A DNA stretch of 33,179 nucleotides, taken from positions 1 to 33,179 of the forward strand of contig JAUNLC010000015.1 in NCBI GenBank assembly GCA_030532465.1, given 5' to 3'. Below the pieces are notes generated by a model. It made no database searches and was not told where the DNA came from. It saw nothing but the letters and a program-made list of their open reading frames with translations. Both the position numbers and the translations under genes were made by a program. Source of the DNA: Campylobacter sp. (lineage in GTDB: Bacteria > Campylobacterota > Campylobacteria > Campylobacterales > Campylobacteraceae). Below, piece after piece: positions 1-33,179 of this stretch; within the stretch, counting starts at the first letter, position 1, and each line of letters opens with the position of its first letter.

Positions 1-29
1 CCAAATTTTAGACACAAGAGCAAATTTTA

Positions 30-1820
30 ATGAAAAACATAAGAAATTTTAGCATCATCGCCCACATCGACCACGGCAAAAGCACGCTCGCAGACCGTTT
101 GATCCAAGAGTGCGGAGCGGTAAGCGATCGCGAGATGAGTAGCCAGATAATGGATACGATGGATATCGAAAAAGAGCGCGGTATCACGATAAAAGCTCAA
201 AGCGTAAGGCTTGAATACAACCTAAACGGCGAAAAATTTATCTTAAATTTGATCGACACTCCGGGGCATGTGGATTTTAGCTATGAAGTAAGCAGAAGCC
301 TTGCAAGTTGCGAAGGGGCGCTACTTGTGGTTGATGCAAGCCAAGGAGTCGAAGCTCAAACGATCGCAAACGTCTACATCGCTCTTGAAAACAACCTTGA
401 AATCATCCCCGTGATAAACAAAATCGACCTTCCCGCGGCCGATGCCGAGCGCGTAAAAAACGAGATAGAGCACGTTATCGGGCTTGACTGCTCGGGCGCA
501 ATCGAAGTAAGCGCGAAGAGCGGTATAGGCATAAAAGAGCTGGTCGAAGCCATCATCACGCGCGTTCCGCCGCCCCACGGAGAGCTAAAAAGCCCGCTTA
601 AAACGCTGATTTATGATAGTTGGTTTGACAACTACCTTGGCGCGCTAGCTCTTGTGCGCGTATACGACGGCGAGCTAGCCAAAAACGATGAAATTTTGGT
701 TATGGGCACAGGCAAGAAGCACATCGTGCTTGATCTTATGTATCCAAACCCGATCGCGCCGATTAAGACAAGCAAGTTAAGCGCGGGTGAGGTAGGCATC
801 GTAGTTCTCGGGCTTAAAAACGTAAGCGACGTGCAAGTGGGAGATACGATAACGCTTGCTAAAAATCCGCTTAAAGAGCCTGTCGGCGGCTTTGAGAGAG
901 CAAAGCCATTTGTATTTGCAGGGCTTTATCCGATAGAAACGGACAAATTTGAAGATCTGCGCGACGCGCTTGATAAACTCAAGCTAAACGATAGCTCCAT
1001 AAGCTACGAGCCTGAGACTTCGGTAGCGCTTGGATTTGGCTTTCGCGTAGGATTTTTGGGACTACTTCACATGGAGGTTATCAAAGAGCGCTTAGAGCGT
1101 GAATTTGATCTTGACTTAATCGCAACTGCACCGACCGTAACATACGAAGTTATCCAAACGGACGGGCAAATTTTAGCCATCCAAAACCCAAGCCAGCTTC
1201 CGCCCGTAAATAAAATCGAAGTGATAAAAGAGCCTTACGTGCGCTCAACTATCATCACGCCGAGCGAATTTTTAGGCAACATCATCACGCTTTTAAACAA
1301 CCGCAGGGCGATTCAAACCAAGATGGACTACATCACTCCCGAGCGCGTGCTGCTTGAATACGACATACCGATGAATGAGATCGTGATGGACTTTTACGAC
1401 AAGTTAAAATCAAGCACTAAAGGCTACGCGAGCTTTGATTATGAGCCTAGCGAGTACCGCGAAGGAGATCTAGTAAAGCTTGATATCAAGGTTGCCGGTG
1501 AAACGGTCGATGCGCTTTCAATCATCGTGCCCGAAAGCAAGGCGCAAAGCAAGGGTCGCGACTTCGTAAAAGCGATGAAGGAGATCGTGCCAAGACAGCT
1601 GTTTGAAGTGGCTATCCAAGCAAGTATCGGAAATAAAATCATAGCGCGCGAAACGGTTAAATCAATGGGTAAAAACGTTACCGCCAAGTGCTACGGCGGC
1701 GATATAACGCGTAAAAGAAAGTTGCTTGAAAAGCAAAAAGAGGGCAAAAAGAGGATGAAGGCTATAGGTAAGGTAAATCTGCCGCAAGAGGCGTTTTTAA
1801 GCGTGCTTAAGATAGATTAA
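30..1820 (+). CDS. lepA: Elongation factor 4 (LepA), ribosome back-translocating GTPase
   Basis: Translation GTPase that acts on the ribosome and is thought to help stalled or mis-translocated complexes. At 596 residues it has the usual full family length. The N-terminal GTPase domain shows the G1 loop [10 protein letters not shown] (about residues 11-20), the switch/G2 stretch KERGITIK, the G3 motif DTPGH and the G4 motif NKID. The C-terminal LepA-specific part keeps the basic run [20 protein letters not shown], which separates EF4 from EF-G. The ATG at 30 gives the standard [17 protein letters not shown]-terminus; only 29 bases of leader are in the window, so its promoter cannot be judged. 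It is the first gene of a same-strand run that continues through asd. Identification is secure. Confidence 0.98.
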
Positions 1821-1848
1821 GGTTTAAATTCGGGCTAAATTCGCGGGC

Positions 1849-1863
1849 GGAATAAAATTTGCT
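1849..1863 (+). promoter_or_regulatory. Candidate sigma-54 promoter upstream of the lipoprotein pair
   Basis: GG at 1849-1850 and GC at 1861-1862 are exactly 10 bases apart, and the intervening bases (AATAAAATTT) fit the -24/-12 consensus GGMAYRNNNNTTGCW. Only the base before GG (C instead of T) departs from the fuller consensus. A start about 12 bases after the GC would fall near 1874, 20 bases before the lipoprotein ATG. A TATAAA-like word at about 1871 could instead serve sigma-70. The element closely resembles the one before flgP. Inference from sequence only. Confidence 0.5.
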
Positions 1864-1893
1864 TTGATTAATATAAAATTTTAAGGATGTAGG

Positions 1894-2607
1894 ATGAAAT
1901 TTAAGACGATTTTTTTGATGATAGCGGCGGCTTTTATATTTCTAGGTTGCTCTTCAAAGACAGACGGACCTATTTTAGCAAGCAACGTTTCTGGCTCATC
2001 TTCAAGCGATGCTAAATTTCACTTCGAAGAGGTTATGAAGATACCTGTTGATTGCAGCTCTTGCAATGGCTCGGGAGAAACGGTAACGATAAACGGCGCA
2101 AAATACAGAAGCGACGTTGCTATAAAATGCTGCCTTAAAAAAAATATGATAGACACCAAAGTCGCGCTTAAAAAGGTCTATATACATAGGATAACGGATG
2201 AAAGAGCCGACGCTCAAAGTATAAAATACATAAGAGCTAACGGCACCACCACGATGTTTAACTCAAACCCTAGACTTGAGCTTTTATTTTATATGTTTTT
2301 AAAGCAAGAGCTACTCTCAAGAGGAATTCTCGTAGTAGAGGATCAAACCTCGCCTTATGTTTACAGAGTAGATTTTGCATTTACCGAGCTTAAGGGGGTT
2401 TACAGCAGAAACCAAGAGCAGCTAAATTCTCAGCTTTTCGGCGTGCTTAAGATCAAAAATATAAACTTCGGCAGGATGCTAAACATTACCACAAAACAAG
2501 AGGTAAAAAAGCTTGAAGCAAGCAGAACGGGGCAATTTGACATCTACGTATCCTTGCTTGTAAAACAAGCGGCAAACAAAGTCGCGGAAGAAATTTCAAA
2601 GCTATAA
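1894..2607 (+). CDS. mapA: Outer-membrane-type lipoprotein with CxxCxGxG motif, MapA-like by position
   Basis: A 237-residue secreted lipoprotein. The signal peptide (residues 1-18) ends in the lipobox LGC with the lipidated Cys at 19, followed by a Ser-rich linker. The folded part carries CSSCNGSG (Cys54 and Cys57) and a CC pair (Cys79-80), then a mixed alpha/beta region ending in VKQAANKVAEEISKL. In C. jejuni the gene between lepA and the comF-like gene upstream of gyrA is the lipoprotein mapA, so the symbol rests mainly on synteny plus lipoprotein character. Function is unknown. AAGGATGTAGG before the ATG supplies the ribosome binding site. The next lipoprotein starts 9 bases after the stop, so the two are probably co-expressed. 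The upstream sigma-54-like element hints at a flagellar or motility link. Confidence 0.75.
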   Translation: MKFKTIFLMIAAAFIFLGCSSKTDGPILASNVSGSSSSDAKFHFEEVMKIPVDCSSCNGSGETVTINGAKYRSDVAIKCCLKKNMIDTKVALKKVYIHRITDERADAQSIKYIRANGTTTMFNSNPRLELLFYMFLKQELLSRGILVVEDQTSPYVYRVDFAFTELKGVYSRNQEQLNSQLFGVLKIKNINFGRMLNITTKQEVKKLEASRTGQFDIYVSLLVKQAANKVAEEISKL

Positions 2608-2616
2608 AGGAAATTC

Positions 2617-3168
2617 ATGAAAAAATACCTATTTATCGCGCTACTGCCTTTCATATTTTTAGGTTGCGCCCAGCAAAGTTCGGTGCTAAATTTATCCCCT
2701 TACAACTCAACTTCAAATTCTTTAGGATTTGCCAAGCAAGTTCAGATAAATTCGGTTGTCGATAATCGCCAAAACAAAAGCGTAGTAGCAACTATAACAA
2801 ACTCAAAAGGCGACGTTAGCGAGTATATCACGCTTCAAAACGATATCTCCGTATGGTTAAAAGACGGTCTTGAAAAGGAAATTTCACGGCTTGGCGGACA
2901 GGTCGTAAGCTTTTCTAGCGACATTATCGTAGATGTTGAGATCGTTTGGCTTAAGGCAAATTTGAGCGGATATAGCACTGATAACCTAAAAGGCGAAGCA
3001 AAAGTCGTGCTAACGATAAGACGCGGCGATCAAACCATAACCAAAAATGTCGCTCAAACGCAAACTAAATTCGCTCCTATCCACACGGGAGGTGCGTTTA
3101 ACAAATTTATAGACGAGCTTTTAAGCGATATCGTAAAGCGAGCTGCCGTTCAAATTTTAAAAAGCTGA
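2617..3168 (+). CDS. Small YajG-like lipoprotein
   Basis: A 183-residue protein with signal peptide MKKYLFIALLPFIFLG and lipobox FLGC (Cys17). The mature part contains VVDNRQNKS, similar to the Asp-Asn-Arg segment near the start of YajG-type lipoproteins, and a C-terminal amphipathic helix (DELLSDIVKRAAVQILKS). Length fits the YajG family (about 180-200 residues), but assignment is by general resemblance, so I give no symbol. AAGGAAATTC before the ATG is a good ribosome binding site. It sits between the MapA-like lipoprotein and the comF-like gene, overlapping the latter by one base, so it belongs to the same transcription unit. No specific function can be read from the sequence. Confidence 0.7.
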   Translation: MKKYLFIALLPFIFLGCAQQSSVLNLSPYNSTSNSLGFAKQVQINSVVDNRQNKSVVATITNSKGDVSEYITLQNDISVWLKDGLEKEISRLGGQVVSFSSDIIVDVEIVWLKANLSGYSTDNLKGEAKVVLTIRRGDQTITKNVAQTQTKFAPIHTGGAFNKFIDELLSDIVKRAAVQILKS

Positions 3169-3740
3169 TGAGATGCGTTAGTTGCGGGCGTTTAAGCATT
3201 AAAATTTTATGCAAATTTTGCGCCCTGCACCTTAAAAACTTGGCATTAAAAACAAGAATTTTACAAGACGATTTTAAAGTTTATAGCTTTTTTAACTACT
3301 CGGAAGTTAAAAATTTACTCCACTCAAAGCACTATTTTTACGGCTCTTTCGTATATAGATCTTTGGCGAATTTAAGCTTTAAAGAATTTGCCAATGAGTT
3401 TAAATTCGGCTCAAAAATAAATGCCGTAGCGATAGATGACAGAGTTAAATTCGGCTACTCTCACACGGCGATTTTAGCTCGCGCTCTTAAAAGCGATGAG
3501 ATAGCGCCGCTTCACGGCTGTTTGCACGCAGGCTTGGATGTGAGTTATTCGGGCAAGGATTTGGCTTATAGATTAAATCACCCTAGAAAATTTAAGCTAA
3601 ATAAAATCCCGAAATTTCCCGTTATATTGGTTGATGATATCATAACCACCGGAACCACCCTGCTTGAAGCTAAAAATTTATTTCAAAAATCCGGATGCGA
3701 TGTTTTGTTTGCTCTTGTTTTAGCGGACGCTAAATATTAG
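3168..3740 (+). CDS. ComF-family phosphoribosyltransferase-like protein
   Basis: 190 residues. The N-terminus has a four-cysteine zinc-ribbon-like set (Cys3, Cys6, Cys15, Cys18: MRCVSCG...LCKFC) typical of ComF proteins. The C-terminus carries the PRPP-binding loop VILVDDIITTGTTL of type I phosphoribosyltransferases (about residues 158-171). ComF relatives are linked to DNA uptake in transformable bacteria; the substrate of the transferase fold is unclear. The start ATG overlaps the upstream lipoprotein stop by one base (TGATG), which indicates translational coupling. An alternative ATG 5 bases later reads into a stop, which supports this start. A homologous gene occupies the same place upstream of gyrA in C. 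jejuni. Confidence 0.85.
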   Translation: MRCVSCGRLSIKILCKFCALHLKNLALKTRILQDDFKVYSFFNYSEVKNLLHSKHYFYGSFVYRSLANLSFKEFANEFKFGSKINAVAIDDRVKFGYSHTAILARALKSDEIAPLHGCLHAGLDVSYSGKDLAYRLNHPRKFKLNKIPKFPVILVDDIITTGTTLLEAKNLFQKSGCDVLFALVLADAKY

Positions 3741-3769
3741 TATTTAGCAAGTTTTTATCAAAATTCGGC

Positions 3770-3775
3770 TAAAAT
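3770..3775 (+). promoter_or_regulatory. Predicted -10 box for gyrA
   Basis: TAAAAT in an AT-rich stretch 25 bases upstream of the gyrA ATG, in the 60-base gap after the comF-like gene. This matches the weakly conserved -35 and clear -10 pattern of Campylobacter sigma-70 promoters. Predicted only. Confidence 0.4.
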
Positions 3776-3800
3776 CTATGAGTTAATTTTAAGGATAAAG

Positions 3801-6410
3801 ATGGAAAATATATTTGAAGCAAATCAAGATATCGAGTCTATAGACATTGAAGATTCGATTAAGACAAGCTACTTAGACTACTCTATGAGCGTTATCATCG
3901 GGCGGGCCCTGCCTGATGCAAGAGACGGATTAAAGCCTGTTCACAGAAGAATTTTATACGCTATGAACGATCTTGGCGTAGGCTCAAGAAGTCCTTATAA
4001 GAAATCGGCTCGTATAGTGGGAGATACTATCGGTAAATACCACCCTCACGGCGATACTGCCGTATATGACGCGCTTGTTAGAATGGCGCAAAGCTTTTCT
4101 ATGCGCTACCCTACCGTAGACGGCCAAGGAAACTTCGGTTCGGTCGACGGTGACGGAGCTGCGGCGATGCGTTATACGGAAGCGAGGATGACGATATTAG
4201 CCGAAGAGCTTTTGCGCGATATAGATAAAGATACGGTTGACTTTATCCCAAACTACGATGACAGCATGGTTGAACCAGATGTGCTGCCTGCTAGGGTTCC
4301 GAATTTACTTTTAAACGGATCAAGCGGTATCGCCGTGGGAATGGCGACAAACATACCTCCGCATAGTCTTGATGAGTTGATAGACGGACTTTTACTCGTT
4401 CTTGACAATAAAAACGCAACTCTTGAAGAGGTTATGCAGCATATAAAAGGACCTGACTTCCCGACAGGCGGAATAATCTTTGGCAAAAAAGGCATCATAG
4501 AGGCCTATAAAACCGGAAGAGGTAGGATAAAAGTAAGAGCCAAAACTCACATCGAAAAAAAACCGAACAAAGACGTGATCGTAATCGACGAGCTTCCATA
4601 CCAAACAAACAAAGCTAGATTAATCGAGCAGATCGCCGATCTCGTTAAAGAAAAGCAGATAGAAGGCATCAGCGAAGTGCGCGATGAGTCCGACAGAGAC
4701 GGAATTCGCGTAGTTATCGAGCTAAAACGCGATGCGATGAGCGATATCGTGCTAAACAACCTCTTTAAATCAACCACGATGGAGAGCACCTTTGGCGTAA
4801 TAATGCTCGCGATCGACAACAAAGAGCCTAAAATTTTCGGACTCATCGACCTGCTTAAGCTATTTTTAAACCACCGCAAAACAGTTATAATCAGACGAAC
4901 TATTTTTGAGCTTCAAAAGGCGCGTGCAAGAGCGCATATACTAGAAGGTCTTAAGATCGCGCTTGATAATATCGACGAGGTTATAGAGCTTATCAAAAAT
5001 AGCCCCGATACTACTTCTGCTCGCGAAGGACTGATGGCTAAATTTGGACTTAGCGAGCTTCAATCAAATGCTATTTTGGATATGAGATTAAGCAAGCTAA
5101 CGGGTCTTGAGCGCGAAAAACTCGATAATGAGCTCAAAGAGCTACTAGCCGAGATAGCAAGACTTGATGAAATTTTAAAGAGCGAAACTCTACTTGAAAA
5201 GCTGATAAAAGATGAATTAAGCGAGCTTAAAAATAAATTTAAAGTTCCTCGCGTAACCGAGATCGTTGATGATTACGACGATATCGATATCGAAGATCTA
5301 ATCCCTAATGAAAACATGGTTGTAACCATCACTCACCGCGGATATATAAAACGTGTTCCAAGTAAGCAATACGAGAAGCAAAAACGCGGCGGCAAGGGCA
5401 AAGTAGCAGTTACCACCTACGATGATGACTTTATCGAGAGCTTCTTTACTTCAAATACTCACGATACGCTGATGTTTGTGACCGACCGCGGACAACTATA
5501 CTGGCTAAAAGTTTATAAAATTCCTGAAGGAAGTCGCACGGCCAAGGGTAAAGCGGTGGTAAATCTAGTCCAGCTTCAACCCGATGAAAAGATCATGGCT
5601 ATCATACCGACAACTGATTTTGACGAGAGCAAATCGCTTGCCTTCTTTACGAAAAACGGCGTAGTAAAACGCACAAATTTAAGCGAATTTAAAAATATCC
5701 GCTCTATCGGAGTTCGCGCTATCAGCCTAGATGAAAACGACGAGCTGGTAACGGCTCTGATCGTCGAAAGCGATGAGAATGAATTTGCACCTCCTATCGG
5801 CGATGAGGAAAATTTAGAGGCAGCGCAAGAAGAGCAAATTCAAGATGAAAATTTGGATGAAAACGTCGATAGTGGGGCAACAGGAAAGATGCTATTTATC
5901 GTTACTAAAAAAGGAATGTGCCTTAAATTTAACGTTAGCAAGGTTCGCCAGATGGGAAGAACCGCTCGCGGCGTAACGGGCATTAAATTTAAAGAAAGCG
6001 GCGATGAAGTCGTAGGCGCAGCGGTAATCGAAAACAACGAGCAAGAGGTGCTTAGCATATCTCAAAAAGGTATCGGCAAGCGCACAACCGCCGAAGAGTA
6101 TCGCCTCACAAACCGCGGCGGCAAGGGCGTAATTTGCATGAAGCTAAACAACCGCACCGGCGATCTGGTAGGAGTCGTGATGGTTGATGAGGAGCAAGAC
6201 CTGATGGCTCTAACTTCAAGCGGAAAGATGATAAGAGTCGATATGCAAAGCATCAGAAAAGCAGGACGAAACACAAGCGGCGTAATCGTCGTAAACGTGG
6301 ACGGCGATGACGTCGTAAGCGTAGCGAAATGCCCTAAAGAGGAAAGCGACAACCAAGACTTTGACACAGGTGAAGAAAACGGCGAAGATAGCGGCGGTAT
6401 TTTGGAATAA
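3801..6410 (+). CDS. gyrA: DNA gyrase subunit A
   Basis: Breakage-reunion subunit of DNA gyrase; 869 residues, the normal Campylobacter length. The catalytic tyrosine is Tyr125 in [10 protein letters not shown]. The quinolone-resistance region reads [15 protein letters not shown] with Thr86 and Asp90, the unmutated residues at the two main Campylobacter resistance positions. The GyrA box QKRGGKG lies near residue 531 at the start of the DNA-wrapping beta-pinwheel. Within the pinwheel (roughly residues 650-695) there is an acidic low-complexity insert rich in Glu, Asp and Gln, and the protein ends in an acidic tail ([20 protein letters not shown]). AAGGATAAAG precedes the ATG. The stop codon lies inside the predicted sigma-54 promoter of flgP. 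Confidence 0.99.
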
Positions 6411-6418
6411 ATTTTGCT
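6403..6418 (+). promoter_or_regulatory. Predicted sigma-54 (RpoN) promoter of flgP-flgQ-flgR
   Basis: TGGAATAAATTTTGCT matches TGGMAYRNNNNTTGCW at every position: GG at 6404-6405, GC at 6416-6417, 10-base spacing. It overlaps the gyrA stop codon (6408-6410) and predicts a start near 6428, giving a leader of about 25 bases for flgP. The downstream operon encodes FlgR, the sigma-54 activator, which makes the context unusually fitting. Not experimentally shown here. Confidence 0.7.
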
Positions 6419-6452
6419 TAATTGTAAATGAAATTTATAAAAAGGTTATAAA

Positions 6453-6947
6453 ATGAAGAGTTTTTATGTTGCGATAGTTGGCGTAGCTATGATGATTATG
6501 AGCGGTTGTTCCGGCAAAGATGTCACTGCAAATATGGCGCAGCAAGACGTTGTCATCCAAAAAGTCGATAAAGAAGATATCAGAGACGTGATGAGACAAG
6601 AGAAGATGATATACGATACGGCTCCTATGGAAGCTTCTTTTAGCGCCGTAGGAGAGGGTATAGCGCCGCTTAACACAGTATCTCAAGCCCAGTCTTTGGC
6701 TCTTGCCAAACGCGCCGCGATAGCCGATGCTCACAGACAGCTTGCAGAAAAGCTTTACGGAGTTAAAATCAACTCAAGAGATACCGTAAGAGACGCGATG
6801 CTAAAGGATTCAACCATCACGGCTCAAGTAAGCGGTCTTATCAAAAACGCCTCAATAGTCGAATACGACTTCAAAGACGGCTTATATCGCGTTAGAATGG
6901 AACTTAAACTAGATCAAAGCAAGTGGCAAGAAATTTTTGCTTATTAA
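6453..6947 (+). CDS. flgP: FlgP, flagellar basal-disk lipoprotein (LPP20 family)
   Basis: A 164-residue outer-membrane lipoprotein. The signal peptide ends at the lipobox MSGC (Cys19), and the mature protein has the LPP20-type fold, including the helix SLALAKRAAIADAHRQLAEKL and the C-terminal strand region YRVRMELKLD. In C. jejuni the homologous gene downstream of gyrA encodes FlgP, which assembles the large basal disk around the motor and is needed for motility. The same order gyrA-flgP-flgQ-flgR is seen here, so the symbol is well supported. AAAAGG lies 8 bases before the ATG. A predicted sigma-54 promoter precedes it, and flgQ overlaps its 3' end. Confidence 0.9.
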   Translation: MKSFYVAIVGVAMMIMSGCSGKDVTANMAQQDVVIQKVDKEDIRDVMRQEKMIYDTAPMEASFSAVGEGIAPLNTVSQAQSLALAKRAAIADAHRQLAEKLYGVKINSRDTVRDAMLKDSTITAQVSGLIKNASIVEYDFKDGLYRVRMELKLDQSKWQEIFAY

Positions 6948-7333
6948 TACTTCTAATATCCAATCTTTTTGGCTCGGAAGAATTTATCTTCTGGGTCAAA
7001 ATTTCTACTAAAAATCACATTATAAATTACGAAAATTTCGCCGTTTCAAAGGCTATGGTTTTAACCGGTCTTGAAGATGAGTTTTTGTGCGAGATAGACG
7101 AACAAAAAGATACAAAAGATAGCGCTTTAGACTATTTAAATCTGCATAAAGAAAAGCTATTTGAGTGCTTTTTATCTCAAAAATTTAAAGTTCAAGACTT
7201 CTACGCTCACAGCCAAAATTCAAAAGGTATAAATCTACACACCAAAACGGACACCACGCTTTTGCCGATTCGATTTACAATTAAATTTAAGCCAAATTCT
7301 GCTATTATCGGCGTATTTAAGATAAAAGAGTAG
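6923..7333 (+). CDS. flgQ: FlgQ-like flagellar motility protein
   Basis: 136 residues with an N-terminal signal peptide (MARNFCLLILLISNLFGS), so exported to the periplasm. No enzymatic motif is visible. Its place between flgP and flgR matches C. jejuni flgQ, whose product is needed for motility and FlgP stability; the assignment rests on synteny, size and export signal. The only workable start is the GTG at 6923, inside flgP (25-base overlap); no ATG lies near the signal peptide, so translation is probably coupled to flgP. flgR begins 3 bases after its stop. Confidence 0.8.
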   Translation: MARNFCLLILLISNLFGSEEFIFWVKISTKNHIINYENFAVSKAMVLTGLEDEFLCEIDEQKDTKDSALDYLNLHKEKLFECFLSQKFKVQDFYAHSQNSKGINLHTKTDTTLLPIRFTIKFKPNSAIIGVFKIKE

Positions 7334-7336
7334 GTT

Positions 7337-8641
7337 ATGAATATAGTCATTGTCGAAGATGACATAAATATGCGCAAATCCCTTGAAATAGCTCTTGGCG
7401 AATACGAAGAGCTCAAAATCAAAAGCTATAAAAGCGCCGTTGAAGCGCTTAAAAAGATGGGCGATGACACCGACCTTATCATAACCGATATAAATATGCC
7501 TACGATGGACGGACTGGAGTTCATAAAGACGCTGGACGGTAAATTTGACGTTATCATCATGACGGGTAACGCAACTTTAAATAAAGCTATCGAGAGTGTA
7601 AGGCTTGGAGTTAAGGACTTTTTAACAAAGCCCTTTGACATTCAAACTCTTTATAAGGCCATAAAAAGAGTTGAAATTTTAAATCAAAAAACGCCTTCAA
7701 ATTTAAAAAAGCAAAGCGAGAGGAAAGAAGAAGCTAACAGCGACTTCTACGCTACCTCGCCAAAGCTTGAGCGAGCTTTAAATATAGCCAAAAAGGCGGC
7801 GGCAACAGACGTAAGCATAATGCTTATGGGAGAAAGCGGGGTCGGCAAAGAGCTCTTTGCAAATTTCATACACAAAAACTCGCCTCGCGCAAACAAGCCT
7901 TTTGTCGCGCTAAATATGGCGGCGATCCCTGAAAATTTAATCGAAAGCGAGCTTTTTGGCTTTGAAAAAGGAGCTTTTACGGACGCATCCGCACAAAAAA
8001 AAGGACAGTTTGAATTAGCCGACGGCGGAACGCTATTTTTAGATGAGATAGGCGAGATGCCTATATCTCTTCAGCCAAAGCTTCTGCGCGCGCTACAAGA
8101 GCGAGAGATAACAAGGCTTGGTGCGACCAAAAGCGCAAAAATAGACGTTAGGATAGTGTGTGCTACTAACGCAAATTTAGAAAATTTGATAAAACAGGGC
8201 AAATTTAGAGAGGATCTTTTTTACCGGCTAAACACTATTCCTGTCATGATACCGCCGCTTAGAGAGCGAAAAGAGGAAATTTTGCCAATCGCAAAAAAAG
8301 CGCTTGAGAGCTCATGCGCCGAATTTGGCTTTAAGGCTAAGAAATTTTCAAAAGAGGCCAAAGCCGAGCTTGAAAGCTACGAATTTCCGGGCAATATAAG
8401 AGAGCTTATCTCGGTAGTTCAAAGAGCTACGATCATGAGCGAAGGCGATGAAATTTCAGCCGCGGATCTATTTTTGCAGGCTAGAAGAGTAAAAGATAAA
8501 GAGACGATCAAGCAAGAGCTAATCATAGACGTGATAAAAAGCGTGGATGGTAACATAAAAGAGGCTTGCGAAATTTTAAATTTAAGCGAAGAGAATTTGC
8601 TGGAAAAACTTGATAAATACGGTATAAAGGAGTGGTTATGA
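7337..8641 (+). CDS. flgR: FlgR, sigma-54-dependent flagellar response regulator
   Basis: NtrC-type activator of 434 residues that, with the kinase FlgS, switches on sigma-54 genes for hook and rod. Domains in order: receiver (phospho-acceptor Asp51 in IITDINMP, Lys in FLTKPF near 101); AAA+ domain with Walker A GESGVGKE, the sigma-54 contact loop GAFTDA and Walker B GGTLFLDEIGEM; then a short C-terminal Fis-like segment. That segment (NIKEACEILNLSEENLLEKL) keeps the helix-turn-helix spacing but has acidic residues where Fis-type domains carry Arg/Lys, so DNA binding is doubtful. An A8 tract at 7995-8002 lies just after GAFTDA. The stop overlaps the asd start by 4 bases. Confidence 0.95.
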   Translation: MNIVIVEDDINMRKSLEIALGEYEELKIKSYKSAVEALKKMGDDTDLIITDINMPTMDGLEFIKTLDGKFDVIIMTGNATLNKAIESVRLGVKDFLTKPFDIQTLYKAIKRVEILNQKTPSNLKKQSERKEEANSDFYATSPKLERALNIAKKAAATDVSIMLMGESGVGKELFANFIHKNSPRANKPFVALNMAAIPENLIESELFGFEKGAFTDASAQKKGQFELADGGTLFLDEIGEMPISLQPKLLRALQEREITRLGATKSAKIDVRIVCATNANLENLIKQGKFREDLFYRLNTIPVMIPPLRERKEEILPIAKKALESSCAEFGFKAKKFSKEAKAELESYEFPGNIRELISVVQRATIMSEGDEISAADLFLQARRVKDKETIKQELIIDVIKSVDGNIKEACEILNLSEENLLEKLDKYGIKEWL

Positions 8642-9663
8642 AAAAATTTAATGTTGCCGTAGTGGGCGCTACAGGAGCCGTGGGAGAAGAAATTTTTCGC
8701 GTGATGGAGGAGGTAAACTTCCCCGTTAATGAACTTTTACCGCTTGCAAGCGCAAGAAGTGCGGGAAGCGAAGTCGAATTTAACGGCAAGATGTATAAAG
8801 TCGTTGAGCTTACCCAAAGTGTCTTTGACGAGCATGAGATCGATATAGCGTTTTTTAGCGCGGGCGGCTCAATATCGGCTAAATTTGCGCCTCTTGCAGC
8901 ACAAAGCGGAGCCGTAGTCATAGACAACACAAGCCACTTTAGAATGGAGGCAGATATCCCTCTTGTTGTGCCTGAGTGCAATCCCGAAGATATCGCGCAG
9001 TGGAGCAATAAAGGCATAATCGCCAACCCAAACTGCTCGACCATCCAAATGGTGCAGGTTTTAAAGCCGCTTAATGACGCGTTTGGCATCAACCGAGTAG
9101 ATGTAGCAACTTATCAAGCCGCAAGCGGTGCAGGCAAAGAGGGCATGGAAGAGCTTGTGCTGCAACTTCAAAAATTTTTCGAGTTTAAGCTTGACGAATG
9201 CGAACCAAAGGTCTTTGCTCACCAGCTGGCATTTAACCTCATCCCGCACATCGACGTATTTTTGGATAACGACTACACAAAAGAAGAGATGAAGATGGTT
9301 AATGAAACTCAAAAAATTCTTCATAAAAATATCGAGGTGAGCGCAACCTGCGTTAGGGTGCCGGTGCTTAGAAGCCACTCTGAAGCCATCACCATACACT
9401 TTGATAGGGATATCGACGCAGACAAAGCAAGAGAGATTTTACGCGTAGCTCCAAGCATCGTTATAGAAGATGAGCCAAGTGAAAAAATTTATCCTATGCC
9501 GCTAACCGCAAGCAACACAAACGACACTTACGTCGGTAGAATTCGTAAGGATAACTACCGAAACAACGTGCTTCATCTATGGTGCGTAGCCGATCAAATT
9601 CGCGTCGGAGCCGCAACAAACGCCGTAAGAATCGCTCAAAAATGGATACAAATGCAAGAGTAA
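8638..9663 (+). CDS. asd: Aspartate-semialdehyde dehydrogenase
   Basis: Reduces aspartyl phosphate to aspartate semialdehyde, the branch point for lysine/diaminopimelate, threonine and methionine. The frame is also open to a GTG at 8632. I choose the ATG at 8638 (341 residues) because AAGGAG at 8627-8632 is ideally spaced from it and the family N-terminus is MKKFNVAVVGATGAVGEE. Landmarks: nucleotide-binding GATGAVGEE, active-site Cys in NPNCSTIQM, QAASGAGKEGMEEL, and HSEAITIHF with the catalytic His. The ATG overlaps the flgR stop (ATGA), coupling a flagellar regulator to a housekeeping enzyme; the same adjacency occurs in C. jejuni. A hairpin follows the gene. Confidence 0.97.
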   Translation: MKKFNVAVVGATGAVGEEIFRVMEEVNFPVNELLPLASARSAGSEVEFNGKMYKVVELTQSVFDEHEIDIAFFSAGGSISAKFAPLAAQSGAVVIDNTSHFRMEADIPLVVPECNPEDIAQWSNKGIIANPNCSTIQMVQVLKPLNDAFGINRVDVATYQAASGAGKEGMEELVLQLQKFFEFKLDECEPKVFAHQLAFNLIPHIDVFLDNDYTKEEMKMVNETQKILHKNIEVSATCVRVPVLRSHSEAITIHFDRDIDADKAREILRVAPSIVIEDEPSEKIYPMPLTASNTNDTYVGRIRKDNYRNNVLHLWCVADQIRVGAATNAVRIAQKWIQMQE

Positions 9664-9687
9664 ATTTATAAAATCCGCTTACAACAA

Positions 9688-9726
9688 AAGGCTAAATTTA
9701 TCTACAAAAAGTATAAATTTGGCCTT
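9688..9726. terminator. Hairpin between convergent genes (probable bidirectional terminator)
   Basis: AAGGCTAAATTTAT (9688-9701) pairs with ATAAATTTGGCCTT (9713-9726) across an 11-base loop, giving a 14-bp stem with a single G-U pair. It sits between the ends of asd (+) and the small membrane protein gene (-). No strong U-run follows on either strand, so termination strength is uncertain. Confidence 0.55.
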
Positions 9727-9738
9727 CAAAACCACCAA

Positions 9739-10203
9739 TCATTTTTCATATATCTTTTTGTACTCTTTATGAACTCTACTTAAGAATTTTTCGGCTTTTA
9801 TTTCATCATCTCTTATTCTAACCTCTTCTTGCATCTTATCTTTGACTGCTTTTAGTATCTTTTCGCGTCTTTTTATAACTTTCATTCCGGCATATCTATT
9901 AAATTTACTATCATATTTTAATGACAATAATATATGCGGAAGCATTATGATGAAAAATATAACCATATTCGTATAGCCGCCTACATCATAAAATGTCAAA
10001 TACAAAAATATGACAAACAAAAACCCGACTAAAAATCTAAAAGAATATGAGAGATTAAGCGCTAGGATAAAGTCTTTAAAATTTCTATTTTTTATCTTTT
10101 TATTTTGCAAATAAAGTTCAATAGGCACTGCAACAAGACTAGCAAAAACTCCTATTATTACAAAATAATACAAAGCCACAAGCGCAAATCCCGCTATAAT
10201 CAT
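9739..10203 (-). CDS. Small integral membrane protein, apparently frame-disrupted at its start
   Basis: Unrecognised 154-residue protein with three hydrophobic segments (about residues 2-30, 54-70 and 78-95) and a charged, lysine-rich cytoplasmic-type tail. From the ATG at 10203 the ribosome binding site is poor. The same frame stays open upstream to a TAG at 10291-10293, and the sense looks coding just upstream (SRSGEATTGLGA). The strong AAAGGAG-ATG signal at 10269-10256 starts in another frame, which reaches this one if one TA unit is added to the (TA)4 at 10240-10247. The intact form would then begin MSAGIYISRSGEATTGLGA. So this may be a phase-off gene, a decayed gene, or a gene truly starting at 10203. 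It is more AT-rich than its neighbours. Confidence 0.6.
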   Translation of the reverse strand: MIIAGFALVALYYFVIIGVFASLVAVPIELYLQNKKIKNRNFKDFILALNLSYSFRFLVGFLFVIFLYLTFYDVGGYTNMVIFFIIMLPHILLSLKYDSKFNRYAGMKVIKRREKILKAVKDKMQEEVRIRDDEIKAEKFLSRVHKEYKKIYEK

Positions 10204-10258
10204 CGCGCCTAGTCCCGTTGTAGCTTCGCCGCTTCTGCTTATATATACCCGCTGACAT
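10139..10258 (-). pseudogene. Out-of-frame start segment of the 9739-10203 gene
   Basis: The ATG at 10258 follows AAAGGAG with 4 bases between and reads 39 codons (MSAGIYKQKRRSYNG...) before a TAG at 10139-10141. After the (TA)4 tract it runs in a frame that looks unlike a protein, while the alternative frame continues into the membrane protein. I read this as the original start separated by a one-unit TA change; it could also be a leader peptide. Confidence 0.45.
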
Positions 10259-10297
10259 ATCGCTCCTTTAGTTTTTATAGCGATTATGTGCTACTAT

Positions 10298-10312
10298 CCC
10301 CTCCCCCTCCCC
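10298..10312. repeat. C4-T-C5-T-C4 mirror tract
   Basis: CCCCTCCCCCTCCCC on the + strand, a perfect mirror repeat with 13 cytosines of 15 in an otherwise AT-rich intergenic region (10204-10471, 268 bases). On the - strand it is G-rich and lies 40-54 bases upstream of the strong start at 10258. A TGC-TACTAT word (10289-10297), resembling an extended -10, abuts it on the + strand. Such tracts are slippage-prone in Campylobacter. Confidence 0.6.
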
Positions 10313-10332
10313 ATTAATTTTTACTTGATCTT

Positions 10333-10361
10333 TTAAACCATACTTTAAGTATTTGGTTTAA
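10333..10361. promoter_or_regulatory. Imperfect inverted repeat upstream of the yqhA-like gene
   Basis: TTAAACCATACTT (10333-10345) and AAGTATTTGGTTTAA (10347-10361) are complementary over 13 bp apart from a two-base bulge, with a one-base loop. No U-run follows, so an operator for a dimeric regulator is more likely than a terminator. It lies 111 bases before the ATG of the UPF0114 gene. Confidence 0.4.
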
Positions 10362-10471
10362 ACGCCGATCGCATAGTAATTTTTAAAATTCAAAGATGCA
10401 AAAATAATTTCCCGCTATAAATTTAAGAAAAAAACTGTAAAATAGCCGCCAAAATAGCAAAAAGGAACTTA

Positions 10472-10978
10472 ATGTTTAGAAATTTTTTCGAAAGAGCTCT
10501 TCTTGCCAGTAACAAATTTACCATCTTACCCGTTATCTTTGGACTGCTTGGAGCGATAGTTTTATTTATCATAGCAAGTTACGATGTATTAGTCATAATG
10601 GCTGATGTGTGGAACTACTTTTTTAAAGGTATTCATCCCGAAAATTTCCACTCCGACGTAGTAGCCGTGATAGTAGGAGCGATCGATCTATACCTTATGG
10701 CGCTGGTGCTTTATATATTTAGCTTTGGTATCTATGAGCTTTTTATCTCGGAGATTGAAGCGCTTAAGGAGTCAAAACAGAGCAAAGTTTTGGAAGTGCA
10801 CTCCCTTGATGAGCTAAAAGATAAGATCGGCAAAGTCATCATCATGGTCTTAATCGTAAATTTCTTCCAGCGCGTACTGCACGCAAATTTCACGACTCCG
10901 CTTGAGATGACTTATCTTGCGGCATCGATTTTAGCGCTTTGTCTTGGACTTTACTTCTTGCATAAAGGCGAGCATTGA
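10472..10978 (+). CDS. UPF0114 (YqhA) family inner-membrane protein
   Basis: 168 residues with four predicted membrane helices (about 16-40, 62-88, 120-137 and 145-163). The N-terminus FFERALLASNKFTILPVIFGLLGA and the segment VAVIVGAIDLYLMALVLYIFSFGIYELF are typical of UPF0114/YqhA proteins, as is the length. The biochemical function of this family is not established. AAAAAGGAACTT precedes the ATG. It stands alone, divergent from the small membrane protein gene and convergent with the nickel transporter operon. The inverted repeat and C-rich tract upstream may be regulatory. Confidence 0.85.
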   Translation: MFRNFFERALLASNKFTILPVIFGLLGAIVLFIIASYDVLVIMADVWNYFFKGIHPENFHSDVVAVIVGAIDLYLMALVLYIFSFGIYELFISEIEALKESKQSKVLEVHSLDELKDKIGKVIIMVLIVNFFQRVLHANFTTPLEMTYLAASILALCLGLYFLHKGEH

Positions 10979-10989
10979 TCTAAGCGCAA

Positions 10990-11024
10990 ATTTAGGCTTG
11001 AGGCTTTAGCCAAATAGCCTAAAT
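10990..11024. terminator. Nested hairpin between convergent yqhA-like and nikO
   Basis: ATTTAGGCT (10990-10998) pairs perfectly with AGCCTAAAT (11016-11024), and an inner GGCT-TT-AGCC hairpin fills the loop. It lies between two converging genes and reaches into the last base of the nikO stop. It is well placed to end transcription from both sides. Confidence 0.6.
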
Positions 11025-11632
11025 CACCCTCTTAAAATTTCATTTTTAGTAAAGATGTAGCGTTGTTCGTTTTGATTTAAGATATCTTTTTTATGATGAG
11101 TTATGATAACAAAGGGCTTATTGGTAGCATATAGACCCTTAAGCGCGAGTTTTGATTTGTTGTCGTCAAGCTCGTTAAAGGGCTCATCAAGCAGGTATAT
11201 ATCGGCATTTCTAACAAGCACGCCGGCTATTGCGACTAGGCGCTTTTCACCCCCTGAGAGATAGTAAATCGATCTATTTGCCAGATGCGAAATTTCAAGG
11301 AGTTCAAGCATGTTAAGCGCTTGTTTTTTTGCATCTTTGGCGCCTACTTTATCGGCCAAAAGCGAAAAGGCTACATCTTCAAGCACGCTTGGAGCTATAA
11401 ATTGATCAAAGCTATTTTGAAAAAGATAGGCTATCTTTAAATTTCGCCTCCTTACAACCTCTCCCACGCTTGGGTTTAAAAGCCCGGCAAGAATAGATAA
11501 AAACGTGCTCTTACCGCTTCCGTTTTCTCCGCAGATAACAGCTTTAAAGCTCTCGTTTATAGCAAAATTTAAGCCCTTAAACACCTCTTCTTTACCATAA
11601 CTAAAAGATAAATTTCTAGCCTCTATCAACAT
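11024..11632 (-). CDS. nikO: Nickel ECF transporter ATPase (NikO/CbiO)
   Basis: ABC ATPase of 202 residues that powers a group I ECF-type metal transporter at the inner face of the membrane. Motifs in order: Walker A GENGSGKST (about 36-44), Q-loop in YLFQNSFDQF, signature LSGGEKR (about 125), Walker B IYLLDEPFNELDD, and the switch His in IITHHKKD. It is shorter than many CbiO proteins (about 270 residues) because the C-terminal extension is absent. It follows nikQ by 9 bases and is the last gene of the operon. The metal could be cobalt, but the NikK/NikL partners favour nickel. Confidence 0.9.
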   Translation of the reverse strand: MLIEARNLSFSYGKEEVFKGLNFAINESFKAVICGENGSGKSTFLSILAGLLNPSVGEVVRRRNLKIAYLFQNSFDQFIAPSVLEDVAFSLLADKVGAKDAKKQALNMLELLEISHLANRSIYYLSGGEKRLVAIAGVLVRNADIYLLDEPFNELDDNKSKLALKGLYATNKPFVIITHHKKDILNQNEQRYIFTKNEILRG

Positions 11633-11641
11633 CTCTCATCT

Positions 11642-12295
11642 TTATATAAAATTTTTATAACCTCTTACCAAAGCCGTTAAAACAACAAGCGCAAAAAATA
11701 AAATTTCGCCCAAATTCGCCCTTTTGGCCTCTAAAAATCCTATGCGCCCGCTATATCCTCTTGCCTTCATGGCTTTAAAAATTCCAAACGAGCGATCAAA
11801 TCCGTTTATGATGATCTTACCTATAATATTTGCATAAGCCTCGTAGTTAAATAAAGAAATTTCATGCCTTACCCCTCTTGCTTTCAAAGTATTAGGTATC
11901 TTTTTAGCCTGATTTAAGAGCTCTTCAAAAAGTTTTGAATAAATCATCATGATTGCGATTAGTTTTTGAGGCATACGCAAGCTAAAAAGAGCTTTTAGTA
12001 AAAAATATCCATCCCTACCAAGAAGCAGGCTAAGAACTAAAAGCAAGATCAAATTCGTTCTTACAAATACGATTTTAGCGGCTGCAAAGTCGCCGTTTAA
12101 AAGGTAAGAAGCGACTATAAAAACGATAAATAAATTTAGTCCCAAAAGCCATAAACAAGTCCTTATCTTACTCTTTTGAAAAAAGATAAAGGCAAGAGCG
12201 GGCGCAAGAAGGTCTATGAGATAAATTTCATCCGCATTTAGCAAAAAGATATCGTAAATGATAATGCTTAAAAGATAGCAAAGCGGCTGACTCAT
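11642..12295 (-). CDS. nikQ: Nickel ECF transporter transmembrane coupling protein (NikQ/CbiQ)
   Basis: 217-residue polytopic membrane protein, the T-component that links the ATPase to the substrate-binding membrane subunit. Hydrophobic segments fill the N-terminal half. The cytoplasmic coupling region contains two short Ala-Arg-Gly motifs, LKARGVRHE and MKARGYSGR, which match the helices by which CbiQ-type proteins contact the ATPase. The start overlaps the nikM stop by 4 bases. Length is slightly below typical CbiQ (about 225-250). Assignment as part of a metal-specific transporter rests on its neighbours. Confidence 0.88.
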   Translation of the reverse strand: MSQPLCYLLSIIIYDIFLLNADEIYLIDLLAPALAFIFFQKSKIRTCLWLLGLNLFIVFIVASYLLNGDFAAAKIVFVRTNLILLLVLSLLLGRDGYFLLKALFSLRMPQKLIAIMMIYSKLFEELLNQAKKIPNTLKARGVRHEISLFNYEAYANIIGKIIINGFDRSFGIFKAMKARGYSGRIGFLEAKRANLGEILFFALVVLTALVRGYKNFI

Positions 12296-12873
12296 AAGAA
12301 ATTTGGCTTATATCTAATGATAAAACGCAGGGTAAAAACCGAGATTAGACCCTCTATTATCATCAAAGGAAGATTAAAGGCAAATATCATATAAACCGCA
12401 TAGTCCAAATTTACGCTGTTTATCAAAAGCACGCCTATAAGCAGCCCTACGCTTAAAAGCACGGGTAAAAATCCGCCTACAAAAGAGATCAAATTCGGTT
12501 TTGAGTTTAAATACGGCTTTAGAAAATACCAAACCAAAACCGCAGGAGCAGCCATGATAAAGGTATTAACTCCAAGTACGCCTATACCGCCAAAGCCGTA
12601 AAGCAGAGCTTGAAAAAACAGCGCTATCATGATAGCCAAAAAGGCCTGCACTCCTCCAAGCGCGCCGATGATACCGTTAAACAGCAGATGCACGCTACTT
12701 GGTCCAACGGGGATGTGTATAAAAGAGCCAAGGAAAAATAGTGCCGTAAGCATAGCTACCTTTGGGATGCTTTCAAACTCAAGCTTATAGAGCGCATAGG
12801 CGCAAATCGTGCCTGATATCGCCCAGCCGGCAGCTAAAATTTCACCGCTTAAAATACCTTCTGATATATGCAA
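12292..12873 (-). CDS. nikM: Nickel ECF transporter substrate-binding membrane protein (NikM/CbiM)
   Basis: 193 residues with about six membrane helices; the S-component that binds and moves the metal ion. The N-terminus MHISEGILSGEIL carries the conserved Met-His start, in which the free amino group and His2 coordinate Ni2+ or Co2+ in this family. Further conserved pieces include GSFIHIPVGPSSVHLLFNGIIGALGG (quoted here in part as HIPVGPSSVHL), with metal-site histidines, and GFGGIGVLGVNTF. No NikN/CbiN gene is present; NikK and NikL lie directly upstream instead, a layout described for nickel transporters. nikM starts 3 bases after the nikL stop. Confidence 0.9.
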   Translation of the reverse strand: MHISEGILSGEILAAGWAISGTICAYALYKLEFESIPKVAMLTALFFLGSFIHIPVGPSSVHLLFNGIIGALGGVQAFLAIMIALFFQALLYGFGGIGVLGVNTFIMAAPAVLVWYFLKPYLNSKPNLISFVGGFLPVLLSVGLLIGVLLINSVNLDYAVYMIFAFNLPLMIIEGLISVFTLRFIIRYKPNFL

Positions 12874-12876
12874 ATT

Positions 12877-13302
12877 TCACGCTTTTTTTGATTTTACGAT
12901 GGCAATGATACCAAAAATACCAAAGATTATGCCTATGGCGCTTAAAATTCCCATATATTTTTGATACACCGGCTCTTTATAGCTCTCAAGCTCCATGGTT
13001 TCGTCCGTGTTTATATCAAACTCTTTCGTATGATCGCCGTGATCGCTGGACGCTATGATCTTAACTTTATATTTGCCCGGATTTGGCGGCAAAAAAGCGA
13101 AATTTCCGCCGCTATCCATTCTGCTAGTTAGCAGCGGTATGGCCGAGTCGCCCTCAAATATAACGATCTCGGCGTAAGCGGCAGGAATTTTTTCAGTAAA
13201 ATTTGCATTTATGATGATAGCCTTACCCTCATGAGCGCTGTAAAAAAGCCCGTGAGCGCTTAAATTCAGACAAAAAGCGGCGATTAAGGCTAAAATTTTC
13301 AC
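12877..13302 (-). CDS. nikL: NikL-like accessory component of the nickel transporter
   Basis: 141 residues: signal peptide MKILALIAAFCLNLSA, a periplasmic beta-sandwich-like domain (carboxypeptidase-regulatory type, with GGNFAFLPPNPGKYKVKI), and one C-terminal membrane helix (ILSAIGIIFGIFGIIAIVKS) followed by lysines. This topology matches NikL, which replaces NikN in some nickel ECF systems. Predicted cleavage after LSA leaves His as the first mature residue (HGLFYSAHEG), and SSDHGDHTKE adds two more histidines. Its ATG overlaps the nikK stop region by a single base, so it is tightly coupled. Confidence 0.8.
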   Translation of the reverse strand: MKILALIAAFCLNLSAHGLFYSAHEGKAIIINANFTEKIPAAYAEIVIFEGDSAIPLLTSRMDSGGNFAFLPPNPGKYKVKIIASSDHGDHTKEFDINTDETMELESYKEPVYQKYMGILSAIGIIFGIFGIIAIVKSKKA

Positions 13303-14018
13303 TATTTAACCTCAAACGATATCGAGCTTTGTATAAGCATTCTTTCAGCGCTTGGATCGTTAAAAATAGGCTCTGAAGATTTGGCTGCGATGATGTTTAG
13401 CCCCTTTTCTTTAATAGGAATAAGTGCGATGCCAAATTCGTTGGTTACGTTATCTATATCGTCTTTTGCGGTTTCAAAACCAACGCCTTTAGCAGGTTTG
13501 CCGTCTTTTAGCACAAGCACCGGCAAGCTCTCGCCTACTTTTACTTTAAACGGATCGCTAAGAGCGATGACTTCAAGCTTTAGACCGATCGGTTTTAAGA
13601 AATTTTCATTCCAAGAAAAGTATGTTTTGCCTATCTTCATACTCTTAATCGCGTCAAAAACTATCCCTTTGGTCTTGACTCTATCGCCCACGGTATAGCC
13701 CTTATCGGTTTGCACCCAGTGTCCCGCATCAAAGATCATGGTGATAATTGCGGGAGATTTTTCGGTCAAAATTTCAGGAATTTTCTTATCGTCATCGTAG
13801 TGATAAGCTATGCCCGTTTTTATCTTGTTTAAATTCTCATCATAGGCTTTAGCGCCCAAAACCTGCTTGGAAACGTAGCTTTCAAATTTATCGTGAGCCC
13901 AGAATTTCAGCTCGAATTTGTTTTTATCGACGCTTGATGCTACAACCTGATGAGCCTGAGCGCAGATAGCCAAAGTTGCGGCTAGCGCAACCGCTTTAAG
14001 TAAGATTTTACTTGACAT
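13302..14018 (-). CDS. nikK: NikK-like periplasmic DUF4198 protein of the nickel transporter
   Basis: 238 residues with a clear signal peptide ending CAQA, so periplasmic. The remainder matches the DUF4198 pattern: an early HQVVASSVDKN strand, FWAHDKFESYV, and a second domain with KVGESLPVLVLKDGKPAKG and TNEFGIALIPI. DUF4198 proteins next to nikLMQO are the NikK component. Predicted cleavage leaves His at the mature N-terminus, as in NikL. It is the first gene of the operon, preceded by AAAGGA, a TATAAT box and a NikR-like element. Confidence 0.82.
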   Translation of the reverse strand: MSSKILLKAVALAATLAICAQAHQVVASSVDKNKFELKFWAHDKFESYVSKQVLGAKAYDENLNKIKTGIAYHYDDDKKIPEILTEKSPAIITMIFDAGHWVQTDKGYTVGDRVKTKGIVFDAIKSMKIGKTYFSWNENFLKPIGLKLEVIALSDPFKVKVGESLPVLVLKDGKPAKGVGFETAKDDIDNVTNEFGIALIPIKEKGLNIIAAKSSEPIFNDPSAERMLIQSSISFEVK

Positions 14019-14051
14019 TTTATTCCTTTCGTAATAATTTATGCTTTTTAG

Positions 14052-14076
14052 TATTATAAAACCGCCAATTTTAATA
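14052..14076 (-). promoter_or_regulatory. nik operon promoter with NikR-like operator
   Basis: A TATAAT -10 box (- strand, 14053-14058) lies 35 bases upstream of nikK. TATTA (14052-14056) and TAATA (14072-14076) are separated by 15 bases and both fit the TRWYA-N15-TRWYA half-sites described for Helicobacter NikR. The element covers the -10 box, as expected of a nickel-dependent repressor site. In AT-rich DNA such a match can arise by chance, and nikR itself is not in the window. Confidence 0.4.
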
Positions 14077-14131
14077 TCTTCTGAAATTTAAAAAAATAGC
14101 TCTTAAATTTACACTCGCTTAACACAATATC

Positions 14132-14139
14132 TATAAAAT
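14132..14139 (+). promoter_or_regulatory. Predicted -10 region for the thioredoxin-ccdA pair
   Basis: TATAAAAT, 33 bases upstream of the thioredoxin gene ATG, in the 154-base divergent region shared with the nik operon. It follows the AT-rich, -35-poor pattern of Campylobacter promoters. Confidence 0.35.
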
Positions 14140-14172
14140 GCGCTCACAAATTAAAACTCACAAGGAGAAAAT

Positions 14173-14541
14173 ATGAAGATATTTAAAATTTTAGTTGCCG
14201 CTTTGGCTTTTGCAACTCTTTCGTTTGCGGGCGAGGCCTTTGATAAGGCTAAATTTGACAAGCTCGTAGCCGATGGTAAAGACGTAGTCGTGCATATCCA
14301 TGCGCCTTGGTGCGGAACATGCAAAAAGCAAGATAACGTGCTAAGCGACATCGCTAAAACAAGCGGTGATAAAGTTAGCTTTTTAACGGTTGATTTTGAC
14401 AGCCAAAAAGATGTAGTAAAAGGCTTTGGCGCAAACGATAGAAGTGTAATCATAGTATTTAAAGAGGGCAAAGAGGTTTCAAGAACATTTTATGAAACTA
14501 ATGCGGGCAAGATCAAAGAGCAACTTAAACCGGTTCTTTAA
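14173..14541 (+). CDS. Periplasmic thioredoxin-fold protein
   Basis: 122 residues: signal peptide MKIFKILVAALAFATLSFAG, then a compact thioredoxin domain with active site APWCGTCKKQ (Cys-Gly-Thr-Cys) and a C-terminal strand VIIVFKEGKEV. The export signal and the adjoining ccdA suggest a reductant that passes electrons from CcdA to periplasmic disulfides, for example in cytochrome c maturation. The exact partner cannot be told. AAGGAG stands 6 bases before the ATG. The stop is 9 bases from the ccdA start, so the two are co-transcribed. Confidence 0.85.
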   Translation: MKIFKILVAALAFATLSFAGEAFDKAKFDKLVADGKDVVVHIHAPWCGTCKKQDNVLSDIAKTSGDKVSFLTVDFDSQKDVVKGFGANDRSVIIVFKEGKEVSRTFYETNAGKIKEQLKPVL

Positions 14542-14550
14542 GGAAATTTG

Positions 14551-15279
14551 ATGGATCTAGGCGCAACTACTATATTTTTAAGCTTTTTAGCGGGGGTTTT
14601 AACCACGCTAAGCCCTTGCGTGCTGCCGATACTGCCGATCATCGTCTCCTCGGCTCTTAGCAAGTCAAAATTCGGTCTTATCGCGCTTGCGCTTGGTATG
14701 GCGCTATCTTTTAGTGCGATAGGCACGCTGCTTTCTTCGGTGGGACTTGCACTCGGGCTTGATAGCTCTACTATAAGAACGGTGGGCGGAGTATTGCTGC
14801 TTTTGGTTGGAATTTGGCTTCTTAGCCCAAAAATGCAAGAGCTTATAAGCTCTAAAACAAGCGGCTTTAGCAACCAAGCCCAAGGATTTTTAGCCAAATT
14901 TAACCCTGATAGCGCTAGAGGTCAGTTTGTAGTAGGCGTTATGCTAGGAGCCGTCTGGTCGCCGTGCGTAGGTCCTACTCTTGGAGCTGCGGTGGCTCTT
15001 GCTTCACGTGGAGAGAGTCTGCTAAGCGTATTTATAGTGATGGCTATTTTTAGCGTCTCTGCGGTCATTCCACTTATCGCCATCGGTCTTGTTTCAAGAC
15101 AGAGCTTTAAAAACAAAAGAGAAAAGATTGCAAATTTTGCAAGCAAGAGCAAGATCATAATGGGAGTTTGTTTAATAGCAATCTCGGTTATGGTTTTAAC
15201 GGGGCTTGATAAAGTAGTTGAAACGTTTTTAGTAGAGATTAGCCCTGAATGGCTAACCAATCTTACGACAAGGTTTTAG
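14551..15279 (+). CDS. ccdA: CcdA-type thiol:disulfide transporter
   Basis: Six-helix inner-membrane protein (242 residues) of the CcdA/DsbD-beta family that carries reducing power from cytoplasmic thioredoxin to the periplasm. The two redox cysteines are in LSPCVLPILPI (helix 1) and WSPCVGPTLG (helix 4). A TTG lies 3 bases upstream in frame; I choose the ATG at 14551 because AGGAAA is correctly spaced and MDLGATTIFLSF is a natural first helix. It follows the periplasmic thioredoxin, its likely electron acceptor. A strong hairpin overlaps its stop. Confidence 0.93.
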   Translation: MDLGATTIFLSFLAGVLTTLSPCVLPILPIIVSSALSKSKFGLIALALGMALSFSAIGTLLSSVGLALGLDSSTIRTVGGVLLLLVGIWLLSPKMQELISSKTSGFSNQAQGFLAKFNPDSARGQFVVGVMLGAVWSPCVGPTLGAAVALASRGESLLSVFIVMAIFSVSAVIPLIAIGLVSRQSFKNKREKIANFASKSKIIMGVCLIAISVMVLTGLDKVVETFLVEISPEWLTNLTTRF

Positions 15280-15299
15280 GTTTAAACAGCCTAAAACCT
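15271..15299. terminator. Hairpin between convergent ccdA and mnmA
   Basis: AGGTTTTAGG (15271-15280) and CCTAAAACCT (15290-15299) form a perfect 10-bp stem around a 9-base loop. The ccdA stop codon lies within the left arm. An AT-rich stretch follows on the + strand. Confidence 0.65.
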
Positions 15300-15328
15300 A
15301 AATTTCAAATTTCTAAAAATTTTTAAAA

Positions 15329-16342
15329 CTAAACGATAAATCCGCTACCGATTATCAAATCATTCCTATAAAAAACCGCTAACTGACCGCTAGCAACGCC
15401 ATAAGCGCTATCTTTTAAGCTGATCTTAGCCGTTTGCCCCTCTATCTTGACATGAGCTCGAAGCAGCATACTTCGGTAACGAACTTTTGCCTCGCAATCA
15501 AACTCGCTCTCGTCTATAAACATATTTATATCTTTTATCCTGATATCGCTGCATTCAAGCTCCTCTTTTGAGCCTACGACTATGCGATTTTTCTCGCTAT
15601 CGATACTCAAAACAAAATGCGGATCATGCGCGCCAAAAACTTCAAAACCGCGCCTTTTGCCTATGGTATAGTGCATATAGCCGTTATGTCTGCCGATAAT
15701 TTTTCCGCTCTTATCTACTACATCGCCCGGCAAATTCGTATCGTAGTGGCGGTTTAACACATCGATATAAGTCGTATCTACAAAGCAAATTTCGCTGCTT
15801 TCTGATTGCTCGCCAAATTCTCGCAAGTCCTCAACGCTTTTTGCAAGCTCTTTTATATCGCTTTTTAGCTTATCTCCAAGCGGAAATATCATCTCTTTAA
15901 GCGCCTCTTTCGGCACTTGGGCTAAAAAATAGCTTTGATCTTTGCTAATATCTCTTGCAGCCTTTATAAAACCGTTTTCAACCTGCACATAATGCCCTGT
16001 AGCAAGCTTATCGCATCCTAAACTTTTAGCAAATTTCAAAAGCTCGCCAAGCTTTATAAATTTATTGCAAAGCGTGCAGGGATTTGGAGTTTTGCCCTCT
16101 TTATACGTGCTTACGAACGGCTGATAGACATATTTGTCAAACTCGGCTTGAAGATCCAAAACATGCATTTTGATACCCAAAAATTCGCATGCTTTTTTTA
16201 CTTTTTCGATATTTTTTTCGTGATATCCCGGCTTTTGATGTAGCTTCATATAACATCCCACAACCTCGTGCCCCTGCTCTTTTAGCATCTTTGCACTTAT
16301 AGTAGAATCAACTCCGCCGCTCATCGCCATTAAAATTTTCAT
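15329..16342 (-). CDS. mnmA: tRNA-specific 2-thiouridylase MnmA
   Basis: Installs the 2-thio group on wobble uridine of tRNA-Lys, -Glu and -Gln, using ATP and sulfur relayed from a cysteine desulfurase. Length 337, slightly short for the family. N-terminal PP-loop [12 protein letters not shown]; first catalytic Cys region [11 protein letters not shown]; second catalytic Cys in [13 protein letters not shown]; and [16 protein letters not shown]. Two ATGs are adjacent (16345 and 16342). AAGGA is only 2 bases from the first but 5 from the second, so I use 16342. The gene is isolated, with its own upstream hairpin. Confidence 0.95.
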
Positions 16343-16371
16343 CATTTTCCTTGGTTATTTTAAATTTCGCC

Positions 16372-16408
16372 TCTATGACTTATAAAAATTTATAAACGAA
16401 GTCATAGA
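16372..16408. repeat. Inverted repeat between the LOG-family gene and mnmA
   Basis: TCTATGACTT (16372-16381) and AAGTCATAGA (16399-16408) are perfectly complementary around a 17-base AT-rich loop. It lies after the LOG gene and 30 bases upstream of mnmA on the same strand. It could end the LOG transcript, shape the mnmA leader, or bind a regulator; no U-run follows it on the - strand. Confidence 0.5.
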
Positions 16409-16455
16409 TAGAGATAAAATTTAGATTTTGAAATAAAGTTTTTACCAAAAAGAGT

Positions 16456-17055
16456 TTAAACTCGGCTTAAATTTACAATCTCATCAGCGATCTTAACCAC
16501 ATCATCGCCAATCTCATAAAGACTCAAATCATTATTATCGATAGCTTTTTCTTCGATCAAAGTGGTTTTTATAAACTCGTCAAGCTTGCTCCAAAAATCG
16601 CTTCCTACAAGATAAATTTTAGCCTTTTTATTGCCTATTTGAGAAAGAACTAAAATTTCAAAAAGCTCATCAAGAGTGCCAAATCCGCCAGGAAAGACCA
16701 AAAAGGCTTTTGATCGCTCAATCAGAGCGAATTTTCTGGCATTTAAGCTCTCAAATATAAATTTATCGGTCGCATAAGGGTTTGTCATCTGCTCAAAAGG
16801 AAGGATTATATTTAATCCTACCGAAGGACTTTTGCCGCTATCAAAGGCGCCTTTATTGGCCGCCTCCATGATGCCTCCGCCGCCGCCGCTTATAACGGCG
16901 AAATTTCTATCCGCAAGTAGATAAGCAAGCTCGTAAGCCATCTTGCAATACTTATTATCCTGTTTAAATCTGGCGGAGCCAAAAAATGTGACGCTGGGAT
17001 TTTTATACGCGGCAAAATCCCTAAATTTCGTTAAATCATTTAAAATTTTTTCCAT
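16456..17055 (-). CDS. LOG-family (TIGR00730-type) Rossmann-fold nucleosidase-like protein
   Basis: 199 residues. The nucleotide-binding motif ISGGGGGIMEAANKGA and the active-site motif PGGFGTLDELFE are the two hallmarks of the LOG family (often mis-named lysine decarboxylase), which hydrolyses nucleoside 5'-monophosphates to a base and ribose 5-phosphate in studied members. The substrate here is unknown. It is transcribed in the same direction as mnmA but 110 bases away with a hairpin between. Upstream (17056-17134) is AT-rich without a distinct promoter. Confidence 0.9.
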   Translation of the reverse strand: MEKILNDLTKFRDFAAYKNPSVTFFGSARFKQDNKYCKMAYELAYLLADRNFAVISGGGGGIMEAANKGAFDSGKSPSVGLNIILPFEQMTNPYATDKFIFESLNARKFALIERSKAFLVFPGGFGTLDELFEILVLSQIGNKKAKIYLVGSDFWSKLDEFIKTTLIEEKAIDNNDLSLYEIGDDVVKIADEIVNLSRV

Positions 17056-17134
17056 TAATTCTCTTTAAATTTAAATTGAAGCAAAGCACGCGCAAATAAG
17101 AGTATTTTGAGTAAATTTAGCTCTATCAAAAAAA

Positions 17135-17980
17135 TTATCTAAGCTGCTCCAAACGCTCTTTTTTACTGCCGATTTGAGTTATCTGGATACCGAAATTTCC
17201 GTCCACTATAACCACTTCGCCAAGAGCTACGACTTTGTCGCTGATAAGAATTTCAAGCGGGTCGTTTGCAAGCTGATTAAGCTCGATCACCGAGCCTATA
17301 TCCATACTTAAAACGTCCTTTAAAAGCATTCTTTTTGAGCCGATTCTAACGCGTATAGGAAGGCGCACATCCATGATAAGTCCGATGTTTCTCATCTCTT
17401 CCGCGCTTAATTCGCTTTTTGGGCTATCCGGCACGGCTTGAGCGGAATTTGGACTCTCTTTATGATCTTTGTTAAAAAATTTGACAAAAGGAAAATCTAC
17501 GACAACACCGATATGCTCCTCAATATCTTCGATATTTACCGGATATGTATACGCCTTTTCAAAAGAGCTTATATCAAAGCTAGATTCGCTATCTATGAAA
17601 TTTACTTTTGAAATTTCAAAATTTAGCTTAGGCATCGACTTTTGAGCCCCAAGAGAAGTTGCAAAAGCGCCCATTATATTTGAAAATATCTCCTTTGCGG
17701 CATCAAGCTCATCTTCGCCAAGCTCGTCGTTATGCGAAATTTCTTCTTCGCCCATCATCCATTCGCCTATGGCGCTCATTAACACGGGTGTAGCTACCAG
17801 TATCATCTTAGCCGTGATATCGCCGCTTATATTTACGTTTGCTACCGCAAGCGGAGGCTTTATGCCCTCTTGGCTTGGAGCGTCGTATTCGGCTATACTT
17901 CCTATGCTCGGAGTCTTTCCCGTAAGGCCCTCTATCGTGGCTTTTACCTCATTTATAAATAGCTTAAAAAATTCACTCAT
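17135..17980 (-). CDS. fliY: Flagellar motor switch protein FliY
   Basis: Switch-complex protein combining a CheC-like N-terminal region with a C-terminal SpoA (FliN-like) domain. The SpoA part shows IGLIMDVRLPIRVRIG and LISDKVVALGEVVIVDGNFGIQIT. About 281 residues. Starts are possible at 17998, 17983 and 17980; homologous FliY proteins begin just before the EFFKLF-like helix, which favours MSEFFKLF at 17980. It overlaps the end of fliM by about 8 bases. Epsilonproteobacteria typically have FliY as well as FliN. It is the last gene of the flhF-fliY cluster. Confidence 0.92.
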   Translation of the reverse strand: MSEFFKLFINEVKATIEGLTGKTPSIGSIAEYDAPSQEGIKPPLAVANVNISGDITAKMILVATPVLMSAIGEWMMGEEEISHNDELGEDELDAAKEIFSNIMGAFATSLGAQKSMPKLNFEISKVNFIDSESSFDISSFEKAYTYPVNIEDIEEHIGVVVDFPFVKFFNKDHKESPNSAQAVPDSPKSELSAEEMRNIGLIMDVRLPIRVRIGSKRMLLKDVLSMDIGSVIELNQLANDPLEILISDKVVALGEVVIVDGNFGIQITQIGSKKERLEQLR

Positions 17981-19079
17981 CATATTCGCCGCTTTCATCT
18001 AACATACTGTCCTCATACTCGTTTTCCTCTTGTTCATAGCTCATAAGTTTTGCCTTGCGCTCCTCTTCATAACGCTCCAAGATGTGCTTGATCTCGTCTT
18101 TATCGGTTCTGATAAGCTCTTCGATCTTGATTGATTTTCTAAATCTATGAAGCCCCACTTCAGCCAAGAAAACATCTTTTTTATCAATCGTAACTATCGC
18201 TTTATTATCGGCCGAGCGATCAAGACGAAGTATATCGCCCTCTTTTAAATTTAAAAATTCATCCACGCTTATATTTGCCTTGCCTAAAATCGCCTCATAA
18301 AGCACTTCCGCACGCCCGATTAAAGTCTTAAGCTCTTTGTTTCTGCTCTTTTTCGCCGATGTTTCGCCAAGCATTATATCGCGGTTTGCTAAACGGCTTA
18401 AAATCGGCTCAAGATATATGACGGGATAGCAGATGTTTATCATGCCGCTTGAATTTCCCACGATGATCTCCATAACTACCATTATGACAATCTCGTTTTG
18501 CGATACTATCTGCACGACGTTTGGACTACTTTCCTTAGCCTCTACGTTTGGATACATATCAGTTATCATGCTCCAGCTATCTTTAAGGCGCTGCATCATC
18601 ATCCTAAGGATAGCATCGAGCAAATTTACCTCTATGTCGGTTAGCTCTCTGCTTGTCTCAAATCCCTCGCCGTTACCGCCAAGCAAGCGATCTATCATCG
18701 GAAATGCAATGCTTGGATTTATCTCAAGCACGCAATTGCCGTCAAGCGGTTTTATCGAAAATACGTTAAAGCTGGTAGGGCTTGGAAGACTCATCAAAAA
18801 TTCGCCGTAAGTCATCTGATCAACGCTATGCAAGCGAATTTCAACGATACTTCTCATCACGCTTGAAATTTGGCTTGCAAGGTTTCGCGCAAGCTTATCA
18901 TGGATGCCTTTTATAGCGCGAAGTTGTTCTTTAGAAACGCGGTTTGGTCGTTTAAAATCATATATGACGATCTGTCTTTGATCCTCTTGCGACGAACTTC
19001 CTATATCGCTTGTATCGCCGTCCTCATCGACAACTTCAAGTAGCGCGTCTATCTCTTCTTGACTTAAAATATCAGCCAT
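17973..19079 (-). CDS. fliM: Flagellar motor switch protein FliM
   Basis: 368 residues. The N-terminal LSQEEIDALLE is the conserved CheY-P docking helix. The middle domain (about 45-245) has the FliM/CheC fold with LASQISSVMRSIVEIRLHSV, and the C-terminal SpoA domain (about 255-335) includes LRLDRSADNKAIVTIDKKDVF (quoted from LRLDRSADNK). The tail is highly acidic (EQEENEYEDSMLDESGEYDE). It sits in the C-ring and changes rotation direction on CheY-P binding. Its start directly abuts the fliA stop (overlap of one base), so the sigma factor and switch protein are co-expressed. Confidence 0.97.
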   Translation of the reverse strand: MADILSQEEIDALLEVVDEDGDTSDIGSSSQEDQRQIVIYDFKRPNRVSKEQLRAIKGIHDKLARNLASQISSVMRSIVEIRLHSVDQMTYGEFLMSLPSPTSFNVFSIKPLDGNCVLEINPSIAFPMIDRLLGGNGEGFETSRELTDIEVNLLDAILRMMMQRLKDSWSMITDMYPNVEAKESSPNVVQIVSQNEIVIMVVMEIIVGNSSGMINICYPVIYLEPILSRLANRDIMLGETSAKKSRNKELKTLIGRAEVLYEAILGKANISVDEFLNLKEGDILRLDRSADNKAIVTIDKKDVFLAEVGLHRFRKSIKIEELIRTDKDEIKHILERYEEERKAKLMSYEQEENEYEDSMLDESGEYDE

Positions 19080-19786
19080 TATCTGCCCTCAAGCCTATCT
19101 CTAATCTTACTCATCAAGCGTTTGTGAATTTGTGAAATTCGCCCTTCAGTAATATGCAAAATTTCACTAATCTCCTTTAAATTTAACTCTTCGTAGTAGT
19201 ATAGCTGAATTATCAGCTGATCGCGCTTATTAAAAGTGGATAAAATTTGCTCTATGTTTTCTATCATATCCTCTTTTTCAACCCTATCAAGCACATTTTC
19301 TTCGCTTAAAATTTGCATTTGATCATCTAAACTAAGAGTCATCACTACCGAGCTTACGTTTCTAGCGTCGCGAATTTTTTCGATATCTTCATTAAGCACG
19401 GATGCCAAATACTCATCGTCAGGCTCTTCTTCGTGAGTGTTAAAGTACTCATCCACAAGGCTATCAATCGACTTTATAAGCGACCTACTAGCCCTACTTA
19501 CCACATCAAGACTTCGCAAGAAATCAAGCATCGAGCCGTAAACTCGCTTCTTAGCATAACCCCAAAACGAGTCGTTTTGCTCCTTATCGTACTTGCGAGA
19601 TAGCTTTATCATCTCTTCAAGTCCGATGCTTATGAGATCGTTTACGTCTATGTGCGAAGGCAAACGCTCCTTTAAGCGAAACGCCATCGCGCGAAGTGCG
19701 GGCATATACTGCAAGACTATATCGTCTTGCTCTTTTTTTATCGTTTGCGCATAAGCGTTAAGCTGCTTTTGCTTTGCTTTGTCCAT
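19079..19786 (-). CDS. fliA: Flagellar sigma factor FliA (sigma-28)
   Basis: 235 residues. Region 2 motifs (YMPALRAMAFRLKERLP, DVNDLISIGLEEMIKL, SFWGYAKKRVYGSMLDFLR) and region 4 helix-turn-helix LNLKEISEILHITEGRISQI define a class III flagellar sigma factor that directs late genes such as flaA. The start overlaps the upstream small membrane protein gene by 29 bases, and no later Met suits the N-terminus. Being inside the aroQ-fliY run, it is made from an early, housekeeping-type promoter or local ones; no separate promoter is evident. Confidence 0.96.
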   Translation of the reverse strand: MDKAKQKQLNAYAQTIKKEQDDIVLQYMPALRAMAFRLKERLPSHIDVNDLISIGLEEMIKLSRKYDKEQNDSFWGYAKKRVYGSMLDFLRSLDVVSRASRSLIKSIDSLVDEYFNTHEEEPDDEYLASVLNEDIEKIRDARNVSSVVMTLSLDDQMQILSEENVLDRVEKEDMIENIEQILSTFNKRDQLIIQLYYYEELNLKEISEILHITEGRISQIHKRLMSKIRDRLEGR

Positions 19787-20111
19787 GTTTTTTACTCAAT
19801 GTTTGCTTAATGAGCTCGTTTTCAACCGCGAGTTTAGCAAGCAGGCTATCTATGCGCTTTTCTCTTATGCCAAGCTCGGAGATAAGATAATCCGCCGCCT
19901 CTTCATACTCTTCTTTGCTGCGCCCTTTTAAAATTCTCTTAACGTCGATGTAGTTCATGATGATGATGTGGATTAGCAGGTAAAAAACAAATGTGATGAG
20001 GAAAGTATAGACCATCATTTCGATAGGTTCGCTCACTTTTAAAACAACAAACATAAGCCCTATGAAAAACCCGCACACCGTAAAAAACGCTATAAAATTT
20101 TCCGCTCTCAA
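19758..20111 (-). CDS. Small membrane protein of the flhG-fliA cluster
   Basis: 117 residues with two membrane helices (about 5-26 and 32-53), then a charged cytoplasmic helix (YEEAADYLISELGIREKRID) and a Lys/Ala-rich tail. An unnamed small integral membrane protein gene occupies the same place between flhG and fliA in C. jejuni. Function is unknown; conserved placement suggests a role in flagellar assembly or polar placement. It starts 14 bases after the flhG stop and overlaps fliA. Confidence 0.85.
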   Translation of the reverse strand: MRAENFIAFFTVCGFFIGLMFVVLKVSEPIEMMVYTFLITFVFYLLIHIIIMNYIDVKRILKGRSKEEYEEAADYLISELGIREKRIDSLLAKLAVENELIKQTLSKKHGQSKAKAA

Positions 20112-20125
20112 AATTCGTCCTAAAT

Positions 20126-20992
20126 CTAAAATTGCTCTATCAAACGTTTAAAAAAGCCCTTGAAGCTCTTATTATCCGTTGTATCAAGCACTTTTCGTTC
20201 CAACCTATAAAGCAATCTTGAGGCGATATCCTTCATTTCGCCGCTACTTATACTAAATTCGCTCTCCTGGGTAAAAAGCGTTCGTTGCTTTATGCTACGC
20301 GATACGTTTTTATCATCGCTTAGATAGCCTAAAAGCTCGAGCTTTAGCTTGCTTCCGATGTTTGCACGCGCTACTTTTTGGATATTTTCAAAAATTCTAA
20401 CCGCCTCTTTTTCGGTTTTAACCATATTAAAGACCATAAGCATATTGTCTTTTATCTTTGAAGTTACCTTTATAACCGCGTAAGCGTCGGTTATCGCCGC
20501 AGGATCGGGCACGGTTACCACTATCACCTCATCGGCGGCATCTAAAAACATATGCGTATTTCCGCCTATGCCCGCACCCGTATCGATGATAAGAAAGTCA
20601 AGATTATCAAGCGCGCTCGCCTCATCTAAAAATCGCTCGTATAAAAACTGGTTGTTAAATTTTAAAATTTCATCGCCGCTTTCGCCCGGAATCAGCATCA
20701 AATTCGGCTTTATCTGGATTAAAACATCTTTCAGAGAGCACTCACCCTTTAGCACGTGAAGCAAATTTTTACTAGCACGCACATTGAGTATCACGTCTAA
20801 ATTCGCTAACCCGATATCCGCGTCAAACAAAGCCACCTTATAGCCGTTATTTGCAAGGATATTTGCCAAATTTGCGCTTATCGTGCTCTTTCCAACTCCG
20901 CCTTTGCCGCTTGTGATCGCTATAAAATGAGTGTTCTTAGCCCTGCCGTTTGAAGCGACTAGAGATTTTAGCTTATCTGCTTGATTACTCAT
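20126..20992 (-). CDS. flhG: FlhG (MinD-like ATPase, flagellar number regulator)
   Basis: 288 residues with the deviant Walker A SGKGGVGKSTISANLA (about residue 29), switch I DADIGLANLDV, switch II IIDTGAGIG, and a C-terminal amphipathic end (FKGFFKRLIEQF) suited to membrane docking. It limits flagellar number and, in Campylobacter, also affects the division site by working against FlhF. The start overlaps the flhF stop by 8 bases, coupling the two antagonists. Confidence 0.96.
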   Translation of the reverse strand: MSNQADKLKSLVASNGRAKNTHFIAITSGKGGVGKSTISANLANILANNGYKVALFDADIGLANLDVILNVRASKNLLHVLKGECSLKDVLIQIKPNLMLIPGESGDEILKFNNQFLYERFLDEASALDNLDFLIIDTGAGIGGNTHMFLDAADEVIVVTVPDPAAITDAYAVIKVTSKIKDNMLMVFNMVKTEKEAVRIFENIQKVARANIGSKLKLELLGYLSDDKNVSRSIKQRTLFTQESEFSISSGEMKDIASRLLYRLERKVLDTTDNKSFKGFFKRLIEQF

Positions 20993-22364
20993 CGTTCGCT
21001 CCTTTTTTAAAGCCGTCTAGCACGCACTCTACCAAAAATTCGCTCTTAGCCACCATGATATCATCAGGCACCTCTTGTCCTACCGAAAAGAAACTAACGG
21101 GCGTGCTAGTCTCATAAATCAGCGAAAAAACGTTGCCAAAAATTTTCGTTTCGTCAAATTTAGTGATGATTAAAGTATCGATATCAAGAAATGAAAATCC
21201 ATCGTAAATTTCAAGCAGATCTTCAACCTTTGAGCCCGCAGAGAGCACCAAATTTACATCTATCTGCACGTCCGCACTCTTTAAAAATTTCTCAAGCTTC
21301 GCTAGCTTTTCCTTATCGTATTGCGAATTTCCCGTCGTATCTATAAGTATCACGTCGCAGTGATTTAGCTGTTTGATCGCGCTTTTAAAATCCTCGACCT
21401 CGATCACGTCAAGTATCGGCAGCTTCATCATCTTAGCATATTGAAAGAGCTGTTCAACCGCCCCGATCCTATAAGTATCAAGAGTTATAATGCCCGTTTT
21501 ATACCGCTTTTCGCCGCTATATGCAAAACGCGCGGCAAGTTTGGCAAGCGTAGTTGTCTTGCCAACTCCCGTGGGTCCAACCAGCATCATTATCTTTTGT
21601 TTTTTGCTCTCTTGTTCTATCCTGCACGGAAGCATCTTACGCAGTAGCGAATAAAAATACCGCTTAACGGCGTTTGGGTTCGTTTTCATCGAAGTTGGCA
21701 TATTTTCGATCGTGGTTTGCATGATCGCTTCTAAGTGCTCTTCTTTCATCCCGCTTTTTTTAGCGGCTTTGTAGATGCTCGCGAACTCGGGCGGTATCAC
21801 GAGGTTGTTTCTACCCGGCGCCTTTTCGTCCCAGATCATATCGGCTATCAAATTTACCTTATCGCTAAGAGCGTTCATCTGCTTGGCGACATCATCTATT
21901 TTTTTGTTATAGCCTGAAGAATTATCGTTTTGTATATTTTGCATGCCGCTTGATTTGGTTATCTCGCTTATCTCTTTTGCGGCTTTTGAGATATTTACAA
22001 GGATGTTATCGTCGCTTTTTGGCTCGTTTTTGCTGCGAGATTTACTAAAAAGCTCATCGTCTGAAACCGTAAAATCATCTCTTAAAGGGTGCTCTTCTAT
22101 CTGAAATTTCGGCTTTTGCTCAAATCTACTTCGATTGCTTTGAAATTTATCATAGCCCTTTAAATTCACGCTCTTTACGGCTTGTTTTGGCTCATCTTCC
22201 TCTTCTACGCTTACTAAAATTTCATAAAGAGGCTTTTTATTTATCGTTTTTGGCTGAATTTGCTTAGTAGTAACCAGTATCGCCCTCTCGCCACACTGCT
22301 CTTGCGCCTTTTTAAGAGCCTCTATGCTACTTTCGCCCGTAAATGTATAAAGCTTCGTTGCCAA
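20985..22364 (-). CDS. flhF: FlhF, SRP-type GTPase for polar flagellar placement
   Basis: 459 residues. The N-terminal basic/variable region contains a lysine-rich segment and many charged repeats; the NG domain begins near residue 200. G1 is GPTGVGKTTTLAKLAARF (about 263), followed by TLDTYRIGAVEQL, the DTTG motif and ITKFDET. It localises to the old pole, recruits the first flagellar components and, in Campylobacter, is required for sigma-54 gene expression together with FlgSR. It starts 9 bases after the folK stop. Confidence 0.97.
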   Translation of the reverse strand: MATKLYTFTGESSIEALKKAQEQCGERAILVTTKQIQPKTINKKPLYEILVSVEEEDEPKQAVKSVNLKGYDKFQSNRSRFEQKPKFQIEEHPLRDDFTVSDDELFSKSRSKNEPKSDDNILVNISKAAKEISEITKSSGMQNIQNDNSSGYNKKIDDVAKQMNALSDKVNLIADMIWDEKAPGRNNLVIPPEFASIYKAAKKSGMKEEHLEAIMQTTIENMPTSMKTNPNAVKRYFYSLLRKMLPCRIEQESKKQKIMMLVGPTGVGKTTTLAKLAARFAYSGEKRYKTGIITLDTYRIGAVEQLFQYAKMMKLPILDVIEVEDFKSAIKQLNHCDVILIDTTGNSQYDKEKLAKLEKFLKSADVQIDVNLVLSAGSKVEDLLEIYDGFSFLDIDTLIITKFDETKIFGNVFSLIYETSTPVSFFSVGQEVPDDIMVAKSEFLVECVLDGFKKGANDE

Positions 22365-22373
22365 ATTCTCTCC

Positions 22374-22856
22374 TTACCTAACCCTTTTCATTAACCCAAG
22401 CGGCAAAATCACGCTATATCTGCTCTTTGCTCCTACATGCGGAAGAGTAAGCTTCGCGTCATTTCTATTTGCTCCGCTAAAATACAAAATGTCTATATCA
22501 AGCGTTCTTGGCGCATTCTTAAAGCTACGAATCCGCCCAAAACGCCTCTCTAAATTTGCCGTCACTTTAAGCAGCTTTCTGGCGCTTAATCCTGTTTGAA
22601 TCAAAACTACCGCGTTATAAAAATCAGCCTGCTCTTTAAAGCCAAAAGCCTCATTTACCAAAATTTCAGAGCTTTCGACGATGTTTAGCCGCTTATCGTT
22701 TTGCAAAGTTCTATAAAACCTATCAAAGCGACTCTTAACATCCCCCACATTTCCGCCAAGCCCTAAAATAGCGACATTTTTAAAATATGGTTTGAAATTT
22801 AAAACTCTAGGAAAAAAAACGCTTTTTTCAAAACGCCTCATTCCCGCTAACTTCAT
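22374..22856 (-). CDS. folK: HPPK, 2-amino-4-hydroxy-6-hydroxymethyldihydropteridine pyrophosphokinase
   Basis: Folate pathway kinase; 160 residues. The family core starts at AILGLGGNVGD (about residue 30) and contains NAVVLIQTGLSARKLL, RRFGRIRSFKNAPRTLDIDIL (signature quoted from APRTLDIDIL) and the C-terminal LPHVGAKSRYSVILPL. About 28 residues precede the core, longer than in E. coli HPPK; a start at Met6 or Met1 cannot be settled, but the ATGA overlap with the upstream peptidase stop favours 22856. It lies between pepQ and flhF. Confidence 0.93.
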   Translation of the reverse strand: MKLAGMRRFEKSVFFPRVLNFKPYFKNVAILGLGGNVGDVKSRFDRFYRTLQNDKRLNIVESSEILVNEAFGFKEQADFYNAVVLIQTGLSARKLLKVTANLERRFGRIRSFKNAPRTLDIDILYFSGANRNDAKLTLPHVGAKSRYSVILPLGLMKRVR

Positions 22857-23878
22857 AAAATTTCAGCCCCGTTTTTTCGCACCACGACGACATCTTCGAT
22901 CCTAACGCCAAATTCGCCCTCGATATAAATCCCAGGCTCCACGCTAAAAACCATGCCCTCTTTTATAATCTCGTTTGAGCGCGTCGATATAAACGGAAGT
23001 TCGTGTATATCAAGCCCCACGCCGTGTCCCGTAGAGTGGAAAAACTGCTTGCCAAATCCTTGCTTAGCGATAAAATCCCTTGCCGCCGCATCTATCTCGC
23101 AAGCTTTTTTGCCGACTTCCACGGCTTTGATAGCTAAAATTTGAGCCTCTTTTACGATCTCATAAATTTCTTGATGTTTTGCGTTTTTAAATTTTTGCTC
23201 TTTTGAGAAGTTAAAATTCTCATCAAAGCACGCGGTTCTCGTTCTATCAGAGCAGTAACGCTTAAATTTTACACCCGCATCAAGCAAGAGCAAATCACCT
23301 CGCCTTAGCTTCTTTTTGCTAGGCAATGCATGCGCTTTTGCCGCATTTTCGTTTATCGCAACTATCGGGCTAAAGCTAAGCTCAAGCGCGCCGCGCTGTT
23401 TAAATATAAGCTCAGCGTTAAAAAATAGCTCCTCTTCGCTCATTCCTTCGCCGTTTCGCTTTACAAATTCGGCAAATTCGTCAAAGCATTTTGCGCCGAG
23501 AGTCGCCGCCTCTTTTAAAATTTTTATCTCCTCTTCGCTCTTTATCATGCGTGAAATTTGCGAGAAATTTGGCTTTGGACTAAAATTTATCCTAAGATTT
23601 TTACTAAGCTCGCCAAATGCGCCGTAACTAAAATCAAGCGGGTTGAAAATCATCTTTTTAACTCCGCTTTTGCGTAAAAAAAGCCTCGTATCTTTTATCA
23701 AAGAGCGCTCTATCTCAACAACTTCGCACCCTTTAGCAAGCTCTCTTGCTTCGATAGCGTATCTTGCGTCGGTTAGGAAAAATTTGCGTCCGTCAATGCT
23801 TAAAAATATCGCATTATCGCAGCTATATCCGCACTGAGCATAAACGGCATTTTCGTCTCTTAGGATGAAATTTCGCAT
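22853..23878 (-). CDS. pepQ: M24-family aminopeptidase (Xaa-Pro peptidase type)
   Basis: 341 residues with a creatinase N-terminal domain (1-115) and a pita-bread catalytic domain. The two-metal ligands are visible: LLLLDAGVKFKRYCSDRTRT (two Asp), HSTGHGVGLDIHE (His), SVEPGIYIEG (Glu) and GVRIEDVVVV (Glu). It probably removes N-terminal residues before proline or cleaves Xaa-Pro dipeptides; which activity is not decidable from sequence, so the symbol is provisional. The start directly follows the aroQ stop. Confidence 0.85.
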   Translation of the reverse strand: MRNFILRDENAVYAQCGYSCDNAIFLSIDGRKFFLTDARYAIEARELAKGCEVVEIERSLIKDTRLFLRKSGVKKMIFNPLDFSYGAFGELSKNLRINFSPKPNFSQISRMIKSEEEIKILKEAATLGAKCFDEFAEFVKRNGEGMSEEELFFNAELIFKQRGALELSFSPIVAINENAAKAHALPSKKKLRRGDLLLLDAGVKFKRYCSDRTRTACFDENFNFSKEQKFKNAKHQEIYEIVKEAQILAIKAVEVGKKACEIDAAARDFIAKQGFGKQFFHSTGHGVGLDIHELPFISTRSNEIIKEGMVFSVEPGIYIEGEFGVRIEDVVVVRKNGAEIL

Positions 23879-24361
23879 TTATTGCTCTGCTTTTTGAGCC
23901 GCTCTCATCGCTTTTACTTGCTCAAATATCTGAAGCATGCCGATCATCGCAAGGTGATATCCTACAGGTCCAAAGCCTACGATTTGACCCGCAGTAACAG
24001 GCGCTATCATGCTTTTTTGACGAAATTCCTCTCTGCGGTGGATGTTGCTTATATGCACTTCGATAACCGGCAAGCTAACCGCACTTAGCGCGTCTCTAAT
24101 GGCGATTGAAGTGTGAGTATAAGCGGCGGGATTTATGATGATACCGTCAACCTCGCCAAAGCACTCTTGAATTTTATCTACGATCTCGCCCTCTAAATTG
24201 CTTTGAAAAAATTCTATATCGATGCTGTTTTGTTCGGCAAAAAGCTTCATCTGAGAGTGGATATCCTCCATCTTCATAACGCCGTAGATATTAGGTTCTC
24301 TAGTGCCTAAAAGATTGATATTCGGACCTTGAATCACCATAATTTTGAAATTTTTTTCCAC
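23879..24361 (-). CDS. aroQ: 3-dehydroquinate dehydratase, type II
   Basis: Third step of the shikimate pathway; 160 residues, the usual dodecameric type II enzyme. Signature [18 protein letters not shown] includes the catalytic Tyr; [16 protein letters not shown] and [14 protein letters not shown] include the catalytic His and substrate Arg. The start is a GTG at 24361, supported by AAAGGA 7 bases upstream; an internal ATG at 24340 (MVIQGPN) would be the alternative and lacks a well-spaced site. First gene of the nine-gene run ending in fliY. Confidence 0.96.
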
Positions 24362-24398
24362 TTTAACATCCTTTATGTAAATTTTAAATTTAGCTTTA

Positions 24399-24404
24399 AT
24401 TATA
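24399..24404 (-). promoter_or_regulatory. Predicted -10 box of the aroQ-flhF-fliA-fliY run
   Basis: TATAAT on the - strand preceded by ATG, in the 94-base divergent region; expected start about 24392, 31 bases from the aroQ GTG. It is the only clear promoter-like word before nine tightly packed genes, so it could drive the early flagellar regulators from a housekeeping sigma factor. Confidence 0.5.
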
Positions 24405-24424
24405 CATTTTTATTTCTAAATTTT

Positions 24425-24433
24425 TGCTACAAT
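24425..24433 (+). promoter_or_regulatory. Predicted extended -10 for the deaminase gene
   Basis: TGC-TACAAT, an extended -10 word, 23 bases upstream of the ATG at 24456, with GGAG as ribosome binding site at 24445-24448. Confidence 0.5.
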
Positions 24434-24455
24434 CACACAAACTTGGAGTTTAAAT

Positions 24456-25676
24456 ATGATTATACTAAAAGCAAAATTTATAATGCTCTGCGATGAAAAT
24501 TTCACTATTTTAAGAGATAAGGCGGTTGCATTTGAGGATAAAATTTTAAAACTTGGCGAGGCTAGCGAGCTAATTAAGGAATTTCCAAATGCCGAATTTT
24601 TTGATGAAAAAGACGCTATCATCGCGCCTGCATTCATAAACCCGCACGTTCATCTTGAGTTTAGCGCAAACAAAACAAGCCTTGTTTATGGAGATTTTTT
24701 AGAGTGGTTAAGCAGCGTCATCGCCTCTCGCAGCGAGCTTTCAAAAGAGGCTAGCGAGCAGCTCATCAAAGATACTATAAAAGAAATTCAAAGAAGCGGA
24801 GTCGGCACGATAGGCGCGGTTTCCAGCTTCGCAAGCGACTTTAAGCCTTGCGTAAACAGCACTGCGCGGATAATTTATTTTAATGAAATTTTAGGCACAA
24901 ACGAAGAAATTTTAGAAAGCAATTGGCAAAATTTCATCTCTCGATTTCAAAGGAGCAAAGAGGCGCAAAATGAGCTTTTTATCCCTGCTATTTCGGTTCA
25001 TTCGCCCTACTCCGCTCATCCTGACTTAGCCGCTCGCGCACTAAAAATAGCTCGCGATGAAAATCTGCTCGTATCAACCCACTTAATGGAATCAAACCAC
25101 GAAAAAGAGTGGCTTATGAAGGGTTCTGGCGGATTTAAAAAGTGGCTTAGTAAATTTAACAAATCCGCCAGCCCTTTTTACGATCCAAACAGCTTCATAT
25201 CGATGTTTTCAGGTATCAAAACGCTATTTACGCATTGTGTTTATCTAAACGACTTTAGCAAATTTGAGCGCAAATTTCATAGCGTTACCCATTGTGCTTT
25301 TTCAAACCGTCTGCTTAGTAAAGCGACGCTAAATTTGCAAAATTTAATTGATAACAAAATTCCTTTCAACATCGGCACTGACGGGCTTAGCTCAAACATA
25401 AGTCTAAATTTTTTCGACGAGCTAAGGGCAAATTTGCTAATTCACAACGAGTTTGATCCTAAAACCCTAGCACAAATTTTAATCCTAGCCTCAACTTCAA
25501 ATGCAGCTAAAGCGCTTGGGCTAAATTTAGGCGAGATAAGAGCCGGCAAGATCGCCGATATAGCCGTTTATAAAGGGCTTGGACAGATAGACGAAAAAGA
25601 GCTTGCTTTGATGTTTTTACTTCATACTAAAAATTGCAAAAAGCTTTATATAAACGGCAAGCTTTGTAAGCTTTAA
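24456..25676 (+). CDS. Aminodeoxyfutalosine deaminase-like amidohydrolase
   Basis: 406 residues, COG0402-type amidohydrolase. Metal ligands: HxH at His64/His66 (FINPHVHLEFS), a later His in VSTHLMESNHEKEW, THCVYL, and the catalytic Asp in GTDGLSSN. The C-terminal GEIRAGKIADIAVYKG closes the barrel. Epsilonproteobacterial members of this group have been shown to deaminate 6-aminodeoxyfutalosine in the menaquinone (futalosine) pathway; this is the likeliest role, though Campylobacter can also process the aminated intermediate directly. An adenosine or guanine deaminase activity is the alternative. It is followed 105 bases later by sppA. Confidence 0.8.
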   Translation: MIILKAKFIMLCDENFTILRDKAVAFEDKILKLGEASELIKEFPNAEFFDEKDAIIAPAFINPHVHLEFSANKTSLVYGDFLEWLSSVIASRSELSKEASEQLIKDTIKEIQRSGVGTIGAVSSFASDFKPCVNSTARIIYFNEILGTNEEILESNWQNFISRFQRSKEAQNELFIPAISVHSPYSAHPDLAARALKIARDENLLVSTHLMESNHEKEWLMKGSGGFKKWLSKFNKSASPFYDPNSFISMFSGIKTLFTHCVYLNDFSKFERKFHSVTHCAFSNRLLSKATLNLQNLIDNKIPFNIGTDGLSSNISLNFFDELRANLLIHNEFDPKTLAQILILASTSNAAKALGLNLGEIRAGKIADIAVYKGLGQIDEKELALMFLLHTKNCKKLYINGKLCKL

Positions 25677-25706
25677 AACTAAAAATTGGCGAAGTTTTGC
25701 TTAAAT

Positions 25707-25715
25707 TTATCCACA
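25707..25715 (+). promoter_or_regulatory. Perfect DnaA-box consensus upstream of sppA
   Basis: TTATCCACA, identical to the bacterial DnaA-box consensus, 18 bases upstream of the predicted sppA -10. I see only one, with no cluster, so this is not an origin; it may be a regulatory site or chance. Confidence 0.35.
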
Positions 25716-25729
25716 TTTTTTTATAAATT

Positions 25730-25738
25730 TGTTAAAAT
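25730..25738 (+). promoter_or_regulatory. Predicted extended -10 for sppA
   Basis: TGT-TAAAAT, an extended -10 form, with start expected near 25745; sppA begins at 25782 after AAAAAGGAAAATC. Confidence 0.45.
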
Positions 25739-25781
25739 CGCTGCCGAATTTATAAAAAATTGAAATGCAAAAAGGAAAATC

Positions 25782-26651
25782 ATGGAATTTTTGAAGTTTA
25801 TATTTTCACCCATTATCGCGGTTTTTAAGTTTATCAACACCTATTTTAAGGCGATGATATTCTTGCTGATAGTCTTTTTGATATTTTCAAGCGGTGAAAG
25901 TAGCGGCATAAAGGCTGCAAATTTGGCTCAGATAAACATCTTGGGAGCCATACGAGATAGCTCAAAAATACTCGAAGAGATACACGCGGCAAGCGAGGAT
26001 GAGCATATAAAAGGAGTGTTGCTTTTTATCGATAGTCCGGGCGGCGCGCTTGCTCCAAGCACGGAGCTCGCAATCGCTATTAAAAATTTAAGAGCTAAAA
26101 AGCCTGTAATCACCTACGCAAGCGGCTCGATGACAAGCGGAAGTTACTATGCGGGTGTAAATGCAAATAAAATTTTAGCAAATCCGGGCTCGTTTATCGG
26201 CTCTATCGGAGTTATCTTGCAAGCGCCCGATATAAGCGAGCTGGCAAACAAGATCGGAGTAGCGCAGCAGGTGGTAAAAGCGGGTGAATTTAAAGAGGCC
26301 GGAACTTTTGCTAGAAAGTGGAACGAAGCCGAGCGAGCAGAGCTTCAAAACCTTGTAAGGCAGTCTTATGATATGTTTGTAAGCGACGTTGCCAAGGCTA
26401 GAAATCTTGACATAAACTCTAGCTACAAATGGGCGAATGCGCGTGTATTTTTGGCAAAAGACGCTAAAAATGTGGGGTTGATCGATGAACTAAGCGATTA
26501 TTATTCGGCAAAAACAGAGATAGAAAAGCTAAGCGGAGTAAGCGAGCCTATCTGGAAAGAAAAGCCTAAATTCGAGAAATTTATGGATGAGTTTTTACAA
26601 AAAAATGTCGATAGCTTTTTGGATACGCTTTTTGTGGCTAAATTAAAATAG
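25782..26651 (+). CDS. sppA: Signal peptide peptidase SppA (short form)
   Basis: 289-residue membrane-anchored serine protease that degrades leftover signal peptides. One N-terminal membrane helix (about 23-41), then the ClpP-like fold: LLFIDSPGGALAPS, the nucleophile Ser in ASGSMTSGSYY, and the general-base Lys in VVKAGEFKEAG. It is the single-domain form, about half the length of E. coli SppA (618 residues). AAGGAAAATC precedes the ATG. It is followed by the 335-base non-coding gap with the long hairpin. Confidence 0.94.
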   Translation: MEFLKFIFSPIIAVFKFINTYFKAMIFLLIVFLIFSSGESSGIKAANLAQINILGAIRDSSKILEEIHAASEDEHIKGVLLFIDSPGGALAPSTELAIAIKNLRAKKPVITYASGSMTSGSYYAGVNANKILANPGSFIGSIGVILQAPDISELANKIGVAQQVVKAGEFKEAGTFARKWNEAERAELQNLVRQSYDMFVSDVAKARNLDINSSYKWANARVFLAKDAKNVGLIDELSDYYSAKTEIEKLSGVSEPIWKEKPKFEKFMDEFLQKNVDSFLDTLFVAKLK

Positions 26652-26725
26652 TTAATAAAATTTCATAACTTGAAAAATAAAATAAAAAATTATAATAAAT
26701 AAACTAGTTTTAAATTTTAAATTTA

Positions 26726-26731
26726 TATAAT
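26726..26731 (+). promoter_or_regulatory. Predicted -10 box for a possible small RNA
   Basis: TATAAT at 26726-26731 would place transcription start at about 26737-26739, directly at the foot of the hairpin beginning at 26741. Another TATAAT occurs at 26691-26696. Both are in AT-rich sequence, so support is modest. Confidence 0.4.
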
Positions 26732-26737
26732 TACGTT

Positions 26738-26795
26738 GTGGGTCTGAGACAAAACATCCCTTCCCTTTCTTTCCCTTCCCGTGAAGTCTCAGACC
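26738..26795 (+). ncRNA. Candidate hairpin small RNA with C-rich loop
   Basis: The 335-base gap between sppA and ribD (26652-26986) has no gene. It holds a perfect 10-bp stem, GGTCTGAGAC (26741-26750) with GTCTCAGACC (26786-26795), around a 35-base loop. The loop contains a 23-base mirror repeat (26758-26780): two CCCTTCCC blocks flank TTTCTTT. Read as RNA on the + strand, four UCCC-type elements are displayed in one loop, suited to pairing with purine-rich ribosome binding sites or G-runs. No U-tract follows the stem, so the 3' end is unknown. It could instead be a DNA structure or protein-binding site. The rest of the gap is AT-rich with a weak AAACTTA/TAAGTTT hairpin near 26900 and nothing else I can support. 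Confidence 0.4.
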
Positions 26796-26986
26796 TTATG
26801 AAATCTTTTAGCTTTTACCGAAATTTTCAAATTCTTATATCATTGACTTGCGATTTAAATATGATTGCTTGGATAGCACTCTTAAATTTATAAACTTATT
26901 TTAAAATTAAGTTTTATTGAGTATTCTGACTGATAGAGTTACGCACTGCATTGATTTATATAACAAAATTTAAGAAATTTGGCATA

Positions 26987-27985
26987 TCAAATACGCTTAA
27001 ACCAGCCATAATTATCATCGCCGAAATTTGAGCCAAAAAGCCTTTTAAGCTTTAAATTTAACCTCACGTTTGGCGCGTCTTTAAACTCGCTTGATTGATA
27101 GATCAGTAGCCACTTAACTCGTTCGTCAAGATTTTTTAAGAAATTTTCACCGCCTTCAAACATAACCAAAGGCTTTTTAAAGGCGCTTTGTAAGCTGTTT
27201 GAAATCTCGACGTTTCGGTTGTCTACTTTAAAAAGAGGGATATTTTCATCAAATTTTTTATCTCTTGAATATATCAGCACATCAGGATTTTTGCCGTTTA
27301 GTATAAGCCTAGCGTCTAAAGTCGGACGATCCGTCCTAACCGTATTTCCGCCGATAACCAATAGATCGCAAACGCTTCTTAATCGGTGTGAGTGAGTTCT
27401 ACTAAGTTGGCTTGAGATTATCCCTCCGCTTGCAACGCCGTTTGCGCTAAGAGCGAGTTTAAAAAAGCTAAAATTTCCGCTTTGCCAAGCTAAAAAAGGC
27501 TCCAACAGCTCATCTGCGGCCTCTTTTAAAACGCCAAATTTTATCTTTACTCCGCTATTTTTTAAAATTTCAGCGCCACCGCAAGCGATTTTGTTTTCAT
27601 CGGCTTTTGCGATAACAACTTCGCTAAATTTAAGCTCTTTAAGCAAATTCGCACAAGGCGGAGTTTTTCCCTCATGAGAGCATGGCTCAAGCGTTACGTA
27701 AGCTTTGGCGCCGACAAGCAAATTCGAGTGATTGGCAAGGATAAATTTATATAACTCTTTTGCATCATCGGGAAATTTAAAATTTGAATTTAGCTTTAGC
27801 AAGGCTGATTTTACCGCATTTAACTCAGCATGCGCATAGCCCGCCTTCTCATGAGCCTCAACTGCTAAAATTTGTCCGTTTTTATCAAGTATCAAGCACC
27901 CTACGGCTGGATTTGGGTAAGTTAGAAGCTGAAATTCCCAAGCCTTTTTAACGGCTAGAGACATATAAAATTCATCGTTTATCAT
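26987..27985 (-). CDS. ribD: Riboflavin biosynthesis deaminase/reductase RibD
   Basis: Bifunctional enzyme that deaminates and then reduces the pyrimidine intermediate after GTP cyclohydrolase II; 332 residues. The deaminase domain has the zinc motif HAELNAV and EPCSHEGKTPPC, while the C-terminal reductase domain includes ANGVASGGIISS and GGNTVRTDRPTLDARL. The spacing between HAE and PCSH is about 50 residues, roughly 25 more than in E. coli RibD, through an inserted segment (FKFPDDAKELYKFILANHS). The reductase end is short. The ribosome binding site is weak (GGA). No FMN riboswitch is apparent upstream. Confidence 0.93.
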   Translation of the reverse strand: MINDEFYMSLAVKKAWEFQLLTYPNPAVGCLILDKNGQILAVEAHEKAGYAHAELNAVKSALLKLNSNFKFPDDAKELYKFILANHSNLLVGAKAYVTLEPCSHEGKTPPCANLLKELKFSEVVIAKADENKIACGGAEILKNSGVKIKFGVLKEAADELLEPFLAWQSGNFSFFKLALSANGVASGGIISSQLSRTHSHRLRSVCDLLVIGGNTVRTDRPTLDARLILNGKNPDVLIYSRDKKFDENIPLFKVDNRNVEISNSLQSAFKKPLVMFEGGENFLKNLDERVKWLLIYQSSEFKDAPNVRLNLKLKRLFGSNFGDDNYGWFKRI

Positions 27986-28139
27986 TAGCAGTCCAAGAAA
28001 TTTGAGATAACTAAAAATTTAAGCGAAAATATCGCGAGAAAATTTTTAATGTTGTGAAGAAAATTTAAATCAAGATAAAGCAAATAGCCTATCGCGGATT
28101 TAAATTTTCAAACTTATTAAAAAGAGCTCACGAAAAATT

Positions 28140-30362
28140 TTAAAATCTTTGACCGATGGTAAATTCAAACGTACTAGTCTTATCCCCCGGCTTCTTGCCA
28201 AGCGGTTTTGCAAATATAAGTTGCAACGGCCCTATAGGCGTTATCCACTCTATACCGCCGCCTGCGCTATATCTTGTTATCTCGTTTAGGCTGCTTTTGC
28301 CTATCTTGCCGTAGTCAAAGAAGCCAAATCCACGCATTTTAACACGCTCAATGATCGGAAAACTAAGTTCGGCAGAGTTGTTAAACGATATCTCGCCGCC
28401 GATCTCATCGCCGTAGATATTTTTTGGCGTAACGCTTCTTGAATCATATCCGCGTAAATTTCTGATACCGCCTAGATAGAGCTTTTCGTTGATAGGCACG
28501 TAACCTCTATCCCAAACCTTACCGAAACTAGCCTTATATCTTAAGATTAGATCATAATCAATCCACTCTCTAAGTCCAAGATACCAGTTAAAATTCGTCC
28601 TACTCTTTAAAAATTTCTCATCGCCGCCGATACCTGCAAACTCAAGGCTAGTGCTTGCTATGATGCCCTTTCTAGGCAAGTAATAATCGTCGGTGTTATT
28701 GTAAGTTAAAGCAGGTATCAAAGCGCTTTTTATACTTTTGCCCTCTCTATATCCCGTTCTAAGTAGAGTTTGACTAAGCCCCTTAATATCGCTTTGCTCT
28801 ATAACATAACTAAGAGATGCGCTTAAATTTCTGGTTAATTTTCTACCTAAAGTGGTAGTAAATCCATATGATCTCTCTTTGTAGTTGTTCCAATCATAGT
28901 CGTTTGCGTAAAGCGTGCCGCCAAGGCTGTATTCGGAGTCAAAAAGTCTAGGATTTGTTAGACCTATCTGACCTGAGAGCTCATTATCGCTTCTATCGAC
29001 GCTTATAACGCCTTTTAGACCCGAGCCAAAGACGTTTGTATCCGATACGCTAGCGTTTAAAAGCAAGCCGTCCGAGCTGCCGTATCCTATACCGCCGCTT
29101 ATGGAGCCTGTTGACGCCTCTTTTACGTTTACGAGCAGATCAACTTCATTTACTCCGACTCTCTCCTCTTTGATATCGACCTCTTCAAAGTAACTCGTTC
29201 TTTTAAGCGCTGATTTGCTATCTTCAAGATCGGTTCTATTGTATAAATTTCCTTCGGTTAGATATAGCTCTCTTCTTACTACCCTATCGATAGTTCTATC
29301 GTTTCCTGAAATTTGAACATTTCTTATGTGGACTTGATCGCCCGGAATAACTTTATAAGAGATATCAACCGTATGCTCGTCCGCATTTTTAAAAGTTTCA
29401 GGCACAATTCTTACAAAAGCGTATCCTTTATCGGCGACAATATTTTCAAGCTTTTGCATATCCGATCTTAAGCGAGCCGAATTCATCCTATCGCCCTCTT
29501 CAAGCTTAAAGCTCTTTATGATTTTCTCCTTATCCAGCTCAAGAAAATCCGGCGCCTCAATATTTACGCTTGAAACCTTATAAGGCTCTCCTTCGGTTAC
29601 ATAATATGTAAGTTCGGCATTGTAATTATCCATATACGCGTTTAGATACGGAGTTGAAACGGTAGCGTCAAGATAGCCCTTTTGAAAGTATCTGTCTTGA
29701 ATTCTCGCAGGGTCGTTTGGAAGCTCAAACAGCTTAACCTTACCGTCGTTTCTACCCCACATCCAGCCCATAAATTCGCGCTGCTTATTGGCTATAACAG
29801 GCTCTATATCGCCGTAATCAAAAATTTTAGCGCCGACTAAATTTACTTTTTGGATTATCATATTTTCGCCGCGGTTGATGTTAAGCGTTACAAAGAGGCT
29901 GCTTTCACTTCCCGCGACCGGCTCTTTACTCACGTCTATAACGGTATCAAAGTAGCCTTTTGACTCATAATACTGTCTGATACGCTCTTTGGCTCTATTT
30001 ATAGCAAGCTCGTCATACATATGACCTTGCTTTATGCCGATAAGCCCGTCTATAGCGGTTTTATCGTTTGTAACAACTCCTTTTATATCAAGCCTTGCGA
30101 TACTTGGCTTTTCCTTTACCACGACAAGGACATCGCCGTTATTTTCTTCGATATAAATATCGTCAAAATAATTTTGCTTAAATAAATTAGATATCGCCCT
30201 ATCGGTGCCTTCGCCCGTTAGTCTATCGCCTACTCTAAGCCCCATGATCTCCTTGGCGACTTCAGGCGACAGATGCAAAAGACCTTTGAAATTTATAGAC
30301 TTTATCTCGGTAGCGCTACCAAGACATACTGCAGTTAGTAGTAAAAAAACGCTTTTTTTCAT
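28140..30362 (-). CDS. bamA: BamA (Omp85), outer-membrane protein assembly factor
   Basis: Core of the BAM complex that inserts beta-barrel proteins. The frame is open 14 codons further upstream, but the signal peptide MKKSVFLLLTAVCLGSA starts at 30362, giving 740 residues. Five POTRA domains occupy about residues 18-415 (repeats of the KSIN/VNL-GAKIF/VNIEAP/VQISGN type), followed by a 16-strand barrel with the IRNLRGYDSR loop motif and a C-terminal strand ending FEFTIGQRF with terminal Phe. It is divergent from tyrA, as in C. jejuni. About 154 bases separate it from ribD and show only AT-rich sequence. Confidence 0.96.
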   Translation of the reverse strand: MKKSVFLLLTAVCLGSATEIKSINFKGLLHLSPEVAKEIMGLRVGDRLTGEGTDRAISNLFKQNYFDDIYIEENNGDVLVVVKEKPSIARLDIKGVVTNDKTAIDGLIGIKQGHMYDELAINRAKERIRQYYESKGYFDTVIDVSKEPVAGSESSLFVTLNINRGENMIIQKVNLVGAKIFDYGDIEPVIANKQREFMGWMWGRNDGKVKLFELPNDPARIQDRYFQKGYLDATVSTPYLNAYMDNYNAELTYYVTEGEPYKVSSVNIEAPDFLELDKEKIIKSFKLEEGDRMNSARLRSDMQKLENIVADKGYAFVRIVPETFKNADEHTVDISYKVIPGDQVHIRNVQISGNDRTIDRVVRRELYLTEGNLYNRTDLEDSKSALKRTSYFEEVDIKEERVGVNEVDLLVNVKEASTGSISGGIGYGSSDGLLLNASVSDTNVFGSGLKGVISVDRSDNELSGQIGLTNPRLFDSEYSLGGTLYANDYDWNNYKERSYGFTTTLGRKLTRNLSASLSYVIEQSDIKGLSQTLLRTGYREGKSIKSALIPALTYNNTDDYYLPRKGIIASTSLEFAGIGGDEKFLKSRTNFNWYLGLREWIDYDLILRYKASFGKVWDRGYVPINEKLYLGGIRNLRGYDSRSVTPKNIYGDEIGGEISFNNSAELSFPIIERVKMRGFGFFDYGKIGKSSLNEITRYSAGGGIEWITPIGPLQLIFAKPLGKKPGDKTSTFEFTIGQRF

Positions 30363-30393
30363 TGAATTTAACCTAAAAATGAGTATTAGGCGG

Positions 30394-30399
30394 TATAAT
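30394..30399 (+). promoter_or_regulatory. Predicted -10 box for tyrA
   Basis: TATAAT in the 94-base divergent bamA-tyrA region; expected start about 30406, 51 bases before the tyrA ATG. On the opposite strand the same region reads TTATTATA, which may serve bamA. Confidence 0.4.
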
Positions 30400-30456
30400 A
30401 ACACATTTTCATTTTAAACAATATAAATTTTAATAAATTTCCAAAAGGCAGTCATT

Positions 30457-31287
30457 ATGAAGATCGGAATTATAGGGCTTGGGCTTATCGGAGGTTCGCT
30501 TGGGCTCTGTCTAAAAAACGAAAAGCTTATATCTTGCGTTAGTGGGCTTGACATCAGCAAAGACCACGAGAAAAAAGCTCTTGAATTAGGACTTGTGCAC
30601 GAAATTTTATCGCTTGAAGAGATGAAAAAGAAGTGCGATATCATCTTTCTTGCAATCCCCGTTGAAGCGATAATTGATATCGTAAAAGAATTTGAAGACA
30701 TAGATGAAAATACAACCATAATCGATCTAGGAAGCACCAAACAAAAGATCATCGAGGCCGTTCCCGAAAAGATAAGAGCGAATTTCGTCCCCGCTCACCC
30801 TATGGCGGGAACCGAGTATTCAGGTCCAACCGCTGCGTTTTCAGGGCTTTTTAACGGTGCGGTGGTTGCGATTTGCGACTTTAAAGAAAGTAGCGAAAAA
30901 CACGTTAAACGCTCGGTAGAGCTGTTTTCGCATCTTGGTATGAAGATCATCTTCATGGGAGCAAAAGAGCATGATCATCATGTAGGTCTTATCTCGCATC
31001 TTCCGCATGCGATCAGCTTTTCTTTGGCAACGGGAGTTTTAAAAAAGGAAAACAAAAAAAATATCATAGCTCTTAGCGGCACAGGTTTTAACGGGATGAT
31101 AAGAATCGCAAAAAGCTCTCCTGTTATGTGGAGCGATATATTTAAACAAAACAAAAATAACTTGTTAAATGCGATTGAGATGTTTAAAGACGAACTTACC
31201 GAGTGCGAAAATTTGGTGCGTGAAGAGAGATGGGATGAGCTTAGAGAGTGGATGAGCGAGGCTAGAAAGATACGCGAAATTTTATAA
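30457..31287 (+). CDS. tyrA: Prephenate dehydrogenase
   Basis: Oxidative decarboxylation of prephenate to 4-hydroxyphenylpyruvate for tyrosine; 276 residues. Rossmann fingerprint IIGLGLIGGSLGL (3-15); catalytic region HPMAGTEYSGPTAA with the active-site His; ISHLPHAISFSLA; and the dimerisation helices NKNNLLNAIEMFKDEL. No ACT or chorismate mutase domain is fused. A weak GGCAG site precedes the ATG. Followed closely by the M23 peptidase gene. Confidence 0.94.
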   Translation: MKIGIIGLGLIGGSLGLCLKNEKLISCVSGLDISKDHEKKALELGLVHEILSLEEMKKKCDIIFLAIPVEAIIDIVKEFEDIDENTTIIDLGSTKQKIIEAVPEKIRANFVPAHPMAGTEYSGPTAAFSGLFNGAVVAICDFKESSEKHVKRSVELFSHLGMKIIFMGAKEHDHHVGLISHLPHAISFSLATGVLKKENKKNIIALSGTGFNGMIRIAKSSPVMWSDIFKQNKNNLLNAIEMFKDELTECENLVREERWDELREWMSEARKIREIL

Positions 31288-31314
31288 ATTTACCTGAAAT
31301 TTATAGCTTTTTAG

Positions 31315-31320
31315 TAGAAT
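31315..31320 (+). promoter_or_regulatory. Predicted -10 box for the M23 peptidase gene
   Basis: TAGAAT within the 61-base gap after tyrA, 28 bases before the ATG of the peptidase gene. TTTAGGAAAA is the ribosome binding site. Confidence 0.35.
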
Positions 31321-31348
31321 TTGCGGAATTTTAGATTTAGGAAAATTT

Positions 31349-32725
31349 ATGAGAAGACGCGGAAGAAATTCAAATTTTATAGCTTACGGTATCATCGTCA
31401 TATTGCTGGCGGTTAGCGGATTTTTGTTATTTACATCAAGCACTTTTGAAAGAGAAGCGCCTAAAATAGCCATAGAAGATGAAATTTACTGGAATTTAAA
31501 ATCCCCTTTACAAATCAAAATAACCGACAACATAGCTATAAAATCGATAAAAGTCGTTATGAACGACGGAGCAAACGACATAGTGCTCTCCAATCAAAAA
31601 TTTGACACGCCGACCAATCTGCTTGATCTAAACATAACCTTTCCAAAGACCGGATTTGCCGCGCAAAAAGATAATTACACTCTAAAACTTGAAGCCGTAG
31701 ATACGAGCAGATGGGGATTTTTCTTCGGCAACAAAGAGACTAAAGACGTAAAAGTTACCGTAGATAGCAAAAAACCCGAACTTCATATCTTAAATCACTC
31801 CTACGCCATCAACAAAGGCGGAAGCGCTACGGTAGTTTTTAAGGCGAGCGACGAGAGGCTAAAAGATATATACATCGAGTCAAATTTCGGTAAAAAATTT
31901 ATACCGACTAAATTTCACAAAGATGATCACTACGCAGCTCTTATAGCTTGGCCTGCGGCGGAAAGCTCTTTTAGTGCGGATGTTGTTGCGGTTGATTATG
32001 CAGGAAATGAGAGCAGAAGCAAGATAAGATTTTTTTACCAAAATCGCAACTACCGAACTTCGAAGATAAAGCTTGACAATCAAAATAGATTTTTAAACGA
32101 AAAAATTCCAGAACTTGCGCAAAAATACGCAAAAGAGTATGAAAGCATGTCAAATATCGAGAAGATGAAGTTTGTAAACGAGAGCCTTCGTGCGGCAAAT
32201 GAAAAGCTTATCTCAGATACTACTTCAAAAATTCCAACCGATATGATTAGCGAATTTAGCCTTAAAAAATTCTATCCGCTTAAAAACGGTAAGGCCGTGG
32301 CAAGCTTTGGCGATCATAGGTATTATACGTTGGCGGACACGCAGATAAGCGAATCGTGGCATATGGGAATAGATCTTGCTTCGACTCAACGTGCAAACAT
32401 CGTTTCAAGCAATGACGGTATAGTCGAATTTGCCGGAGAAAACGGCATATACGGACAAAGCGTCATTATAAGTCACGGTTTTGGAGTCTTTTCACTCTAT
32501 GGACACTGCACCTCTTTAACGGTTAAAACAGGAGATGAGGTAAAAGCCGGAGATATCATCGGCACAACGGGAGTTACCGGGCTTGCCATGGGAGATCACT
32601 TGCACTTTGGAGTGATAGTTCAAGGGATAGAAGTTAGACCTGAGGAATGGATGGATACAGGCTGGATGAAAGATAACGTCTCAGGCGTCTTAAATTCGGC
32701 AAAAAAAATGATTGATAACAAATAA
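31349..32725 (+). CDS. Membrane-anchored M23 peptidoglycan endopeptidase
   Basis: 458 residues. One N-terminal membrane helix (about 13-30), a long periplasmic region with Ig-like beta segments (35-230), a helical linker (240-300), and a C-terminal M23 domain. Zinc ligands are HMGIDLA (His, Asp) and HLHFG (His); SLYGHCTSL gives the catalytic His. The gene between tyrA and lpxC in C. jejuni is the M23 peptidase linked to helical cell shape (Pgp3, as I recall the naming); I infer the same role of trimming crosslinks or pentapeptides but leave the symbol empty. An A8 run lies near the 3' end (32701-32708). Confidence 0.88.
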   Translation: MRRRGRNSNFIAYGIIVILLAVSGFLLFTSSTFEREAPKIAIEDEIYWNLKSPLQIKITDNIAIKSIKVVMNDGANDIVLSNQKFDTPTNLLDLNITFPKTGFAAQKDNYTLKLEAVDTSRWGFFFGNKETKDVKVTVDSKKPELHILNHSYAINKGGSATVVFKASDERLKDIYIESNFGKKFIPTKFHKDDHYAALIAWPAAESSFSADVVAVDYAGNESRSKIRFFYQNRNYRTSKIKLDNQNRFLNEKIPELAQKYAKEYESMSNIEKMKFVNESLRAANEKLISDTTSKIPTDMISEFSLKKFYPLKNGKAVASFGDHRYYTLADTQISESWHMGIDLASTQRANIVSSNDGIVEFAGENGIYGQSVIISHGFGVFSLYGHCTSLTVKTGDEVKAGDIIGTTGVTGLAMGDHLHFGVIVQGIEVRPEEWMDTGWMKDNVSGVLNSAKKMIDNK

Positions 32726-32750
32726 TTTCACTTTATTGCCAAAAATAATG

Positions 32751-32756
32751 TATAAT
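32751..32756 (+). promoter_or_regulatory. Predicted -10 box for lpxC
   Basis: TATAAT preceded by ATG; start expected near 32763, 25 bases before the lpxC start codon. It is one of the clearest sigma-70-type -10 words in the window. Confidence 0.5.
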
Positions 32757-32787
32757 TAGAAAAATTTAAAAATTTTAAGGGAAAATT

Positions 32788-33179
32788 TTGCAACAAACAA
32801 CGATAAAAAGAGCTGTTGAAAGTGTAGGAATAGGACTTCACAAAGGCGAGCCTATAAAGATAACTTTAGAGCCAACAAGCGCAAATACGGGTATAGTTTT
32901 TTATAGAAAAGATTTGGGAGTTAGCTACAAAGCCGAGCCAAAAAACGTAATCAACACTCAAATGGCAACTGTCATAGGCGGTAAAGAAGGCTACATATCA
33001 ACGATCGAGCATCTATTAAGCGCTATAAGCGGATATGGGATAGATAATATACGAATAGTTTTGGATGCTAACGAAGTGCCCGTAATGGACGGAAGTGCGA
33101 TAAGTTACTGCATGATGCTTGATGAAGCAGGTATTGAGAAGTTAAATGAGCATAAAAGAGCCATCATCATCAAAAAAGA
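32788..33179 (+). CDS. lpxC: UDP-3-O-acyl-N-acetylglucosamine deacetylase LpxC (5' part)
   Basis: First committed step of lipid A synthesis. The frame runs open from a TTG at 32788 to the window end (130 full codons), so about 165 residues are missing. The N-terminus QQTTIKRAVESVGIGLHKGE matches the LpxC start, and the zinc-ligand motif IEHLLSAI (His75) and VPVMDGSAI follow. TTG is taken as start because AAGGGA (32777-32782) is 5 bases upstream and no ATG lies near. It follows the M23 peptidase gene as in C. jejuni. Confidence 0.95.
   Translation, partial: MQQTTIKRAVESVGIGLHKGEPIKITLEPTSANTGIVFYRKDLGVSYKAEPKNVINTQMATVIGGKEGYISTIEHLLSAISGYGIDNIRIVLDANEVPVMDGSAISYCMMLDEAGIEKLNEHKRAIIIKK

Follow-up and report, generated by a model that had tools for sequence, protein, structure and literature searches.

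A hairpin that presents a pyrimidine-only loop segment lies between sppA and ribD in a genome of Campylobacter sp., and we estimate at about 60% the probability that it represents an independent small RNA gene, read from the plus strand, whose product would pair with G-rich leaders or ribosome-binding sites. The window, i.e., the whole stretch of DNA analyzed, comprises 33,179 nt (assembly GCA_030532465.1, contig JAUNLC010000015.1, positions 1 to 33,179, forward strand). Judging from sequence and conservation, sigma-70 RNA polymerase would start at about position 26738 from an AT-rich TATAAT promoter. The predicted transcript consists mainly of one stem-loop, in which a stem of 10 to 11 bp presents the unpaired C/U-rich loop. 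By analogy with RepG and CJnc190, this loop may pair in trans with G-rich mRNA leaders or ribosome-binding sites, and such pairing would most often block translation.

The hairpin and its genomic setting

The gap (26652 to 26986, 335 bp) separates two convergent genes: sppA (25782 to 26651, plus strand), which encodes a signal peptide peptidase of the peptidase S49 type (Pfam PF01343, 2e-48), and ribD (26987 to 27985, minus strand), which has a PF00383 deaminase match and a RibD_C match slightly under the cut-off. No conserved open reading frame (ORF) was found in the gap. The predicted small RNA body occupies 26738 to 26797 on the plus strand, from the approximate start to the position at which conservation ends. 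Its stem, made of a 5' arm, GGTCTGAGAC (26741 to 26750), and a 3' arm, GTCTCAGACC (26786 to 26795), is perfect over 10 bp and is extended to 11 pairs by a G26740-U26796 wobble. The enclosed loop is 35 nt long, and within it the run TCCCTTCCCTTTCTTTCCCTTCCC (26757 to 26780), the proposed target-binding site, consists of C and U only, includes four CCC triplets, and has a mean unpaired probability of 0.97 in the predicted fold. The initial annotation had placed and described the TATAAT box, the stem, the triplets, and the 335-base gap correctly; the segment that it took to be 23 bases long is indeed purely pyrimidine but measures 24 nt, and the stem that it called GC-rich (6 of 10 pairs are G-C) deserves the term only relative to a genome of 40% GC. 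On the 3' side of the hairpin the sequence reads TTATGAAATC here and TTGCAAATTC in the second genome that carries the element (G018; see below), and no terminator with a U-run was called there.

The C/U-loop hairpin exceeds what is expected by chance. Its 24-nt run is the longest pure purine or pyrimidine run in the window, the next being 16 nt; in 100 dinucleotide shuffles, runs of at least 24 nt arose at 0.02 per shuffle, and none contained 12 C/G residues. The folding energy is unremarkable (z = -1.7), and this genome has many perfect 10-bp stems (15 in the window), so that the strength of the hairpin lies in its loop composition and conservation, not in its stem.

The predicted promoter and the pattern of conservation

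Sigma-70 promoters of C. jejuni combine a periodic A/T signal with a -10 box and do without a -35 box (PMC3656092). The AT-rich region at 26667 to 26734 on the plus strand fits this pattern: it has periodic A/T, with an A/T tract, TTTTAAATTTTAAATTTA, and a TATAAT at 26726 to 26731, and no -35 box, although the TG of an extended -10 is missing. Nine bases intervene between the TATAAT and the beginning of the perfect stem.

Among 48 genomes of the genus, the element was found in one further genome, that of a second species (G018), as a single copy in the same sppA-ribD gap, and a search with a 23-mer of the loop, allowing up to three mismatches, likewise returned 2 of the 48, once each and both at this locus. 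The window is largely syntenic between the source genome (G000) and G018, with aligned coding DNA 84.6% identical, and fourfold-site identity is only 51 to 53% at the flanking sppA and ribD. Within the gap, BLAST aligned an island of 149 bp (26649 to 26797) at 91% identity and nothing more until ribD. In the RNA body, 2 of 60 positions are substituted (96.7% identity, position by position) and one A is inserted in G018; the 5' arm and the C/U run are identical. The sole stem change, A26793 to G in the 3' arm, retains pairing by turning U-A into U-G, a single half-compensatory change between two carriers. The promoter region differs at 4 of 68 positions, three of them at its upstream edge; these 68 bp are thus conserved nearly like the RNA body, which exceeds the needs of a bare promoter. 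Immediately ahead of the predicted start, the trinucleotide that follows TATAATTAC (26735 to 26737) is GTT here and ACC in G018; it differs at every position, and nowhere else in the core do changes cluster.

An identity as high as that of the RNA body is reached by about 2% of the 60-nt segments across the 33 kb (1.7% of the intergenic ones), so identity alone is suggestive, and the weight comes from the unalignable surroundings and the sharp boundaries of the island. A -10 region that is kept, a spacer that is free to vary, a body that is kept, and nothing conserved beyond it are what a short plus-strand RNA gene predicts, and the plus-strand small RNA proposed in the initial annotation is, as a prediction from sequence, well supported by this pattern. 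The opposite side (26798 to 26986) cannot be aligned with G018, and no conserved promoter region was found there for the minus strand. A small protein was considered and rejected: the plus-strand frame that opens with GTG at 26738 is interrupted by the one-base insertion in G018, which excludes a conserved reading frame.

Elsewhere in the window, the last 454 bp align with G018 at 86%, with one stretch at 97%. This region (32726 to 33179) has no complete ORF of 100 amino acids and is probably a gene cut by the end of the window.

Distribution beyond the two carriers

In the next closest genomes, G003 and G023 (69% SppA identity), the end of ribD follows sppA almost directly and the element is absent, so both genes manage without it. 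A comparable C/U-loop hairpin was also absent from 28 further regions downstream of sppA; a few weakly called stems there, with runs of 12, were disregarded. The initial annotation had made its proposal depend on conservation in related species; the hairpin is kept in G018 and was not found elsewhere. The covariance search of Campylobacter genomes that it had suggested gave a similar picture. Our model, R1, was built from the two carrier sequences only, which are nearly identical; it recovered both carriers, and its other matches were weak, with E values of at least 0.09 in the 48 genus genomes and at least 0.002 in 399 genomes of the order. One of these matches (L109) coincides in part with the beginning of a reading frame and was rejected; two others (L106 and L107) lie between genes and were set aside because an E value of about 0.02 among 399 genomes is expected by chance. 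With two near-identical input sequences R1 is blind to distant relatives, so that its negative results apply to close relatives of the element only.

No Rfam family matched the window at gathering score, the best subthreshold match in the gap (E = 0.63) being irrelevant. The statement that no known family has this layout therefore holds for Rfam, but functional analogues of the layout have been published (see below). Plasmids and phages gave no match to the single-copy element, and the loop 23-mer was absent from viral contigs and from a named genome collection that leaves out the nearest records of the source. A mobile or phage origin was rejected on the lack of plasmid and phage matches; viral contigs that share the identical stem sequence carry unrelated loops.

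Relation to known C/U-loop RNAs

RepG of Helicobacter pylori, with which the initial annotation had compared the hairpin, pairs through a C/U-rich loop with a G-rich leader (PMC8295292). The analogy is apt, as RepG, CJnc190, and CjNC140 all use C/U-rich loops. The present element resembles RepG in being a stand-alone intergenic gene with an unpaired C/U-rich loop and a proposed pairing to G-rich leaders, and by prediction it shares the RepG type of loop, a 24-nt C/U run that is 0.97 unpaired and can form about 17 bp with a G-tract. The two differ in that the RepG loop belongs to a second, terminator stem-loop, whereas here a single 5'-proximal hairpin lacks a U-run. RepG is encoded between hp1043 and hp1044, an orphan response regulator and an unknown protein (PMC8295292), while the neighbors here are sppA and ribD, not homologues of those genes.

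In C. jejuni, which lacks the RNA chaperones Hfq and ProQ, CJnc190 uses its C/U-rich loop to pair with ptmG at a G-rich ribosome-binding site (PMC8687705). The common ground is the C/U-rich loop, the bacterial class, and the proposed blocking of G-rich ribosome-binding sites. However, CJnc190 is encoded between Cj1650 and map, is cut by RNase III from longer precursors, and has an antisense partner, CJnc180 (PMC8687705), whereas the present hairpin sits between sppA and ribD with a conserved putative promoter directly at it. CjNC140 contacts the GA-rich small RNA CjNC110 via a CU-rich loop, a mode that its authors suggest is conserved in Epsilonproteobacteria (PMC10470494). Compared by description, it shares with our element a CU-rich stem-loop proposed for RNA-RNA contact, but it has two stem-loops and a CUCCUU motif that is absent from the present loop. 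If our reading is correct, the element would act in the manner of these RNAs, but its position, its lack of a terminator loop, and its lack of an Rfam match set it apart from them. It is best described as a new, lineage-restricted addition to a functional kind, not to a sequence family.

Candidate targets

If the open UCCCUUCCCUUUCUUUCCCUUCCC loop acts by pairing, its partner must be G-rich. The best pairing site in the window is a G-tract on the minus strand, GGGGAGGGGGAGGGGAU (10296 to 10312), about 94 nt upstream of a 154-amino-acid ORF; as a target it is speculative. The predicted duplex has about 17 contiguous pairs and -32.2 kcal/mol, the best non-self value of 13,256 positions scanned in the window. 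Yet this duplex is weak evidence, because pairing is almost bound to arise between the most extreme pyrimidine run, which is the loop, and one of the most extreme purine runs, which GGGGAGGGGGAGGGGAU is. The ORF has no Pfam match, and both it and the G-tract lack a counterpart in G018. On the minus strand the tract upstream of this ORF reads GGGGAGGGGGAGGGG (10297 to 10312), and the start of the ORF is overlapped by a frame of 39 codons whose ribosome-binding site, AAAGGAGCGATATG, is the better one.

Both carriers have AAGGGAA ribosome-binding sites ahead of four orthologous genes, which by eye we named efflux outer-membrane lipoprotein-like, htpX-like, 36-amino-acid lipoprotein, and glutamine amidotransferase-like (trpG/pabA). 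Sites of this type were not enriched, numbering 17 and 23 in the carriers versus 12 to 34 in eight noncarriers, and the shared motif AAGGGAAATTCATAAATG occurs in the noncarrier G023 too. The anti-Shine-Dalgarno role put forward in the initial annotation is thus not demonstrated: relatives without the hairpin have such sites just as often as the two carriers. It is analogy and conservation, rather than any target, that underlie our estimate for the plus-strand RNA. Other candidates were rejected: matches to GGGAAGGG and GGGRRGGGR in the two carriers fall mostly within genes or beside repeats, and one strong pairing site (G000, contig C4) is embedded in degenerate intergenic sequence. Neither the window scan nor the motif sites in the two genomes yielded a conserved mRNA target specific to the carriers.

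Three repeat copies in G018 (L119, L139, and L147) share a near-identical sequence whose last bases are GGGGAGGGGGGG(G)GA, and in the two copies examined (L119 and L139) this sequence lies directly downstream of a 186-amino-acid ORF. In G000, an intergenic inverted repeat with arms GGGGGAAGGGG and CCCCCTTCCC (L076; contig C81, 19133 to 19170) is placed between receptor-like and substrate-binding-protein-like ORFs; no genome other than G000 yielded this GGGAAGGG site.

Alternative explanations

A small RNA from the same promoter could work in another mode, by binding a protein or as a sponge for a GA-rich small RNA. The behavior of CjNC140 toward CjNC110 (PMC10470494) provides a precedent for the sponge, and the lack of a conserved, carrier-specific mRNA target is in keeping with either version, but the unpaired C/U loops studied in this bacterial class bound mRNA as well, and we regard such a mode as rather unlikely. 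The hairpin might instead be a passive or DNA-level element, such as a bidirectional end signal of the convergent sppA and ribD, a protein-binding site, or a quadruplex or i-motif site. Its position between convergent genes and its ability to fold on either strand would suit this role; however, a 35-nt loop with no U-run on either side makes a poor intrinsic terminator, and the element exists in a single copy and is missing from the nearly closed gap of G003 and G023. We consider this explanation improbable.

It is quite improbable, in our judgment, that the functional RNA is the minus strand, which would expose a purine-rich loop, GGGAAGGGAAAGAAAGGGAAGGGA, containing GGGA four times; this RNA might be a 3' extension of ribD that folds into a G-quadruplex or is bound by CsrA at its GGA motifs. 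The stem is equal on this strand, the loop offers a four-run G3 motif and several GGA, and ribD is transcribed toward the hairpin. But the side that would lie upstream (26798 to 26986) is unconserved, so that neither promoter nor leader is kept, and the conserved side is that of the plus-strand promoter; moreover, CsrA activity in C. jejuni is described as controlled without antagonizing small RNAs (PMC4894983). That the hairpin arose by chance and its conservation reflects only slow divergence is highly improbable: the z-score of only -1.7 and the presence in the window of other intergenic stretches that are 97% identical over 60 nt would fit, but outside the island the gap cannot be aligned, the changes are concentrated in three bases by the predicted start, and all 24 nt of the run are the same in both carriers.

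Possible origin and reach of the regulator

Beyond the plus-strand small RNA gene itself, it is conceivable, if somewhat doubtful, that the element is a minimal one-hairpin C/U-loop regulator that arose independently within the Campylobacterota, in one small lineage, and reads G-tracts in several leaders, including length-variable tracts of the phase-variation type, and that convergent evolution repeatedly yields such loops. C/U-rich loops aimed at G-rich sites seem to be a recurrent local solution in bacteria that lack Hfq and ProQ, and a further, apparently unrelated case outside C. jejuni and Helicobacter would back a repeated origin of such RNAs. A hairpin this small would also allow direct testing of the targeting rule.

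As a separate observation, homopolymeric G tracts of 9 to 10, of the type linked to phase variation, occur in or beside reading frames at L122, L126, L132, and L136 in G000 and at L125, L127, and L131 in G018. One of them, in L126, is close to the beginning of an open frame of 516 codons.
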